Shown here: piece by piece, positions 1 through 64,000 of the stretch
Layout of the letters: each line of letters begins with the position of its first letter
How positions within the stretch are numbered: the first letter of the stretch is position 1
Assembly: GCA_020723385.1 (NCBI GenBank)
Contig: DYIZ01000003.1
Location: 13,009 to 77,008, forward strand
Direction: 5' to 3'
DNA length: 64,000 bases
Origin: Candidatus Aquidulcis sp.
GTDB taxonomy: Bacteria > Chloroflexota > Anaerolineae > Anaerolineales > UBA4823
The notes under the pieces: model-generated
Told to the model about the DNA's origin: nothing
The model's database searches: none
What the model saw: only the letters and a program-made list of their open reading frames with translations
Position numbers and translations under genes: made by a program

Positions 1-509
1 TCGGAGCTGTCATCATCATCGGCCTGATTCGAGGGATTGTCAGGCCGGGTGTGGATTCAGCCCAGGCGATGGACTGGCTCGTCGAGGCTTTGCGTGAATG
101 CAGTGAGGCGGCTCGCCCGCAAAGCGTTCGCTTGGCGCTGGAGCCGATCAACCGTTACGAGACCACCCTGGTCAACACCGTCGTCCAGGGGCTGGATCTG
201 ATCGAGCGGGTGGGAGCAGACAATTTCGGGCTGCTGCTCGACACTTTCCACATGAATATCGAGGAACCGAACATCGAGGCCAGCATCCGGGCGTGCGGGA
301 AGCGCGTCTTTCACTTTCACGTGGCCGATTCGAACCGCTGGTATCCCGGCGCGGGGCATCTGGATTTCAGATCCCTCTTGACGGCGCTGTTTGCCACTGG
401 CTACCGAGGGTTTGTGTCCGGCGAGTTTATCCCTCAACCCGATGCGATCACATCAGCCCAAGAAAGTATCGCCCACCTGAGGGGACTCAGGGAGCCGAAA
501 ATCCCCTGA
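1..509 (+). CDS. Sugar phosphate isomerase/epimerase, TIM-barrel (5' partial)
   Basis: C-terminal part of a xylose-isomerase-like TIM-barrel protein. The frame is open from base 3 to the stop at 507-509, so the gene enters from the left and the GTG at 51 is internal, not a start. Recognisable pieces are 'LALEPINRYETTLVNT' (conserved Glu of the metal site), 'LLLDTFHMNIEE' (Asp/His metal ligands) and 'FHFHVADSNRWYPGAGHLDF' (His and Asp ligands near the barrel end). This order fits the D-tagatose/D-psicose 3-epimerase and hydroxypyruvate-isomerase-like group, which moves a carbonyl or inverts C3 of ketoses with a divalent metal. The substrate cannot be told. A terminator hairpin follows at once. 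Confidence 0.85.
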   Translation, partial: GAVIIIGLIRGIVRPGVDSAQAMDWLVEALRECSEAARPQSVRLALEPINRYETTLVNTVVQGLDLIERVGADNFGLLLDTFHMNIEEPNIEASIRACGKRVFHFHVADSNRWYPGAGHLDFRSLLTALFATGYRGFVSGEFIPQPDAITSAQESIAHLRGLREPKIP

Positions 510-550
510 TTCTTCGGCTGAATGGGGCTGCCAAACTTTGTCGAAAATGA

Positions 551-580
551 ACACAGCCGGGCGTTTCCGTCCGGCTGTGT
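551..580. terminator. Bidirectional hairpin terminator
   Basis: A 10-bp perfect stem (ACACAGCCGG / CCGGCTGTGT) with a 10-nt loop lies between the convergent isomerase and cheW genes. T-rich sequence follows on the minus strand (TCATTTTC), weaker on plus. Confidence 0.7.
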
Positions 581-600
581 TGTGTCATATTGAACGACTA

Positions 601-1077
601 TCAGCCCACTTTGGCGGCTGGCAGGGTATGCAAATCGGCGGTTTCGGCGGCGCTGAGCACTTTGCTCAACTCCAGCAGAATGATCAGCCGGTCTGCCACT
701 TTGGCAATCCCCGTGATGAAGGCCGTGTCCACACTCGTCACCATCGGCGGCGGCGGCTCGATTGACTCCTCCGGGATGCGCAATACTTCCGACACCGCAT
801 CCACGATCATCCCCACCTTCATCGCTCCCAGGGCCACCACCACGATGCGCCGGTGGCCTTCCGCCTTCCCATCCCCTTCTCCCGCCTGCAGCCCAAATCG
901 CTTCCGCAAGTCCACCACCGGCAGCACCACCCCTCTCAGGTTCGTCACCCCCTCCACAAATCCCGGCGCATGCGGCACTACCGTGATCGCCTGCATCTTG
1001 ATGATGCTCTCCACCGCTCCTATATCTACCCCAAAATGCTCCTTACCCAACTCGAATACCACCAGTTGCTTTTCCAT
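601..1077 (-). CDS. cheW: Chemotaxis coupling protein CheW
   Basis: A 158-residue single-domain CheW. It scaffolds methyl-accepting receptors to the CheA kinase on the inner face of the membrane. The fold signature is clear: 'QLVVFELGKEHFGVDI' at the N-terminus, 'GFVEGVTNLRGVVLPVVDLR' around residues 39-58 (the conserved NLRG receptor/CheA contact), and 'VGMIVDAVSEVLRI' around 88-101. Length is typical for the family. It starts 11 nt after the stop of the receptor gene, so the two form one operon read leftwards and probably make one signalling unit. No cheA is visible here; it must lie elsewhere. Confidence 0.95.
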   Translation of the reverse strand: MEKQLVVFELGKEHFGVDIGAVESIIKMQAITVVPHAPGFVEGVTNLRGVVLPVVDLRKRFGLQAGEGDGKAEGHRRIVVVALGAMKVGMIVDAVSEVLRIPEESIEPPPPMVTSVDTAFITGIAKVADRLIILLELSKVLSAAETADLHTLPAAKVG

Positions 1078-1088
1078 TGCTAACCTCC

Positions 1089-3227
1089 TCAGCGCACCGC
1101 TACTTTGCTGTGATGCCCATTGCCCGAGGCGCTCGCGGCGCGTACTACCCCCGGGACTGTCGGCTGACGCTTCTCCACCTTCGCCTTCCCCTTCACCTCA
1201 ACCTGCTGATCCCCTAGATTGAACTGCGCCACCACTTCCTGCAATGCCTGCGCCATCTCCGCCAGCGACTGCGCCGAGGCCGTCACTTCTTCCACCTGCG
1301 CACTCATCTCCTCCGCACTCGCACTCACTTCCTCGATCGCCGCTGAGTTCTCCTCCGACACGCTGGCGATGTTCTCGATGGCCTGCGTCACTTCGCTCGA
1401 GTTGGCTGACATCTCTTCCGTCGAAGCCGTGTTCTCTTCCACCACCGCACTCACGCTGTCCATCGCCGCTACCAGCTCGTTCGAGAAGACCGTCATCCGG
1501 TTCGCGGCTCCCGCTGCCTGATCCGCCTGTGCATACACCGCTTCCGCCGCTTTCAGAATATCCGCCAGCGCCTTCCCCGCTTCGTTGGCGTAGCCCACTC
1601 CGTTCTCCACTTCCTTCGCCCCATCTTCCATCGCAGCCACCGCTTCCGCTACCGTCTTCTGGATCCCCTTGATCAGCCCACCGATCTCCTTCGTGGCTGC
1701 GCTCGCCCGCTCCGCCAGCTTGCGTACTTCGTCCGCTACCACCGCAAACCCCTTGCCGTGCTCCCCAGCCCGCGCCGCCTCAATCGCTGCGTTCAAGGCC
1801 AGCAGGTTCGTCTGGCTGGCTATGTCTTCAATCGTCTCCACGATCGCTCCAATCTGATCCGACCGCTGTCCCATCTCCTGCACTTTCTGCGCTGATAACC
1901 CCACCTTCGCCTTGATGGCGTGCATCCCCTTCACCGTGTCTTCCACCGTCTTCGCTCCAGAACGGGCCGCCTGCGCCGCCGTATCCGAATCCCGTGTCAC
2001 CGCCTGGGCGTTCCCAGACACCTGCTCGATGGCTGAGGTGATCTGGCTGGTGATGTTCGAGGCCTTGGCGACTGCCCCCGCCTGCTCCTGCGCCCCCTGC
2101 GCCACACCCTGGATGGCGCGCCCCATCTGCTCAGTCGCCGCAGCCGTCTTCGTCACCGCTTCCGACTGCTGCGCCGTCCCCTTCGCTACCTGCTGCACCG
2201 TCGCCGCAATCTGCCCCGTCGCCTGCCCCGCCTGGTTGGCCGCCGCTGCAAGCTGCTGCGAAGCCGACCCCAGGCTGATGGCATTGTCCGCCACCTGCCC
2301 CACCGACGTTCGCAGGTTCGTGACCATCAATGAAAAGGCATTGCCAAGCTCGTCTTTTTCACTTTTGGGTGTTACTGAAATGGTAAGGTCACCGTCAGCA
2401 ATACGATTGGCCGCTTCCGACATGGCGATCAGGTAAAGCTCGGTCTCGCCTAGGCCTTTACCGACTGTCCCAATCTCATCGTTACGGCTCATGATCAAAT
2501 CTTTGACCGCCTGCGGAATATCTCGGTTGAGATTTCCCACTCGCAGGTTCTGCATGGCCCCCGCCATGATGCCCAACGGAGCGTTGAAGCTCTTTGTGAT
2601 GAGCAAGCCCATCCCCATCGCCGCCACCACAGCAATGACTCCCGCAACAGCGATCATCAGGGTAGCGCTGGAGAAAGTCTTGCCTCCCTGGAGGTTGAGT
2701 TCCTCGGCTACACGAACATTGATACCGGTCAGGATGGTCAGGGCATCGTCCACTGCTTTCCGGGTGTCGACTGTAGTAGTATCGCTAATGAGCCGCGTGG
2801 CCTCTGCCGGATTCCCGGCTTTGAGCTGCGCCAGGATATTGGCAACAATTTGTTTATACGTGGGCCAGGCCGCATCGAACTGGGCCAGGCCGTCTACTTC
2901 CTCTTGCACCAGGTATGTCGCCCGATAGAAGCCCATTTGCTCTTCAATGCTCCTGATACTGGCATTGACAGACTGCTCGAGCGTGGCGTAATCTTCCGAC
3001 AAGAGCAGCGCCTTATAAATGTTCCCACGCAGTCTATAAAACTCAGTGTTGGCGGCGCTCAGTTGCTTAATTGGCAACGTGCGGTCGTTATACAGCGTGG
3101 TCATACTATCGTTGATGTTTTTCATATTGACATAGCCGACCACCGCCACGATGATGACGATGACGGCGACGATCATAAACCCGCCGATCAGCTTTACGCC
3201 CGTTTTGAGATTATTGATCGCTTTCAT
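1089..3227 (-). CDS. Methyl-accepting chemotaxis protein
   Basis: A 712-residue transmembrane chemoreceptor. TM1 is at about residues 13-33. A four-helix-bundle-like periplasmic or extracellular sensor spans 34-185 and TM2 188-210. HAMP sequence follows (about 210-310, seemingly with a second HAMP-like stretch '[15 protein letters not shown]'). A long coiled-coil MA domain reaches about residue 660. The kinase-contact hairpin tip is intact ('[20 protein letters not shown]', then '[18 protein letters not shown]', residues 471-508). The tail is basic and lacks a CheR-tethering NWETF-type pentapeptide. Start: ATG preceded by AAGGAG at proper spacing. First gene of the operon with cheW. The ligand cannot be inferred. 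Confidence 0.95.
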
Positions 3228-3829
3228 TGTGAATTTTCTCCTTCTTGCTCGTCAGATGGATGAATTTTTGATTACAGGTGAACGTATAAATAAGGGCTTT
3301 TCACCTGCACCCCAGGTAATCGTCTGTAAAGATCAGGATTTGCTATCCCATCGTTAAATATCTTTACCCCGGGGATTCCTCCTTTTTGCTGACTGTCGAA
3401 GAAGAATTAGATTCAAAACAGGTTATTTTTATTCAGTCTCGGCCGTGTCGAACAGGTTGAGAAAGGCATAATATTTTTGTCAAATGATAATTGTTTCTAT
3501 AAACAATCGCCATAAATACAAACTATAAGCTGGATAAAATTAGTCTTAAAATGATCTCCGGGTTTTCCCAATGAGCGCGCAGCGCCAGATTTGGAACATT
3601 TGGCTGCACCTGTTTTTTGCGCGTCAAACTATCCCCCCGAGTGGTGGATGCTAACCACAGGCGCTAACTTAAGCTAATTTCTCGCCGCCTTTTCTACCCT
3701 CACCCCCGGTTCCTCTCCCAAAAATGGGAGAGGGGAGCACGCGCCCATCTTCCATCTGGTGTGCTACTTCTGCGCTCCAGCGGCTGGCAAACCGGTCAAT
3801 AGATTTGGATTACATAGAGAATGTACAAG
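3228..3829. other. 602-base non-coding spacer upstream of MCP
   Basis: I see no gene. The MCP leader side holds an 8-bp inverted repeat CAGGTGAA/TTCACCTG (3275-3282 and 3300-3307, 17-nt loop) that would form a hairpin just upstream of the MCP ribosome-binding site. Around 3470-3550 the DNA is AT-rich, with a small palindrome ATTGTTT-ctat-AAACAAT (3490-3507). This is a plausible promoter/operator region, but no convincing -35/-10 pair is seen. Confidence 0.5.
3712..3733. repeat. Short palindromic spacer repeat
   Basis: A perfect 9-bp stem CCTCTCCCA / TGGGAGAGG with an AAAA loop, embedded in a 'CCCTCACCCCCGGTTCCTC' context. I recall this context as a dispersed spacer repeat in many bacterial genomes. 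Only one copy is in this window. Confidence 0.5.
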
Positions 3830-4930
3830 TTAAAAGGCAGGCAGCCTCACCCGAACAATCGTCCCCGCGCCCGGCTGGCTGACTGCCTCGATGGTCCCGC
3901 CATGGGCTTCGACGAGATGCTTCGCAATCGCCAGGCCCAGCCCCATCCCGCCCGAATCGCTGGATTTGTAGAATCGCTCGAAAACGTGCGGCAAATCTTC
4001 GGCGGCGATGCCCGGCCCCCGGTCGGCGACTTCGATTTCGACGGCGGCGGCATCCACCTGCCGGTAGCGCACGCTGACCGCATCGCCGGGCGGGGTGTAG
4101 CGCGCCGCGTTGGAGAGCAGGTTGACGATGACTTCCCGCAGGCGCGTCGGGTCTACTTCGACCAGTGGAATATCCTGGGCCAGCGCGGTCTCGATGCGGA
4201 TGCCCGGCGCGCCGGATTGGAAGCCGGCGACGGTGTCTCTCAGCAGCATCGCCAGGTCGGTGGGTTCGCGGCGAAGCTGGAGCGCCCCGCTCTCGGCCAG
4301 CGCCAGCGTGCGCAGATCGTCCACCAGGCGCGCCAGCAGCCGGGTCTCCTCCACCAACGATTTCAGCCGCGCCTCGTCGGCTGGGTAGACTCCGTCGAGC
4401 ATCCCCTCCAGATTGCCCTGGATCACCGTCAACGGCGTGCGCAGTTCGTGGCTGACGTCTGCCAGCAAATTGCGGCGCTGGGTGTCATTAGCTTGCAGGC
4501 GAGCCATCATCGAGTTGAAAGTCTCCGCCAGCGAGCGGATCTCCGGCGGGCCGTCTTCCACCATGCGGGCGGTGTAATCGCCCTCCGCCGCCCGGTTAGC
4601 CGCTTCCAGCAGATCGTCCAGCGGGACTGAGACCTGCCGGACGCGCATCCCGGCCCCGATGATCAGCGCGATCCCCAGGATGACCGCCACAACCATGCCG
4701 GGGACCAAAAGCCCCTGGGCGGGACGCCATACCGGGAGATCGAGCAGCCCGAGGGCTTTGGCAGCCAGCGCCAGCACCGCCAGGAACATGGCCGTGCCGA
4801 TCATATTGACGCCGATGAACAGGCAGCCCAACCGACGCATGAACGGGGCGCGGTGACGGCGCGGCGTCCAGGGTTCATTTTCGGGCCACCACGGCGGGCG
4901 GCGGCGGGGGAAGCGATAATAATGGCGCAT
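3830..4930 (-). CDS. Membrane sensor histidine kinase (BaeS/PhoR-like)
   Basis: A 366-residue sensor kinase. TM helices lie at about 33-57 and 74-94 with almost no extracellular loop. HAMP is 95-147, HisKA 150-215 with phospho-acceptor His161 in 'DVSHELRTPL', and HATPase_c 255-366 (N-box 'VIVNLLSNAARYTPP', G1 'DRGPGIAAEDLP', G2 'GMGLGLAIAKHL'). The N-terminus is unusually Arg/Trp/Pro-rich. I prefer the ATG at 4930: it sits one base after the regulator stop (TGA-G-ATG), giving translational coupling. A TTG at 4945 is an alternative overlapping start. The tiny sensor loop suggests it senses membrane state or a partner, perhaps the small membrane protein at 6453. Confidence 0.93.
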   Translation of the reverse strand: MRHYYRFPRRRPPWWPENEPWTPRRHRAPFMRRLGCLFIGVNMIGTAMFLAVLALAAKALGLLDLPVWRPAQGLLVPGMVVAVILGIALIIGAGMRVRQVSVPLDDLLEAANRAAEGDYTARMVEDGPPEIRSLAETFNSMMARLQANDTQRRNLLADVSHELRTPLTVIQGNLEGMLDGVYPADEARLKSLVEETRLLARLVDDLRTLALAESGALQLRREPTDLAMLLRDTVAGFQSGAPGIRIETALAQDIPLVEVDPTRLREVIVNLLSNAARYTPPGDAVSVRYRQVDAAAVEIEVADRGPGIAAEDLPHVFERFYKSSDSGGMGLGLAIAKHLVEAHGGTIEAVSQPGAGTIVRVRLPAF

Positions 4931-4931
4931 C

Positions 4932-5618
4932 TCAGCAGTCGGCAAACTTGTATCCCAGCCCGTAGACGGTCAGGATGTAACGCGGCTGGCGCGGGTCTGG
5001 CTCGATCTTGCGGCGGATGTTTTTGATATGCGCGTCAATGGCGCGCTCGTAAGATTCGAAGGCCACACCGTGGATGGCATCCAGCAATTGGGAGCGGGTG
5101 AAGATGCGCCCCGGGTGGCGGGCCAGCGCGGCCAGCAGCTCGAATTCGGTGGCGGTCAATTCCTCGATCTCACGTCCCGCGGAGGAAACGCTCATGCGCG
5201 GCACATCCAGCGTCAGGTCAGCGGCGCGGAGAATGTCAGCAGGCTGCCTGCTGTACGATTCCATCCGGCGGAAGAGCACCCTCACACGCGCCACCAGTTC
5301 TTTCGGGCTGAAGGGCTTGGTGATGTAATCGTCAGCGCCCAGCTCCAGCCCGACCAGCTTGTCGCTCTCCTCCGAGCGGGCGGTGAGCATGACAATGGGC
5401 ACGTTGGACAGCTTGCGCAGCTCACGCGTCACATCCAGGCCATCCATCTGCGGCAGGCCCAAATCGAGAATGATGAGGTCGGGCTTGGCGCTGCGAGCCA
5501 ACGCCAATGCGGTTTTACCATCCTGGGCGGCCTGCACCCCAAAACCGGCGCGTTCCAGGTAATCTCGCACGAGTTGGACGATCTTGATTTCGTCGTCTAC
5601 GACAAGAATGGTTTTCAT
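4932..5618 (-). CDS. OmpR/PhoB-family response regulator
   Basis: A 228-residue two-domain transcription factor, cognate partner of the kinase directly downstream. Receiver domain at residues 1-118: acidic pair in 'VVDDE', phospho-acceptor Asp52 in 'LIILDLGLPQMDG', switch Thr in 'VMLTARS' and Lys in 'YITKPFSP'. Winged-helix DNA-binding domain about 130-225, with 'ELTATEFELLAALARHPGR' and the C-terminal wing 'PRYILTVYGLGYKF'. ATG at 5618 is chosen over an in-frame TTG at 5627 because the receiver fold begins immediately. No target operator is evident. Confidence 0.95.
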   Translation of the reverse strand: MKTILVVDDEIKIVQLVRDYLERAGFGVQAAQDGKTALALARSAKPDLIILDLGLPQMDGLDVTRELRKLSNVPIVMLTARSEESDKLVGLELGADDYITKPFSPKELVARVRVLFRRMESYSRQPADILRAADLTLDVPRMSVSSAGREIEELTATEFELLAALARHPGRIFTRSQLLDAIHGVAFESYERAIDAHIKNIRRKIEPDPRQPRYILTVYGLGYKFADC

Positions 5619-5637
5619 CTCTACCAAACGTATAACT

Positions 5638-5665
5638 CACCGCAGAGAACGCGGAGGCCGCAGAG
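5638..5665. repeat. CGCAGAG-type spacer repeat
   Basis: An imperfect tandem of CGCAGAG / CGCGGAG / CGCAGAG units just upstream of the regulator gene. It resembles low-complexity spacer repeats I have seen in other bacterial genomes; that is recollection, not proof. Confidence 0.35.
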
Positions 5666-5823
5666 TTTTTTGGCAATGGAGCATAACTCGCTATTACGTT
5701 GGTCGAGTAGGCGTTTTTTGCCGTAATCGAGACCAGACATTGCGCCAAAACGCTGGTTTCGACAAACTCAACCGGCGTTTTGGTCACCGTTGATAGCGAC
5801 TTATGCGGTACTGCGTTTTTTGG

Positions 5824-6273
5824 TTATATCCATCGCCCAACTCTCGTTGTGTAATCCAGCCAATCCTGGCCGAATTTCTCAGCGAGCATTCTCTCTTCAG
5901 TTCGGATGAAATTCATCTCGATCAGAACGAGAAAAATCGGGATGACCAGCATCGGGGTCAGGCTGCCGAGGAGGATGGCTACACCAATCAGCGCCAGCAT
6001 GAACCCGAGGTACATTGGGTTGCGGCTGATCCGGTACAAACCGTCAGTTACCAACACTGACGAAACCTCGAACGGCCTGACCGTCGTCTTGTAACGGCGG
6101 AAAAGGCCCTCCGCGATCAAGGCGACATCAATTCCGACCAGGAGGAATATTACACCAATCATGTTCCAGGGGGAAGGAATGACTTTCGTTATCGGCAGAA
6201 CGAAATGGAGCGCGATCATCGCCAGGAGGGCGAACAACAGGTAAGTGGGAGGCAGTATTTTACGGTTATTCAT
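5824..6273 (-). CDS. Isoprenylcysteine carboxyl methyltransferase-like membrane protein
   Basis: A 149-residue multi-spanning protein with about four hydrophobic helices. The C-terminal signature of the ICMT/phospholipid-methyltransferase superfamily is present: 'LVTDGLYRISRNPMYLGFML' followed by 'EERMLAEKFGQDWLDYTTRV'. The RNP-Y and EE/Y elements bind S-adenosylmethionine in this fold. Bacterial members methylate lipids or small molecules; the substrate is unknown here. I chose ATG at 6273 (Met12 of the longest frame) because the hydrophobic N-terminus begins there, and upstream codons run toward a palindromic repeat. Confidence 0.8.
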   Translation of the reverse strand: MNNRKILPPTYLLFALLAMIALHFVLPITKVIPSPWNMIGVIFLLVGIDVALIAEGLFRRYKTTVRPFEVSSVLVTDGLYRISRNPMYLGFMLALIGVAILLGSLTPMLVIPIFLVLIEMNFIRTEERMLAEKFGQDWLDYTTRVGRWI

Positions 6274-6299
6274 GGCACAGTATCCAGTAGCCAAATGGA

Positions 6300-6401
6300 C
6301 CGTCATTGCGAGGCGTTCTTTGCCGAAGCAATCTCAACGTTGGTTATCGAGATTGCTTCGCAGTCACTTCGCAAGCGAAGTGCAAACGCCCGCAATGACG
6401 G
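6300..6401. repeat. GTCATTGCG-ended palindromic (MITE-like) repeat
   Basis: A 102-bp element bounded by perfect 11-bp inverted termini CCGTCATTGCG / CGCAATGACGG. A second nested inverted pair lies inside: GAAGCAATCTC (6325-6335) and GAGATTGCTTC (6349-6359). A third small hairpin is ACTTCGCAAGCGAAGT. It carries no coding capacity. From memory, elements with these ends are dispersed in many unrelated bacterial genomes. Confidence 0.7.
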
Positions 6402-6452
6402 CAAAGAAACTGTATGACTCTATTTACTTGTTGTGAGAATTTAAATCCAGTG

Positions 6453-6869
6453 TTACAGAGTCTTCTCTGCGGGAGGCTGCTCCTCCCCGGATGAGCCGCC
6501 GTGCGCACGGCGATGCCACTCATCGAACATTGGCGGCACGCCTTCGCCCCAGCTATGGCGTCCCCACGGGCCGTGATGGCGCATGGCCCAGCGCGGCCCG
6601 CCCCACAGCAGGTGACGGAAGGAAGCGAAAGCCAGGAATAGCAGGAAAAGTGGTATCAGGCAGCCCAACAGGCCGAACGGCCCAAAACCGAAGAAATGCC
6701 GCCCGTAAGGCATCCCATAATAGCCCGGATTGGGCAGGTCGCCGGCTTTGGCTGCGTCGAGGGCAACGCCTTGCGCCACGCCGGCATTGAAGACGAAATA
6801 AGCAATCCCGGCAATTGCGGCCAGCAGAACCAACCCGGCCAGAAAACGGAGAAGAATACGACCGAACAT
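6453..6869 (-). CDS. Small two-helix membrane protein with His/Trp-rich tail
   Basis: A 138-residue protein of unknown function. One TM helix lies at about residues 4-28. A Gly/Tyr/Phe-rich external stretch ('GYYGMPYGRHFFGFGPFG') precedes a second TM at about 66-87. A basic cytoplasmic tail carries His and Trp clusters ('MRHHGPWGRHSW'). Start is ATG at 6869, preceded by AAGGAG seven bases away; the longer frame adds non-protein-like sequence. It lies 5 to 6 kb-side of a two-component pair with a very small sensor loop, so an accessory sensor or metal-responsive role is possible but only inferred. Confidence 0.7.
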   Translation of the reverse strand: MFGRILLRFLAGLVLLAAIAGIAYFVFNAGVAQGVALDAAKAGDLPNPGYYGMPYGRHFFGFGPFGLLGCLIPLFLLFLAFASFRHLLWGGPRWAMRHHGPWGRHSWGEGVPPMFDEWHRRAHGGSSGEEQPPAEKTL

Positions 6870-7085
6870 GTCAAACTCCTTTGAGTGAATGTGATTGGAT
6901 TTCATTGACGATCTAAACAAGAGTATAGGATTCGATTGTGAATTGACTGTGAAGAGACCTGGGAGACATTGTGACAATCTCATTTGGGTTGAACCGGAAT
7001 CCAAACCTGAGAGTAGTTCTCATAACCTAATTGGCTTCGACGGGCATTCGCACTTCAGAACGCCGCTCAGAATTCCTGTTTAAGC

Positions 7086-7107
7086 GCCCTGAGCGTAGTC
7101 GAAGGGC
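7086..7107. repeat. GCCCTGAGC...GAAGGGC spacer repeat
   Basis: GCCCT-N12-AGGGC imperfect hairpin of the 'CCCTGAGCGTAGTCGAAGGG' type, recalled as a very common dispersed spacer motif. A single copy in this window. Confidence 0.4.
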
Positions 7108-7142
7108 TTCTTGAACCAGGAACCACTCTAAGGAGATTAATC

Positions 7143-8180
7143 GTGAACCGTTGGATTTATTTTCTGGTATTCATGGGATTGCTGGCAGCCTGTGAGGCGC
7201 GGCAGCCCGCTGGAACGCCCCCCGCCCCGACTCTCCCGGCTCCCACCGGGATGACGGCAGACGAGACAGCCACGTTAAGTTCGTTGATCGAGGTAGACGA
7301 CTATCCTCTCTACGTAATGCACTACCAGGGAGCCTACCAGCTTTCCGCCCGTCCATCCGCGCCGATCTCTCATAATAACGAGAGCCTCCCGGCCTGGGGT
7401 TGTTCACTCTTCGCAGCGATGGGAAACGACGCTACCCGCCTGTATGGCCGAAATTTCGACTGGCAATACAGCCCGGCGCTGCTGCTGTTCACCGCGCCGC
7501 CCGATGGCTATGCATCGGTCTCGATGGTGGACATCGAATACCTGGGTTTTAAGGGCGACAGCGCCAAGTCGCTGGCAGACCTGCCGCTGGAAGCCCGCGC
7601 CCCCCTTCTTGGCGCGCCCGGTATGCCATTCGACGGCATGAACGAGAAGGGATTGGTGATCGGGATGGCAGCCGTCCCTTCCGGCGGCGCGCCGGCAGAT
7701 CCATCCAAACCGACGATTGGCTCGATCGGCATTATCCGCGAAATCCTGGATCACGCTGCGACGGTGGATGAGGCCATAACGATCTTTGAACAACACAATA
7801 TTGATATGGCAGGCGGCCCGCCGATTCACTACCTGGTCTCTGATAAGGAAGGGCATTCGGCGCTGATCGAGTTTTCCGAGGGGGCGATGGTCGTTCTGCC
7901 CAATGAATCCCCCTGGCATCTGGCGACCAACTTTTTGTGTACAAAAGCAGGCAACAATCTGTCCGGCCAGTGTTGGCGTTACGACCGGTTAGCCGAGGCA
8001 TTCAGCGCTACTGACGGCATCCTCACTGAGACTGATGCCATGCACCTGTTGAAAGAGGTGGCCCAAGAGGGAACACAGTGGTCAGTTGTTTACAATGCTT
8101 CGACGGGCGCAGTCAATGTCGCTATCCACCAAAATTACAACCACACCCAATCGTTCGAATTGAAGGCGCACAATAAATAA
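7143..8180 (+). CDS. Secreted Ntn-hydrolase-like lipoprotein (linear amide hydrolase)
   Basis: A 345-residue lipoprotein. The signal peptide ends in the lipobox LLAAC (Cys17), then a Pro/Thr linker. The mature domain carries 'WGCSLFAAMGND' with Cys87 as likely nucleophile, followed by 'RLYGRNFDW'. This arrangement matches the choloylglycine hydrolase / acid ceramidase-like / peptidase C45 Ntn group, where Cys attacks a linear amide and Arg/Asp/Asn shape the pocket. Unlike processed members, the Cys is well inside the chain, so activation would need cleavage before Cys87, or it works without. Also 'FDGMNEKGLVIGM', typical of these folds. Start GTG with AAGGAG seven bases upstream. Substrate unknown (bile-salt, N-acyl amino acid or lactone type). 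Confidence 0.75.
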   Translation: MNRWIYFLVFMGLLAACEARQPAGTPPAPTLPAPTGMTADETATLSSLIEVDDYPLYVMHYQGAYQLSARPSAPISHNNESLPAWGCSLFAAMGNDATRLYGRNFDWQYSPALLLFTAPPDGYASVSMVDIEYLGFKGDSAKSLADLPLEARAPLLGAPGMPFDGMNEKGLVIGMAAVPSGGAPADPSKPTIGSIGIIREILDHAATVDEAITIFEQHNIDMAGGPPIHYLVSDKEGHSALIEFSEGAMVVLPNESPWHLATNFLCTKAGNNLSGQCWRYDRLAEAFSATDGILTETDAMHLLKEVAQEGTQWSVVYNASTGAVNVAIHQNYNHTQSFELKAHNK

Positions 8181-8181
8181 A

Positions 8182-8330
8182 GGCTCTCCTGCCCTCGGCG
8201 GGAAATGTCCCAGATTTGGGGTGTGTGGGAGTGCGTAGCACTCCCACACACCCCAAATCTGGGGATTCTTCCCGTTGGACACGGGAGAACCCTATAAATT
8301 TATGGCTCTCCCGCCGTAGACGGGAGAGCC
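8182..8330. repeat. Composite palindromic element, copy A
   Basis: A nested palindrome. The outer arms are GGCTCTCCTGCC... and ...ACGGGAGAACC. The core is a perfect 26-bp stem (8209-8234 and 8238-8263) with a GTA triloop. A separate mini-hairpin GGCTCTCCCG...CGGGAGAGCC lies at 8304-8330. The left part shares the 17-mer CGGCGGGAAATGTCCCA with copy B at 9971. It sits between the convergent lipoprotein and threonine synthase genes, so the core can also act as terminator. Confidence 0.75.
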
Positions 8331-8364
8331 GTAAATTTAATCTACTTTTATTGTTGGCAATGAG

Positions 8365-9525
8365 TTATTGCAAATATTTCAATCCCAACCCGGTGTTGAA
8401 CAGAACGATGCGCTCATCGGGTTTTACCCAGCCCTGGGCAACCAGCATCTCCAACCCCGCCAGGGTGGCCGCGCCCTCCGGAGCGGCGAAAATCCCCTCA
8501 GCCACAGCCAATCGCTTCTGGGCTTTGAGAATCGCTTCGTCGCTGACGGCCAGGGCCGTTCCGCGGCTGTCACGCAAAATCTTGAGAATGAGGTAATCGG
8601 CAAAGCTCTTGGGCACGCGCAGCCCGGAGGCAATCGTCTGCGCGCCAACCCAAAAATCGCAGAAGGATGCTCCTGCATCGAAAGCCCGCACCACCGGTGC
8701 GCAACCCGAAGCCTGCACAACAACCATGCGCGGGCGGGCTTTATTTTCCAGCCAGCCGAGGGCTTCCATCTCATCAAAGGCTTTCCACATCCCCACCAAC
8801 CCCGTCCCACCTCCGGTTGGATAAACGATCACATCCGGCAGCTCCCAGCGGAAAGTCTCGGCCAGCTCATAGCCCATAACCTTCTTGCCTTCGGCCCGAT
8901 AGGGTTCCTTGAAAGTCGAGATGTCGAACCAGCCCTCATCGCGGGCTTTCTCGCCAGCCATGCCCGCCGCCTCGCTGATCAGCCCGTCTATCAGGATCAC
9001 CGTCGCTCCGGCGATGCGGCTTTCTTCCACGTTTGCCAGCGGCGTGTCTTTGGGCATGAAGATACACGCTTCCATCCCGCCGCGGGCGGCATAAGCCGCC
9101 ATTGCCCCGCCGGCGTTGCCCGCCGTAGGGATGATGACCCGCCGGATGCCCAGTTCCCTGGCCTTCGATACCGCCGCCGACAGCCCGCGCGCTTTGAACG
9201 AACCGGTAGGATTCAGGCTTTCATCCTTCAGATACAACCGTTCGAGACCCAGCTCGCTCCCCAACCGGGGTAGAAGCAGCAAAGGGGTGTCGCCTTCTCC
9301 CAGGCTGAGAATGTGCGCCGGGTTGTACACCGGCAGCAGCTCACGCCAGCGCCACATCCCCTGCGGGCGGCGACGCACCATGTCACGATCGAGGTGAGCG
9401 CGAGCTGTCTCCAAATCGTAGCGGGCCAGGAGCGGCGACTGACAATCGAAGCAGTATTTTTGAACCTGATCGGCGGCAAAACTGCGCCTGCAATCCGAAC
9501 ATTCGAGATGGCTGAGATAAGACAT
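8365..9525 (-). CDS. thrC: Threonine synthase-like PLP enzyme, in operon with a receiver
   Basis: A 386-residue fold-type II PLP enzyme. Threonine synthase converts O-phosphohomoserine to threonine plus phosphate. The N-terminal zinc-ribbon-like knuckles Cys9-x2-Cys12 and Cys25-x2-Cys28 are typical of one threonine synthase branch. 'LKDESLNPTGSFKARG' holds the PLP Lys111. The Gly-rich phosphate loop is 'PTGGGTGLVGM', with 'TAGNAGGAMAAYAARGG' upstream. ATG 9525 is used; the longer frame would overlap the upstream receiver gene. It starts 13 nt after that receiver's stop, so the two are co-transcribed. A related enzyme fused to receivers lies at 21467. Cysteate synthase or another branch enzyme cannot be excluded. 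Confidence 0.9.
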   Translation of the reverse strand: MSYLSHLECSDCRRSFAADQVQKYCFDCQSPLLARYDLETARAHLDRDMVRRRPQGMWRWRELLPVYNPAHILSLGEGDTPLLLLPRLGSELGLERLYLKDESLNPTGSFKARGLSAAVSKARELGIRRVIIPTAGNAGGAMAAYAARGGMEACIFMPKDTPLANVEESRIAGATVILIDGLISEAAGMAGEKARDEGWFDISTFKEPYRAEGKKVMGYELAETFRWELPDVIVYPTGGGTGLVGMWKAFDEMEALGWLENKARPRMVVVQASGCAPVVRAFDAGASFCDFWVGAQTIASGLRVPKSFADYLILKILRDSRGTALAVSDEAILKAQKRLAVAEGIFAAPEGAATLAGLEMLVAQGWVKPDERIVLFNTGLGLKYLQ

Positions 9526-9538
9526 GAAAACCTCGGGG

Positions 9539-9916
9539 TCAGGCAGCGGTGGGCAGAAGCATTTCCACCCGGTTCCATAGTTCACGGATGCTGACCGGCT
9601 TGGCCAGGTAAAGATTACAACCAGCTTGCAAAGCCTTTTCTGCGTCGCCGTCGAGGGCATTCCCGGTGAGAGCGACCATGGGCGTCTGCGCCAGCCCGGG
9701 TTGACCCTCCCGAATGCGGCGGGCTACCGTATAGCCATTCATATCGGGCAGGTTGATGTCAAGCAAGATCACATCTGGCAGTTGAGCTTCCGCCAGTTTA
9801 ATGCCTTCCTCGCCATTGCGTGCCAAAAGCACGTGAAACCCCCGTGCCTCGAAAACCCTTTTGACCAATTGACAGGTGCTGGGATCGTCCTCGATGCAAA
9901 GAATCGTTTTGGACAT
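9539..9916 (-). CDS. Stand-alone receiver (CheY/DivK-like) upstream of thrC
   Basis: A 125-residue single receiver domain with no output domain. Acidic pocket 'CIEDDPS', phospho-acceptor Asp53 in 'VILLDINLPDMNGY', switch Thr in 'MVALTGNA', Lys in 'YLAKPVSI'. All catalytic residues are intact, so it should accept phosphoryl groups. It is the first gene of a two-gene operon with thrC and is transcribed divergently from the soluble PAS/GAF kinase at 10147. That kinase is the obvious candidate donor. The 'LAKPVSIREL' alpha5 surface resembles DivK-type protein-interaction receivers. Confidence 0.93.
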   Translation of the reverse strand: MSKTILCIEDDPSTCQLVKRVFEARGFHVLLARNGEEGIKLAEAQLPDVILLDINLPDMNGYTVARRIREGQPGLAQTPMVALTGNALDGDAEKALQAGCNLYLAKPVSIRELWNRVEMLLPTAA

Positions 9917-9970
9917 AAGTTTCTCCTGAGAAACACCACAAGATCGCCAAGCTCACAGGTATTCAAAATA

Positions 9971-10040
9971 GGCAGTTCTCCCGCCTTCGGCGGGAAATGT
10001 CCCATATTGGGGAATTCCTCCCGTGGGAAACGGGAGAGCC
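9971..10040. repeat. Composite palindromic element, copy B
   Basis: Arms TTCTCCCGCC-ttc-GGCGGGAA and CTCCCGT...ACGGGAG form two hairpins around CCCATATTGGGG. It shares the CGGCGGGAAATGTCCCA block and the closing ACGGGAGAGCC with copy A (8182-8330). The two copies bracket the thrC-receiver operon. Confidence 0.7.
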
Positions 10041-10067
10041 GAATAGGTAAAATCCATACCCAGAAGT

Positions 10068-10099
10068 ATTATACTCCGAGGTCGGTAGCGATGTATAAT
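10068..10099. promoter_or_regulatory. Divergent -10 boxes
   Basis: Two perfect TATAAT hexamers in opposite orientation: minus strand at 10068-10073 (toward the receiver-thrC operon) and plus strand at 10094-10099 (toward the kinase). Neither has a good -35 at 17 bp, so both would be activator-dependent or use an alternative contact. This is inference. Confidence 0.4.
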
Positions 10100-10146
10100 T
10101 CGACTTATGTTCAGTTCGCGATTTCTGGAGTCTCAGTAGTCATTCA

Positions 10147-13100
10147 ATGCCCCAAGATCGTCTTTCGAGCCAGTTAGAAACGATGCGCCAGCAGGTGACA
10201 GCCCTGCTCGATCAACCCGGGATCAGGCGGCACGTTGACGCGCTCCAACAGTTTCGCACCAGCATAGACGATCTGGAAAATCTCATCCATCAGCAGGCTG
10301 CCGAAGATCAGCAGCGGCACGAAACCCACTTCCAGGCGCTGATCGAATACGCTTCAGACATCTCTTTGATTCTGAAACCGGATGGGATCATCAGCTACAT
10401 AGGACCGTCTGCCCAACGATCACTCGGTTACCGGCCCGAAGATCTCATCGGTGACCCGATTTATGATTACGTTCACCCGGACGACCGTGAGGCCGGTATA
10501 GAGCAATTCCAACATCGGATACTGACCCCCGGGTGCCATGCCGAGCCGATAGAGATACGCATACGCAGCAAAGCAGGCGAATGGCGGGTCTTTGAGGGCG
10601 CCACCGTCAACCTGGTAGACGATCCCGCGATTGGCGGGCTGGTGATCAACGCCCGTGATGTAACCGAGCGCTCGCTCTCACAACAAGCCCTGAAAGCGAG
10701 CGAGGAAAAATTCCACGCAATTTTCGAGTTGTCGCTGGATGGGCTGGCGCTGATTGATAAAAACGGCAAGATCGTCGAGTGGAATCGCGGGCAGGAAGCC
10801 ATCACCGGCCTGCAGCGCAGCGAAGTGATCGGGCAATTTTTGTGGGACGTGATGTATCTGCTCACACCCGACACGCCCCAATCGCTGGATGGCTACAACA
10901 GGATGAAAGCCGGGACTCAAACCTGGTGCCGCACAGGTGAAGCCCCATGGGGGCAAGGCGCGATGACCGTCACCATCAAATGCCCCGACCAATCGAAACG
11001 GTCTGTGGAAATATCCGTCGCTGTCTTGGGCCTTGAACACGGCCGGCAGCTTGCGGTCACCACCCACGACATCACAGCTTTCAAACAGGTCGAGCAAGCT
11101 TTGCGGTCGAGCGAAGCCCGCTACCGGGGCATGATCGAAGATCAGGCCGAGCTGGTTTGCCGGTGGCTGTCCAACGGTATCACGATCTATGCCAATGAAG
11201 CCTACTGCCGAGCCTTCGGCCTGAAACGCGAGGCGGTAGTGGGCAGTAATTTCCTTTCATTCACTGCCGAAGATGACCTCCCGGCTATTCGTGAAAAAAT
11301 CTCGGCGCTCACCCTCAACCAACCTTTAGTAACCTGTGAACACCGCGTGATCCTGCCGGGCGGGGAGGTACGATGGCAGCATTGGGCGCACCGGGCTATC
11401 TTTGACCGGCGCAACCGCATCACCGAATACCAGTCCACCGGGTTCGACATCACCGAACAGGTGCGGGCTCAGCACCAATTGATGGTGGTCAATCACGCCG
11501 CCCAGGCGATCACGGCCCGGCTGGATCTCGATCAGGTGCTGGCGGCGATTCTGGAAGAGATGCGCACCCTGCTCGGGGTGAGCGCCTGCTCGGTCTGGCT
11601 CGTAGAGGCCAACAACGATATCGTCTGCCGGCAGGCAAGCGGGGCGCGCAGCGAGATGGTGCGCGGCTGGCGGCTGAAACCTGGGGAGGGAATTGCCGGC
11701 AACGTTGCGCTCTCCGGGGCCAGCACCATCGTTTTGGACACACGCACTGACCTGCGTCACCAGCGGAGGGTGGGGCACACCATCGGCATGGAGCTGCGCT
11801 CGATCCTGTGCGTCCCGGTGAAGAGCCAGGAGCGCGTGGTCGGCGTTTTGCAAGCCGTGGATACTCAGCCGGGCCGCTTCACCCACTCGGATTTGGAGCT
11901 GGTGGAAATGCTGTCGGCCTCGGCGACAATTGCCATCGAAAATGCCGGGTTGTATACGAGCCTGCGCGAAAACGAGGAAAAATACCGGGCAGTCGTCGAG
12001 AACATTTCAGACATTATTTTACTGATGCAGGCAGATGGCGCCTTGATCTACGCCAACCAGGCGGTCGAGCGGTTATTCGGCTACCCTCGGGAGCAGTTGA
12101 TCGGCAAAAACCCAATGGAATTGCTCCACCCTGATGATTCTGAAATTATCCGGATAGCTTTCCAGAATGAGACTGCCGCCAATGGGGTCAACAATACACC
12201 TAAACGGATGCGCGCCAGGCATCGCGACGGTTCGTGGCGGACTCTGGAAGGCATGGCGATCAGCTTGCTCGATAACCCGAGCATCCAGGCCGTGATGGTC
12301 GTCGCCCAAGACATCACCGACCGGGTCAGGGCAGAACAAGCCATTCAGGAGAGCGAGGCGCGCTATCGGATGTTGATCGAAACCTCGCCCGATGCCATTA
12401 TGCTGACCGATTTGGACACCCGCATTATCCTGGCTAACCAGCGCACTGCTGAATTATTCGGCTTCAATCACGCCCAGGAGCTAAATGGATTAAACGCTAC
12501 AGATTACATCATCCCCACCGACCGGGAACGCGCCTACGACAACTTGAAACTCGCCATCGAACGAGGCAGCCTGTCGGGGGCAGAATACACCATGCTTCGT
12601 AAGGATGGGGGACACTTCTTCGGTGAGATTACAGTTTCAGTGCTGATTGACCCCGGCGGTAAGCCTCGGGCAGTTATCGCAATCTTGCGCGATATCACCC
12701 AACGTAAGGAAATCGAACGACAAATCCAAAGTTACACCGCCCGCCTCGAATCCTTGCTTCGCAGCGCATCCCAATTGAACGCCCACCTCAACCTGGCCGC
12801 GACCCTGCACACGGTTTGCGAAGAGGCCGCTCACGCCCTGAATGTCCCGGTGACAGCGCTCTATCTCTACGATCAGTTCTCAGATACCCTCAGCCCGGCC
12901 AGTGGTTTTGGCATCCCAACGGAAGAATTCCAGCGTATGCCAGTCATTCCACGCGCCATGTATGATGCTGTGGCCCAGCAATACGGATCCATTGGCGAAC
13001 TGCCAGACCTGGCCGTCGAGCCGCTGGCGCTCGTCACCGACTTAGTTGCCCGTAGCAACGCCAGAACATTGGTGTACGTCTCGATTTGGCGTGACAAAGG

Positions 13101-14877
13101 GCTGATCGGTACACTCAATATCTTCACCATGGGGTCTGTTCGGCACTTCACCAACGAAGAGCGCGCCCTGCTCCAGGGTTTGGCCGACCAGGCTGCCCTG
13201 GCGATTACCAATGCCCGCCTGTTCGATGAGCAGCAGCAAACCCAGGCTCGCATCCAGCGCCTGCTCGACCAGCAGCTTGCACTCAACCAATTAGCGCTGG
13301 CTTTGGGTGAATATACCGATACCGCCAGGGTTTATCAGACCCTCTATGAGCACGTCTCGCACTTGATGGATACAGATGGCTTCATCCTGGCTTTGTGCAA
13401 TGACCGCTCAACGCAGATCACCGCAGCTTACGCCGTCACCGAAGGGCAACCCATTAATATCTATGAGCTGCCGCCGCTGCCAATCGGGCCAGAGGACGAA
13501 GGCACCCAAAACCAGGTGATACGGTCTGGTCATGCCATGTACATACCGAACCTGGACAATGTCGAACATAAGCTGTACACCCTGCAGGATGCGACAAAAA
13601 GCAACAGCGAGACCCATAGCAGCCGGCCGCGGGTCATGTCAGCAGCTTATGTGCCGATGAAAGTCCTGGGTAAAACGATCGGCGTGATCCAGGCGCAAAG
13701 CTATCGTCCGAGTGCGTACACCACCGATGATGTCGAGCTGCTGGAAGCAGTCGCCAACGTGGCGGCAACCGCCGTTCAAAATGCCCGCCTGGTTGAAGAC
13801 CTGCGCCACTCGGAGGAAAAATACCGCACGATCTACGAAAATGCCATCGAAGGCATCTTCCAGAGCACCCCCGACGGCCAATTCATCAGCGCCAACCCGG
13901 CTGTAGCGCGCCTGCTTGGATTTGCGACCCCCGAAGACCTGATTGCCAGCATTCACGACATCAGCCAGCAGTTGTATGTGGATCCGGAACGGCGTAAAGA
14001 ATTCGCACGCCTCACCGCTCAGGAAGGCATAGTGCGCGGCTTCGAAGCGCAGTTGCGGCGGAAAGACGGCAGTATCATCTGGCTGTCAGAAAATACCCGC
14101 GCCGTCAATGACGCCGATGGCCGCCTGCTTTATTACGAAGGCACGCTGGAAGATATCACCGACCGGAAGCTGATGCAGACCCGTATGATTCACGCCGACC
14201 GGTTGTCTGTGGTAGGCCGGCTGGCGGCATCCGTCGCCCACGAGATCAACAACCCCTTGCAATCGGTGCTCGGATGCATGGGGCTGGCTCAAGAAGCGCT
14301 CGACGAGGGCGGCGATGCCCGCAAGTACATGCAAATCGCCCGGGATGAGCTGCGCCGAATGGCGCGCATCGTCGCCCGCATGCGAGATCTCTACCGGCCT
14401 GTCTCTGGCGAGAAAAAACCGACCAATATCAACACCCTGATCGAAGAGTCCCTCGAAGTCAGCCGGAAGCGCTGCCAGGAAGCCCAGGTCGAGCTTACAT
14501 GGCAGTTAGCCGATAATTTGCCCGATCTGCTCGTTTCGCCGGATCAAATCAAACAAGTTTTTCTGAACCTGATTCTCAACGCGCTAGACGCCATGCCGGA
14601 GGGCGGCAAACTACGCGTGAGCACCCTGCGGGATGAAGCCTTCCCTCGGGTTGGGGTGCGCTTCGAGGATTCCGGCGACGGCATCCCCGCCAGCACACTC
14701 GCCCACATCTTCGACCTGTTTTACACAACCAAACGAGAAGGCTCCGGCCTGGGATTGTCTATCAGCAAGAATATCATCGAACTGCACGGCGGCACTATCG
14801 AGGTGACCAGCCAGGATAAAGTAGGCTCGACATTCACGATCTGGCTGCCCCTGCCGCCGGCTGGGAAAACTGCGTAG
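10147..14877 (+). CDS. Soluble multi-PAS/multi-GAF sensor histidine kinase
   Basis: A 1576-residue cytoplasmic kinase with no TM segments. Approximate order: N-terminal coil 1-60; PAS 65-180; PAS 182-310; PAS 318-440; GAF 445-600; PAS 610-730; PAS 735-855; GAF 860-1040; GAF 1050-1215; PAS 1218-1340; HisKA with His1365 in 'SVAHEINNPLQSVLG'; HATPase_c about 1450-1570 (N-box 'FLNLILNALDAMPEGG', G1 'EDSGDGIP', G2 'GSGLGLSISKNI'). The 'HEINNP' H-box places it in the NtrB-like HisKA subgroup. It probably integrates several small-molecule or redox inputs. The winged-helix regulator gene begins 15 nt downstream and should be its partner. The divergent receiver-thrC operon is another likely target. 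Confidence 0.93.
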   Translation: MPQDRLSSQLETMRQQVTALLDQPGIRRHVDALQQFRTSIDDLENLIHQQAAEDQQRHETHFQALIEYASDISLILKPDGIISYIGPSAQRSLGYRPEDLIGDPIYDYVHPDDREAGIEQFQHRILTPGCHAEPIEIRIRSKAGEWRVFEGATVNLVDDPAIGGLVINARDVTERSLSQQALKASEEKFHAIFELSLDGLALIDKNGKIVEWNRGQEAITGLQRSEVIGQFLWDVMYLLTPDTPQSLDGYNRMKAGTQTWCRTGEAPWGQGAMTVTIKCPDQSKRSVEISVAVLGLEHGRQLAVTTHDITAFKQVEQALRSSEARYRGMIEDQAELVCRWLSNGITIYANEAYCRAFGLKREAVVGSNFLSFTAEDDLPAIREKISALTLNQPLVTCEHRVILPGGEVRWQHWAHRAIFDRRNRITEYQSTGFDITEQVRAQHQLMVVNHAAQAITARLDLDQVLAAILEEMRTLLGVSACSVWLVEANNDIVCRQASGARSEMVRGWRLKPGEGIAGNVALSGASTIVLDTRTDLRHQRRVGHTIGMELRSILCVPVKSQERVVGVLQAVDTQPGRFTHSDLELVEMLSASATIAIENAGLYTSLRENEEKYRAVVENISDIILLMQADGALIYANQAVERLFGYPREQLIGKNPMELLHPDDSEIIRIAFQNETAANGVNNTPKRMRARHRDGSWRTLEGMAISLLDNPSIQAVMVVAQDITDRVRAEQAIQESEARYRMLIETSPDAIMLTDLDTRIILANQRTAELFGFNHAQELNGLNATDYIIPTDRERAYDNLKLAIERGSLSGAEYTMLRKDGGHFFGEITVSVLIDPGGKPRAVIAILRDITQRKEIERQIQSYTARLESLLRSASQLNAHLNLAATLHTVCEEAAHALNVPVTALYLYDQFSDTLSPASGFGIPTEEFQRMPVIPRAMYDAVAQQYGSIGELPDLAVEPLALVTDLVARSNARTLVYVSIWRDKGLIGTLNIFTMGSVRHFTNEERALLQGLADQAALAITNARLFDEQQQTQARIQRLLDQQLALNQLALALGEYTDTARVYQTLYEHVSHLMDTDGFILALCNDRSTQITAAYAVTEGQPINIYELPPLPIGPEDEGTQNQVIRSGHAMYIPNLDNVEHKLYTLQDATKSNSETHSSRPRVMSAAYVPMKVLGKTIGVIQAQSYRPSAYTTDDVELLEAVANVAATAVQNARLVEDLRHSEEKYRTIYENAIEGIFQSTPDGQFISANPAVARLLGFATPEDLIASIHDISQQLYVDPERRKEFARLTAQEGIVRGFEAQLRRKDGSIIWLSENTRAVNDADGRLLYYEGTLEDITDRKLMQTRMIHADRLSVVGRLAASVAHEINNPLQSVLGCMGLAQEALDEGGDARKYMQIARDELRRMARIVARMRDLYRPVSGEKKPTNINTLIEESLEVSRKRCQEAQVELTWQLADNLPDLLVSPDQIKQVFLNLILNALDAMPEGGKLRVSTLRDEAFPRVGVRFEDSGDGIPASTLAHIFDLFYTTKREGSGLGLSISKNIIELHGGTIEVTSQDKVGSTFTIWLPLPPAGKTA

Positions 14878-14892
14878 CAATTGGAGCACGGA

Positions 14893-15618
14893 ATGACAGA
14901 ATCACTCTCGATGCTGGTCGTTGACGATGAACCGAATGTATGCTTTTTTCTGAAAGAAGTTCTGGAAAAAGCCGGGCATCGAGTGACAACCCTTTACAGC
15001 GGTGAAGAAGCCCTGTCTTACCTGCGGGACCAATCCTTCAACCTGGTGATTGTGGATCTGAAATTGGGTGGGGCTGTGGATGGGCTGCGGGTGCTCGAAG
15101 CCGTGAAATGGCGCTGGCCCGATACGAGCGTTATCATCCTCACCGCACATGGCTCGCTCGAATCAGCCATGACCGCCATCCGCGTGGGGGTAGACGGCTA
15201 CCTGCTCAAGCCGGTCGAGCCGGAGGATGTTCGCCAGGCGATTGTAGAGGTGCTCGGTCGTCGCCGCCAACCGACAAACCACACCAGCCCCGAAGATTCG
15301 CTCCTAAATCATGGCGACTTGTCTCTCAATACGAATAAACACCAGGCAACCCTGCAAGGCAAGCTGCTCGACCTGACGCCCAACGAGTTCACTCTACTGG
15401 CTCATTTTTTGCAGAACGCTCAAAAAGTGGTGACGCCCAGCGATCTGGTGTGGGCACTGCACCGCTACGAAGCCGACAATGAGCGCGAGGCCCGGGAAAT
15501 CGTGAAGTGGTACATTTATCGCCTGCGGCGCAAAATCGAACCGGACCCCGAAAATCCCCGCTACATCCTCAACGTGCGCGGTGTGGGTTACACTCTCGGC
15601 CCACCGATCTTGTCATAG
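14893..15618 (+). CDS. OmpR-like response regulator with winged-helix output
   Basis: A 241-residue regulator. Receiver 1-120 with Asp55 in 'LVIVDLKLGGAVDG' (note GGAVDG in place of the usual LPxMDG loop) and Lys in 'YLLKPVEPED'. Winged-helix domain about 145-235 ('LDLTPNEFTLLAHFL', 'PRYILNVRGVGYTL'). ATG 14893 is preceded by GGAG six bases away; an upstream TTG at 14881 is less likely. It immediately follows the giant kinase and is the only DNA-binding output in the signalling island, so it is the probable transcriptional arm. The receiver loop variant is reminiscent of NtrC-type 'GLDGL' loops. Confidence 0.92.
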   Translation: MTESLSMLVVDDEPNVCFFLKEVLEKAGHRVTTLYSGEEALSYLRDQSFNLVIVDLKLGGAVDGLRVLEAVKWRWPDTSVIILTAHGSLESAMTAIRVGVDGYLLKPVEPEDVRQAIVEVLGRRRQPTNHTSPEDSLLNHGDLSLNTNKHQATLQGKLLDLTPNEFTLLAHFLQNAQKVVTPSDLVWALHRYEADNEREAREIVKWYIYRLRRKIEPDPENPRYILNVRGVGYTLGPPILS

Positions 15619-15641
15619 TCAGGTGAAACGCCAAACCATCG

Positions 15642-15682
15642 AGTAAAACTCCCGAGGTTTCCAAAACTTCGGGAGTTTTACT
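15642..15682 (+). terminator. Hairpin terminator after response regulator
   Basis: AGTAAAACTCCCGAGGTTT pairs with AAACTTCGGGAGTTTTACT around a short loop; one G-U wobble. TTTTAC lies in the 3' arm. It ends the kinase-regulator operon before the next receiver genes. Confidence 0.75.
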
Positions 15683-15787
15683 AACCCGATTCCAACCAAG
15701 TCCCAACCTACCCCAACATCCGCTCCCACCCATGTCGGTGTGTTCCAGAGCGGATGTTTTGTTATAAAAGGTAGGGAGTAATGACCC

Positions 15788-16162
15788 ATGTCGCGTAAAA
15801 AGCGGATACTTATCGTTGAAGATGAAGCGCAAGTTCTATTCGTAGCCTCCGAAGGGCTGAAGAAATTAGGCGCGGGCTACGAAATCCTGACCGCCACGCA
15901 CGGCCTCGAAGCGCTGGCGATCATCCGGCAGTCCCCGGTAGATTTACTCATCACCGATTTGATGATGCCTGGTATGGACGGCGTCACGCTCACTGAGGTC
16001 GTCAAAATGACCGACCCTGGTACACGCGTTATCTGGATTACCGCTCTCGACCAGCGTGAGGCTGACGCACAAAGGCTTTCGGTCTATCGTTATCTCATCA
16101 AACCTCTCGACGTTATCGAAATTCGCAACGCGGCGAAGGAAATTCTTTCCAAAGACGGGTAG
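15788..16162 (+). CDS. Stand-alone receiver domain protein
   Basis: A 124-residue receiver without output domain. Asp57 in 'DLLITDLMMPGMDG', acidic pair in 'IVEDEAQ', switch Thr in 'VIWITALD' and Lys in 'YRYLIKPLDV'. It is clearly paralogous to the first receiver of the next protein; both share 'MxPGxDGxxLTE', 'VIWI(T/S)A' and 'YRYxxKPLDVxEIR'. This points to a local tandem duplication. Length and composition fit a CheY/Spo0F-like phosphate shuttle. Confidence 0.92.
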   Translation: MSRKKRILIVEDEAQVLFVASEGLKKLGAGYEILTATHGLEALAIIRQSPVDLLITDLMMPGMDGVTLTEVVKMTDPGTRVIWITALDQREADAQRLSVYRYLIKPLDVIEIRNAAKEILSKDG

Positions 16163-16199
16163 GCTTTCCAGCGGGGAGCCAGTAGAAAGGACAAAGATC

Positions 16200-17030
16200 A
16201 TGAGCGGTTATAAACGCATTTTGGTCGTTGATGACGAAGAGCAAGTCGTTTTCGTCTTGCGAAACAGCCTGCAAAAGCTCGGCAGCATGTATGAAATCGT
16301 TACCGCCAATAGCGGCCAGGAAGCACTGGAAAAAGTCCGCAATGGCTCATTCGATTTGCTGATTACAGATTTACGTATGCCAGGCATAGACGGCATCTCG
16401 TTGACCGAGGCCGTTCGGGAGACGGATCCAGATACAAAAGTTATCTGGATTTCAGCCTACGACCACCTGGCGACTGATGCCAACCGGCTGGGCGTGTATC
16501 GTTACGTTGCCAAGCCACTGGATGTCACAGAAATCCGGCAGATCGCCCGCGAAGGCCTGGGGATCGCCGAACCCCAGGCGGGATCGGTTGTACCACCGGC
16601 TTCGGGCTGGCAGGTCGCGTCACCAGTCACGACGCCGATTACCGAAAACATCGAACCGATCCTCGTCATGGACGATGACACAGATCTGCGCCGTCTGCTA
16701 TGCAAAACCCTGGACAAAATGGGATACCGCACCTATCCAGCTTGCACGATCCAGGAAGCCGATCAGTTGCTGCACCAACATCGTTTCTCGATCCTTCTGT
16801 GTGACGTTCACATGGGCGAGGAGCGTAGCACGGATATGCTGAAAACGCATCTCGACGAGCTGAAACAGCAAGGCACTCATGTTGTGATGATTTCAGGCGA
16901 CTCACGCCAGCGAGATGTTTGTGAAGGGATGGGAGTCGAGTTCTATATCGAGAAACCGATTTCGTTGATGCCGCTGGTCACGTTGATCCGGCGGTTGACG
17001 GGCGCCACCCGAGGGGGGCTGACGGTTTAG
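16200..17030 (+). CDS. Tandem-receiver protein (REC-REC)
   Basis: A 276-residue protein of two receiver domains and no output. REC1 at residues 1-122 has Asp57 in 'DLLITDLRMPGIDG' and Lys in 'YRYVAKPLDV'. A linker of about 25 Pro/Ser/Ala-rich residues follows. REC2 at about 150-272 has Asp202 in 'LLCDVHMGEERSTDM', switch Ser in 'VVMISGDS' and Lys in 'FYIEKPISL'. ATG 16200 is used, with AAAGGA just upstream; the longer frame overlaps the previous gene. Two intact receivers in one chain could form a phosphate sink or relay between the flanking kinases. Confidence 0.9.
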   Translation: MSGYKRILVVDDEEQVVFVLRNSLQKLGSMYEIVTANSGQEALEKVRNGSFDLLITDLRMPGIDGISLTEAVRETDPDTKVIWISAYDHLATDANRLGVYRYVAKPLDVTEIRQIAREGLGIAEPQAGSVVPPASGWQVASPVTTPITENIEPILVMDDDTDLRRLLCKTLDKMGYRTYPACTIQEADQLLHQHRFSILLCDVHMGEERSTDMLKTHLDELKQQGTHVVMISGDSRQRDVCEGMGVEFYIEKPISLMPLVTLIRRLTGATRGGLTV

Positions 17031-17105
17031 GGCGGTTTCGCCAGGAGCGCGTTGCCGAAGACCTCATTGAGGTTACACCGACCCGTTTATCAGGAGGAAA
17101 TCGAA

Positions 17106-20100
17106 ATGAAATACCCGATCAAAATGTCCCTGCGTGTCAAGCTCATCCTGGCTTTCCTTTTTATCGCCATTGCTGCCCTTGGCACGTTTGCTTTCTTGAG
17201 TAATACCAGGATGGCCAGCATCCTCACGAATCAAACCAACCAAAGATTACATATGTTGGCTTCCACCCAGGCTGAAGTCATCAGTACATTGATTATCAAC
17301 CGCATCACAGCTATGAAACTCCTAGCTGTAAACGACATCATTGCAGAGGCAGCAGATGCCCAAAATGCCAGCTACCGAGATACAACGGCCGCGATCCTGG
17401 CTAATTTGTCAATCCTGGATGACCAATGGAAAGCGGCTGCCGATGATTCCAGCTTGATCCGCACCTATTTAACCAATCCGGCCGCCAACGAATGTCTGGA
17501 ATTCAAGCAAAACCTGCCTGATTTTACCGAAGTTTTTTTGACAGACCGCTACGGAGGCCTGGCCGCAGCCAGCGACCGCACATCGAATTATTACCATGCA
17601 GATGAAAATTGGTGGCAAGCTGCCTATAATAATGGCCATGGCGGCATCTTCGTTGACAAGCCTGAACTCGATAAAGACAGCGGAATCTTCAGCATCAATA
17701 TAGCCATCCCTGTCTATTCGGAAGAACACGGGGCAATCGTGGGCGTTCTGCGGTCAACGCTTGACATCACTGCGTTGATCCAGTCCATGAAATCTACAGG
17801 CAACGATACAACAGCCGCTGATTTACTCTTTCCGGACGGTAGTATCTTATCCCATACAGGCGATACGGAAACTCTCGACCCAGAAGTAGTAAACAAGTTC
17901 GCATCCCCGGCTGACACGGCTGATTTTATGCACGACGGCGTGCGTATCCTGGCGAAAGCGGAAAATGTAACATCGAACACAGAATCCTTTGTTAATGATT
18001 TAGGCTGGCGGGTGATTTCACATCAGTCACGCAAAGAGGCCATGGCGACTTTGACACAAAGCATGCGCTACACGCTTGTTCTGACCATCGGCGTCATTGT
18101 CCTCTCCGTTGTGACAGCCCTCATCATGTCCCGGCAGTTGACCCGCCCGATTGCCAAGTTGAGCGAGGTGACGGCGCGCATCACCGAAGGCGATTTGTCG
18201 GCCCGCGCCCCAATCGTTTCCAAAGACGAGATCGGAGATTTAGCCGCCCGCTTCAACCAGATGGTCGGCCAGGTGAACAGCCTGATTCTCGACACCAACT
18301 TCAAAAGCCAGGAATTGGCTGGCCGCACAGCCCAATTGGAAGCCAATCAGCGAGCCCTGCAAGTCGTATTTTCGGCAAGCAGTACCGTTCAATCGTCCGA
18401 ATTGTTGAGCCTGGTAGTCAACCTGATCCGGGACCGGTTCAACCTCTACCACGTGCAAATGTATCTGGTTGACCCTGAACGCCAAGCTGCCGTGTTGAGC
18501 CAGAGCACCGGTTATGCCGGTCAGCAGCTCCTACTAAAACACCACAGCATACCCCTCGAAAAGCAATCCCTCGTCACGAAAACCGTCCGCGATGGCAAGC
18601 CGGTCTTGGTGGATGACGTCAGCCAGGATCCAGATTTTCTCCCAAATCCACTCCTGCCCGATACCCGCTCGGAACTGTCTATCCCGCTAAAGATCGGCGA
18701 CGAAGTGATCGGCGTACTGGATGCGCAAAGCCGCGACCTGGATTATTTCAACCCAGACCGGGTGGAATTGTTCGAGACCATCGTCAATCAGGTAGCGCTG
18801 CTGTTCCGCAACAGTGAATTGTTTACGAAACTGGCAGAACAGTCGGAATCGCTGCGGCTTTACACCAGCCAGTTGAGCACCGCCTCCGAGGTAGCCCGGC
18901 GGGTGAGCAGCATTCTCGATCTCGACCAATTATTGAGCGAAGTCGTCGAGCTGATGCAGAGCCGGTTCGGACTGTATCACGTTCACATCTATCTTCTCGA
19001 TAAAACCAGTGACACGCTCACCGTCAAAGCAGGCTCCGGCGAGGTTGGTAAAATCCTGAAAGAACGGGGACACGGCATCCCGTTGGATCGCGAAAAGAGC
19101 CTGGTGGCGCGTTCAGCCCGCGACCGCAAGACCATTGTCGTCAATGATACCGCACTGCAATCTGATTTCATGCCCAATCCCCTGCTCCCCCAAACCCGCT
19201 CGGAGTTGTCAGTGCCTCTGATGATTGGCGATCAGGTGTTGGGTATCCTGGATGTTCAGGATGACCAGGTTAACCGGTTCACTCAATCGGATATGGATGT
19301 TTTCAACACCCTGGCCGGGCAGGTCGCATCGGCTTTGCAAAACGCCCATCTCTTCGAGGCGCAAAAACAAGCCGAAGCTGCCGTCCGCCAAAGCGAGGAA
19401 CGCCTGCGCTCGGTCTTCGACAACATGCAGGATGTGGTTTACCGCACCGATCTGCAGAGCCGCCTGATTTGGGTGACGCCATCAGCTTCAGAGATGTTTG
19501 GCTATCCGAAGGAAGAAAATCTCATCGGGCGGAACGTGCTCGATGAGGCCTATGTCCATCCCGAAGAACGCCAGAATATCCTGAAAGAGTTGACTAAAAA
19601 AGGAAGGATCTCAGATTACGAGCTAGAGATGCGCCGGGCAGACGGCTCCATATTTTGGGGCAGTATTTCGGCCTGTTTCTTCAATGATACTGAGGGCAAC
19701 ATCGCCGGAATCGAAGGTACTTTCCGAAACATCAACGAGCGCAAGCACGCTGAAGAACGGGTGCGCATCTTCCAGGCTCTGGCCGAGAACGCCGGCGACG
19801 CCATCATTATGGGCGGGCTGGATGGCAAGTTGTCTTACGCCAACCGGGCAGCTTACGAGCTTTCAGGCTTCGACTACGCAACCGAGAAGGGCGCTCTGCT
19901 CGGCGCGAATATGGCTTCCATGGCCCCGGATGCGCAGCTTCCCAGGCAGATCGAGGCGCTCCAGCAAATCATGACGACCGGTAAAAGCTGGAGCGGCGAA
20001 GTGCAAGCCCGGCGGCGCGACAATAGTGTTGTGGATGTCGCCATGACCATGTTCCCCGTGCTCGGAGAAACCGGCCAGCCGATCAGCATTGCGGCCATTA

Positions 20101-21383
20101 TGCGCGACATCACCGAACATAAACAAGCAGAAGAACAACGGGCGCGGTTCACTACTCAGCTCCGCACTGCTGCCAACGTCGCCGGGCAGATCACCACCGT
20201 GCTGGATGTTGACGAACTGCTGGCGCAAGTTGTCACCCTATTGAAAGAAAGTTTTGATCTCTATCACGTTCACATCTACACCTTCGACAGCCTCATCGAA
20301 GACCTGGTGATGCGGGCAGGATACGGCGAGCCGGGGCGAGTCATGAAAGAGAGCGGCCACAGAATCCCGCTGAGCCGGGAGCAATCCCTGGTCGCCCGCG
20401 CCGCCCGCACTCGCCAGAGCGTTATCGTAGACGATGTTACCCAGACGGTGGATTTCATGCCGAACCCCCTGCTCCCCGAGACTCGCTCGGAGGTAGCCGT
20501 TCCCCTCATGATCGGCGAAAAAATCCTGGGCGTCTTCGATGTCCAGCACAACCTGCCGCATTACTTCACTTCGGCAGACCTCGACGTTTTCAATACCCTC
20601 TCCGGCCAAATTGCCTCTGCCCTGCAAAATGCCGCTCTCTTCGAGGAGACGCAAAGGACTGCCGAGCGCTTGCGCGAAGTGGACCGCCTGAAGAGCGAAT
20701 TCCTGGCGAGCATGAGCCATGAGCTGCGCACCCCACTCAACTCCATCATCGGTTACGCCGAAGTGCTGCTGATGGGCATTGACGGCGATATGAATCCCGA
20801 AACCCAGGAGGATGTCCAGGCGATCTTCGACAACGGCCAGCATCTGCTACGCCTGATCAATGATGTGCTCGACCTGGCCAAGATCGAAGCCGGGCGTCTC
20901 AACCTCAAATTTGAAGATGTGAACGTGCCCGATCTGCTCGAAGAGGTGAAGACCAATAACATGGGGCTGATCCATAAAAGCATGAAACCCGTCGAATTCA
21001 TGACAGGGGTCGGCGGGAGCTTCGCGCCGCTGCATGCCGACCCGCTGCGCTTGAGCCAGATCCTCAATAACCTGGTCTCGAACGCGGTCAAATTCACTGA
21101 AAAAGGCTGCATCGAGTTGAGCGCCCGCCAGGAAAATGGCTGGACGGTCATCGAAGTTAAGGATACCGGCATCGGCATCGAGGCAGAAAACCTGGAGAAG
21201 ATATTCGATAAGTTCCGCCAGGTAGACGGCTCCAGCAAACGCCGCGCCGAAGGCACCGGCCTGGGACTGGCGATTACACGCTCGTTGGTGCAGATGCACG
21301 GCGGCTCGATCACCGTCCATAGCAAGCCCGGAGAGGGCAGCGCCTTCATCGTCCGCTTGCCGAACGCCGGGCCGCAGGAATAA
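17106..21383 (+). CDS. Membrane Cache-HAMP-GAF-PAS sensor histidine kinase
   Basis: A 1425-residue kinase from the ATG at 17106 with AGGAGG seven bases upstream. TM1 about 8-30; extracellular double-Cache-like sensor about 35-320; TM2 about 322-344; HAMP about 345-400; GAF about 430-590; GAF about 610-760; PAS about 770-890; PAS about 895-1010; GAF about 1020-1170; HisKA with His1205 in 'ASMSHELRTPLNSIIGY'; HATPase_c to the end (N-box 'ILNNLVSNAVKFTEKG', G2 'GTGLGLAITRSL'). The three GAF domains are unusually alike, each with 'PNPLLPxTRSE'. Cache domains bind small metabolites such as amino acids. It precedes the threonine synthase-receiver fusion, a probable phosphorylation target. Confidence 0.93.
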   Translation: MKYPIKMSLRVKLILAFLFIAIAALGTFAFLSNTRMASILTNQTNQRLHMLASTQAEVISTLIINRITAMKLLAVNDIIAEAADAQNASYRDTTAAILANLSILDDQWKAAADDSSLIRTYLTNPAANECLEFKQNLPDFTEVFLTDRYGGLAAASDRTSNYYHADENWWQAAYNNGHGGIFVDKPELDKDSGIFSINIAIPVYSEEHGAIVGVLRSTLDITALIQSMKSTGNDTTAADLLFPDGSILSHTGDTETLDPEVVNKFASPADTADFMHDGVRILAKAENVTSNTESFVNDLGWRVISHQSRKEAMATLTQSMRYTLVLTIGVIVLSVVTALIMSRQLTRPIAKLSEVTARITEGDLSARAPIVSKDEIGDLAARFNQMVGQVNSLILDTNFKSQELAGRTAQLEANQRALQVVFSASSTVQSSELLSLVVNLIRDRFNLYHVQMYLVDPERQAAVLSQSTGYAGQQLLLKHHSIPLEKQSLVTKTVRDGKPVLVDDVSQDPDFLPNPLLPDTRSELSIPLKIGDEVIGVLDAQSRDLDYFNPDRVELFETIVNQVALLFRNSELFTKLAEQSESLRLYTSQLSTASEVARRVSSILDLDQLLSEVVELMQSRFGLYHVHIYLLDKTSDTLTVKAGSGEVGKILKERGHGIPLDREKSLVARSARDRKTIVVNDTALQSDFMPNPLLPQTRSELSVPLMIGDQVLGILDVQDDQVNRFTQSDMDVFNTLAGQVASALQNAHLFEAQKQAEAAVRQSEERLRSVFDNMQDVVYRTDLQSRLIWVTPSASEMFGYPKEENLIGRNVLDEAYVHPEERQNILKELTKKGRISDYELEMRRADGSIFWGSISACFFNDTEGNIAGIEGTFRNINERKHAEERVRIFQALAENAGDAIIMGGLDGKLSYANRAAYELSGFDYATEKGALLGANMASMAPDAQLPRQIEALQQIMTTGKSWSGEVQARRRDNSVVDVAMTMFPVLGETGQPISIAAIMRDITEHKQAEEQRARFTTQLRTAANVAGQITTVLDVDELLAQVVTLLKESFDLYHVHIYTFDSLIEDLVMRAGYGEPGRVMKESGHRIPLSREQSLVARAARTRQSVIVDDVTQTVDFMPNPLLPETRSEVAVPLMIGEKILGVFDVQHNLPHYFTSADLDVFNTLSGQIASALQNAALFEETQRTAERLREVDRLKSEFLASMSHELRTPLNSIIGYAEVLLMGIDGDMNPETQEDVQAIFDNGQHLLRLINDVLDLAKIEAGRLNLKFEDVNVPDLLEEVKTNNMGLIHKSMKPVEFMTGVGGSFAPLHADPLRLSQILNNLVSNAVKFTEKGCIELSARQENGWTVIEVKDTGIGIEAENLEKIFDKFRQVDGSSKRRAEGTGLGLAITRSLVQMHGGSITVHSKPGEGSAFIVRLPNAGPQE

Positions 21384-21399
21384 CCTGTTGATTTGGAGT

Positions 21400-21440
21400 G
21401 CAGGGCTTTAGCCTGCTCATGTTGGCGGTCTAAAGACCGC
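21400..21440. repeat. Twin spacer hairpins (GGGCTTTAGCC / GCGGTCTAAAGACCGC)
   Basis: Two adjacent small palindromes, GCAGG-GCTTTAG-CCTGC (21400-21416) and GCGGTC-TAAA-GACCGC (21425-21440), lie between the kinase and the fusion enzyme. Both centre on TTTA/TAAA, as in dispersed 'GGGCTAAAGCCC' spacer repeats. Confidence 0.5.
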
Positions 21441-21466
21441 AATCCAGTAGATTTGGAAAAACGCTT

Positions 21467-23563
21467 ATGCCAACCCTGTTCAGTGCCGTCGTTTGCTGTG
21501 AATGCGGCCTGGAGATGCCCCCCGACCCGTTCGCCACGCGCTGCCCGGCGTGCAAGAGCCAATGGCTAGAAGCCCGCTACGATTGCCAGGCGCTGGCAGC
21601 CCGCTGGGGATGGCGGCCAGGCCAGCGCGCCACACCTCCCGGCCTGGCGGCGCGCCCAACCAGCCTGTGGCGGTACACCGAGCTGCTGCCAACCTCCGGC
21701 GATACGGCCCCTGTCTCCCTGGGCGAAGGCTGGACGCCGATAACCCGTGCCGAAGCCCTCGAATTAGAAACCGGACACGACGGCCTTTGGATAAAAGACG
21801 AGCGCCAGCAGCCCACCGGGTCTTTCAAAGACCGCCAGGCTTCCGTCGCGATCAGCGCCCTCATGGCGCAAGGCATCAACGAAATCGCGTTGGCGTCCAC
21901 CGGCAACGCCGCCGCCGCTTACGCTGCCTATTGCGCCCGCGCCGGGATCAAGCTGTGGGTTTTCCTCACCAGCAGCGTGCCCAACGAGAAAATGCGCGAG
22001 CTGGCTCTGTACGGCGCGGAGGTTGTCAAGATCGCCGGAACCTACGATCAGGCCAAAGAAATCGCCGCCGATTTCGCCTCACGGCGCGGTATTTACCTCG
22101 ACGGCGGGGCCAAAGCTATCCCCTGCAAAGAGAGCATGAAAACCATCGCCTTCGAGATCGTCGAACAGATGGGATGGACCGCCCCCGATTGGTATATCCA
22201 GGCCGTCTCGGGGGGCATCGGCCCGCTGGGAGTGCTCAAGGGCTTCATCGAGTTGTACGAGGCTGGCATCACCAACCGCGTCCCCCATCTGGGGATCGTG
22301 CAAACCCAGGGATGCGCCCCGATGGTGCAGGCCTGGAATCGCAAACTGGCCCACGCCGAGGCCGTGCAGCCCGACAGCCTGATCACCGTGCTCTCCACCG
22401 GCAACCCGGGATATTCGTATGTTCTGCTCAAACGGCTGATGGATACTTATGGGGGCGCGATGACCGCTGTCAGCGATGGCGACGCTTTCCGGGCGATGCG
22501 CCGCGTCGCCCGGCAGGAAGGGATTTCGATGGAACCGGCGGCCAGTGTGGCTTTTGCCGGGCTGGATAGATTCCTGGCCCAGGGGGATATCAAACCTGGC
22601 GAGCAGGTGGTCGTTAATTGTTCGGGGCACACCTTCAGCGCCGAGAAACACGCCCTCGAGGATCGCTACACACTGAGTCTGAATACCACTGCCGGTCACC
22701 GCCCCATCGAAGGCCTGGCTGCCGCGCTGGAAGAACTCGACGAGCAAGTTACCACCCTCGTTGTCATTGACGACAACCCCCACGACAACCGCCTGATTCG
22801 CCGCTTGCTCCAGAGCTACAAACATTACCGCGTGTTCGAGGCCTACACCGGGCGTGACGGCATTGACCTGGTGCGCCAGCGCCGCCCCGATTTGGTGATC
22901 CTCGACCTGACCCTGCCCGACATGGATGGCTGTACCATCCTGTCCACCCTGCACGCCGACTCCCAGGTCAGCCAAATCCCCGTCATCGTCATCTCGGCCC
23001 GGTCGCTCACCGCCGCTGAGCAGGAATACCTGCACCGTTATACCGACTCGATCTGGCAGAAAGGCAATTTCAGCGCCCGCGAACTGGTCAGCCACGTGGT
23101 CGAGGTACTGGGAGATGATGTCAGTGAGCTGGAACCGCTGCTGCCGCCGAAAGCTGAGATTCACCCGGTGAGCAGTTTCGGCCAGGGGCAGCGCACCCGC
23201 ATCCTCGTCGCCGAAGATAACGTATGGGAGGCACGGCTGATGCGCCGCCTGTTCGAATCGCGCCAGCGCTTCGAGGTTGTGGAAACCTACACTGCCGCCG
23301 AGGCCCTGGCGGCCATCGCACAAAAAATGCCTGATCTGGTTCTGCTGGATTTGTTGTTACCCGATATGGCTGGAGAAAAGTTATTGGAACAATTGCGAAC
23401 ATCAGAGGCCACCCGGCAACTGCCGGTAGTCGTCATCACCGCCAAAGACCTGGAACCGCAGGAATTGGCCAGCCTCTCGAGGCAGGCATCATCGGTTTGG
23501 TCAAAGGGCAACCTCGACCGGAGCAGCCTGCTGGCCCATGTCGAGGCGCTCCTGCCGGGGTAG
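21467..23563 (+). CDS. Threonine synthase-like PLP enzyme fused to two receiver domains
   Basis: A 698-residue uninterrupted fusion. Residues 1-405 are a threonine synthase-like fold-type II enzyme: knuckles Cys10-x2-Cys13 and Cys26-x2-Cys29, PLP Lys121 in 'KDERQQPTGSFKDRQ', 'STGNAAAAYAAYCARAG', and Gly loop 'SGGIGPLG'. Residues about 430-550 are REC1 ('VVIDDNP', Asp480 in 'VILDLTLPDMDG', 'VIVISARS', Lys in 'SIWQKGNF'). Residues about 575-698 are REC2 ('LVAEDN', Asp628 in 'VLLDLLLPDMAG', 'VVITAKD', Lys in 'SVWSKGNL'). Acidic pockets and Asp are intact. In both, the switch Lys is followed by Gly-Asn, not the usual Pro. There is no DNA-binding or enzymatic output other than the PLP domain. A stand-alone receiver follows 9 nt downstream. 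Inference: phosphorylation controls catalysis, oligomerisation or partner binding. Confidence 0.93.
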   Translation: MPTLFSAVVCCECGLEMPPDPFATRCPACKSQWLEARYDCQALAARWGWRPGQRATPPGLAARPTSLWRYTELLPTSGDTAPVSLGEGWTPITRAEALELETGHDGLWIKDERQQPTGSFKDRQASVAISALMAQGINEIALASTGNAAAAYAAYCARAGIKLWVFLTSSVPNEKMRELALYGAEVVKIAGTYDQAKEIAADFASRRGIYLDGGAKAIPCKESMKTIAFEIVEQMGWTAPDWYIQAVSGGIGPLGVLKGFIELYEAGITNRVPHLGIVQTQGCAPMVQAWNRKLAHAEAVQPDSLITVLSTGNPGYSYVLLKRLMDTYGGAMTAVSDGDAFRAMRRVARQEGISMEPAASVAFAGLDRFLAQGDIKPGEQVVVNCSGHTFSAEKHALEDRYTLSLNTTAGHRPIEGLAAALEELDEQVTTLVVIDDNPHDNRLIRRLLQSYKHYRVFEAYTGRDGIDLVRQRRPDLVILDLTLPDMDGCTILSTLHADSQVSQIPVIVISARSLTAAEQEYLHRYTDSIWQKGNFSARELVSHVVEVLGDDVSELEPLLPPKAEIHPVSSFGQGQRTRILVAEDNVWEARLMRRLFESRQRFEVVETYTAAEALAAIAQKMPDLVLLDLLLPDMAGEKLLEQLRTSEATRQLPVVVITAKDLEPQELASLSRQASSVWSKGNLDRSSLLAHVEALLPG

Positions 23564-23572
23564 TGAAATCAT

Positions 23573-23968
23573 ATGGATACAAAGCCCGCCACCATTCTAT
23601 ACATCGAAGACAACTTCCACAACCGGCGGTTGGTGCGGAAGATCCTGCAATCACGCGGGTTCATCGTTATCGAAGCCGAAGATGGTCTCAGCGGGTTGGA
23701 ACTGGCGCGCTCTCTCGAACCGGCGCTGGTGCTGCTCGATATTGGCTTGCCGGGGATGGATGGGCTGGAAGTCATGGCGCATATCCGGGCTGAACCCAAC
23801 TTACAGCACACCCTCATCATCGCCCTGACCGCTTCGGCGATGCGCGGCGACCGGGAACGCTTTCTGGAAGCTGGCTGCGACGATTACATATCGAAGCCAG
23901 TGCAGGCGATGGAATTGATCACCAAAGTGGAAGCCCACCTCTCGCATAATGGGCAAGGCCACAAGTAA
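23573..23968 (+). CDS. Stand-alone receiver (DivK-like) downstream of the fusion
   Basis: A 131-residue receiver, starting 9 nt after the fusion stop and surely co-transcribed. Acidic pair in 'YIEDNFHN', Asp56 in 'LVLLDIGLPGMDGLEV', switch Thr in 'IIALTASAM', Lys in 'YISKPVQAMEL'. It ends with a short His/Gly/Lys tail. It resembles the receiver at 9539 in size and in the 'KPV' surface. Thus both threonine synthase-like genes in this window have a DivK-like receiver as operon neighbour. A strong terminator overlaps its stop codon. Confidence 0.93.
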   Translation: MDTKPATILYIEDNFHNRRLVRKILQSRGFIVIEAEDGLSGLELARSLEPALVLLDIGLPGMDGLEVMAHIRAEPNLQHTLIIALTASAMRGDRERFLEAGCDDYISKPVQAMELITKVEAHLSHNGQGHK

Positions 23969-24002
23969 GACCCCCGGCGTTTTGGAAACGCCGGGGGTCT
24001 TT
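23967..24002. terminator. Bidirectional hairpin terminator
   Basis: A perfect stem of 15-17 bp (AGACCCCCGGCGTTT / AAACGCCGGGGGTCT) with a TGG loop and TTT at the edge, between the convergent receiver and GH57 genes. The 5' arm includes the end of the receiver stop codon. Confidence 0.85.
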
Positions 24003-24042
24003 GCCGTTGCCAATAGTTTTGCGCAATAACCAGATAATTGGG

Positions 24043-25455
24043 TCAGACAGATTTTTCCGCCCGCTGCAACTGCTTCTTGAAAATGATATCCCCCCGCAAA
24101 CCGGTGCGATGGCTGATGACGTGCCTGAGGGCATCTATCGCCACACCGGATAGGTCAATCCCGGTAGCCTGGCGGGTGAGGCGCACCGCCTGGGCCGCAT
24201 ACGCCACATTATTTTTCGGCTCGATGCGTGAAAAATCCTCGAAGAACCAGCCGCACGAGGTGAACATCCGCTGGCGCTGGCGCTGCGCATCGAGCAGCAG
24301 GGCCACGCGCCGGATTTGATCGCTGGATAGCGCCCGGCCAGCCATTTCGGTGAGCAGAGTCTCGATGGGCATTCTACCCATCATGGCGTGGATATAGCGG
24401 TTCCTGAGCTGGAGGGGATCAAACCCCAGGGAGAGCACCGCCTCCCGGTAGACGCCATCCACCTCCGCGGCCAGCGCATCCAATCCCCGGCGCAGGTACA
24501 TTTTCCAGATGCCGTAATCCGGCGTGCAGCCGCACTCTCCGGACCAGCGCAGAACCCCGTGATGGCACGACCACGAGGTTTTCTCACGGATAGAGATCGT
24601 CCGCCGGGGCGGGTGACTCTTGAGCCACAGAGCCAGGTTAGTGGTCGTGATCCCGGCGTGAGAGCTGGCGCCGTTGACCAGATGAGCGAGGAAGTGATCC
24701 CGAAAAGTCTGGTGGTGGCCGTACAATTCGCCATCCGAGGCAATGAGCAGAAGCTGCGGCTCGCCGCGGCGGGCTTTATCTGCCAGAAAGCGGGAAGCAA
24801 CCTCCTCCTGGACAAACTGGTCAGCATTGGTTGTGATGAGGGGATCGAAGCTGACACGGCTGCTCAGCTCACGGTGATAAAAAAATACCGTGATGCTTCG
24901 ACCGTTCGGTAAAGCAACACGGTACGGCTCGGTTGGATCGAGATAATCCAAATCGGCCTGCCAGGGAGCTAATATAGTAAACTCGATGCCATGATCCGCC
25001 AGAACCATCAACGTTTCGGTGTCAGCGGCGGTCTCTGGCAGCCAGATTCCCGTGGGCGAGCGGCCAAACCCGTGTTCGAAAGCCTTCACCCCCCAATAGA
25101 CCTGAGTGATCTTATCTTCGAGGGTTGCCAGAGGCAGAATGGTATGGTTGAATGGCTGGGCAATCGAGTTGCCGATCCCATGCTTTTTCACATTGGCGCG
25201 GTCTTGAGCAGCGATCAGGCGCAGCGTCGCCAGATCGTTTTCGACCATCCATTCACAAAGCGTTGGCCCCAAATTGAAGCTGATGCGTTCGAAATTCCCC
25301 AGCTCGGCATTCGGCCGGTAACACTCAGCTTGGATGCGCTCGTTCCAGTTCTTGTAAGGCGCAGCGCCAACTTCGTATGGAATCTCGCCGGTAATCGGGT
25401 CTTCGCGTGGTGGTTGGTAAAAATGTCCGTGAATCGAGAGAGCACGAATCGGCAT
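24043..25455 (-). CDS. GH57 family glycoside hydrolase (DUF3536-type)
   Basis: A 470-residue cytoplasmic enzyme of the GH57 alpha-amylase/4-alpha-glucanotransferase/branching-enzyme superfamily. Marker segments: N-terminal 'SIHGHFYQPPRED' (region I His), 'FNLGPTLCEWM', 'GIWLPETAADTETL' (region III-like), 'LIASDGELYGHH' (region IV Asp/Glu), and 'SWSCHHGVLRWSGEC'. No signal peptide when started at ATG 25455. The longer frame runs through a hairpin and a regulatory palindrome, so it is rejected. It is divergent from glgA-glgC-malQ, so it most likely acts on glycogen or maltodextrin. The exact bond specificity cannot be read. Confidence 0.88.
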   Translation of the reverse strand: MPIRALSIHGHFYQPPREDPITGEIPYEVGAAPYKNWNERIQAECYRPNAELGNFERISFNLGPTLCEWMVENDLATLRLIAAQDRANVKKHGIGNSIAQPFNHTILPLATLEDKITQVYWGVKAFEHGFGRSPTGIWLPETAADTETLMVLADHGIEFTILAPWQADLDYLDPTEPYRVALPNGRSITVFFYHRELSSRVSFDPLITTNADQFVQEEVASRFLADKARRGEPQLLLIASDGELYGHHQTFRDHFLAHLVNGASSHAGITTTNLALWLKSHPPRRTISIREKTSWSCHHGVLRWSGECGCTPDYGIWKMYLRRGLDALAAEVDGVYREAVLSLGFDPLQLRNRYIHAMMGRMPIETLLTEMAGRALSSDQIRRVALLLDAQRQRQRMFTSCGWFFEDFSRIEPKNNVAYAAQAVRLTRQATGIDLSGVAIDALRHVISHRTGLRGDIIFKKQLQRAEKSV

Positions 25456-25469
25456 GCGGTAATCAGCCG

Positions 25470-25497
25470 CCGGGGAAAATACAGCCTTTTTCCCCGG
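25470..25497 (-). promoter_or_regulatory. Leader hairpin upstream of GH57 start
   Basis: A perfect 10-bp stem CCGGGGAAAA / TTTTCCCCGG with an 8-nt loop, ending about 14 nt before the chosen GH57 ATG. It would place a stable hairpin beside the ribosome-binding region, or overlap coding sequence if the longer frame were used. Confidence 0.4.
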
Positions 25498-25535
25498 CAT
25501 GGATATAGTTTGCACAAAAACTCTTATTTTGGCAA

Positions 25536-25549
25536 GTGACAATTATCAC
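25536..25549. promoter_or_regulatory. GTGA-N6-TCAC palindrome (Crp/Fnr-type operator candidate)
   Basis: The 14-mer GTGACAATTATCAC has perfect 4-bp half sites with 6-bp spacing and a near-symmetric AATT core, the geometry of CRP sites. It is placed between the divergent GH57 and glgA genes. The family of the cognate regulator is inferred from pattern only. Confidence 0.45.
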
Positions 25550-25633
25550 CTTTTCCAAACCGAGAAAGCGATAATCGTGTAAAATTAGGGTGAAACTCGA
25601 TAATGACATTCTGCTCGTCCAGAGGCAACCAGC

Positions 25634-27094
25634 ATGGGTAATCCAATCAAGGTATTGTTCCTGGCATCCGAGGCCGATCCCTTCGTCAAAGTCGGCGGCC
25701 TGGGCGATGTTGCCGGCTCGCTCCCGAGAGCAATTCGCCAACTCAACGTGACGCCGGATGCGGAGGTTGACATCAGGCTGGTGATCCCGCTCCATGGGGT
25801 CATTCTCCGGGAGACTTACGATCTGCGCTCCGTGGCGAAGTTCACCGTGATGCACAGCGGGGGGACAATCCCAGCCGAGGCATTTGCCACCGATTTGAAC
25901 GGCCTGACGGTCTATCTGATCTCTGGCCCGCCAATACCCCCAGAGGTCAAAGTGTACTCAGACGATTGGGGCTTTGACGCACACAAGTATATCTTCTTCT
26001 CGCTGGCTGCGCTAGAGTTGGCACGCGCATTGGGCTGGCAGCCTGATATCCTCCACGCCAACGACTGGCATACCGCGGCAGCCATCTATTGGCTGGCGCT
26101 TCACCGGGAGGCTGATTCCTTCTTCAACCATACGAAAACGGTGTTAAGTGTCCACAACCTGCCTTATCTAGGCACGGGCGGCAGTTATCCGTTGGATGCT
26201 TTTGGCTTGCCGGCGACGAAAGATGTCTCCCTCCCAGAGTGGGCGCGTCATCTGCCCCTGCCTTTGGGCTTACTGTCTGCTGACCGCATCGTCACCGTCT
26301 CGCCCACCTATGCCCAGGAAATACTCACCCCCGATTACGGCGCGGGTCTCGATGATTTCCTGCGGTCACGGGCCGATACGGTATACGGCATTCTCAATGG
26401 GCTGGATATGGAACGCTGGAATCCTGAGACTGACCATCACCTGGTCGAGCGTTTCTCTCCGGGTGATTTAAAGCCTCGCCTGGCCAATAAAGCCACTTTG
26501 CAGTTGGATTTTGGTTTTACCCCCGACCTGGGAATACCGTTGCTGGCGATGATCAACCGGATGGATTATCAAAAGGGAGTGGACCTGGCTTTCGAAGCGC
26601 TGCGCCAGATTTCAGACCTGCGCTGGCATGTGATTTTGCTGGGCACCGGGCTGCCGGAATTGGAAGAATCAGCCCGCCATCTGGAGCGCAACATCCCCGA
26701 CCGGGTGCGCTCCGTCATCCGCTTCGATGCGCCGCTCAGCCGCCGCATCTATGCCGGGGCTGACTTGCTGCTCATCCCATCGCGGTACGAGCCGTGCGGG
26801 TTGGTACAAATGATCGCTATGCGTTACGGATGCGTACCCGTCGCCCGGTCAACCGGCGGCCTGCAGGACACAATTCACGACGAAAAAGAAAATCCAGCAT
26901 CCAGAGCTGACGGCTTCTTATTTCAGGAAGCCACGGCTGAGGCGCTGGCTGAGGCGCTCCGCCGCGCCCTGGCAGCGTACACCAATAAACGGCGCTGGCA
27001 GGCGATCCAGCGGCACGGAATGCGCCAGGATTTCTCGTGGGAGAAATCGGCCCGAGGCTATACGGCGTTGTATAGAAAACTTCTAAATCCATAA
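25634..27094 (+). CDS. glgA: Glycogen synthase (ADP-glucose)
   Basis: A 486-residue GT5 glycogen synthase that transfers glucose from ADP-glucose to the non-reducing end of alpha-1,4-glucan. The nucleotide-sugar motif 'KVGGLGDVAGSLP' starts at Lys19. 'HANDWHTAA' is the acceptor-side motif. The GT-B C-domain carries 'NRMDYQKGVDLA' and the donor site 'LIPSRYEPCGLVQMIAMRYG' (E-x7-E region). Length matches the bacterial family. First gene of the glgA-glgC-malQ cluster. It starts at ATG 25634, about 85 nt from the palindrome shared with the divergent GH57 gene. Confidence 0.95.
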   Translation: MGNPIKVLFLASEADPFVKVGGLGDVAGSLPRAIRQLNVTPDAEVDIRLVIPLHGVILRETYDLRSVAKFTVMHSGGTIPAEAFATDLNGLTVYLISGPPIPPEVKVYSDDWGFDAHKYIFFSLAALELARALGWQPDILHANDWHTAAAIYWLALHREADSFFNHTKTVLSVHNLPYLGTGGSYPLDAFGLPATKDVSLPEWARHLPLPLGLLSADRIVTVSPTYAQEILTPDYGAGLDDFLRSRADTVYGILNGLDMERWNPETDHHLVERFSPGDLKPRLANKATLQLDFGFTPDLGIPLLAMINRMDYQKGVDLAFEALRQISDLRWHVILLGTGLPELEESARHLERNIPDRVRSVIRFDAPLSRRIYAGADLLLIPSRYEPCGLVQMIAMRYGCVPVARSTGGLQDTIHDEKENPASRADGFLFQEATAEALAEALRRALAAYTNKRRWQAIQRHGMRQDFSWEKSARGYTALYRKLLNP

Positions 27095-27200
27095 GAGAGT
27101 TGACCGTGAACCAACGATTGGCACCGGTCCTTGCAGAATTGCCTCGAATTAGCATTACAACAAATCGGCGAAATCTGATCACAAAAAAAGAGAGGACACT

Positions 27201-28463
27201 ATGAAAACACGCGCAATCATTCTTGCCGGCGGTGAAGGCTCACGCATGGGTATTCTGACCGCAAAACGCACCAAGCCTGCTGTTCCTTTCGGGGGGAAAT
27301 ACCGCATCATTGACTTCACTCTTTCCAATTGTGTCAATTCCGGGATTTTCGATGTGATGATCCTGGCGCAGTATCGTCCCCATTCGCTCATCGAGCACAT
27401 CGGCGCTGGCGGCCCCTGGGATCTCAACCGGGATTGGACGGGCGGGGTGCGCATCTATACCCCCTACAAAGCGCGCGGCGCATCCGATTGGTATCTCGGC
27501 AACGCCGATGCCGTCCAGCAAAATTTCCGGTTCATCAAGCAAGGCAACCCCGATTTGGTGATAATTCTCTCCGGCGATCAAATCTATGAGATGAATTATG
27601 ATGCCATGGTGGCTTTCCACCTCGACCACGAGGCCAGCCTCACCATGGCGACCATTCGCGTCCCCATCTCAGAAGCATCCCGCTTCGGCGTCGTCGGGCT
27701 GGATGAAGATTATCGCGTGACTTCATTCGTCGAGAAGCCGTCCAACCCGCCGTCGGATATGATCAATATGGGCGTTTACCTTTTCAACCTGGAAGTGCTC
27801 GATCACGCCCTTTGGGAGGATCACAACCGGCCAGATTCATCCCACGACTTTGGTAAGGATATCCTGCCCCGGCTGATCAACCGGGGAGAGCGGGTATTTG
27901 CTTACCCATACACGGGTTATTGGGTGGATGTTGGGACAGTAACCTCGTATTGGCAGGCGCACATGGATCAATTGGAAGACAAGCCCCCCTTCGATCTCAA
28001 CGACCGCTCGTGGATTATCCACACCCGTACTGAAGAGCGCCCGCCAGTCTGGTTTGCCCGCGGCGCTTCGGTGGAGAACTGTATGGTCAGTGATGGGTGC
28101 GAAATCTTCCCCGGCGCACGGGTCGAGCGATCTGTGCTCTCTCCAGGGGTAAAAATCCAGTCCGGCGCAATCGTGCGTGAATCGATCATCCTCACCGGCA
28201 CAGTGATCGAGAAAGGCGCGGTGGTCGAGCATGCCATCATTGACAAGAAAGTCAACATCGGCGAGAACTGCCGGGTGGGCGCAATCGTTCCCGGCCCGAC
28301 GCCCCAAATTTGCATGGTTGGCAAAAACAGCCAGATTCCAGCCAACCTCATCATCGAGCCGGGCGCTGTCATCGGCACCGACGTGATCGCATCCGATTTC
28401 ACCTCCGACATCGTGCGGAGCGACGAATACATCCAGACCAGGAGATTACCCTATGAAATTTGA
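27201..28463 (+). CDS. glgC: Glucose-1-phosphate adenylyltransferase
   Basis: A 420-residue ADP-glucose pyrophosphorylase, making ADP-glucose from ATP and glucose-1-phosphate, the committed step of glycogen synthesis. N-terminal nucleotidyltransferase signature 'IILAGGEGSRMG' followed by 'RTKPAVPFGGKYRIIDF'. 'GDQIYEMNY' and 'FVEKPSNPP' (sugar-phosphate Lys) are present. The C-terminal left-handed beta-helix ('SVENCMVSDGCEIFPGARV' etc.) supplies the regulatory domain. ATG 27201 has AGAGAGG upstream. Its last 11 bases overlap the malQ start, so translation is coupled. Confidence 0.96.
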   Translation: MKTRAIILAGGEGSRMGILTAKRTKPAVPFGGKYRIIDFTLSNCVNSGIFDVMILAQYRPHSLIEHIGAGGPWDLNRDWTGGVRIYTPYKARGASDWYLGNADAVQQNFRFIKQGNPDLVIILSGDQIYEMNYDAMVAFHLDHEASLTMATIRVPISEASRFGVVGLDEDYRVTSFVEKPSNPPSDMINMGVYLFNLEVLDHALWEDHNRPDSSHDFGKDILPRLINRGERVFAYPYTGYWVDVGTVTSYWQAHMDQLEDKPPFDLNDRSWIIHTRTEERPPVWFARGASVENCMVSDGCEIFPGARVERSVLSPGVKIQSGAIVRESIILTGTVIEKGAVVEHAIIDKKVNIGENCRVGAIVPGPTPQICMVGKNSQIPANLIIEPGAVIGTDVIASDFTSDIVRSDEYIQTRRLPYEI

Positions 28464-29994
28464 GCGACTTTCCGGCATTTTGCTGCACCCCACGAGTCTG
28501 ACCGGCCCGTATGGCATCGGCGACATCGGCCTTCAGGCAATTCAGTGGTTGGAATTCCTCGATGGGGCAGGATGCGGCCTGTGGCAGGTGCTGCCCCTCG
28601 GTCCCACGGGCTATGGCGACTCGCCTTATCAGTGCTTTTCAGCCTTTGCCGGAAATCCCTATCTCATCAGCCTCGATTTATTGAAAGCCGACCATCTGCT
28701 CACCGATGATGACCTGGCCAATCTGCCGCCTTTCCCAGCCGGCCAGGTGGATTTCGGCGAGGTTATCACCTGGAAGCTCGAGATGCTCGACCGGGCGTTC
28801 AATCGTTTCCAACGAGGCGCAACTGCCAAACTCAAGTCGGAATATGCTGAGTTTTGCGCCGCACAAGCCCTCTGGCTTAATGATTTTGCCCTGTTCATGG
28901 CGATCAAAGACGCGCACGGCGGCGAGCCGTGGGTAACCTGGGAAGCTGCACTGCGCGACCGCAAGCCTGCGGCGATTGAAAAAGCCGCCGAGAAACACGA
29001 GACCGACATCCAACGACACATCTTCCGCCAATTCCTTTTCTTCCGGCAGTGGGCAGCCGTGCGCGCCCGCGCTCACGAATTGGATATCAAGATCATTGGC
29101 GACATCCCCATCTTCGTCGCCCACGACAGCGCCGATGTGTGGGCGCACCCCGAGCTGTTCTACCTGGACAAAAAAGGTAAACCCACGGTGGTCGCCGGCG
29201 TCCCGCCCGATTACTTTTCCCCCACCGGCCAATTGTGGGGCAACCCACTCTATCGGTGGGATGTTCATAAAGCCAGCGGCTACACCTGGTGGGTGGATCG
29301 CATCCGCGCCGTGCTGGGAATGGTGGATATCATTCGGATTGACCACTTCCGTGGTTTTGCAGCCTACTGGGAAGTGCCCGGCGGCAAGCCGACCGCGGAG
29401 ATCGGGCGCTGGGTACGCGGGCCGGGGAAGGATCTGTTTCTCACGATTCGCTCCGCCCTCGGGGATTTACCCATCATCGCCGAAGACCTGGGAGTCATCA
29501 CCCCGGATGTGGTCGAGCTGCGCGATGGGCTTGGGCTGCCAGGTATGAAAATATTCCAGTTTGCGTTTGCCAACGATCAAACCGATCCCTTCCTGCCCCA
29601 CAATTATCCCCAAAATTGCGTGGTCTACACCGGCACGCACGATAACGATACCGCCCTCGGCTGGTACAAGCGGGTGGAAGAAAAAGAGAAAGATTTCTTC
29701 CGCCGTTATGTGGCCCGCAGCGGTAACGATGTTTCCTGGGATATGATCCGCGCCGTTTGGTCATCGGTGGCGATGTTTGGGCTGGCCCCGTTACAAGACA
29801 TGCTCTCTTTGGGGAATGAAGCCCGCATGAATTACCCTGGCAACCCGAGCGGCAACTGGAGCTGGCGTATGCCCGAGGGCGCGTTGAGCGACAGCCTGAA
29901 AGCCCGTATCAAAGAATTCAATTTCCTGTACTTGCGGGATAAGGAAAAGCCAAAAACTGAAACAGTCAGCGAATATCCGGTTCCCCCGGCATAG
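28453..29994 (+). CDS. malQ: 4-alpha-glucanotransferase (amylomaltase)
   Basis: A 513-residue GH77 enzyme that disproportionates maltodextrins by moving alpha-1,4-glucan segments. The signature set is complete: 'GDIPIFVAHDSADVW', nucleophile Asp in 'RIDHFRGF', acid/base Glu in 'IAEDLGVITPDV', transition-state Asp in 'THDNDT'. N-terminal 'SGILLHPTSLTGPYGIGDIG' is classic for MalQ. It overlaps glgC by 11 bp and closes the glycogen operon with a strong bidirectional terminator. With GH57 it would recycle glucan ends. Confidence 0.96.
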   Translation: MKFERLSGILLHPTSLTGPYGIGDIGLQAIQWLEFLDGAGCGLWQVLPLGPTGYGDSPYQCFSAFAGNPYLISLDLLKADHLLTDDDLANLPPFPAGQVDFGEVITWKLEMLDRAFNRFQRGATAKLKSEYAEFCAAQALWLNDFALFMAIKDAHGGEPWVTWEAALRDRKPAAIEKAAEKHETDIQRHIFRQFLFFRQWAAVRARAHELDIKIIGDIPIFVAHDSADVWAHPELFYLDKKGKPTVVAGVPPDYFSPTGQLWGNPLYRWDVHKASGYTWWVDRIRAVLGMVDIIRIDHFRGFAAYWEVPGGKPTAEIGRWVRGPGKDLFLTIRSALGDLPIIAEDLGVITPDVVELRDGLGLPGMKIFQFAFANDQTDPFLPHNYPQNCVVYTGTHDNDTALGWYKRVEEKEKDFFRRYVARSGNDVSWDMIRAVWSSVAMFGLAPLQDMLSLGNEARMNYPGNPSGNWSWRMPEGALSDSLKARIKEFNFLYLRDKEKPKTETVSEYPVPPA

Positions 29995-30001
29995 GTGAAA
30001 C

Positions 30002-30058
30002 GCCTAAAAAAGTAAGTGGGGCTGCGGCTATGCCGCAGCCCCACTTACTTTTTTAGGC
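30002..30058. terminator. Bidirectional long-stem terminator
   Basis: A perfect 27-bp stem with a TAT triloop between convergent malQ and the CBM9-like lipoprotein gene. A6 in the 5' arm and T6 in the 3' arm make it work in both directions. The stem is far longer than a normal terminator. Confidence 0.85.
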
Positions 30059-30069
30059 AATTATTACAT

Positions 30070-31083
30070 CTATCTGCTCAGCTTCAAATCGCCCCAGGTG
30101 GTGGGGTCGGTCAGGTGGCGATCAGCGACATTGGATATCATAGTTTGCTGGACGCTGTCGCCAGTTTTGTCGTTGTCCGAGACTGAGAACGCAAAGCCAT
30201 AGTGTTTATTCGATTGAGGGGTGATCTCGAAAACTGACCATGGGATAGCTATTTCCACAGTGTACCCATCCTCCTGACGCTCGCCGGAGATGCGGATGTC
30301 ATCGGGTTCACCATCAATGGAAGTTGGGAACCAGAGGTAGGCATTCGGGTCATCTTGAACATGGGGGGAGCCTGGGGAGATACCCAGCTGGAAATCGTCA
30401 GGGCTGAGATCATCAACATAAAAATCGGAAGTCAGGTTCGTATCGAAGAGAATTTCCAGGCTGTCGCCTTTGTACATATTCAGGCCGGTCTCGTTTTGAA
30501 CGTAATCCTCATCCACCACGTAAACGCCTAAATAGAGATTAGCTTCATCCCAACCGATCATCACTTTGGCCGAGAGGTCGGCGGCGTTGTCCCATTTTTC
30601 CTTGCCATAGACCACCTTCGTGATCGAGTAAGATGACAGAGTCCACTCGCCCAGGTCGCCATCAATTTTTGGCTCCTTTTCGAGATAAGAGGCAACCATA
30701 CTGGCAGCAGTGCGGATCAAGGGCTGGGTCGGTACGGGTGTATTGGTGGGGGGTACTGCCGTTGGGAGAGGTGTATTTGTTGGCGGGACGGGGGTGTTCG
30801 TTGGCGGGATGGGGGTGCTCGTCGGGAGCGGTGGCGCCGTCGGTGTGAGAGGCGTCGCCGAGGGCAATCCCGCCAATTGAGTGGCGGTGACCGCCGGGGG
30901 CAGAGTCGGCGTCTGCGGAGGCGGTACTACCGTCAGAATATCGAGCGTCGAGTAAATGGCAGTCAGCGTGAAATCCGGCGTGGGGAAGGTGAAGGGGGTC
31001 GGGGCAGTTGATCCGGGCAGATTGCAGGCCGCCAACCCGACGATCATAAAAGCGATCAAAATCAGGATTTTCGTGCGGTTCAT
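30070..31083 (-). CDS. Lipoprotein with CBM9/DOMON-like sugar-binding domain
   Basis: A 337-residue surface lipoprotein. Signal peptide with lipobox GLAAC (Cys20). A long Pro/Thr stalk (about 25-130, repeated 'PPTNTPVP' units) follows. A C-terminal carbohydrate-binding module family 9-like beta-sandwich spans about 140-337: 'EPKIDGDLGEW' opening, 'ANLYLGVYVVDEDYVQ', 'GDSLEILFDTN', 'YTVEIAIPWSVF'. These are hallmarks of CBM9 domains that cap sugar chain ends. Start ATG 31083 has GGAGG upstream; the longer frame is not used. It lies convergent to the glycogen operon and may bind extracellular glucan; that link is only positional. Confidence 0.82.
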   Translation of the reverse strand: MNRTKILILIAFMIVGLAACNLPGSTAPTPFTFPTPDFTLTAIYSTLDILTVVPPPQTPTLPPAVTATQLAGLPSATPLTPTAPPLPTSTPIPPTNTPVPPTNTPLPTAVPPTNTPVPTQPLIRTAASMVASYLEKEPKIDGDLGEWTLSSYSITKVVYGKEKWDNAADLSAKVMIGWDEANLYLGVYVVDEDYVQNETGLNMYKGDSLEILFDTNLTSDFYVDDLSPDDFQLGISPGSPHVQDDPNAYLWFPTSIDGEPDDIRISGERQEDGYTVEIAIPWSVFEITPQSNKHYGFAFSVSDNDKTGDSVQQTMISNVADRHLTDPTTWGDLKLSR

Positions 31084-31248
31084 GGGTTTCCTCCAATAGT
31101 GATATAGGGCGATTATAGTCGCGCATCCCAAAGCGGGAATGTCGAATTATGACGATCTTGGAAATTCGATAGTTCCTCACCCGCTTGCCAGCCATCTTGA
31201 ATTGGTGTATAGTTGACACGAGATCAACCCGAGAACAGGAACCCATCT

Positions 31249-31932
31249 ATGGAATACACCTACGACCATCCACGCCCCGCCCTGACAGTGGACATCGTCA
31301 TTTTCACCCTGCGTGAGAATCGCCTGCAGGCGTTGCTCATCCAGCGAAAAGACGATCCCTTCAGGGGCATGTGGGCCTTACCAGGCGGATTCGTCCACAT
31401 GGATGAATCGCTCGAAGATGCCGCGCTGCGCGAGATGGAGGAAGAAACTGGACTGAAAGAAGCCTATCTCGAACAGCTATACACGTATGGTGCACCGGAA
31501 CGTGACCCGCGCGGGCGCGTGGTAACAGTGGCGTACTTCGCTCTCATCCCGGCGGATGCGCCTTTTCGCCGGGAAGGCGGGAGCGATGCCGCCCAGGCAC
31601 AGTGGTGTACAGTGAGCGAGCTGCCCCCTCTGGCGTTCGATCACACCGAGATCGCCGCGTATGCCCTGCGCCGCCTGCGCTACAAGCTGGAATACTCCGC
31701 GGTCGGATTCGAGCTGCTGCCAGACGAGTTCACGTTGACCGAGCTGCAATACACATACGAAATCATCTTGGGGGAAAAACTGGATAAACGTAATTTTCGC
31801 CGCCGGATACTGGAGGCCAACATTATCGAGCCAACCCCGCAGCGCCGTACGGGGGAGGGCCGCCCTGCCCGGCTGTATCGTTACCAGCCGGATGCGGTGG
31901 CAGAAGTCAAGGCGCGGCGTCTGTTCCCGTAG
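31249..31932 (+). CDS. NUDIX hydrolase with NrtR-like winged-helix domain
   Basis: A 227-residue protein. Residues 1-140 are a NUDIX domain with an intact box: Gly-x5-Glu-x7-Arg-Glu-x2-Glu-Glu-x-Gly in 'GGFVHMDESLEDAALREMEE'. Residues about 150-227 resemble the winged helix of NrtR ('LPDEFTLTELQYTYEII', 'RNFRRRILEANII', 'GRPARLYRY'). NrtR members sense ADP-ribose and repress NAD-synthesis genes; ones with an intact box may also hydrolyse ADP-ribose. No NAD gene is adjacent, so the target is unknown. ATG 31249 is chosen over 31213 on the basis of an AGGA upstream and family N-terminus. Confidence 0.88.
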   Translation: MEYTYDHPRPALTVDIVIFTLRENRLQALLIQRKDDPFRGMWALPGGFVHMDESLEDAALREMEEETGLKEAYLEQLYTYGAPERDPRGRVVTVAYFALIPADAPFRREGGSDAAQAQWCTVSELPPLAFDHTEIAAYALRRLRYKLEYSAVGFELLPDEFTLTELQYTYEIILGEKLDKRNFRRRILEANIIEPTPQRRTGEGRPARLYRYQPDAVAEVKARRLFP

Positions 31933-31952
31933 AGTCTTGCAGAGACAGCTCT

Positions 31953-32000
31953 AAAATTGGATGAAAGCGTAGGCGAACGCCCACGCTTTCATCCAATTTT
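31953..32000. terminator. Bidirectional hairpin terminator
   Basis: AAAATTGGATGAAAGCGT pairs perfectly with ACGCTTTCATCCAATTTT, and the stem continues imperfectly inward. It lies between convergent NUDIX and ATP-grasp genes. A and T tracts at the stem base suit termination both ways. Confidence 0.8.
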
Positions 32001-32045
32001 GGTAAAAAAGCGATTAATACCGTAACAGGGTGTTTCGTTTTTACA

Positions 32046-33164
32046 CTACCCTCTTGGCGCGATCATTTTATAGCGTGAAGCCGCCAGGTACAGAATTTCA
32101 AGAATCAAATCCTTGTATGGCAGATTCTCAGCATCGGACATGATGCAGATGTCGCTGATCGCTGGATTCAACCCCGGCAGGGTGTTGATCTCCAAAAGAA
32201 CGGGATTTCCCTGGCTGTCGAGGCGGAAATCCACCCGCGAGACATCCTGCGCCCGAATGGCATTGTGCGCCTTCATCGCCAGCGATTGCAGAGTGTCGTG
32301 CAGCTCCTGAGAAACATCTGCCGGGCAAAGATAGCCAGGAGCGCCATTTTCGAACATATCTTTCGATTTGGCGGCGTGGCTGTACACTCCCGGCGTGATC
32401 GAACGGTGGCTATCAATTTCCAAAATTGGGAAGCGATGGAAACCATCTTCAGCAAACAATTCGGGGCGGCGCGCATATAATTTCGCATCTTCTCGCCCCA
32501 GCACACCCACCGTAAACTCGCGCCCCGGCAGGAAGGATTCAACCAATGCCGGCTGCTGGTAAGTGTCTATTACGTATTGGATCCGGCTGCGCATTTCGCC
32601 AATATTGGTTGCTTTGGCTGCCAGGTCTACGCCCATCCCGGTACCCTCGCGGGATGGCTTGACGAACAGCGGGAAATCCAATTCGTCGCTGAGAGGCTCA
32701 TCTGGCGAGAAGAATTCCTGGTAGGGCGCAATCGGCAGGCCGGCTTCGCGCCACAACCGCTTGGTCAGGACTTTGTCGAGTGAGATGGCATTGGGCAGGA
32801 TGCGAGAGGCCGTATACGGAACACCCAGCAGCGCTAATACCGCGGGCACATGAGTCTCTCGGGAGTCATCTCCCTTGCCTTCGGCAATATTGAAGCAAAT
32901 ATCTGGTTTGGCCTCCCGCAGGGCAAACGGGAGATTCTCGTCGGCGTTGAGGAAAACTGTCCGGTGCCCCCCAGATTCTATGGCATTGCGAATATTTTGG
33001 ATCGTTTCCGGCTTATCGTATTCCGCCCCTGCATCCGCCGGGCCTTCATCGGTATCATGATGTTCGAGCTTGACATTGGCGATGACCGCGACGAGCCATT
33101 TCGGGTGATCGCCGTTCAAACTGGGAGGTTTGTTTTCTTTATCGTGGGGATGATTTGCACTCAT
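32046..33164 (-). CDS. D-alanine-D-alanine ligase-like ATP-grasp protein
   Basis: A 372-residue ATP-grasp ligase. It carries 'PDICFNIAEGKGDDSRE', 'LLGVPYTASRILPNAISLDK' (Ddl-like substrate loop), 'FPLFVKPSREGTGMGVDL' (ATP Lys), and the metal-binding 'VDFRLDSQGNPVLLEINTLPG' region. Ddl joins two D-Ala for peptidoglycan. Here the N-terminus is divergent and the 'EGKGDD' loop replaces the usual 'HGxxGEDG', so it may be a distant carboxylate-amine ligase. ATG 33164 has AAGGAAGG upstream. It lies downstream of the putative 6S-like RNA and asnS on the same strand. True ddl function is uncertain. Confidence 0.8.
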   Translation of the reverse strand: MSANHPHDKENKPPSLNGDHPKWLVAVIANVKLEHHDTDEGPADAGAEYDKPETIQNIRNAIESGGHRTVFLNADENLPFALREAKPDICFNIAEGKGDDSRETHVPAVLALLGVPYTASRILPNAISLDKVLTKRLWREAGLPIAPYQEFFSPDEPLSDELDFPLFVKPSREGTGMGVDLAAKATNIGEMRSRIQYVIDTYQQPALVESFLPGREFTVGVLGREDAKLYARRPELFAEDGFHRFPILEIDSHRSITPGVYSHAAKSKDMFENGAPGYLCPADVSQELHDTLQSLAMKAHNAIRAQDVSRVDFRLDSQGNPVLLEINTLPGLNPAISDICIMSDAENLPYKDLILEILYLAASRYKMIAPRG

Positions 33165-33360
33165 GATGAACCCTTCCTTTGGAATTGATAGGTTTGTTTA
33201 TTCTGCTGGAGAGCAGGATAATACCGCACTTTCGAACAATTTATTTATCAGGCAGCCGATTCGGTGCTTTGAGGAGAAACCGTCTCGTCTCGAAGCAACA
33301 TATGGACAGCATTATTATAACGGCGGATGAACGATGGTGAAAGTAGTTTTCGTCAGGAAA

Positions 33361-33397
33361 CGCAGTGACCCTTGCCCATAGGTCAAGGGTCACTGCG
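33361..33397 (-). terminator. Hairpin terminator after putative structured RNA
   Basis: A perfect 14-bp stem CGCAGTGACCCTTG / CAAGGGTCACTGCG with a 9-nt loop. On the minus strand it is followed by TTTCC. It lies downstream of the RNA candidate at 33425-33594 and upstream of the ATP-grasp gene. Confidence 0.65.
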
Positions 33398-33424
33398 TTG
33401 AAAACGGCGAGACAACAAACGACC

Positions 33425-33594
33425 CCACTGTGCCGTGAGACGCTAAGTTTTGAACCTGCCTTCGCAGGTCTGGTCTCTCCTCGGAAAATCCGCCTTGGCT
33501 CAGGCCTATCGCGTCATATCCGTAAGATTGAGACCATATAAGAGAGTGTTGGCTCAAAACCGATTATGCGACTGCACAAGCACAGCAGGGCACA
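33425..33594 (-). ncRNA. 6S-like structured RNA candidate
   Basis: A non-coding stretch with strong nested pairing over about 165 nt. Closing pairs are TGTGCC (33429-33434) with GGCACA (33589-33594), CGC with GCG, then GTTTTGA (33447-33453) with TCAAAAC (33554-33560). A large asymmetric bubble follows, one side of which folds as ACCTGC-cttc-GCAGGT (33454-33469). Next is TGGTCTC (33471-33477) with GAGACCA (33530-33536), capped by an irregular hairpin. This closed-stem, central bubble with 3'-side hairpin, apical stem layout is that of 6S RNA, which sequesters RNA polymerase. Minus strand is preferred: TATAAG -10 at 33598-33603 and a terminator downstream at 33361. No SRP or RNase P consensus is present. 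Confidence 0.5.
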
Positions 33595-33653
33595 CTTCTT
33601 ATACCACAATTCAAGCGGGGTGTGGTGATGATTTTAGATTAATACGGCTCGAC

Positions 33654-33690
33654 ACAGACCCCTGGGGTTTTAAAAACCCCAGGGGTCTGT
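33654..33690 (-). terminator. Terminator of asnS
   Basis: A perfect 17-bp stem ACAGACCCCTGGGGTTT / AAACCCCAGGGGTCTGT with a 3-nt loop, 8 nt beyond the asnS stop. It belongs to the window's recurring 'CCCC-GG-GTTT/AAAC' hairpin family. Confidence 0.8.
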
Positions 33691-33697
33691 GGTCTCA

Positions 33698-35041
33698 TTA
33701 AGGATAAACCCGTTTGATCGTGCGCGGATAGGCAATAGCCTCACGGATATGCTCGATACCACACAGCCAGGCCACCGTGCGCTCCACGCCCATCCCAAAC
33801 CCGCTGTGCGGCACACTGCCGTACTTTCGCAGATCGAGATACCATTTGAACGCTTCTTCGGGCAGTTGATGCTCGTGGAGACGCTGAAGCAATAAATCGT
33901 GGCTGGACATGCGCTCGCTGCCGCCGATGATCTCGCCGTAGCCCTCGGGGGCCAGCAAATCCACGCTTTTGCACACCTCGGGGCGGCCGGGCCACGGCTC
34001 CATGTAAAAAGCCTTGACCGCCGTGGGATAGCCATAGACAAGCAGCGGTTTATCGAACCGGCTGGTCAACTCTGTCTCGTGAGGCGCGCCGAAATCCATA
34101 CCCCACTCGAATTTGAGCAACTCTTTCTTTTCGGGGTCGTCGGTGGCATCATAGGCTTCTTGCAAAATCTTGGCTGCATCGTCATAAGAGATACGCGGGA
34201 AGGGCGGCTCGATCTTTTCGAGACGGGTGATATCACGTCCCAGCGATTTCAGCTCCGGCAGGCGTTCGCGCAGCACCCGCTTGACGATGTGCGTCACGAA
34301 CTGCTCCTCGATTTCCATCAACTGGTCGAGATCGCAGAAGGCGATTTCCGGCTCGACCATCCAAAACTCGGTCAGGTGGCGGCGCGTCTTCGATTTCTCG
34401 GCCCGGAAGGTCGGCCCGAAGCAGTAGACTTTGCCGAAGGCCATAATGTCGGCCTCGTTGTAGAGCTGGCCGCTCTGGGCCAGGTAGGCCAAACCCTCGT
34501 CGAAGTAAGGCGTCTCGAAGAGGGTGGTTGTGCCCTCGCAGGCCGCCGGGGTGAGAATCGGCGTATCCATGTTGATAAAACCGTGGGTGTCGAACCACTC
34601 CCGGATGGCGGCGATCACCGTCGAGCGGATGCGCAGGATCGCCCACTGGCTGGGCATGCGAATCCACAGGTGGCGGTGATCCAGGGCGAAGTCAACCCCA
34701 TGCTCTTTGAGCGCCATCGGGTAATCATCCGCCGCTTCCTGGACGATCTCGATCTGTTTGACGCCGATCTCGTACCCGCCGGGGACACCCGGAGCGCGTT
34801 TGTCGGCGCGCACCGGCCCGGTCACGATCACCGAGGATTCCTGCGGCAGCCGGACGAGCCGGTCGAACAACGCCGCGTCCAGGTCGCCCTTGAACGCCAC
34901 ACATTGCACAAAGCCGGAGCCATCCCGAACGAGCAGAAAAACCAGCTTTCCCTTGTCCGTGCGGTTGTAGACCCAGCCCTGAACAGTCACTTCCTGGCCT
35001 TCGCAGGCGGCGATTTGATCAACTCGGATGATAGATGCCAT
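33698..35041 (-). CDS. asnS: Asparaginyl-tRNA synthetase
   Basis: A 447-residue class IIb synthetase that charges tRNA-Asn with asparagine. N-terminal OB-fold anticodon-binding domain ('[20 protein letters not shown]'). Catalytic core with motif 2 '[20 protein letters not shown]' and motif 3 '[20 protein letters not shown]'. '[15 protein letters not shown]' is AsnRS-like, separating it from AspRS. Its presence means this organism can make Asn-tRNA directly, not only via transamidation. The gene lies 50 nt after a small unknown gene that separates it from aspS, and all three point left. Confidence 0.95.
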
Positions 35042-35093
35042 ATTCGTTCTCCTGATTTATGTTTTGTAGCAATATTTTACACCGTTTGCGGGC

Positions 35094-35435
35094 CTATTCG
35101 GCATACGCCTGGATTTCGTCAATGCAGCCCAGGGCGACTGCCTCGTCCAAAGTGTCGGTGAACCCTCGCCGCTTGAAATATAACGCCGCATAATTGCGCT
35201 GGATGAGCGTACCGTTGAAAAGGTAATGCCGGATGCGCAAGCGTCCGGGCCGCGCCTCCACCTGGCTCAATCCAAAATCAACCAGCTTGCAGGCCACGAA
35301 CTCTTCTACATCCAGGCAGCCCATCAAATAATCAACATCGCTGGCCTGACCGCTGGCGGCAAGGCGGGTGACTTGCTCCAATGTCAGAGACTGTGTAAAC
35401 GGTTGTAAAAGCGGTTGTGAAAGTTGGGTGGTCAT
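35094..35435 (-). CDS. Small protein of unknown function between aspS and asnS
   Basis: A 113-residue soluble protein. I recognise no family. It has a polar Gln/Thr/Ser N-terminus, then 'DVDYLMGCLDVEEFVACKLV' and an Arg-rich segment 'EARPGRLRIRHYLFNGTLIQ' and 'RNYAALYFKRRGFTDTL'. The Leu/Tyr/Arg pattern suggests an alpha-helical fold, possibly RNA-binding. It lies 67 nt after aspS and 52 nt before asnS on the same strand. This conserved-looking sandwich suggests co-expression with Asp/Asn tRNA charging, though the role is unknown. Codon use matches its neighbours. Confidence 0.75.
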   Translation of the reverse strand: MTTQLSQPLLQPFTQSLTLEQVTRLAASGQASDVDYLMGCLDVEEFVACKLVDFGLSQVEARPGRLRIRHYLFNGTLIQRNYAALYFKRRGFTDTLDEAVALGCIDEIQAYAE

Positions 35436-35502
35436 GGCTTTGTCCTCGTTCAGCCTGACCAGGGATCAGGCTGTGAAGCCAAAGCCAAACCACGATCCCT
35501 GG

Positions 35503-37272
35503 TTAACTCGAAATTTTGATGTGCAAATCCTTGAGCTGTTTCTCTTCCGCCGGGGAGGGCGCGTCGGCCATTACGTCACGCGCCATCTGGTTCTTCGGGA
35601 AGGCAATCACCTCACGAATGTTTGGCTCATCGGCCAGGATCATACAGATGCGGTCAATCCCGGGGGCGATGCCGCCGTGCGGGGGCGTGCCATACTCGAA
35701 AGCCTCCAGCATGTGCCCAAAGCGCTGGCGGGCGGTCTCCGGGTCGAGGCCGATCAGCGCGAACACTTTTTCCTGAAGGGCGCGGTTGTGGATACGGATC
35801 GAGCCGCCGCCAACCTCGTAGTTGTTGAGCACCAGATCGTACTGCTGGCCGCGGGCTTTGCCGGGGTCGGTATCCAGCAATGGGATATCCTCCCGCATCG
35901 GGGAAGTAAACAAATGATGACTGGGGTCCCAGCGCTGCTCCTCCTCGTTCCAATTGACGAAGGGGAAATCAATCACCCAACAAAAGCCAAGCACATTGGG
36001 ATCAATCAGTTTCAATCGTTCAGCCATCAAAACCCGCAGGCGGGCGAGCGACTCGAAGACCACCGCCGGTTTGGCGTCGGCAACAAACAGCAGCAGGTCG
36101 CCAGGTTTGCCTTCCAATCGCTCGATAATCGCCTGTACCCGCTCAGGGGACAGGAATTTAGCAAACGATGAGCGATGCTCGCCGCTCTCGGCCACCGCCA
36201 GGTAGGCCAGGCCCTTGGCGCCGTGCTTTTTTACCTGCTCGGTCAGCTCATCGAGCTGTTTACGGCTATAACCGCCGCATCCGCTGGCGTTGATGCCGCG
36301 CACATGCCCGCCGCTGGTCACCGTATCTTCGAACACCGCAAAGCCGCTGCCCATCGCCAGGTCGGAGATGTTCTTCAACTCCATGCCGTAGCGGATGTCG
36401 GGATTATCTTTGCCGAAGCGTTCCATGGCATCCTTGTAGAAGATGCGTGGCCAGGGAGATGCCAGCAAACGCTTGTGCGGCACGACTTTGGCGACCATCT
36501 CGGTGAACATACCTTCGATCAGGCGCATGATGTCTTCCCGCTCGATGAAGGACATTTCCAAATCGAGCTGGGTGAACTCCGGCTGGCGGTCGCCGCGCTG
36601 GTCTTCGTCGCGGAAACAGCGGGCGATCTGGAAATAGCGTTCCATCCCAGCCACCATCAACAGTTGTTTGAGCTGCTGCGGCGACTGTGGGAGGGCGTAG
36701 AATTCACCCGGATGGACGCGGGAGGGAACGAGATAGTCACGCGCACCCTCGGGAGTGGTCTTGAAGAGAATGGGAGTCTCGATCTCGAGGAAACCGCGCG
36801 CATCGAGGTAATCGCGGATGAACTTGACCACGCGGTGGCGCAGCTCGATGTTGCGGCGCATCCGCTCGTGGCGCAGGTCGAGATAGCGATATTTCAGGCG
36901 GAAATTCTCGTCCACGTCTTCCTCTTTGTGGATGAGGAAGGGCGGGGTCTTCGCCATGTTGAGAATCTTCACCTCGTGGGATTCGACCTCGATCTCGCCG
37001 GTGGGCATATTGGGGTTAGCAAGCCCCTCCGGGCGGGCGCGCACCAACCCGATGATTTGCACGACCCATTCGGGCCGCACAGCATCCATCACCTGGTGGG
37101 CTTCCGGGAATTTCAATGGGTCGGCTACCACCTGCACGAGACCGAACCGGTCGCGCAGGTCAATGAACGTCACGCCGCCGTGATCCCGGCGGCGGTGAAC
37201 CCACCCGGCCAGGGTAACAGTCTGGCCGATGTGGCTGGAACGCAGCTCACCGCAAGTATGTGTTTTGTACAT
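35503..37272 (-). CDS. aspS: Aspartyl-tRNA synthetase, bacterial type
   Basis: A 589-residue class IIb synthetase with the bacterial GAD insertion (about 290-410). OB-fold '[20 protein letters not shown]', motif 2 '[20 protein letters not shown]', motif 3 '[20 protein letters not shown]'. Length is the bacterial standard, not the shorter archaeal form. ATG 37272 is preceded by AGGAGG. An apparent attenuator lies in the leader 14 nt upstream. With asnS present, this enzyme is probably discriminating; the sequence alone does not prove it. Confidence 0.96.
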
Positions 37273-37285
37273 TCTGACCTCCTAC

Positions 37286-37365
37286 AAAAAAAACGCCCTC
37301 CGCGGGTTGCGTCGGGCGATTGGATTGACCGGTCTGGAGCTTTAGCAGCCAGGCATGCGCAACCC
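37286..37365 (-). promoter_or_regulatory. Transcription attenuator in aspS leader
   Basis: On the minus strand, the terminator reads CGCCC-GA-CGC-AACCC-GCG-GA-GGGCG followed by T8 (37318 down to 37286). Two GA/GA internal pairs flank a CGC/GCG stem. Upstream in the leader, GGGTTGCG (37365-37358) is exactly complementary to CGCAACCC inside the terminator, giving a mutually exclusive antiterminator. It lies 14 nt before aspS. No canonical T-box sequence is seen; sensing could be by tRNA, ribosome position or protein. Confidence 0.65.
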
Positions 37366-37501
37366 ACCCACCCGAGGGGGGCAATTATTATCATCGTCAT
37401 TATTCAGGGCGGGTAAGGCATACTGGGTTGACATGATTGGGCTTCTTTCGAGTGCCAGCATTATACACGAGCAAGAGTAAAGTGAGAAGGATTGAAACAA
37501 A

Positions 37502-37533
37502 AAAGGCTGTGCTTATATTGCAGCACAGCCTTT
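37502..37533 (-). terminator. Terminator of the four-helix membrane protein gene
   Basis: AAAGGCTGTGC / GCACAGCCTTT, 11-bp stem with a 10-nt loop. On the minus strand it is followed by T-rich sequence (TTTTTTG). It is 28 nt after the gene's stop. Confidence 0.8.
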
Positions 37534-37560
37534 GGCGGCTTTTCCAGGGGAGAAAAGGGA

Positions 37561-38301
37561 CTAACGACGTACTTGATTTGTGGAACTGTTCTCGGGCGCG
37601 CTCATCCCGACCGGGTGATAGGTTGGCTCAGAGCGGACAAAATTCTGCTCCGGCTGGTAGCTGGTTTTGGGCGCTGGGCGGTAGGGCGCCGCCGCAATCG
37701 GGTTGACCGGCGTCGGGCGGGTCAATGAGGTCGCAGGGCGCGTTCCCAGAGTCCGAATGGGTGATTGAGCTTGACGGGAGGGACGAGTGGAAGCATCCGA
37801 GAACAGCCGGTCCCCTGCTACCGAGAACGTGCCGATGATGAGAATACGGATCAACCACACCATTACCGCCACGAAAATGGGAACAACCTTGACCAGAGTC
37901 TGGTGCTGGATGACTGCGTTTCCCAGCGTGTCATGGTTGAGCAAGGCAATGGAGACGCCCCACCAGGTCAGCATGGCATTCATCGTGGCCGCCAGCAGCC
38001 AGGCCCCAAAGAGATACCACACCTCGGCGGGTTCATCGGCCCCTTGCTGCGGGGTGAACAACCGGGCAATGCCGGCGAAGTCAATCCCGCAGAAGGCAAT
38101 CGCCAGAATCGTCGCCCAGCGGACACCGGCAAAACGCAGGTCGCCGAGCAAATCCGAGAGAGCAAAATCGGTGGTGCTGTAATTGAACAGCTCGAAAGCC
38201 AGCAGGGCTGTAATAATCAACAGCCCAAAGAGCAGCCCACGGCGGATTGGGAAACGCCGCAGGATGTCGGCGAAGTTGAGACCTCGGTAATTGGGGTTCA
38301 C
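37561..38301 (-). CDS. Four-helix membrane protein with proline-rich tail
   Basis: A 246-residue integral membrane protein of unknown function. TM helices at about 21-41, 57-80, 92-115 and 136-160, then a Pro/Arg/Ser-rich cytoplasmic tail (170-246) with repeated 'RPxTPVxP' type elements. A GTG start at 38301 is chosen because AGGAGG lies six to seven bases upstream; the longer frame is unlikely. It has its own near-consensus promoter carrying a palindrome. No enzymatic motif is visible. The tail could bind SH3-like or other partners. The gene is monocistronic, ending in a clear terminator. Confidence 0.8.
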   Translation of the reverse strand: MNPNYRGLNFADILRRFPIRRGLLFGLLIITALLAFELFNYSTTDFALSDLLGDLRFAGVRWATILAIAFCGIDFAGIARLFTPQQGADEPAEVWYLFGAWLLAATMNAMLTWWGVSIALLNHDTLGNAVIQHQTLVKVVPIFVAVMVWLIRILIIGTFSVAGDRLFSDASTRPSRQAQSPIRTLGTRPATSLTRPTPVNPIAAAPYRPAPKTSYQPEQNFVRSEPTYHPVGMSAPENSSTNQVRR

Positions 38302-38361
38302 GGAACACCTCCTGAATTGGGTCTGTTCTAATAAATACGCCAAATTTCATGTTACAGGTAT

Positions 38362-38390
38362 AATATAGAACAATTGTTCCAATTTGTCAA
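38362..38390 (-). promoter_or_regulatory. Near-consensus sigma-70 promoter
   Basis: On the minus strand, TTGACA (38390-38385), exactly 17 bp spacer, then TATATT (38367-38362), about 60 nt before the GTG start. It is among the best promoter matches in the window. Confidence 0.75.
38368..38379. promoter_or_regulatory. GAAC-N4-GTTC palindrome inside promoter spacer
   Basis: Perfect 12-bp palindrome GAACAATTGTTC sitting between -35 and -10. GAAC-N4-GTTC is the core of the Gram-positive-type LexA (DinR) box, so SOS control is one reading. The flanks fit only loosely, so another repressor is equally possible. Confidence 0.5.
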
Positions 38391-38415
38391 GAGGCAATTC
38401 CTTTTTTGAGGAAGG

Positions 38416-38474
38416 CCGGAGATTAGACAATCGGGCGTGCAGAGCACGCCCGATTGTCTAATCTCCGGTTTTTT
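38416..38474 (+). terminator. Long-stem terminator with T6 on plus strand
   Basis: A perfect 25-bp stem with an AGA triloop followed by TTTTTT on the plus strand. The nearest genes on both sides point left, so the T tract faces a direction with no known gene. On the minus strand it follows pdhC but lacks a T tract. Confidence 0.7.
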
Positions 38475-38511
38475 CGTAGACTGCTCAGCAGCCATTCAAA
38501 CCAGAAAGAGA

Positions 38512-39186
38512 TTAAACCAGTATCTTCAGCGGACTTTCAATATACCCCGCCAGCGCCTGCATGAACCGCGCCGCTTCCACACCATCACTTACCCGGTGAT
38601 CCACCGAGATGGTGAGCTTCATCCGCCAGCCGGGGACGACCGCCCCCTCTTTCACCACCGGGATCTCCCGCCCCGATCCGACGGCCAAAATCGCCGCCTC
38701 GGGCGGGTTGATGATGGCGATGAAATGCTCCACATCATACATTCCCAGGTTGCTGATCGAAAACGTCGAGCCTTCGATATCGTCCGGGCGTACCTTGCCC
38801 TCGCGGGCACGCGCCACCATCACTTTCAATTCGCCGGAAATCTGGCGCAGCGGCTTGTGGTCTGTGTCGCGGCTCACCACGGTGAGCAGCCCGCCTTCCA
38901 CCGCCACGGCTACGCCAACGTTGACCTGCTCGTGCTGGACGATCTGATCTCCTTGCAGCGACGCGTTGAGATTGGGGAACTGCCGCAGCGTCAACGCCGC
39001 GGCTTTGACGATGAAATCGTTGACCGACAGCTTTTCTTCTTCCGGCAACAGCGCGTTGATCTGCTTCCGCAGATTGAGCAGCGCCGCCACATCGTACTCG
39101 TGAGTCACGTAGAAATGCGGCACTGTCTGTTTCGACTCGACCATCCGCCGCCCAATCGCCGCTCGCAGGCGATTCAGGGGAATAGG
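38512..39186 (-). CDS. pdhC: Dihydrolipoamide acyltransferase E2, catalytic part (after frameshift)
   Basis: About 225 residues forming the 2-oxoacid dehydrogenase acyltransferase domain. Translating upstream of the first ATG (39144) in the same frame gives 'PIPLNRLRAAIGRR', the canonical E2 entry motif. So this is not a separate gene but the continuation of the E2 chain, out of frame by one base relative to the lipoyl part. The active-site 'SVDHRVSDGVEAARFM' near the C-terminus is intact (His and Asp), as is 'GMYDVEHFIAIINPPEAAIL'. It transfers the acyl group from lipoate to CoA. One extra C in the run at 39185-39189 would restore one reading frame. Confidence 0.88.
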   Translation of the reverse strand, partial: PIPLNRLRAAIGRRMVESKQTVPHFYVTHEYDVAALLNLRKQINALLPEEEKLSVNDFIVKAAALTLRQFPNLNASLQGDQIVQHEQVNVGVAVAVEGGLLTVVSRDTDHKPLRQISGELKVMVARAREGKVRPDDIEGSTFSISNLGMYDVEHFIAIINPPEAAILAVGSGREIPVVKEGAVVPGWRMKLTISVDHRVSDGVEAARFMQALAGYIESPLKILV

Positions 39187-39791
39187 GGGATAGGGGATGG
39201 ATGACCAATGACCGACGATGGTTGTTCGCCGACCGCCAACCGCTGATCGCTGACCGCTGATTGCTGACTGCTGATCGCTGAAAGCTGACCGCTCGCTTTT
39301 TCCACATCCCGCTTGACGATTCGTCCCCCGGGGCCGGTGCCGGTCACCGATTGCAAGGGAATCCCCTTCTCGGAGGCGATTTTCCGGGCGAGGGGTGAAG
39401 AGCGAGGGGCGAGGAGCGAGGGCTGAGGGGCGAGAGGCGAGGGGGGTAGGCCGAGGGGCGAGGCTTTCTGGGGAGATCCTTTTTCCCCTCTCCCCTTCTC
39501 CCCTGTCCCTTCATCCCCTTTCCCCTGTTCGCCTATCTTTTCCAGCTTCTCACCCGGCTGAGCCACAATCGCGATTGGCGTATTCACCGGCACCACGCTC
39601 CCCTGCGGGACGAGATGCCGCGCCACAATCCCCTCGAACGAGGATTCGACTTCCACCGTGGCTTTGTCGGTCTCGATTTCCGCCAGCACTGCGCCCTTCG
39701 TCACCGGCTGGCCTTCGCCGATCACCCAGCGCACCAGCGTGCCCTCGGCCATATCGAAACCCAGTTTGGGCATGATAACGGTCTCGGCCAT
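39174..39791 (-). CDS. pdhC: Dihydrolipoamide acyltransferase E2, lipoyl and subunit-binding part (before frameshift)
   Basis: About 205 residues: lipoyl domain 1-77 with lipoyl-Lys in 'IETDKATVEVES', a long low-complexity linker, and a peripheral subunit-binding domain ('ARKIASEKGIPLQSVTGTGP', 'GGRIVKRDVEKA'). A second low-complexity linker reads into a TGA at 39174-39176. It overlaps pdhB in TGATG (ATG 39791, AGGAGG upstream). Both linkers are encoded by spacer-type repeats (GAGGGGCGAGG-like, GCTGATCGCTGAC-like and GGATAGGGG-like). The stop is premature relative to the catalytic domain; see the companion entry. Together the two halves make a normal-length E2. Confidence 0.88.
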   Translation of the reverse strand: MAETVIMPKLGFDMAEGTLVRWVIGEGQPVTKGAVLAEIETDKATVEVESSFEGIVARHLVPQGSVVPVNTPIAIVAQPGEKLEKIGEQGKGDEGTGEKGRGEKGSPQKASPLGLPPSPLAPQPSLLAPRSSPLARKIASEKGIPLQSVTGTGPGGRIVKRDVEKASGQLSAISSQQSAVSDQRLAVGEQPSSVIGHPSPIPLFP

Positions 39792-40762
39792 CACAGCACC
39801 TCCTTGACCGCCTTGATCACATCCTCCACCTGCGGCAAAGCCATCTGCTCGAGCGTGCGATTGTACGGCAGCGGGACTTCCTTCTGCGCTACACGCTGGA
39901 TTGGGGCGTCGAGGTAGTCAAAACAATCTTCGTAAATACGCGCCGCCACTTCAGCGCCGACCCCGAAGGATTTCCAGCCTTCTTCAACGATCACGGCGCG
40001 GTTGGTTTTCTTGAACGATTCGTACACCGGCCCCATGTCGAGCGGTCTCAGGGAGCGCAGATCAACGATCTCGGCTTCCACCCCCTCCTGGGCCAGTTGG
40101 TCAGCGGCTTTCATCGAGAGTTCCAGACCCTTGGAATAGGCGACGATGGTCACATCCTTGCCGGGGCGCTGAATCTTCGACTGCCCGATGGGGATGGTGT
40201 ACTCGCCCTCCGGGACTTCGCCGCGCACCTGGTACATCGTAGCGTGCTCGATGAACAGCACCGGGTCATCCGAGCGAATCGCCGACTTGAGCAGCCCCTT
40301 GGCATCCTCCGGCGTGCCAGGAGCGACAACTTTCAAACCTGGAAAATGAGCAAAAATAGCATCGGGCGTTTGTGAATGGGTCGCGCCGAGCTGGCGTCCG
40401 CCGCCTCCCACGGTACGAATGACCAGCGGCAGCACGAACTGCCCGGCAAACATATAATGCAGCTTGGCAGCTTCGTTGACGATGTGATCCATCGCTGAAA
40501 AAGCGAAGTTGATCGTCATCAGCTCCGCCACCGGGCGCAGCCCCGTCATCGCCGCGCCAATCGCCGCGCCGATGATAGCCGCCTCAGCAATGGGGGTGTC
40601 GCGCACCCGCTCCGCGCCGAAATGATCGTAAAAACCTTTGGTCACGGCGTACGTCCCGCCCCACACGCCGACCTCCTCCCCTAAAACGAACACCTTAGGG
40701 TCGCGTTCCATTTCCTCCCAGAGCGCCTGGGAAATTGCTTCGCGCATAGTGATTTTTGGCAT
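39791..40762 (-). CDS. pdhB: Pyruvate dehydrogenase E1 beta subunit
   Basis: A 323-residue transketolase-like E1 beta that pairs with E1 alpha to decarboxylate pyruvate on thiamine diphosphate and reductively acylate the E2 lipoate. Clear family landmarks: 'MREAISQALWEEMERDP' N-terminus, 'LGEEVGVWGGTYAVTKG', 'DTPIAEAAIIGAAIGAAMTG', 'RTVGGGGRQLGATHSQ', 'VDLRSLRPLDMGPV', and the C-terminal 'QRVAQKEVPLPYN'. Length is standard. The stop codon TGA overlaps the E2 start ATG, so translation is coupled. It lies 64 nt downstream of pdhA across a repeat-derived hairpin. Confidence 0.95.
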   Translation of the reverse strand: MPKITMREAISQALWEEMERDPKVFVLGEEVGVWGGTYAVTKGFYDHFGAERVRDTPIAEAAIIGAAIGAAMTGLRPVAELMTINFAFSAMDHIVNEAAKLHYMFAGQFVLPLVIRTVGGGGRQLGATHSQTPDAIFAHFPGLKVVAPGTPEDAKGLLKSAIRSDDPVLFIEHATMYQVRGEVPEGEYTIPIGQSKIQRPGKDVTIVAYSKGLELSMKAADQLAQEGVEAEIVDLRSLRPLDMGPVYESFKKTNRAVIVEEGWKSFGVGAEVAARIYEDCFDYLDAPIQRVAQKEVPLPYNRTLEQMALPQVEDVIKAVKEVL

Positions 40763-40785
40763 AGGTTCCCTCGTGAAAGTACACC

Positions 40786-40831
40786 AGTAGACAAGTAAAC
40801 AGGTAGACAGGTACGTGTTTACTTGTCTACT
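40786..40831. repeat. Inverted repeat spanning the pdhA stop codon
   Basis: Perfect 16-bp arms AGTAGACAAGTAAACA (40786-40801) and TGTTTACTTGTCTACT (40816-40831) with a 14-nt loop. The right arm covers the pdhA stop and last codons. It sits in the pdhA-pdhB gap and might temper relative subunit expression. Confidence 0.7.
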
Positions 40832-41810
40832 TGTTTACTTGGATACTTGTTCCCTTCTCCACATACACATTCTCGAATAACGCCTCCGGCCCTGGCTCCG
40901 GGCTGCTCTCAGCAAACGCGACCGCAGCCTGTACCTCATCGGCCACTTTCGCTTCGAGGGCATCCAGCTCCGCCTCTAAGGCGATAGTATTGCTGGTCAG
41001 ATAGTGATGGTAGATGCCGATCGGATCGGTCTCCTGCCACTTCTTGACCTCCTCGGCTTTGCGATAGCGTTCCGGGTCGCCCATCGAGTGCCCGCGGTAG
41101 CGGTAAGTGGTGATTTCCAGGAAAAAGGGGCCTTTACCGCTGCGGCAATAGTCGAGCGCTTTTGCAGCCGCATCCCGCACCTCGAGCACATTCATCCCTT
41201 CTACACGTTCGTTGGGGATACCGTAACCCTCGGCCTTCTGGCGAATCTCCGAGACGGCAGACGCCCGCTCGACCGCGGTGCCCATGCCATACAGGTTGTT
41301 CTCGCACACCCACAGCACCGGCAGATCCCAAACTTTGGAGAGATTCACTGCCTCGTGGAAATAGCCAATATTGGTCGCCCCGTCGCCGAACATGCAGATG
41401 GTGACTCCATCCTTGCCGGCGTATTTATCACCCAGGGCCAACCCCGAAGCCAGCGGGAGATGCGCCCCAACGATGGCGTGCCCGCCCCAGAAATTCTTGC
41501 TCACGTCGGCCATGTGCATCGAGCCGCCCTTGCCTTGCGAGCATCCGGTGGCTTTGCCCAATAACTCGGCGATCACGATGTTGGCCGGGATGCCACAGTT
41601 GATAGCCACGCCGTGATCCCGGTAAGCGGTGATGACGCGATCCTGCGGCAGCCGCGCCGAGATCAGCCCGGTGCTAACCGCCTCCTGGCCGATGTAAAGG
41701 TGCAAAAAACCGCCGATTTTGCCCTGTTGATACAGTTCGGCGGCGCGCTCCTCCACCCGGCGAATTAAAACCATTTGATAGAACAGATCGAGATATTGTT
41801 CCTTGTCCAT
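40827..41810 (-). CDS. pdhA: Pyruvate dehydrogenase E1 alpha subunit
   Basis: A 327-residue thiamine-diphosphate-dependent E1 alpha. The TPP motif is intact: 'MFGDGATNIGYFHEAVNLSK' to 'WVCENN'. The phosphorylation-loop region 'TYRYRGHSMGDPERYRKAEE' is typical of pyruvate, not branched-chain, dehydrogenases. ATG 41810 has AGGAGG upstream; the longer frame is rejected. First gene of pdhA-pdhB-pdhC. No E3 (lpdA) is present in the window. The last residues ('SIQVNK') are encoded by the inverted repeat, so the true C-terminus seems to have been replaced by repeat-derived codons. Acetoin dehydrogenase alpha is a less likely reading. Confidence 0.93.
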   Translation of the reverse strand: MDKEQYLDLFYQMVLIRRVEERAAELYQQGKIGGFLHLYIGQEAVSTGLISARLPQDRVITAYRDHGVAINCGIPANIVIAELLGKATGCSQGKGGSMHMADVSKNFWGGHAIVGAHLPLASGLALGDKYAGKDGVTICMFGDGATNIGYFHEAVNLSKVWDLPVLWVCENNLYGMGTAVERASAVSEIRQKAEGYGIPNERVEGMNVLEVRDAAAKALDYCRSGKGPFFLEITTYRYRGHSMGDPERYRKAEEVKKWQETDPIGIYHHYLTSNTIALEAELDALEAKVADEVQAAVAFAESSPEPGPEALFENVYVEKGTSIQVNK

Positions 41811-41894
41811 AACGCGGCCTCCTGCCGCACATAAGTGATGTAATCCCAGTGATGACACAAATTATATCAGATTGCACAAACTTACTCCGAATTC

Positions 41895-42512
41895 TTATAT
41901 TATTATAACCAACAAGATGCGCAGTCCCAGCCCGATGATGATCAGATTCCCGGTCACGCTGAGGAGGATGCTCACCCGCGGGGAAAGATTTCTCCCGGCG
42001 AAAGCGCCGAACCCGGCCAAAAGGGTCTGCCATGACAACGAAGCTGCCCCCGCCCCGATGGTAAACGCTGCCCGGTCCGCGAAAGTGGACAACCCGCTCC
42101 CGCTTCCGCCCAAGATCAGTGAAGCAAAATAAGCCACAGTCAGCGGGTTGAGCAGCGTCAGACCAAGAAATTGAGTGTAGACCGCCCAATACCCTCGCGG
42201 GGCTGCCGCGGCAGGCTCGGCTTTGGCAGGCGTTTTGCGAATCCGCCAGAGTCCATATACGCCCAGGCAGAGCAACACTACACCGCTGACTACGCGCATA
42301 ACATTTGCAGAAGCTGACAGCCACGGAGTCAACGCCTGGCCCGCCAGCGCAGCCAGGATTGCATAGAAAAGGTCTGCGCTGGCTGCGCCTGCTCCAGCCC
42401 AAAAGCCGGCCTTAAACCCGGTGCGTAAGGCCACATCAATGATCAAAATTGCGATCGCGCCAACTGGAATGGCGATCCCATAACCCGCCAGAAGACCTTC
42501 GACAAATGCCAT
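41895..42512 (-). CDS. LysE/RhtB-family amino acid exporter
   Basis: A 205-residue membrane protein with about six TM helices. Signature segments: N-terminal 'GLLAGYGIAIPVGAIAILII', then 'ALRTGFKAGFWAGAGAASAD', and 'FLGLTLLNPLTVAYFASLIL' (the conserved Asn-Pro). LysE-type exporters expel amino acids such as Lys, Arg, Thr or homoserine, driven by the proton gradient. Substrate is not readable. It ends 85 nt before the pdhA start and is divergent from an ABC transporter. Length is typical for the family. Given the two threonine-synthase-like enzymes nearby on the map, a threonine exporter is possible but unsupported. Confidence 0.9.
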   Translation of the reverse strand: MAFVEGLLAGYGIAIPVGAIAILIIDVALRTGFKAGFWAGAGAASADLFYAILAALAGQALTPWLSASANVMRVVSGVVLLCLGVYGLWRIRKTPAKAEPAAAAPRGYWAVYTQFLGLTLLNPLTVAYFASLILGGSGSGLSTFADRAAFTIGAGAASLSWQTLLAGFGAFAGRNLSPRVSILLSVTGNLIIIGLGLRILLVIII

Positions 42513-42637
42513 ACCAGTGATTATGCCATAAAATTTGCCCTACTCCCCAAAGATTTGACGAATCACAGGTTGAGGATAAAATTGACAGGGCAATAACAAA
42601 CTGACCCAAACATGATGCGTCCAGGAGGTTTTCCGCG

Positions 42638-43573
42638 ATGCCCGATTCCCCCGCTATCCACACTGATCATCTCGCCAAAGCCTTCGGGCGCGGACGGCAA
42701 GCCGTACAGGCCGTCAAAGATGTCAGCTTAAATGTCCAGCCTGGGCAGGTTTACGGTTTCCTCGGCCCAAATGGAGCCGGGAAGACCACCACGATCCGTA
42801 TGTTGATGGGATTGATACGCCCCACCCGGGGCGAGGCGCTCATTTTTGGGCTGCCGGTCCAGAATCCCAGGGCGCTCGACCGCGTCGGCGCGCTGGTGGA
42901 AAGGCCGGCATTCTACAGCTACCTGAGCGCACGGGATAACCTGGATGTGCTGGCCCGCACCGCAGGGAACCATCGCTCCGAGCGTATCGCTGCCCTGCTC
43001 GAACAGGTCGGGCTGGCAGAGAAGGCGCACCGCAAGGTTGGCAGTTACTCACTGGGGATGAAGCAGCGCCTGGGAATCGCCGCGGCGCTGCTGGGCAACC
43101 CCGACCTGGTCATCCTCGACGAGCCGACCAATGGTCTCGACCCGGCAGGCATCCAGGAAATGCGCCGTTTCATCCGCAGTCTGGCTGAAGAGCAAGGGAA
43201 GACAGTTTTTCTGTCCAGCCATTTGCTGAACGAGGTCGAGCAGGTTTGCGACCGGGTGGCGATCATCCATCTCGGCGCGCTGATTCGGGAGGGGGCCGTG
43301 CGGGATCTGCTCGCCGAGGGTCAGGGAGAACTCCGGGTACAGGCGACCCCTTTGGCCCAGGCCGCCGAGGCGCTGCAATCCCGCTGGACGGTCACGCCCG
43401 ATGGGGAGTGGCTCTCCATCGCCGCCCGGCCCGAGGCCAGCCCGGAGATCGTCAAATGTCTCGTCGAGCAGGGGGTCAGCGTGCACCAGGTCATCATCCA
43501 ACGCCAATCGCTGGAAGATTATTTCATGACCGTAACCGGCAATGAAAATAGCGCGGAGGCCAGCCATGCTTAA
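42638..43573 (+). CDS. ABC transporter ATP-binding protein
   Basis: A 311-residue ATPase subunit of a DrrA/CcmA-like exporter. Walker A 'GPNGAGKTTT' (43-52), Q-loop region, signature 'YSLGMKQRLG', Walker B 'LVILDEPTNGLD', H-loop 'FLSSHLLNEVEQ'. A C-terminal extension of about 80 residues follows, common to two-gene exporters of lipids, antibiotics or bacteriocin immunity. ATG 42638 is preceded by AGGAGG. It overlaps the permease start by 8 bp, so translation is coupled. No substrate gene is adjacent. Confidence 0.95.
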   Translation: MPDSPAIHTDHLAKAFGRGRQAVQAVKDVSLNVQPGQVYGFLGPNGAGKTTTIRMLMGLIRPTRGEALIFGLPVQNPRALDRVGALVERPAFYSYLSARDNLDVLARTAGNHRSERIAALLEQVGLAEKAHRKVGSYSLGMKQRLGIAAALLGNPDLVILDEPTNGLDPAGIQEMRRFIRSLAEEQGKTVFLSSHLLNEVEQVCDRVAIIHLGALIREGAVRDLLAEGQGELRVQATPLAQAAEALQSRWTVTPDGEWLSIAARPEASPEIVKCLVEQGVSVHQVIIQRQSLEDYFMTVTGNENSAEASHA

Positions 43574-44450
43574 CCTGATTCGCGCCGAATGGAAAAAAGC
43601 GACCAAAAACTACATGCTGATCGGTTTCCTGGTGTGGTCTTATCCCATCGGGGTGGGAATGCTCTACGGATTCTTCGTGCTCACCGCGTTGCTCGTTCCC
43701 CGTATGCGCGACGGCCTGACGACGATGAGCTCCGGGCAGTGGACATCGGACATGGCTGGTATTTGGGGCATGGTGAGCACATTCCCTGGCAACGTTTTCG
43801 GGCGAATGCTGCCGCTGGCCTTCATGGCGGTCATCTTCGCCGGCGAATATCAATGGGGCACCTGGAAAAATCTCATCCCGCGCGGCCGGCGCATCTCTCT
43901 GCTGCTGGCGAAATTCATCACGCTGATTGCGATCATCGCCACCAGTTTGCTGGTTACAACGTTGATCGCAGGTGTCATGCAGGTGATTGCCCACAAAATC
44001 GCCGATCTGCCCTATGGGCCAGCGCTCTCCGCCGAAGCGCTGGCTGACTTTGCGCGTATGTACATCCGCGAGGCGCTGTTGAGCGTCGCATCGCTGATCA
44101 TCCTGGCGGGTTATGCATCGCTGGCGGCGCTGCTCACCCGCTCGATATTGGGCAGCCTGATGCTTGGCCTGGGGTTTTCGATTGTCGAGCCGATAACGAT
44201 CACATTTTTCGGGTTGTTGGGGAAGCTGCTCGACAACAATCAAGCGGTCAATTTGTACCGTTTCGTTCCGACCTATAACATTGACAATATCCGCGCCTGG
44301 CTGGTCACTGATGAAGCCCTCACGGGAATGCCATTTGGCTTCAATGCGGAGGCCAGCCTGGGCTTTTCGGCGGCGATGCTGGCATTGTGGATCGTGGGGC
44401 TGGTGCTGCTTTCGGCAGTAATCTTTCAGAGGCAAGATATCACATCATAG
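43566..44450 (+). CDS. ABC transporter permease (ABC-2 type)
   Basis: A 294-residue integral membrane partner of the preceding ATPase, with about six TM helices, an N-terminal amphipathic 'LNLIRAEWKKATKNYML' and a large loop after TM1. Such single-permease systems dimerise in the membrane. 'GRMLPLAFMAVIFAGEYQWG' followed by 'TWKNLIPRGRRISLLLAKF' is typical of the bacitracin/NatB-like permeases. ATG 43566 is used because GGAGG lies just upstream; the longer frame is not needed. A bidirectional terminator follows. Confidence 0.9.
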   Translation: MLNLIRAEWKKATKNYMLIGFLVWSYPIGVGMLYGFFVLTALLVPRMRDGLTTMSSGQWTSDMAGIWGMVSTFPGNVFGRMLPLAFMAVIFAGEYQWGTWKNLIPRGRRISLLLAKFITLIAIIATSLLVTTLIAGVMQVIAHKIADLPYGPALSAEALADFARMYIREALLSVASLIILAGYASLAALLTRSILGSLMLGLGFSIVEPITITFFGLLGKLLDNNQAVNLYRFVPTYNIDNIRAWLVTDEALTGMPFGFNAEASLGFSAAMLALWIVGLVLLSAVIFQRQDITS

Positions 44451-44459
44451 ACCGATATA

Positions 44460-44520
44460 AAACAGGGATAGACAGGATGGGCAGGATTTTTCATCCTGCC
44501 CATCCTGTTTATCCCTGTTT
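44460..44520. terminator. Bidirectional hairpin terminator
   Basis: Long near-perfect stem: AAACAGGGATAGACAGGAT... pairs with ...ATCCTGTTTATCCCTGTTT around a TTTTTC loop. It lies between convergent ABC permease and anti-sigma genes. The ACAGGAT unit resembles a dispersed repeat. Confidence 0.8.
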
Positions 44521-44545
44521 GCTTTGCGGTTGATATGCCCCAGAT

Positions 44546-47302
44546 CTATTGGGACAAATACGCCTCCGGCAAGGCTTGAATCCGGATTTCGAAGCGACGC
44601 CCATCCTCGAAGTGACCTTTGAACACCCACATCGGCTGGACATATAGCCCTGCTTCCAGGGGAGTTTCATTCGCGGCAGGGGTGCAGTTATCCAGCGAGA
44701 CAGCCATATAAGCCAGCTCGATACTCTCTACGGTCGCCATACCTTGCAGTGAATCTACCGATGGGCTATCTTCTGACATGTAGGCTTCGTCAACCACCGC
44801 CGGTTGGTTGCTGGTGATCTCGTAGCTGCTCAGATCCACACCATCCCCCCAGGAGGCAGCCATATCAATAAAAACCGGATAACCGCCGAAGGTTTCACTG
44901 GTCAGCAGCCCTTCCTGGATGATGGTATCGCCGGGGCGGCCAACCAGGTAGCTGGCGTCGCCGCCGATGGTATGTTTCAGGATGAATTGCACCCCATCCT
45001 GCGTCGTGAACAGGATCGCCGTCTGACCTTCGAGGGTTACCACCTCTTCGGTGCCAATCCAGGCCTGAATGGTCTGCCCGGGGTAGGCTTGCTCGAAACG
45101 GTCTACCGAAATAACCGGCGTGCCATTTTCGGCAATTCGAGACACCTGTCCCCAAACTTTAATGGGCTGATTTTGATACGTCTCGATATCTGCCAGCGCT
45201 TCGCCTTCCAGAAGGTAACTCAGATAAGCGGATGTGGATGCGCCAGGGTCTACCCAGAAATTGACATCACGCCGAAGCTCGACGCCATTGCGGGTATAGA
45301 TTGTGATGTAAACGGTTCCTGTGACGCCTTCGAGCGTCTCGCCAGACTGTACCAACCCGGCGATGACTGTGGGCGTCGCCGTGGCCGTGTCGGGGAACAA
45401 ATTCAACATGGCGAACGACCCGCCGCCAAAGTTAGCGTTCGACGGCCCAAACCCGCCGCCTCCCCCGCCGCCAAAGCAGGTTATAGACGTGCCGTAAGAT
45501 GAGACCAGCGTGTCAATGGATGTCCATTCGAAGGTAGGCACGTCGCCGGGAACAACCACGCCGAGCACATTGACCAACGCTCCGTCAGGCAAAGATTCCG
45601 GCAGATCAGGCAGCAAGAACCTTTGCCCATCGTCAGCAGCCAGCCAGTTTTGACCATCCTGCTGCTGGATCTCGCCGTAATAATAAGCCCCATCAGCCTG
45701 CAATGGTTCCCAACGTGTGACGACCAACGTGCGCTCTCCGCTCGTTTCAGAGAGTTGCCCCCAGATGTGGGTCACAGATACGGATCCTTGATCAGTTGGA
45801 ATCTGGACTTCAAGGCCCTGGATATTGCCCGAGACCGGCCATTCGGCGGGCAATCCCCACGGGTTGAAAACCAACTGTCCATTTTCATACGAGTGGTTGA
45901 TAAAGCCATAGAATTCCGTTTCCTGATCCAGGGGGTAGTTACGCTCCCAGGTTTGGGGAGTTTGCTCATGCGGATAGATCGCAAACGTCGAGTGTGAAAA
46001 CGCATTCTCGTCGGCGAGGCGCTCCCAGGCCTGCTGGGCCGTCAAGATGGGATAATCCCCTACGGGCTGGAAATCATGGGCGCTGTGAGTCACCCAGCCC
46101 ACCTGGCCGTCGGCATTGATGGTCACTTCGATCCAGGCGAATCCGCCGTTTATTCCGTAGCCATAAATCACCGGACGGCCGTCCAGCAGGCGCACGAAAC
46201 GCACCCCACCCGGCGTTGTCTCGATTGGCTCTGATCGGTACGGGAAGTTCAGCAGCCCGCGGGCGTTGAGGAAATCTTCGGCGATGGCAACCTGCTGCTC
46301 GAAGGACATAAGGTCGCCGGTGATCGCATGGATCACATCATCGAGGGGATCGTACACCCATTGATCCGCGAAATTCATAAAGCGAAGGAGCGCAACCCCA
46401 TCCGAAACCTCGAAGATCGTCTGGTCGTAGCCTTCAGACTCGGTTTGCGTGGGTATGCCATTGATCCCCAGGTTCGCGGCGGCCTGCTGCGCGGTTTCAG
46501 CCGTGACGCTTTCCGAAATCTGCTGGCGGTAGACCGTCACCTGGGCCGGCGCGTCGGGGAGGGCTGTGGCGAGGGCAATCGTCAAATTCGGGAACATGCC
46601 GAACGGCTGCGCCAGCGGGCCAGACGGGGCGGGGGTGCTCAATGCAGGCGGCATCGGGGTGAGAGCAAACGATGGGATCAGCAACGTCTGACCGACCGAG
46701 ATAATGCAATCTGTGGTCAGATTATTGAATGTGATAATGCTCTCCTCAGGCACTTTGAAAAGCGATGCGATGTAAGCGCAGGTGTCGCCGGCAACAACGG
46801 TATAACTGAAAGGGGCATCCGTGGGAACTGGCAGCGGGGTTTCGGTCGAGATTGGGAGCAAGGGTGCCGGAGGCATCATCGTCGAAAGCGGACTGGAGGG
46901 GATTGTCCCAGAGGGGGTGATATTGCTGACAACGGGGGCGCTCTGCGGCCAGAAGGCGCGGATGCCCAGCCCGATGGCGAGCACGATCACGATGGCGATC
47001 ACGCCGAAAACAAGCGGGCGCACGAGCGAGGTCGAATTGGATTGCATGGTGGGTCTCCTATTGGGGGTCGAAATTTGCCCGATGATGGAGGCCGCCACCG
47101 ATGTGTCCATTTTTTGATCCGGCCAGCGCGCCTGGAGCGACGTCGAGAGCCGGCCTTCCAGCGCGGTCAAAGACGCGGCGTAATTCCGGCAGTCTGCGCA
47201 CGCTTCCAAATGCGCATCGAGGGCTGTGCGGGCTTCGGGAGCCAGCAGGCCGTCAGCAGCCGCGTGCAGCGCGGCGCGGGCTTCGTCATGCGTCAGAGTC
47301 AT
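44546..47302 (-). CDS. Anti-sigma factor with LysM and very large extracellular domain
   Basis: A 918-residue single-pass protein. The N-terminal zinc-finger anti-sigma domain (about 1-45) has His-x3-Cys-x2-Cys in 'LDAHLEACADC'. TM is at about 94-116. Outside: Pro-rich stalk, LysM domain about 163-212 ('FSYTVVAGDTCAYIASLFKV'), then about 700 residues of beta-rich ectodomain with a Gly8 stretch and no recognised family. The cytoplasmic part would hold the ECF sigma factor encoded just upstream; its start overlaps sigma by 17 bp. LysM binds peptidoglycan or glycans, so wall state may be the signal. Family anti-sigma factors are usually 200-300 residues; this one is unusually large. Confidence 0.85.
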   Translation of the reverse strand: MTLTHDEARAALHAAADGLLAPEARTALDAHLEACADCRNYAASLTALEGRLSTSLQARWPDQKMDTSVAASIIGQISTPNRRPTMQSNSTSLVRPLVFGVIAIVIVLAIGLGIRAFWPQSAPVVSNITPSGTIPSSPLSTMMPPAPLLPISTETPLPVPTDAPFSYTVVAGDTCAYIASLFKVPEESIITFNNLTTDCIISVGQTLLIPSFALTPMPPALSTPAPSGPLAQPFGMFPNLTIALATALPDAPAQVTVYRQQISESVTAETAQQAAANLGINGIPTQTESEGYDQTIFEVSDGVALLRFMNFADQWVYDPLDDVIHAITGDLMSFEQQVAIAEDFLNARGLLNFPYRSEPIETTPGGVRFVRLLDGRPVIYGYGINGGFAWIEVTINADGQVGWVTHSAHDFQPVGDYPILTAQQAWERLADENAFSHSTFAIYPHEQTPQTWERNYPLDQETEFYGFINHSYENGQLVFNPWGLPAEWPVSGNIQGLEVQIPTDQGSVSVTHIWGQLSETSGERTLVVTRWEPLQADGAYYYGEIQQQDGQNWLAADDGQRFLLPDLPESLPDGALVNVLGVVVPGDVPTFEWTSIDTLVSSYGTSITCFGGGGGGGFGPSNANFGGGSFAMLNLFPDTATATPTVIAGLVQSGETLEGVTGTVYITIYTRNGVELRRDVNFWVDPGASTSAYLSYLLEGEALADIETYQNQPIKVWGQVSRIAENGTPVISVDRFEQAYPGQTIQAWIGTEEVVTLEGQTAILFTTQDGVQFILKHTIGGDASYLVGRPGDTIIQEGLLTSETFGGYPVFIDMAASWGDGVDLSSYEITSNQPAVVDEAYMSEDSPSVDSLQGMATVESIELAYMAVSLDNCTPAANETPLEAGLYVQPMWVFKGHFEDGRRFEIRIQALPEAYLSQ

Positions 47303-47903
47303 CGGATGCCTCCTTTCGGGCAGGGATGTCGCCCAACCTTGCCTGCAACCGCATCCGGGCTACATGAAGCCGCGAATGCACCGTGCCTTCGCTGATCCCG
47401 AGGCTGGCCGCGATCTCGGGGACGGTCAGCTCGTGAACGTATCGCAAAATGACCGGCAAACGATGTTTTTCCCCCAGGCCGTCTACCGCCCGCCAGAGGG
47501 AGGTATCCGACTCGCTTTGGAGAGCAGCATCCTCGGGCGCGGCTGGCTTTGCGGACAGCCAGTGCAGCGCGGCCAGCGTCGTGTGAAGCGCCTGGCGGGC
47601 TTTGCGTTTACGCAGGCGGGCGCGGCAGGTGTTGACGGCGATGCTCGTCAGCCAGGTGCGAAGATGGGACTCGCCCCGGAAGGTGTGCAGCGCCCGGCAG
47701 GCGGCGATGAATGTTTCCTGGGCGGCGTCGTCAGCTTCAGCCGCGCCGTTGTCGCTGCCATCATCGAGGATCGAGAGGGCCAGCCGGCGGATGTAGGGAT
47801 AGTAAAGCGTCACCAGGCCCTCGATTTCGAGGGGCCGAGTTATGCCAGCCGGAAGCGATTTGGGGTCGAAGTCGGTCATGGTGCAGGCATTCGGTTTGGG
47901 CAT
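47286..47903 (-). CDS. ECF-type RNA polymerase sigma factor
   Basis: A 205-residue sigma-70 family ECF factor. Region 2: 'EGLVTLYYPYIRRLALSIL', 'AQETFIAACRALHTFRGES', 'LRTWLTSIAVNTCRARLRKR'. Region 4: 'LPVILRYVHELTVPEIAASL', then 'GISEGTVHSRLHVARMRLQA' (helix-turn-helix). No region 1.1 or 3. It overlaps the anti-sigma gene, the usual arrangement for partner control. I see no clear ribosome-binding site for the first ATG (47903); an internal ATG at 47879 is also possible. No ECF-type promoter could be assigned. Confidence 0.93.
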   Translation of the reverse strand: MPKPNACTMTDFDPKSLPAGITRPLEIEGLVTLYYPYIRRLALSILDDGSDNGAAEADDAAQETFIAACRALHTFRGESHLRTWLTSIAVNTCRARLRKRKARQALHTTLAALHWLSAKPAAPEDAALQSESDTSLWRAVDGLGEKHRLPVILRYVHELTVPEIAASLGISEGTVHSRLHVARMRLQARLGDIPARKEASDDSDA

Positions 47904-47966
47904 TTCACACGATTAGACGCGCCAGATGCCCAAAACCTTCATTCCACCGAAGAGAAGAAACAAAAA

Positions 47967-47990
47967 CTCTTCCGTTGCGAAGCGGAAGAG
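47967..47990 (-). terminator. Terminator of the DivIC-like gene
   Basis: CTCTTCCG / CGGAAGAG, 8-bp stem extended by GC pairs in the loop, followed on the minus strand by GTTTTTGTTTC. It is 28 nt downstream of the gene. Confidence 0.75.
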
Positions 47991-48018
47991 CCATTCTACC
48001 CAATTATTCGTACACCGA

Positions 48019-48411
48019 TCAGGGCAAATCTGAAGCGGTCTGATCCGCGAATAACATCAGCCACACCTGCCAGTTATGAATGACCTGCGGTGTGATCATG
48101 GGGGCCGTGGTTGCCGGGGGTGTCGCACCCGCCGGGGGCAGCGCAACCACCAAATTTTCGCCCTCGCGCACCTGTTTGTTGCCGTAAGCCCATTCAGCTA
48201 CAGCCGCATCGGAAGTGGCATACGCGATCTGGGTTTCGAGAACCGTCTTGGTTTCGACCAACTGCGTCACCTGCGCGCCCACCCGCTCTCGCTCAGCCGT
48301 CAACCGGCGCAGCTCAGACATCCGGCCATTGAAGTCCACGATCAGCAGGAATAAAACAGCCAGCCCAAGAACGATCAAAGCGATACGCCAACCCCGGTTG
48401 AATGCTTTCAT
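48019..48411 (-). CDS. DivIC/FtsB-like septum formation initiator
   Basis: A 130-residue bitopic protein. Short basic N-terminus, TM at about 9-25, then a coiled coil about 28-65 ('MSELRRLTAERERVGAQVTQ' to 'LVETKTVLETQ'), followed by 'EWAYGNKQVREGENLVVALP', which closely resembles the extracellular core of DivIC/FtsB-family proteins. These bridge cell-wall synthases and the Z-ring during division. A Pro/Thr-rich linker and a hydrophobic C-terminus ('NWQVWLMLFADQ') extend beyond the normal family end. It is transcribed toward the sigma operon but has its own terminator. Confidence 0.8.
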   Translation of the reverse strand: MKAFNRGWRIALIVLGLAVLFLLIVDFNGRMSELRRLTAERERVGAQVTQLVETKTVLETQIAYATSDAAVAEWAYGNKQVREGENLVVALPPAGATPPATTAPMITPQVIHNWQVWLMLFADQTASDLP

Positions 48412-48458
48412 GAACCCATCTTACCGCAGGCGACCTTTTCGCGCAAGATTAAAAATGC

Positions 48459-48490
48459 AAACCCCAGGGGTTTGAAAACCCCTGGGGTTT
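48459..48490 (-). terminator. Terminator of tRNA-Leu
   Basis: A perfect 15-bp stem AAACCCCAGGGGTTT / AAACCCCTGGGGTTT with a 1-2 nt apparent loop, 10 nt after the tRNA on the minus strand, then TGCATTTTTAATC. Confidence 0.75.
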
Positions 48491-48500
48491 ATCGGGTCTG

Positions 48501-48585
48501 TGCCGAAGGAGGGACTTGAACCCTCACGACCTTGCGATCACTAAGCCCTGAACCTAGCGCGTCTGCCAATTCCGCCACTTCGGCA
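48501..48585 (-). tRNA. tRNA-Leu (anticodon CAG)
   Basis: An 85-nt class II tRNA. Acceptor stem TGCCGAA / TTCGGCA. D-arm region GGCGGAATTGGCAGACGC. Anticodon stem CTAGG / CTTAG, loop TTCAGGG with anticodon CAG (reads CUG). Long variable arm 'TGATCGCAAGGTCG'. T-arm GAGGGTTCAAGTCCCTC. The genome encodes no CCA here. Confidence 0.95.
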
Positions 48586-48667
48586 ATTCGATTTGACTGC
48601 GGACTGAATTTTACCCATAATTCGAGTTTTGTCAACCTCGATTTTGTCGCCCCCGGAAGTCTCACCG

Positions 48668-48731
48668 AGGTGCAACGCACTTCAGAATTACGATTTCTGG
48701 CCGTTTTCTCGCTCTGAAGTGCATTGCACCT
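48668..48731. terminator. Hairpin terminator or dispersed inverted repeat
   Basis: AGGTGCAACGCACTTCAGA (48668-48686) pairs with TCTGAAGTGCATTGCACCT (48713-48731), 19 bp with one wobble and a 26-nt loop. It lies 44 nt downstream of the AT-rich secreted protein gene. Sequence resembles a spacer repeat. Confidence 0.55.
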
Positions 48732-48774
48732 GGCCTTTCCTAAGCTGCCTTGCCAGCGATTCGAGTTTCATTGG

Positions 48775-49581
48775 CTATCCCTTCAGGAAGGGTAATACCC
48801 ACGATCTGCCCGGATCGAGGATGCCCCATGTCCAAAATGGGTCGAGCCAGGCCAGTTTGAGTGGCTTCCCATTGACAATGGGAAACTTACCAGATAAGGG
48901 CAAGGTTTGTCCTTGTGCTATTACTTTTGTCGGTAAATAAGCATAATATAGTGAGGTTGTAAATGAAATAGTTTCACCGGGTGCTAAACTATCAGTCAAT
49001 AATTGGCTTGATATAACATTGACTTGATTCAATGACCATGCTACTCCTTGAACATTCGACATCGAATACGGTTCATCATTACGTACTTCTGCATAGACAT
49101 AGGCCCAATCACCGATGTATTGTGTTTGAGAATATACGACAGTCAAAGGTTTAAAATTCTGATCACCGTTCGGATTCCAACCGATTATAGACACCTCATA
49201 ATAATCAACATCATCACTAAATATATCGATATAAATATCAAAAGGATTCAATTCGTAAGGTAATGTTGCGGTCAGGATCGTAGTTTCAGTATATGTACCG
49301 AGTAACTGACCAGAATGACCATAAGGTCTGGCTTCAATAAGCACGTCAAATAATGAGCTGGTAGTTGTAGCCATAACATCACCAAGAATTCGAACTGTTC
49401 CCCCTCGGTTTCGGACCATATTGGTTTCGACTATGTGTAATGGCATCGAGATTGCCGCTAACGGAAGATAGACACAATTTGTTGATCCACAGGTTGACTG
49501 TAGCTTGGCAACACCCTGGTCCGTAAAGGATAGCAGGATAGCCAGAATCATAATACAACCCACAAAACGAATTCTCATCAT
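48775..49581 (-). CDS. Secreted beta-rich protein, AT-rich gene
   Basis: A 268-residue exported protein of unknown function. Signal peptide about 1-25 ('MMRIRFVGCIMILAILLSFT'). 'CGSTNCVYLPL' follows, with two Cys that may pair. The rest is beta-rich, with two similar modules: one around 'VETNMVRNRGGTVRILGDVM' and one around 'IGDWAYVYAEVRNDEPYSMS', resembling FxLYD/DUF-type 'transport-associated' beta-sandwich repeats. The start ATG 49581 is chosen by GGAGG eight bases upstream. The gene is visibly AT-richer than its neighbours, suggesting transfer. It ends 'DPGRSWVLPFLKG'. Confidence 0.75.
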   Translation of the reverse strand: MMRIRFVGCIMILAILLSFTDQGVAKLQSTCGSTNCVYLPLAAISMPLHIVETNMVRNRGGTVRILGDVMATTTSSLFDVLIEARPYGHSGQLLGTYTETTILTATLPYELNPFDIYIDIFSDDVDYYEVSIIGWNPNGDQNFKPLTVVYSQTQYIGDWAYVYAEVRNDEPYSMSNVQGVAWSLNQVNVISSQLLTDSLAPGETISFTTSLYYAYLPTKVIAQGQTLPLSGKFPIVNGKPLKLAWLDPFWTWGILDPGRSWVLPFLKG

Positions 49582-49950
49582 CAGTGCATCCTCCACAATT
49601 TTCAAATCATTGTGTGATGAACCATGAACATGCTCCAGGAAGAACTATTGGTCTACCCAAGCAGACGAGTGTGCCGCTATAGTTTCTGGAAAATCGTATC
49701 CTGACCCTACAAGACTGGCTCGAACTGTTTTTACACACCACAAGCAAGCGTATTTTGCAATAGAAGCGGCTGATTGACATCTCGACTTGCTCATTGTCGC
49801 CAGGAAAGCGCTATTTGTCAACAAAAATTTGGGCATAGACGCGCGCCTGGCACAGAAATTGCTGTGATTTCCAACAACCCGGCAAGATTTGGGTCATCAC
49901 CACTTTGCCCCTCTTTCGCCCGCGTGCTATAATCATAGCGGATAATCATT
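49582..49950. other. 369-base spacer, no gene recognised
   Basis: Between divergent genes. It holds short open frames in both strands with no family resemblance. The base pattern is neither typical coding nor simple repeat. Possibly decayed sequence. The last about 40 nt include TATAATCATAGCGG (TATAAT at about 49929), a plausible -10 for the downstream kinase-like gene. Confidence 0.4.
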
Positions 49951-52317
49951 ATGGAATTCTTCCTGTCGCAAATCTACGCCATTCTCACCACCTCCCCGGG
50001 CAGCCTGCTCTACCATGCCGTGCTGGCGATTTCGATTGCCATGGCTTTGCAGGCTTCGATCACCTACTGGCGCATCAGCGGGTTCCCCCAGGAGCGCCGC
50101 ATGGTCATCGGGCTTGGATTGCTCCTGCTGACCCAGGTCGCCTTGTTCGTGGCGTCTGGCCTGGTCTGGCAGGGAGTCGTCGAAGCATCCACGGTGTTTC
50201 CGCCTCTCGACCGGGCGGTCGCCTTGCTATGCTTCGTCATCATCGCCTGGCTGTGGATTTTCCCCGAGACCGCCCGCCTGGCGGATGCCGCCACCCTGCT
50301 GGTCATGCTGCTGATCGGGCTGGCCGCGGTCTTGGCGCTGGTGTGGTGGAACGGCCAAGGTAACGGCCAGCCATTCAACAGCACGTGGCCTGATTTTCTC
50401 GCCAACTCCTTGGCGCTGGTTATTGCCATTGGAAGCGGGCTGCTCCTGATAATCCGTCGGCCCAACAATTGGGGGATTGGCCTGGGCACACTGGGTATGC
50501 TTGCCGCCGGGCACTTGCTGGCGCTGCTCATACCCGCCCCTGAAGGGGACTACTATGGGATTATCCGCCTGACGCAAATTGCCGCCTACCCTTTGCTGCT
50601 GGCCATCCCCCAACGGTTTCCATTGATCAGCGAGACGCCGCCGGCTTCCTTCAAAACCCTGATCCACGAAAAGCCCCGCATCAGCGCCGATATCAAGGTG
50701 CTCCAGGCATTCCTCGAGCTGGCAGTCGAGCCATCCGCCGAAAAAGCCTCCCGCGACCTGACCCGCACCATCTCCCAAATGATGCTGGCCGATATCAGTT
50801 TGTTAATGCTGTCCTCCGCGGACGGGCAGCTCAGCATCATCTGCGGGTATGATTTGATCCGCGAGCTGCCGATCGAAGGTTTCTCGCTGGATGAGCGTCT
50901 GTACCCGGTGCTGTCCAACGCCCTGCGGCGCGGCCGCCCGCTGCGCCTCCCCGCCAGCAGCACCTCCCCCGATCTGCTCGGGCTGACGCGTGCCTTGAAT
51001 CTTGGCCGCAGCGTGGGGCATTTGCTGGTCGTCCCGCTCACCCACCCCGAGCAAGTACCCTCCCTGGGGATGATTCTACTCTCACCGTATTCGAATCGCG
51101 GCTGGACCACCGAAGATCAAACTTACCTGCAAAATTCTGCCGATGCCCTGGGCAAAATCCTGCTTCGAAACCAGGTATCGAGCACCCTCTCCGACGATCT
51201 GGGAACGACGCGCCAGACTCTCCAAACCGCGCTGACCCAGGCCGAGCAATACCAGCAAGAAAATCGCGAGCTTCTCAGCCAGGTGGAACAGGCGCGTGAC
51301 CAGGCCGCCCAGCAGCAATCCCGCGCCGAAAGCCTGGCGGCCATCGTCGCCGCGCAAGAGGATGCCCGCCAGACGATTGCCGAATTGCAAGCCGAGCTGG
51401 AGCGGCGGCAGTCGCAAGCCGCCAGCGCCCCGGCCAGCCTTTCCGGCGAGACCGAGCATCTCGAAAACGAGCTGCGCGCGGCGCTGGAAGAAACCGCCCG
51501 CCTGAGAGCAAAGCTTTCTGAGGCCGACCAGACCATCCTCAAATTGCGGGCCGCCGCCGAGAGCGCCACGCCGCCTGCCGAACAGGCCGAGGTGATCGCT
51601 TCCATCGCCCAGGAGCTGCGCCAGCCGATGTCGTCCATCGTTGGCTATACCGATCTGCTGCTTGGCGAGTCGGTGGGCATTTTGGGCGCATTGCAGCGCA
51701 AGTTTCTCGACCGGATCAAGGCCTCCACCGAACGGATGGGCGGATTGATCGAAGACCTGATTCAGGTCACCTCGCTCGATTCTGGAGAGATGGAGATCAG
51801 CCCCGAGACGGTCAATCTCAACTCGGTGATTGACGAGGCCATCGCTTACTCGGTGATGCGCCTGCGCGAGAAAAATATCACCATGCGGGTGGATCTGCCC
51901 GAGCAGTTGCCCTACGTGAAAGCCGACCGCGACGCATTGCAGCAAATTCTGATGCACCTGCTGCAAAACGCCGGCTCGGCCACCCCGGTCGAGGGAGAGA
52001 TCAGCCTGTCGGCGCGGGTGGAACGCGAGGACAGCAAGCCGGGCTATGTGCTGCTTCAGGTATCCGACACAGGCGGGGGCATTCCTGCCGATGATCTGCC
52101 GCGCGTCTTCTCACGCTTGTACCGGGCCGATAACCCGCTCATCCAGGGGGTCGGCGATACCGGCGTGGGGTTGTCCATCGTCAAGAAACTGGTCGAGGCG
52201 CACGGAGGCCGCATTTGGGTAGACAGCCAGATCGGGCAAGGCTCGACGTTCAGTGTGCTGCTGCCGCTGACGGCTTCCGCGCCGGTGAATAACAATCGTG
52301 GGGGGAATGCCGGATGA
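49951..52317 (+). CDS. Membrane histidine-kinase-like protein lacking the phospho-acceptor His
   Basis: A 788-residue protein. N-terminal seven or so TM helices (1-225), GAF-like domain about 255-410, long coiled coil about 415-535 ('EQYQQENRELLSQVEQARDQ' on), dimerisation domain about 545-610, HATPase_c about 650-770. In the H-box the expected His is Gln554: 'ASIAQELRQPMSSIVGY' where kinases have 'SHELRTPL'. The ATP-binding part looks intact (N-box 'LMHLLQNAGSATP', G1 'SDTGGGIPADDLP', G2 'GDTGVGLSIVKKLVEAHGG'). So autophosphorylation at this site is not possible. It overlaps the LysM gene by 4 bp (ATGA) and may be a signal-transducing pseudokinase for the wall genes downstream. Confidence 0.9.
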   Translation: MEFFLSQIYAILTTSPGSLLYHAVLAISIAMALQASITYWRISGFPQERRMVIGLGLLLLTQVALFVASGLVWQGVVEASTVFPPLDRAVALLCFVIIAWLWIFPETARLADAATLLVMLLIGLAAVLALVWWNGQGNGQPFNSTWPDFLANSLALVIAIGSGLLLIIRRPNNWGIGLGTLGMLAAGHLLALLIPAPEGDYYGIIRLTQIAAYPLLLAIPQRFPLISETPPASFKTLIHEKPRISADIKVLQAFLELAVEPSAEKASRDLTRTISQMMLADISLLMLSSADGQLSIICGYDLIRELPIEGFSLDERLYPVLSNALRRGRPLRLPASSTSPDLLGLTRALNLGRSVGHLLVVPLTHPEQVPSLGMILLSPYSNRGWTTEDQTYLQNSADALGKILLRNQVSSTLSDDLGTTRQTLQTALTQAEQYQQENRELLSQVEQARDQAAQQQSRAESLAAIVAAQEDARQTIAELQAELERRQSQAASAPASLSGETEHLENELRAALEETARLRAKLSEADQTILKLRAAAESATPPAEQAEVIASIAQELRQPMSSIVGYTDLLLGESVGILGALQRKFLDRIKASTERMGGLIEDLIQVTSLDSGEMEISPETVNLNSVIDEAIAYSVMRLREKNITMRVDLPEQLPYVKADRDALQQILMHLLQNAGSATPVEGEISLSARVEREDSKPGYVLLQVSDTGGGIPADDLPRVFSRLYRADNPLIQGVGDTGVGLSIVKKLVEAHGGRIWVDSQIGQGSTFSVLLPLTASAPVNNNRGGNAG

Positions 52318-53330
52318 AAGAAATCCGCCAGGTTTTGCTGGGCATCCTGGCAGCCTTGCTCTCCGCCGTCATCATCCTGGGCAGCTTTTTCCTGACCCTG
52401 ACGGAGAGTGGGATCAACGTGGCCCAAGGGGCCTCGCCAACTCCCACGAGCAGCCTGCCCCCCGCGGTCACGCCCACCCACACCGAGACGGCTCGCATCA
52501 TCGAGCCGACCCCTTCACCCGCGGGAGTCACCAGTCTGCCGGGGGCCAGCCCGTCTTTTACCCCAACGATCACACCCATCCCAACCGGCACACCGACCGG
52601 CACGCCGACACCCACCACAATTCCCACATCCGCCAACTGCCCGCCGCCCCCGGGATGGTCGCCGGTGACGGTGCAGGTGGGCGATACACTCGATTCCCTG
52701 GCGCAAACCTACAACACCACCCCCGAGGCGCTGGCCGCGGCGAACTGCCTGAGCACGACCAATCTGATACCAGGCATGATTTTGTATGTGCCGGGTGCGC
52801 CGCCCACCGAGCCGCCCATCCAATGCGGGCCGTATCCTGGCTGGGTCTTCTACACGGTGCGAGTGGGCGACACCTTGTACAGCATCGGCCAGGCTTATAA
52901 CGTCAGCGTCCAGCAGCTTCAGTTTGCGAATTGTTTGGGCAGTTCGACGCTGATCCGGGTCGGGCAGCGCCTGTATGTGCCCAACATTGCCACAAGAACG
53001 CCGGTGATTTCAAAGACCCCCACCAGCGGGCCAACCGATACACCCACAGCCACACCCGGCCCGATCAGCAATACACCCACCGCGACTCCTTCGTCGGCGC
53101 CGGACACCCCTATTCCGACCGCTACACCCACACGGACTGCAACAGAGCCAATAATTTTGGATACCGATACGCCGACTCCCACCCCTACGCCAACAGGGAC
53201 AGAGACAGCGACGCCGACATCCACGGCGACTGAAACACCCGCGCCAAGCGAAACGCCTACTCCCACTGCCACTGAAACCGAAACGCCGGAACCGACCGAG
53301 ACCCCGACGCCTACGGCAACGGCGACTTGA
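52314..53330 (+). CDS. Double-LysM wall-binding protein
   Basis: A 338-residue single-pass or secreted protein. N-terminal TM/signal about 8-28. A Pro/Thr linker follows. LysM1 about 118-160 ('[20 protein letters not shown]', '[11 protein letters not shown]') and LysM2 about 179-223 ('[20 protein letters not shown]', '[11 protein letters not shown]') are each preceded by 'CPP/CGPYPGW'. The tail (230-338) is Thr/Pro/Glu repeats that grow by 6-12 bp duplications. LysM binds N-acetylglucosamine of peptidoglycan. No catalytic domain is present. It overlaps the kinase-like gene by ATGA, implying coupled expression. Confidence 0.9.
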
Positions 53331-53375
53331 GGCGGCAGATCATCAGGAATGATTTTGCTCAGACGAGACTAAATT

Positions 53376-53427
53376 CAGGCGCTGAAGCGCTCACTACGAA
53401 CCTGGCGCTGATGCGCCTGCTACGAAA
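53376..53427. repeat. Tandem GGCGCTGAxGCGCC hairpin spacer repeat
   Basis: Two near-copies of CAGGCGCTGAAGCGCTCACTACGAA, each a small hairpin (GGCGCTGA-GCGCC) followed by ACGAAAC/ACGAACC. It lies between the LysM and LCP genes. Confidence 0.6.
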
Positions 53428-53454
53428 CCGAAAGATGATTTACTGGATCAATTT

Positions 53455-54558
53455 ATGCACTCACGAAATCGCGCTCTATGGCTGATCATTGCTTTGCTGC
53501 CCTTAGCCTGCGCGCTGCCCACGATTGCGACTCCCATCGCGCCGGGAACGGGCGGCGGCAGCGGCGGTCCGGTGTTCGTCTTCGCGCCCGCCAATGCGAC
53601 CCCCACAGCAACGCCTTTTCAGCCATCCGCACCCACGCCCACTTACATTCCCACCAACCAGCCGACGCCCACTGTCTTTATCCCTCCCACGGCGGAACTG
53701 CCAGAAATCGTCGAGCCGGTGGCTAAATCCTGGGATGATTATCCCGGCCCAACCGTCTGGCCCGACATTGACATTCCTGCGCCAACCGGGATTCTGGCGC
53801 AGCCCGAAGGGCAGGTGACCATCCTGCTGCTCGGCTCCGACCAGCGGCCTTCCGATGGCGGCTTGCGCACCGACACGATTCTGCTGCTGACGCTGAACAC
53901 AAAGGAAGGGACGGTCAATATCACCTCGTTCCCGCGTGATTTGTACGTGTACATCCCTGGCTGGACGGTGCAGCGCATCAACACAGCCTACGGCTTTGGC
54001 GGGTTCGAATCACTGGCGCTGACGCTCGAGTACAATTTTGGGGTTCACCCTGACCATTACGTGATGATCAATTTCAGCTCTTTCAAAGAGGTGATTGACA
54101 GCCTGGGCGGGATCAACGTCAATGTGGCGGCGCCCCTGACCGATCACCGCGACGCCTACGGGGATTACACCGTTCCGGCAGGGATCGTCACCATGGATGG
54201 GGAAACAGCCTTGTGGTACGTACGCGCTCGCTACACCACCAGCGACTTCGACCGCGGGCGGCGGCAGCAAGAAGTGCTGCAAGCAATCTTCGAAAAGCTG
54301 CTCAGCCTGGACGCCATCGAACGCGCTCCCGATTTGTATGATATCTACCGTCAGAACGTGACCACCGACATGACGTTCGACCAAATGGCCGAGCTGGCGC
54401 CCCTGGCGGTGCAGTTGCGCGATACATCGCGCATCCATCATTATTTCATTGGGCCAGAGACTGTGATGAACTGGGTCAACTACAGCGGCGCGCAGGTGCT
54501 GCTGCCCATCCGCGATGCGGTGCTGGAAGTGATGAAACAGGCGTTGAACAGCCCGTAA
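53455..54558 (+). CDS. LytR-CpsA-Psr (LCP) family wall ligase
   Basis: A 367-residue membrane-anchored protein. Signal-type N-terminus, Thr/Pro stalk (about 45-90), LCP catalytic domain about 125-285. Conserved elements: 'TILLLGSDQRPSDGGLRTDT' (Asp of the pyrophosphate site), 'NITSFPRDLYVYIPGW' (Arg-Asp pair), 'INTAYGFGG', and 'GETALWYVRARYTTSDFDRG' with the following Arg pair 'RRQQEVL'. LCP enzymes move undecaprenyl-linked glycopolymers onto peptidoglycan. It follows the LysM gene by about 120 nt on the same strand. The extra C-terminal region (286-367) is common to Chloroflexi-type members. Confidence 0.92.
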   Translation: MHSRNRALWLIIALLPLACALPTIATPIAPGTGGGSGGPVFVFAPANATPTATPFQPSAPTPTYIPTNQPTPTVFIPPTAELPEIVEPVAKSWDDYPGPTVWPDIDIPAPTGILAQPEGQVTILLLGSDQRPSDGGLRTDTILLLTLNTKEGTVNITSFPRDLYVYIPGWTVQRINTAYGFGGFESLALTLEYNFGVHPDHYVMINFSSFKEVIDSLGGINVNVAAPLTDHRDAYGDYTVPAGIVTMDGETALWYVRARYTTSDFDRGRRQQEVLQAIFEKLLSLDAIERAPDLYDIYRQNVTTDMTFDQMAELAPLAVQLRDTSRIHHYFIGPETVMNWVNYSGAQVLLPIRDAVLEVMKQALNSP

Positions 54559-54574
54559 CTCAGGAGGAACGAAG

Positions 54575-54856
54575 ATGCAATGGTCTGAAATACGCAAAAC
54601 CCATCCTGATGAATGGCTTGTTATAGAGGCCATACAAGCCCACACAACACCTACGAATCAGCGTCAATTAGATAGGATCGCGGTTATTGAACAGTGTATT
54701 GATGGCATCAGCGCCATACATAGCTATCGTCGCCTTCACCAACTATACCCTACTCGTGAATTCTATTTTGTGCATACTCATCGAGAAGAACTCGATATTC
54801 GCGAGCAACAATGGTTGGGTATCAGGAGAAGTTATGCAGCTAACATTGAAAGATAA
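54575..54856 (+). CDS. Small partner of the retropepsin-like protease
   Basis: A 93-residue soluble protein. No family recognised with certainty. 'MQWSEIRKTHPDEWLVIEAI' then 'AHTTPTNQRQLDRIAVIEQC', 'LHQLYPTREFYFVHTHREEL', 'DIREQQWLGIRR'. It overlaps the following aspartyl-protease gene by 23 bp. From memory, similarly sized genes precede single-domain retropepsin-like genes in cyanobacteria and Chloroflexi; the function is unknown. AT-richer than the flanking wall genes, so the pair may be transferred together. AGGAGG lies upstream of its ATG. Confidence 0.75.
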   Translation: MQWSEIRKTHPDEWLVIEAIQAHTTPTNQRQLDRIAVIEQCIDGISAIHSYRRLHQLYPTREFYFVHTHREELDIREQQWLGIRRSYAANIER

Positions 54857-55217
54857 CCTCCCTTTCGTGACTGTTGTGGTGACTCATAAAGGGCAAGCTA
54901 TTGAAATAACAAATGTTCTAGTTGATACAGGATCAGGGTCTACAATATTGTCAGCCGATGCAATGCAGGTTATTCAAATCACACCCTCGCCTGAAGATAC
55001 ACTATATATTATCCGTGGTATCGGAGGAAATGAGGTTGTCTACTCACATCGAGTAGAAAACATAAGAATTGGTGAAGGGAATATCAGCAATTTTGAAATC
55101 GAGATCGGGGGTATGGATTATGGCTTTGAGATTAACGGCATTATTGGAATGGATTATCTTGTACAAACGGGAGCGATTATCAATTTGCAGGATACGATAA
55201 TCGAGTTTGCAGGATAA
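54834..55217 (+). CDS. Retropepsin-like aspartic protease (single domain)
   Basis: A 127-residue single-domain aspartic protease like viral retropepsin, which works as a dimer. Active-site Asp31 in 'VLVDTGSGSTILSADAM' (DTG-S). The second-half landmark is 'INGIIGMDYLVQTGAIIN', matching the 'ILG/IIG-MD' loop of cellular retropepsins (SASP/RC1339-type). ATG 54834 has AGGAGA upstream. The longer frame would add sequence from the overlapping gene. No signal peptide, so it should act in the cytoplasm. Substrate unknown; the 93-residue partner is a candidate. Confidence 0.85.
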   Translation: MQLTLKDNLPFVTVVVTHKGQAIEITNVLVDTGSGSTILSADAMQVIQITPSPEDTLYIIRGIGGNEVVYSHRVENIRIGEGNISNFEIEIGGMDYGFEINGIIGMDYLVQTGAIINLQDTIIEFAG

Positions 55218-55242
55218 GCGATATAACATTTTAGGAGGAAAC

Positions 55243-56346
55243 ATGACTATACTGCAAGGCAAAGGCTTTTACACCTGGAAGCTGCCCAACTGCGAGGGCG
55301 GAGACCCCAATGCTTTCGCCGCACAGGCCAAGAGCGCCGGGCTGACGCATGTTCTCATTAAAATCGCCGATGGCGTCACCGTCTATAATGGCAACTGGGG
55401 CGATCCCAAGGACTACGTCACGCCTATCGTCGAGGCGCTCAAAGGGCGCGGTATCCAGGTTTGGGGCTGGCACTATGTTTATGGCAAAGACCCCATCGGC
55501 GAGGCCAACCGCGCCATCCAGCGCGCCCAACAATTGCAGGTGGACGGCTACGCCATTGACGCCGAGAAGGAATACAAGGAACCCGGTAAAGGTGAAGCCG
55601 CCAAGAAATTCATGGCCCAGTTGCGCACGGGCCTGCCCAACCTGCCGGTGGCGCTCAGTTCGTACCGCTTCCCATCCTATCACCCCCAACTGCCGTGGAA
55701 AGAATTTCTCGACAAGTGCGACATCAATATGCCCCAGGTATACTGGATGCAGGCGCATAACGCCGGCGATCAGCTCACTCGCTGCGTGCGCGAATTTCAA
55801 GCAATGACGCCCTACCGCCCGGTCATCCCCACCGGGGCGGCATTCCGCGAGGGCGGCTGGCAGCCCACAGTGAGCGAGGTGATGGATTTTCTCCAGACGG
55901 CGCAAAGTCTCAACCTGAGCGCGGCCAACTTTTGGGAGTGGGGCGATGCCCGCTCGGGAGTGCTTCCCGGTGTGTGGGAAGCCATCAGCGCCTTCCCGTG
56001 GGGCGGGGTCACTCCCCCGCAGGACATCTGCGAAAAATTCATCGCCGCACTCAACACACACGACCCCAACAAAGTCACCGAGTTGTACAATTCCACTGCC
56101 GTTCACGTCACATCAGCCCGCACCATCCAAGGCACCGAAAAGATCCGCACCTGGTACACCAGCCTGCTGACGCAGCTCCTGCCGAATGCCAAGTTCACCC
56201 TCACCGGCTTTTCCGGTACGGGCAGTTCCCGTCACCTGACCTGGACCGCCACCTCGTCCGGCGGGAACGTGCAAAACGGCAACGACACCTTCGGGCTGCT
56301 CAACGATAAAATAGCCTATCATTACGCCTTCTTTACCATAAAATAA
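55243..56346 (+). CDS. TIM-barrel glycoside-hydrolase-like protein with NTF2-like tail
   Basis: A 367-residue protein. Residues about 5-250 form a TIM-barrel similar to GH25-like/DUF1906 folds ('GKGFYTWKLPNCEGGDPNAF', 'LTHVLIKIADGVTVYNGNWG', 'VWGWHYVYGKDPIGEANRAI', 'VDGYAIDAEKEYKEPGKGEA', 'INMPQVYWM'). The DAE-type acidic pair in 'YAIDAEKEY' could be catalytic. Residues about 262-367 resemble an NTF2/SnoaL-like domain ('CEKFIAALNTHDPNKVTELY', 'GTEKIRTWYTSLL'). ATG 55243 has GGAGG upstream. There is no signal peptide, odd for a wall hydrolase. The barrel/NTF2 fusion is uncommon. Confidence 0.75.
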   Translation: MTILQGKGFYTWKLPNCEGGDPNAFAAQAKSAGLTHVLIKIADGVTVYNGNWGDPKDYVTPIVEALKGRGIQVWGWHYVYGKDPIGEANRAIQRAQQLQVDGYAIDAEKEYKEPGKGEAAKKFMAQLRTGLPNLPVALSSYRFPSYHPQLPWKEFLDKCDINMPQVYWMQAHNAGDQLTRCVREFQAMTPYRPVIPTGAAFREGGWQPTVSEVMDFLQTAQSLNLSAANFWEWGDARSGVLPGVWEAISAFPWGGVTPPQDICEKFIAALNTHDPNKVTELYNSTAVHVTSARTIQGTEKIRTWYTSLLTQLLPNAKFTLTGFSGTGSSRHLTWTATSSGGNVQNGNDTFGLLNDKIAYHYAFFTIK

Positions 56347-56358
56347 TACCGAAGTGAG

Positions 56359-56411
56359 CCGGAATTTTGATATTGGTACGTGCTTCGCACGTACCAATAT
56401 CAAAATTCCGG
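56359..56411 (+). terminator. Long-stem terminator
   Basis: Perfect 25-bp stem starting CCGGAATTTTGATATTGG with a TTC triloop, just after the TIM-barrel gene. It is followed by TTTATTCC. Shape matches the stems at 8209, 30002 and 38416. Confidence 0.75.
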
Positions 56412-56427
56412 TTTATTCCTAAAAACC

Positions 56428-57663
56428 TTGACGCTTTCCCCTCATTCGTCTTTCCCTGTACGCCGGAACCTGGTTTCCCGTCTGGAAACCAGGTTTTTTA
56501 TCGCGGGATTGATCCTCGTCATCCTGGCCGGATGCGCCGCGCCGACCGCCAGCAGTCCCACGCCGGCGGCGATCAGCGCCTCCCCGGTTGCCACGCGGGT
56601 CCCGCTGACCGTCACCCCCTCCCAGGCCCCGACCGAAACGCCCTCTCCATCACCCACCGTTACCCCCAGCGGGACGCCGACTCCCACCGTTATCCCGTCC
56701 CCCACGCTCATCCCGCCGACGCTGCCTGTTTTCACCACCCGGCTGATTCGGACAGGCGTCTTGCCGCAAGCCTACATCGCCAACCCTTGCGAGGCGCTGC
56801 GCCTGCGCTGGTCGCAGGAGGGCAGCCTGCCGGGGACGGTGGTCGTGCCGATCATGTTTCACAGCATCGTCAAAGATGGCACCACCATCGGCAACGTGAT
56901 GGACATCACCGAGCAGCAGTTCAAGGATTTCGTGGCTTACGCCAGTTACTGGGGGTTCGAGACGGTCACCACCGCGCAATTGACTGCCTTTCTCGAAACG
57001 AACGCCCCCATCCCGCCGCGCGCCATGATCATGATTTTCGATGACCGGCGGGTTGGTGTGATGCGCGAGCATGTGATGCCCGTTCTCGAAGAGCAAGGGT
57101 GGACGGCGACCCTGGCCTATATCACCGGCCCGGTGGTGACTGAAACCGAATGGGAGGCCGTGAAAGCGTTGGCGGCGACTGGGCGGGTGGATGTGCAGGC
57201 GCACGGCTACCTGCACACCGGGGAGACCTACTTCACCGAATTTTCCACCGACGAGGTGATCCACCAGGAAATTGACAACCCGGTGACGGTGATTGAATCG
57301 CACTTTGGCGCGCCACCATTAGCATTCATCTGGCCGGGAGGGAATTTCATCAGCCGGGCTGTGACGGTTGCCCGCCAGGCCGGTTACCACCTGGGATTCA
57401 CGATCAATTCCCGCGGGCCGGTGTTGTTTAACTGGATTCCATTGGGGGTAGAAGAACGGGCGATGAACGACCCGTTGATGGTGCTGCCGCGCGCCTGGAG
57501 TTACTCGGCTACCGTCAATCTGTACGAAGCAGTGCAGATCGGCGATCTGGTGAGGGCTGATGCAGTGCAAAATTACGCCAGCGAGGCAGATTATTATCAA
57601 ACGTATTGCGGAGGGGAATTACCGCTAATGCCAGAGGGATTGATGCCCACCCCAACGCCGTGA
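56428..57663 (+). CDS. Polysaccharide deacetylase-like lipoprotein
   Basis: A lipoprotein of about 411 residues. The start is uncertain: the GTG at 56380 lies inside the terminator hairpin, and no ATG is in frame before the signal peptide, so TTG 56428 is taken, without a clear ribosome-binding site. Basic n-region, then 'FFIAGLILVILAGC' with lipobox Cys. A Thr/Pro stalk follows. Carbohydrate-esterase-4-like domain: 'VVPIMFHSIVKDG', 'MIMIFDDRRVG' (metal Asp), 'VDVQAHGYLHTGE' (His-x3-His type), 'LAFIWPGGNF' (RPPYG-equivalent). Such enzymes deacetylate peptidoglycan or exopolysaccharide. It nearly touches the convergent mazF gene. Confidence 0.82.
   Translation: MTLSPHSSFPVRRNLVSRLETRFFIAGLILVILAGCAAPTASSPTPAAISASPVATRVPLTVTPSQAPTETPSPSPTVTPSGTPTPTVIPSPTLIPPTLPVFTTRLIRTGVLPQAYIANPCEALRLRWSQEGSLPGTVVVPIMFHSIVKDGTTIGNVMDITEQQFKDFVAYASYWGFETVTTAQLTAFLETNAPIPPRAMIMIFDDRRVGVMREHVMPVLEEQGWTATLAYITGPVVTETEWEAVKALAATGRVDVQAHGYLHTGETYFTEFSTDEVIHQEIDNPVTVIESHFGAPPLAFIWPGGNFISRAVTVARQAGYHLGFTINSRGPVLFNWIPLGVEERAMNDPLMVLPRAWSYSATVNLYEAVQIGDLVRADAVQNYASEADYYQTYCGGELPLMPEGLMPTPTP
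56467..56499 (+). promoter_or_regulatory. Terminator-like hairpin inside the deacetylase signal-peptide region
   Basis: Perfect 12-bp stem AACCTGGTTTCC / GGAAACCAGGTT with a CGTCT loop and six T. It has the form of an intrinsic terminator but codes for part of the signal peptide. Confidence 0.55.
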
Positions 57664-57669
57664 ACAGCC

Positions 57670-57993
57670 TCATTCCGCGAAGATTTCGGCCAAGATTTCC
57701 AGCGTATGCTTTTGAGTATCGTCATTAATCCGCCCCAATTTCTTCACCAAACGCGCTTTATCCACCGTTCGCAACTGATCCAGCACGATTTGCCCGTCTT
57801 TACCCAGGAAGTGGCACACGACTCGGGTTGGGTAGTCTCGTCCCATTGTTGTCATGGGAGCAATAATGATCGTGGCGATATGCGCGTTCATCTCATCTGG
57901 GGAAATAACCAGACAGGGGCGAGTCTTCTGGATTTCACTGCCAACTGTCAGATCAAGGTTGACGAGGTAAACATCGAATCGTTTGATTACCAT
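57670..57993 (-). CDS. mazF: MazF/PemK-type endoribonuclease toxin
   Basis: A 107-residue CcdB/PemK-fold toxin. It cleaves mRNA at short motifs unless bound by its antitoxin. Landmarks: 'RFDVYLVNLDLTVGSEIQKT', 'RPCLVISPDEMN', 'IIIAPMTTMGRDYPTRV', 'GQIVLDQLRTVDKARLVKK'. The conserved 'RP' and 'DQ-RTVD' residues of active MazF are present. It overlaps the antitoxin gene end, so translation is coupled. ATG 57993 (MVIKRF) is preferred over 57999 by spacing to GAGGAAG. Convergent to the deacetylase gene with only 6 nt between stops. Confidence 0.93.
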   Translation of the reverse strand: MVIKRFDVYLVNLDLTVGSEIQKTRPCLVISPDEMNAHIATIIIAPMTTMGRDYPTRVVCHFLGKDGQIVLDQLRTVDKARLVKKLGRINDDTQKHTLEILAEIFAE

Positions 57994-58247
57994 TCCCATT
58001 CTTCCTCATCCCAGCGACTCGACCTCATCTCTTCTAGCAAACGATCGTCGCCCTGTTGAGCCATTTGCACAAACTTCACTTCCCACCCCTGGCGCGGTTT
58101 TCGAGCGGAATGAATGATCAACCGGTCGCCTTCTAGGGTCATTTCGACCTCGTCAACCAGCCCAGCCTGTTCCAGCAGTGCGCGAGGGATACGGATGCCG
58201 CGCGAATTACCAATCTTGATAATCTTTGAGCGTACAAACGTTTCCAT
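57987..58247 (-). CDS. mazE: MazE/AbrB-type antitoxin
   Basis: An 86-residue antitoxin with an N-terminal AbrB/SpoVT swapped-hairpin DNA-binding domain ('SKIIKIGNSRGIRIPRALLE', 'VEMTLEGDRLIIHS') and an acidic, Trp-rich C-terminus ('WDEEEWEW') likely to block MazF. ATG 58247 is chosen by GAGGAG upstream; the longer frame is rejected. Its stop overlaps the toxin start by 7 bp. Such pairs autorepress; no operator palindrome was noticed. Confidence 0.92.
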   Translation of the reverse strand: METFVRSKIIKIGNSRGIRIPRALLEQAGLVDEVEMTLEGDRLIIHSARKPRQGWEVKFVQMAQQGDDRLLEEMRSSRWDEEEWEW

Positions 58248-58380
58248 AGTCAAACTCCTCTGTAATAAACGTAACCACATTGTAATCACGCGATGAGCGA
58301 AAGTCAAGAGGCTCATCAGGCATGTTTCGGCTGCACTCAACACGCCTGATGACAGACTACGCAATCTGTCTGCAATGGGA

Positions 58381-58415
58381 AAGCCCCCCGGAGTTTTGGA
58401 AACTCCGGGGGGCTT
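58381..58415 (-). terminator. Terminator of the gyrase-A-like gene
   Basis: Perfect 16-bp stem AAGCCCCCCGGAGTTT / AAACTCCGGGGGGCTT with a TGG loop, 8 nt beyond the gene's stop on the minus strand. Confidence 0.85.
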
Positions 58416-58422
58416 ATGCCGA

Positions 58423-61299
58423 TTATTGAGTCTGGCGCGTTTTCTTTGTGGACGGTTTGGGAGTGCTTGCCGGTTTTACGGCAGGCGGCTTTGGTTTCGC
58501 CGCAGCGGGTTTCTTGGCCTGGGCCGCGCCTGGTTTTTCAACCGCTGTCTTTGGAACAGCTTTTTTCTTGGCAGCGGGGGTTTTCTTCGGAGCAGGCGCG
58601 CTCTTGGGGGTTGTGGTTTTAACTTTTCCGGCAGGTTTTACCACCCCGGCAGATTTGCCCGCCTTCGAGGCAGCCGGTTTCTTGGGCTGCACTGCCTTGC
58701 CTGCGGATTTAGCAGGGGCATCGAGCGACAGCGCAAGCTGCTCAGCTTCCCCGGCAGGCAGCTTGACATCAGCGGTTGATGGTTTTTCTGCCGATTTTCT
58801 CGGTCGCCGCACGCCATCGGCTGCTGATCGTCCATCGCCTTCCGCCGGACGACTCGCGTCTGCGGCGGTCATCAGCCGCAACACCTGCACGCCGGCTTTA
58901 ACCTGCAAAACATCCTTGCCCATCGCCGCGCGTGTTTGCAAGGGGGCCTCGTCGAAGCGCATCGCCTTGGGCGCCAGCTTGTTGAGGTGCAGTGTGACGC
59001 GGGTGGACGGCTTACCCACCGCGATCCCGGCCAGTGTGGCGGTGCGCGGCAGCTTCCAGGCTACCACGCCCTGACCGTAGCGACCCTGCTTCGGGAACAG
59101 CGCCGCCGCGCAGCGTTTGGCTTTGCCGTCGGATGTGACCAGCAGGATTTCGCCTTTTTCGGGGAGCAGCTCCATCCCGACGATTTCGTCGCGCGCCCCC
59201 AGTTTGATGCCGCCCACCCCGGCAGCCACCAGCCCCATCGGGCGCACATCCTCCTCCGAGAAACGGATCGCCATCCCGTCGGCAGTCGCCAGCAGGATGT
59301 CGGATTTCCCTTCGGTGAGGCACACCCAGCCGAGCGTATCGCCTTCGTTGACTTTGACGATAGCAAAAGGTTTGGAAGATGGGCCGGGAACTTCGGCCAC
59401 ATCCGTTTTCTTGACCATCCCCTGCCGGGTGCAGGTGAAAACGAATTGCCCAGCCGGGCGGGATTCTTTGGTCGGGAGAGTGAAAAGAGCCGCCAGTTTC
59501 GCGCCTTCCGGCAGGGAGCAGGCTTTCCAGAAAGGGTTGCCGTCGGCGGGGGTTTCGGCCTCGGGCAGATTATTCACCGGGGCGGTGGCGCAATCGCCGG
59601 CTTCGTCGCACAGGTAGAGCACATCCCGCGTGTTGGCCTGCAGCAGGAACTGAGGCGCGGCGACGCCTGACAGGCGCGGCGGTTTCTCGTCGGCGGTGCG
59701 GGCGATCAGCCCCTCGGCGGTGACGGTGATCCAGACCGTACGGTCCGGGGCAGCCTGGAGAGGGGCAAAGCTTTGCGCCGGCGTCAGGCCAGACCCGACC
59801 GCCCCATTGCGGCCTTCCCCGGTGAATATGTAGGTTCGCCGCCGGTCGCTGTAGGCTTCTTTGGCCGCGGCAAGCTCGTCGGAGCAAACCTCGCGCATCT
59901 TCTTGGGGGATTTGAGCAGCGCTTCGAGGGCTTTGATGGTGGCCTGGAGTTCTTTGTATTCCTCTTCGATCTTCTTGCGTTCGAGAGCCGCCAGGCGGCG
60001 CAGTTGCAGCTCGAGGATGGCCTGGGCCTGGAGTTCGGTCAGCTTGAAACGCTTCATCAGGCGGGTGCGGGCGGTGTCGGCGTCCGGTGATTTTTTGATC
60101 AACTCGATGACTTCATCGAGGTTCTTCAGGGCGACAAGATAGCCTTCGAGAATGTGGGCGCGGGCGCGGGCTTTTTCCAGCTCGTATTCGGAGCGGCGGC
60201 GGATGACGGTGAGGCGGTGGTCGAGGTAGACGCGCAGCGCCTGTTTGAGACTCAGCATACGCGGCTCACCTTCGACCAGAGCCAGCAAAATGATGGTGAA
60301 GGTGTCGCGCAAAGGCGTGTAACGGTACAGGTCTTGCAGGACTTTCTCCGGCTCGGCAGTCTTGCTCAGTTCGATGACGATGCGCAGCCCGTGACGGTCG
60401 GACTCGTCACGCAGGTCCGAAATCCCGGTGAGTTTCTCGTCGCGGGTCAGCTCGGCGATGCGCTCGATGAGCGAGGCTTTGTTGACCATGTAGGGCAGCT
60501 CGGTGACAATGATGCGCGAGCGGCCGCGTTCCATCTCCTCGGTATGCAGACGCGCCTGGATGGTGACGCGCCCCCTGCCGGTCCCGTAGGCGCTTTTCAG
60601 GTCGTTGTCGCCTGTCCCGGGGATCAGAATACCCCCGGTAGGGAAATCCGGCCCGTGGATGAAGGCCATCAAATCCTCGACGTTGATATCGTCCAGCTTC
60701 TCCCAGTTCGAGAGCAGGTAACGTGAAGCATCCACCACTTCGCCAAGATTGTGCGGGGGGATGCTAGTAGACATACCGACAGCGATGCCGGTCGCTCCGT
60801 TGACAAGCAGGTTGGGGAAGGCGGCGGGGAGCACAACCGGCTCTTGCAGGCTGCCATCAAAGTTGTCCACGAAATTGACGGTATTCTTGCCGATGTCGGC
60901 CAGGAGGTGGGTAGCAGGGGCGGCCAGGCGGGCTTCGGTGTAACGCATGGCCGCCGGGGGATCGCCGTCCACAGAACCGAAGTTGCCCTGCCCGTCTACG
61001 AGCAGGGTGCGCATGGAGAAATCCTGCGCCATGCGGGCCATGGATTCGTAAACGGCCGCGTCGCCGTGCGGGTGGTACTTGCCGAGCACCTCGCCAACGA
61101 TACGGGCAGACTTTTTATAAGGGCTGTCGGGGCGCATACCCATGTCGTGCATGGCGTACAGGATGCGGCGATGGACGGGTTTGAGGCCGTCACGCGCATC
61201 GGGCAGGGCGCGGGCGACGATGACGGACATGGCGTAGTCGAGGTACGCTTGCTGCATTTGATCGTTGATGTCAACGGATTGAACGAGGCCGATTTCCAT
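58423..61299 (-). CDS. gyrA: DNA gyrase/topoisomerase IV subunit A with H1-like tail
   Basis: A 958-residue type IIA topoisomerase subunit. Catalytic Tyr120 in '[13 protein letters not shown]'; winged helix, tower and coiled-coil gate with '[20 protein letters not shown]'; a six-bladed pinwheel-like CTD from about 510. No GyrA-box (QRRGGRG-type) is evident in the CTD, so ParC-like activity (decatenation rather than supercoiling) is possible. In the quinolone pocket, the position of E. coli Ser83 is Ala81 and that of Asp87 is Glu85. The last about 120 residues are Lys/Ala/Pro-rich with 'PAKK' style repeats, like histone H1 or bacterial H1 homologues. Start ATG 61299. No gyrB/parE is adjacent. 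Confidence 0.9.
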
Positions 61300-61313
61300 G
61301 AGAACTCCAGTAA

Positions 61314-61354
61314 GCAGTGACCAGTTATCAGTTATCAGTTATCAGTGGTCAGTG
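61314..61354. repeat. CAGTTAT/AGTGACCAG spacer repeat
   Basis: GCAGTGACCAGTTATCAGTT and following TATCAGTTATCAGTGGTCAGTG: three TTATCAG units flanked by AGTGACC / GGTCAGT. It lies just upstream of the topoisomerase gene. Same family as the linker DNA in pdhC (39240-39295). Confidence 0.55.
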
Positions 61355-61510
61355 TGTGATAATTGCCGCATGTTGGGTTGAGAGTGGGGTTCACTCCACG
61401 CTCGACGCAATCTTACGGGGAAAGGGGGGAAACGTCAAGCGGATGAGAACGGATGAGGTCGGCAGCGGATGAGGCGCGGATTCACGGATGACACGGATTG
61501 GGTTGATGAT

Positions 61511-62461
61511 TCACGGGGCATGGACGAGCAGACCCGAGGCGACCAGGGCGTCGAGCCAGACTTTGGCGACTTTACGCGCTCCGCTCTCGTTCCAGTGAAC
61601 ACTGTCGGTGAAGTCGGCGGATTTGTCGAAACTAGCTTCGAGTTGGCGGTTCATATCTACGAAGATGATCCGATCAACCGGGCTGGCGCTGCCCAGCCGT
61701 TCGGCGGCGGCATTGACAGCCTGATAGGCAGGCCAATCACTGCCATCGGTCCATTGAACGGGCGCCAGCGAGGCAACGAAGATATACACCTGCGGGCGCA
61801 GCTCCACGATGCGCTGCACAAACCTTTCCAGTTTTCCGGCGGCATCGGCGGGGTTCACCTGACGCACATCGAGCGGGAACATATCGTTGATGCCGACCAA
61901 CAGCAGGATGATGTCCGGCTCGGCTGATAGCGAGGTTTCTAAATGATCATACAGGTTGGCAGTGGGGCAGGTCTCACAAAAGCGGGATTGGTCCGGGCCA
62001 ATGGTGTAGCCGCTGTAACCTTCGTGGTCTGGGTCCGTGCCGCCGTGTGCTGGGCGGCTCTGCGTGCCGACAAAATCGAAGGCGAAACCAGCCTCGATCA
62101 GCATCACTTCCAGGTAACCGCGATAACTGTGAACCAGGTTGGGGTAATTCCCCGAGGTGAGCGAATCGCCCATGGGCATGATGTGCCAGGGGATCAGGTT
62201 GGGTGCGGTGGGGGTAGGCGTATCGGTGGGCATGGGCGTGAAAGTCGAAGTCGGCAGCGGTGTATCGGTGGCTGTTGGGGAAGGCGGCGGGAGCGTGGGG
62301 GAAGGGATTTCGGTGGGAGTCGGCGTCCCGGTGGGAACGGGCGTCTCGGTGGGCGTCGCTATCGGTAAGTTGGCCGAAGGCGCGGTCACGATGGCGCAGG
62401 CTGTGAGGGAAAGGCCAAACAGACAGGTCAGCAGGGCGAGGTTAATTTTGATTCGAGTCAT
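61511..62461 (-). CDS. SGNH/GDSL-family esterase lipoprotein
   Basis: A 316-residue lipoprotein. Lipobox LSLTAC (Cys22), then a Pro/Thr stalk about 30-90 built of short repeats. SGNH domain about 95-316: block I 'IMPMGDSLTSGNYP' (catalytic Ser), block III 'LLLVGINDMFP' (Asn), block V 'FTDSVHWNESGARKVA' (Asp-x2-His). The oxyanion Gly lies near 'TDPDHEGYSGYTIGPDQSR', where 'HEGYSG' is common to SGNH carbohydrate or acyl esterases. ATG 62461 (MTRIKIN) is chosen to fit the signal peptide. Substrate may be acetylated glycans. Confidence 0.9.
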   Translation of the reverse strand: MTRIKINLALLTCLFGLSLTACAIVTAPSANLPIATPTETPVPTGTPTPTEIPSPTLPPPSPTATDTPLPTSTFTPMPTDTPTPTAPNLIPWHIMPMGDSLTSGNYPNLVHSYRGYLEVMLIEAGFAFDFVGTQSRPAHGGTDPDHEGYSGYTIGPDQSRFCETCPTANLYDHLETSLSAEPDIILLLVGINDMFPLDVRQVNPADAAGKLERFVQRIVELRPQVYIFVASLAPVQWTDGSDWPAYQAVNAAAERLGSASPVDRIIFVDMNRQLEASFDKSADFTDSVHWNESGARKVAKVWLDALVASGLLVHAP

Positions 62462-62756
62462 GGTGAGGGGTATTATACGAGTCTTTGAGAGCACTCAACA
62501 GGGATGGGCTGAAATAGAGAATCCTTTTATGATAGGCTATGCGGGTAGGTAGGGTTCATGCTACAATTTGGTATATATTTATCATCGCGAGGACAGTCAA
62601 GATAATCTCAGAAGTTCCAGGAAATATTTGGCATTCGATCCAATCAAATATTAGAGTGGTGGGTATTTTCTACCAGCATAAACTGGTAAGATTTTGTTCA
62701 ATATAAATTTAAAGGTTGGGGCATAATCGAAAATTGATCCATCAGGAGGCTATTAT

Positions 62757-64000
62757 ATGCACGCAAAAAAATACTTTTCATCTATCTTTCTCCTCCTAAC
62801 TTTCATATCCTTAAGTTGCAATCTACATTTGCCTGCTTCGCAATCGGCTCCATGCACTGGAAACCTATGCATTGACGGCGTTCAGATCAAGCTAAAAGGT
62901 CAGAAACTAGAAACTTATACTGTTCAGCTTCAATTGCCAGACGAAAAAACGCTGATTTTCTCCTGCCCTCAGCCGCCAACGATCTACGAATCGGCTTCAA
63001 TACAATTCCCAATTCAATGCACAAAAGATAGCATAACACTTATTTCTTACACACCAGAGAACTTGTCGTTAGTGGTGAACTGGGAGAATGGATCCGTAAA
63101 AAGTGATTATGCACTTGTCTACGATACGATATACCCTAATGGGAGCGATTGCCCTTCATGCAAACACACAGTGGTAGAAATGAGTTTGAAAAATGCTGGT
63201 ACACCAGTAGCATCTCTTTTCCCAACTGCAACACCTACTGCCATTCCCATCAATTCCCAGATTCCTCAAGGGAAGTGGATTGTGGCAGGTGAAGATACTA
63301 ATGGCGACTGGTTGGTCTATTCAACGCCATCTATCACGGCAATCGCACTCGACGAGAATTATATTTGGGCAGCAAGTTATGGAGGTTTACTTCGCTGGGA
63401 TCGTACTACCGGCAATGTTCTACACTACCTGGCTCCGCAAACGCCCTTGCCCGATAATGATGTTGACGATGTCATTCTTTACGATGGCAAATTATATATC
63501 GCCACAGAAACCGGCGTGGCAATCTTTGACCGTAAAGATCAATGGACTATTTATAAAAACGATGATATAGGCTTAGGGGAAGATTATAGCAAAGCTATAA
63601 CTGTCATAAACGGAGCAATTTGGGTGGCCAACAAGACTGGAGTAGCATACCAGTCAGATGGCCAATGGCAGACTATCAAATCTGGGCAAGATACTTTCTC
63701 TTTGGAGATAGTATCACGCATTGTTTCCCAGCAAGATGAGATTTACATTGAAGGTGCAGAGAAACTTGGTGATCGTGAAAATATCACATACCGTTATGCC
63801 GATCAAAAGTGGGAAAAGTTTGATACAAACCTCCCTGAAGGGATCGTTGCACCTGATGGTACACGCTGGAAAAATGACGGCAAAGAAGTATTCTACAGCA
63901 AAGATAATGGATTAAATTGGAAATTGGTTTTTAAGTGGCAAGACTACATAATACCTCTCGCTGTTGATGAACAAGGACAATTATATCTAGCAACAGATAG
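62757..64000 (+). CDS. Beta-propeller-like lipoprotein (3' partial)
   Basis: The reading frame is open from ATG 62757 to the window edge (more than 410 residues, no stop). AGGAGG lies eight bases upstream. Lipobox FISLSC (Cys21). An N-terminal beta domain with several Cys follows ('APCTGNLCIDGVQI', 'GSDCPSCKHTVVEM'), then a short Thr/Pro linker. From about residue 170, sensor-like propeller repeats: 'ITAIALDENYIWAASYGGLL', 'RWDRTTGNVLHYL', 'YDGKLYIATETGVAIFDR', 'GAIWVANKTGVAYQSDGQWQ'. These resemble two-component-regulator propeller blades. AT-rich relative to most of the window. Confidence 0.8.
   Translation, partial: MHAKKYFSSIFLLLTFISLSCNLHLPASQSAPCTGNLCIDGVQIKLKGQKLETYTVQLQLPDEKTLIFSCPQPPTIYESASIQFPIQCTKDSITLISYTPENLSLVVNWENGSVKSDYALVYDTIYPNGSDCPSCKHTVVEMSLKNAGTPVASLFPTATPTAIPINSQIPQGKWIVAGEDTNGDWLVYSTPSITAIALDENYIWAASYGGLLRWDRTTGNVLHYLAPQTPLPDNDVDDVILYDGKLYIATETGVAIFDRKDQWTIYKNDDIGLGEDYSKAITVINGAIWVANKTGVAYQSDGQWQTIKSGQDTFSLEIVSRIVSQQDEIYIEGAEKLGDRENITYRYADQKWEKFDTNLPEGIVAPDGTRWKNDGKEVFYSKDNGLNWKLVFKWQDYIIPLAVDEQGQLYLATD

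Follow-up and report, generated by a model that had tools for sequence, protein, structure and literature searches.

The question raised by this locus is what a bacterium gains from a protease gene of the viral type that overlaps a still smaller gene and differs sharply in composition from the genes on either side. The window, the whole 64,000-nt stretch of DNA that was analysed, carries the two genes on the forward strand: gene A (54575..54856, 93 aa, ATG at 54575 and stop at 54856) and gene B (54834..55217, 127 aa, complete from ATG to stop). They share 23 bp (54834..54856, +), and coordinates and frames agree with those given in an earlier, sequence-only reading of the window. Inspection locates a Shine-Dalgarno-like site 4-7 nt upstream of each start: AGGAGG before A (54562..54567, +) and, within A itself, AGGAGA before B (54824..54829, +). 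The AT-richness that first drew attention to the pair is real: its GC content is 41.4% versus 57.1% for the window, a value in the lowest 1.2% of the 643-bp windows within that stretch, and its GC3 is 0.35 versus 0.74 and 0.75 in the flanking genes.

The pair occupies a 684-bp segment (54559..55242, +) that runs from the stop of one gene to the start codon of the next. The upstream gene encodes a LytR-CpsA-Psr (LCP) protein (53455..54558, +; PF03816, 1e-42) and belongs to the host context, outside the module. The downstream gene (55243..56346, +) is conserved: 93 of the 121 genomes compared within the order have an orthologue, and in relatives it follows the LCP gene directly. As for the description of the surroundings as wall genes, the upstream flank is this LCP gene, and the downstream protein has SnoaL_2 as its sole Pfam match and looks glycoside hydrolase-like by inspection. 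In 15 fetched relatives, the LCP orthologue stops about 30-120 nt before the downstream gene, with no pair in between. The closest of these (L283), whose flanking proteins are 70% and 65% identical to those of the window, has a gap of 40 nt. The pair would not fit into such empty sites; what was inserted into a probable LCP operon is therefore a segment of about 0.65 kb containing A and B and little besides. The idea that the two genes were transferred together is thus supported by the empty sites and the low GC3, as well as by the patchy distribution and strict co-occurrence described below. No promoter-like site was found between the LCP gene and A, so the pair is probably read as part of the LCP message. 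Two other features lie nearby. A MazF-like toxin and an AbrB/MazE-like antitoxin, recognised by inspection of the translations, form a pair on the reverse strand 2.5 kb downstream (57670-58364), which is another possible insertion in the region. A long perfect hairpin, GAATTTTGATATTGGTACGTGCTTCGCACGTACCAATATCAAAATTC, occupies the intergenic positions 56362-56408; it is single-copy in the window and may be a terminator or a mobile palindrome.

Gene B carries the catalytic motif DTGS at residues 31-34 (54924..54935, +) and the second retropepsin motif (hydrophobic-hydrophobic-Gly) as IIGMD at residues 103-107 (55140..55154, +). Its Pfam matches lie in clan AA (PF13650, 3e-10; PF13975, 4e-9; PF00077 or RVP, 1.6e-4). 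The predicted structure is that of a retropepsin (pLDDT 94), and the model matches HIV-1 protease (4e-7) and Rickettsia APRc (TM 0.69). Judged by its motifs, profile matches and model, B is a clan AA retropepsin-like aspartic protease, for which proteolysis and homodimerization are predicted; the motifs and the viral-type assignment made from the letters alone are both confirmed. The DTG is kept in 82 of 82 intact B proteins. Inspection reveals no signal peptide-like or membrane stretch in B, and the cytoplasmic location ascribed to it is therefore plausible. The same fold class and DTG motif occur in Rickettsia APRc/RC1339 (PDB 5c9f), in the retropepsin-like protease of the Pseudomonas RimABK pathway and in the secreted osmotic-stress retropepsins of P. 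aeruginosa (PMC4140852, PMC11957791 and PMC12239564). In contrast to these proteins, B consists of little more than the soluble protease domain, is accompanied by a small partner gene of its own and, by inspection, is neither membrane-anchored nor secreted. The retroviral-protease-like domains of Ddi1 are among the nearest relatives of known structure by sequence profile (3e-7), although Ddi1 is eukaryotic, multidomain and ubiquitin-linked.

The small partner falls outside the families of Pfam and NCBIfam, neither a DNA-binding domain nor an antitoxin fold of a known kind was recognised in it, and a comparison of its model with solved structures gave no convincing match. The model is confident for residues 1-70, which are arranged as helix, two long strands, helix and strand, with the core at residues 3-67. 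The C-terminal tail (residues 82-93) is predicted to be disordered. A short motif near the C-terminus, located where the disordered tail begins, is conserved as G-[ILVM]-R in 53 of 82 pairs; in pairs without it, A often carries P-[LM]-[IVM]-R. A DNA-binding or known antitoxin domain is frequent in type II antitoxins without being obligatory. Since none was found here, we do not assign A to any of the known antitoxin types. Two further assignments were discarded: DUF5678, considered as the family of A, received no support from Pfam, and a profile match to SpbK (0.037) is too weak to count.

Both genes are catalogued. A matches the PADLOC profile PDC-M08A (PDLC04400, 4.9e-31) over residues 1-85 and B matches PDC-M08B (PDLC04405, 2.2e-44) over residues 1-124, that is, nearly full length and in the same order. 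By these matches the pair is a member of PDC-M08, a two-gene phage-defence candidate of PADLOC-DB 2.0 and one of many such candidates catalogued without a known mechanism. PMC12988326 traces the PDCs to a bioRxiv preprint of 2024 by Payne and others ('guilt by embedding'), and PMC11811056 attributes them to Payne and others 2021 as candidates that are unpublished. The PADLOC entry gives no mechanism; the toxin-antitoxin-type dependence proposed here comes from the present analysis, and no statement of it was found in the literature searched. What was known already is the pair, as PDC-M08; the evidence for this dependence, in which a retropepsin is the presumed toxin, appears to be new.

The PADLOC label itself implies a dedicated anti-phage system, whether or not B is a toxin. 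We regard this as a real though minority possibility, and one that concerns the purpose of the pair rather than its mechanism, so that it overlaps with the toxin-antitoxin-like reading preferred below. The match of both proteins to the PDC-M08 profiles, the patchy, multi-copy and mobile occurrence of the pair and the presence of some PADLOC-type genes among its neighbours are all consistent with it. However, neighbour counts for 20 pairs, which tally profiles rather than loci, are not clearly higher than those for 20 control regions, in which cas1 was present, and by inspection no recognised defence gene lies directly beside the pair in the window. The literature search, which did not extend to the 2024 source preprint, found no paper naming PDC-M08 and no published test of it. 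Two other PDCs, PDC-M63AB and PDC-S04, showed no defence activity when one study tested them in a native host (PMC12409345).

The distribution of the pair is patchy. Among 400 sampled Chloroflexota genomes, A occurs in 5, and strong B matches (>100 bits) are present only beside A. A single scan of GTDB contigs turned up related sequences in three groups: Thermoflexales, Desulfobacterales and Cohnella. A survey of 300 genomes covered the family to which Cohnella silvisoli belongs, Paenibacillaceae as we take it from the organism name: A is found in 173, hence in over half of the sample, with up to 9 copies, and B in 158. Both genes are present in 156 genomes, A only in 17, B only in 2 and neither in 125 (Fisher 2e-62), and the two B-only genomes both hold B remnants with in-frame stops. 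Co-occurrence elsewhere, whose absence the sequence-only reading had named as grounds for refuting it, is therefore strict, and the idea withstands this check. In every paired case the order is A then B on the same strand. The overlap in 82 intact pairs is 4 nt in 36, 0 nt in 17, 11 nt in 14 and, as in the window, 23 nt in 4. Distances among A and among B copies correlate at 0.94 and no partner swaps are seen; much of this correlation is explained by co-inheritance. Pairs also reside on a plasmid of Alicyclobacillus and on phage-plasmids of C. difficile, of which phiCDIF1296T is an example. Chance neighbours, or a fragment of a decaying retroelement, might be suspected from the AT-rich stretch and the retroviral-type fold, but this survey refutes the idea, to which we give next to no weight: hundreds of conserved pairs were found, the 684-bp insert contains no reverse transcriptase or integrase, and A is under purifying selection elsewhere. 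A viral origin was likewise rejected. Four IMG/VR queries returned no relatives except the C. difficile phage-plasmid type, and comparison of the window proteins with phage records yielded no A and only the distant B of those phage-plasmids.

Gene loss offers a way to separate the explanations that remain. Should B be harmful and A hold it in check, cells would be expected to tolerate the loss of B but not that of A beside an active B. The best 150 A and the best 150 B matches from the same 300 genomes were listed, and the state of the partner was read from the fetched DNA wherever it was unlisted. Among the best 150 A, 145 loci have a whole A and readable downstream DNA, and in 58 of these B is damaged or missing; among the best 150 B, A is damaged or absent beside none of the 133 whole copies (0/133; Fisher 5e-20). 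The lesions in B comprise stops, frameshifts, and internal and end deletions, about 40 different ones in all. Because the sampled genomes and loci are related, such P values overstate independence, and the count of at least 32 state changes of B on a tree of 157 A sequences is the safer figure. The survey covers this one bacterial family plus a few outsiders. The one-way pattern recurs in other phyla, where one genome has a B that lost residues 1-34 including the DTG (G318) and in another a TAG interrupts one B (G372), with A whole in both.

One-way loss excludes chance association and argues against partners that are obligate but harmless. Such partners would be the components of an ordinary regulated protease, with A as adaptor, chaperone or pro-domain and no toxicity involved. 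Strict adjacency, overlaps and joint diversification are what an arrangement of this kind predicts, but it also predicts that each gene is lost roughly as often as its length would suggest: about 40% of the single losses would be expected in A, and 0 of 58 are found there (sign test, P = 2e-13). We consider it improbable. The loss pattern leaves two readings, namely that B is harmful without A or that A is independently useful. According to the second, A would be a useful protein in its own right, for instance a regulator or a defence sensor, and B a dispensable accessory protease that processes or removes it. The many whole-A loci with a damaged or missing B are in keeping with this, as is the low dN/dS (about 0.05-0.25) between surviving orphan copies of A. 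Yet a harmless B should sometimes outlast A, which none of the 133 does, and the 17 A-only genomes contain some 20 A copies, about 9 of them broken. A general independent use of A is therefore disfavoured, and we judge this reading unlikely. The constraint on orphan A could reflect recent loss of B, protection against a B at another locus or some function that A itself performs; no replacement gene was found beside 26 orphan A genes without a B remnant.

Decay of roughly half of the A copies where B is missing, as against none beside a whole B, favours the first reading. We put its probability at roughly 0.58: A and B form a mobile, translationally coupled toxin-antitoxin-like module in which B is a self-harmful protease, the proposed toxin, and A its cognate inhibitor. 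A module of this type had been suggested from the letters alone; the one-way loss now speaks for it over other couplings, and toxicity itself is a property that we infer. The protease-substrate relationship also suggested there met with neither support nor contradiction. Several features point in the same direction as the loss pattern: the strict pairing, the DTG kept by every intact B, an operon in which the antitoxin gene comes first and the short overlaps are typical of coupling (4 nt in 36/82), the joint diversification without partner swaps, the lack of a replacement beside orphan A, and the occurrence on a plasmid and on phage-plasmids. On the other side stand the features of A noted above, with neither a Pfam family nor a recognised DNA-binding domain or antitoxin fold, and the purifying selection on orphan A, which may act without a neighbouring B or counter a B encoded elsewhere.

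The proposed mechanism would begin with the shared message, on which translation of A comes first and that of B is coupled to it. B, presumably an obligate homodimer, would cleave host proteins in its own cell and be harmful when free. A would bind the B monomer or dimer and keep it inactive, possibly touching the B cleft through the conserved C-terminal motif at the edge of its tail. Depletion of A, through gene loss, A turnover or phage attack, would then release B, an outcome that would favour retention of the genes and might make infection abortive. The inhibition by A, the trigger and any anti-phage activity are, like the toxicity of B, what we infer from the loss pattern and the catalogue entry. 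The broader claim, that PDC-M08 is a toxin-antitoxin or abortive-infection system with an HIV-type aspartic protease as toxin and a small inhibitor without a solved relative, and the first retropepsin toxin-antitoxin system, has a chance slightly short of even.

The module resembles type II toxin-antitoxin systems such as MazEF in being a small two-gene operon on one strand with fixed order and short overlaps, in its horizontal spread, many copies and decay, and in that the upstream gene is never lost before the downstream one. It differs in that the presumed toxin is a retropepsin and A has no known antitoxin domain. The pair is thus described as working like a type II module rather than filed as one. 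To our knowledge, no described toxin-antitoxin family has retropepsin activity, and a literature search for such a family found none. The one-way loss makes the mechanism of PDC-M08 specifically testable, since it asks whether B is toxic on its own and whether A relieves the effect. If so, aspartic proteases would join the known toxin activities, and A would be a natural protein inhibitor of the HIV-protease fold. It would also hint at the role of other bacterial retropepsins with a small upstream partner. Such pairs, termed A'-B' here, exist in other Chloroflexota (L020-L023, L025), where a small gene lies directly upstream of the retropepsin gene, often in tandem (for example L020 1236-2615). 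Homology of A to A' is not established, as the two have no significant sequence relation (hhalign probability 20%), and A' matched no family in Pfam or PADLOC. Nature may thus have arrived more than once at a retropepsin preceded by the gene of a small partner.

Several minor observations concern the surroundings and the range of the pair. In one subfamily, 3 of 10 sampled pairs (L243, L244, L251) lie within about 2.5 kb of a tmRNA gene, a known integration hot spot. Across the sampled neighbourhoods (L242-L261), ORFs are shorter than in control regions, and PD-(D/E)XK transposases and DUF6809 each appear five times. The phiCDIF1296T-type pair (L027 4736-5369) is annotated only as a hypothetical protein and a retropepsin-like protease, and PHROGs 21859 and 21241 (81 and 128 positions) resemble the two halves of the C. 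difficile phage-plasmid pair. Cohnella silvisoli itself (L005, L008 and the matches in G403) harbors nine matches to A and seven or eight to B, which range through every stage of decay.
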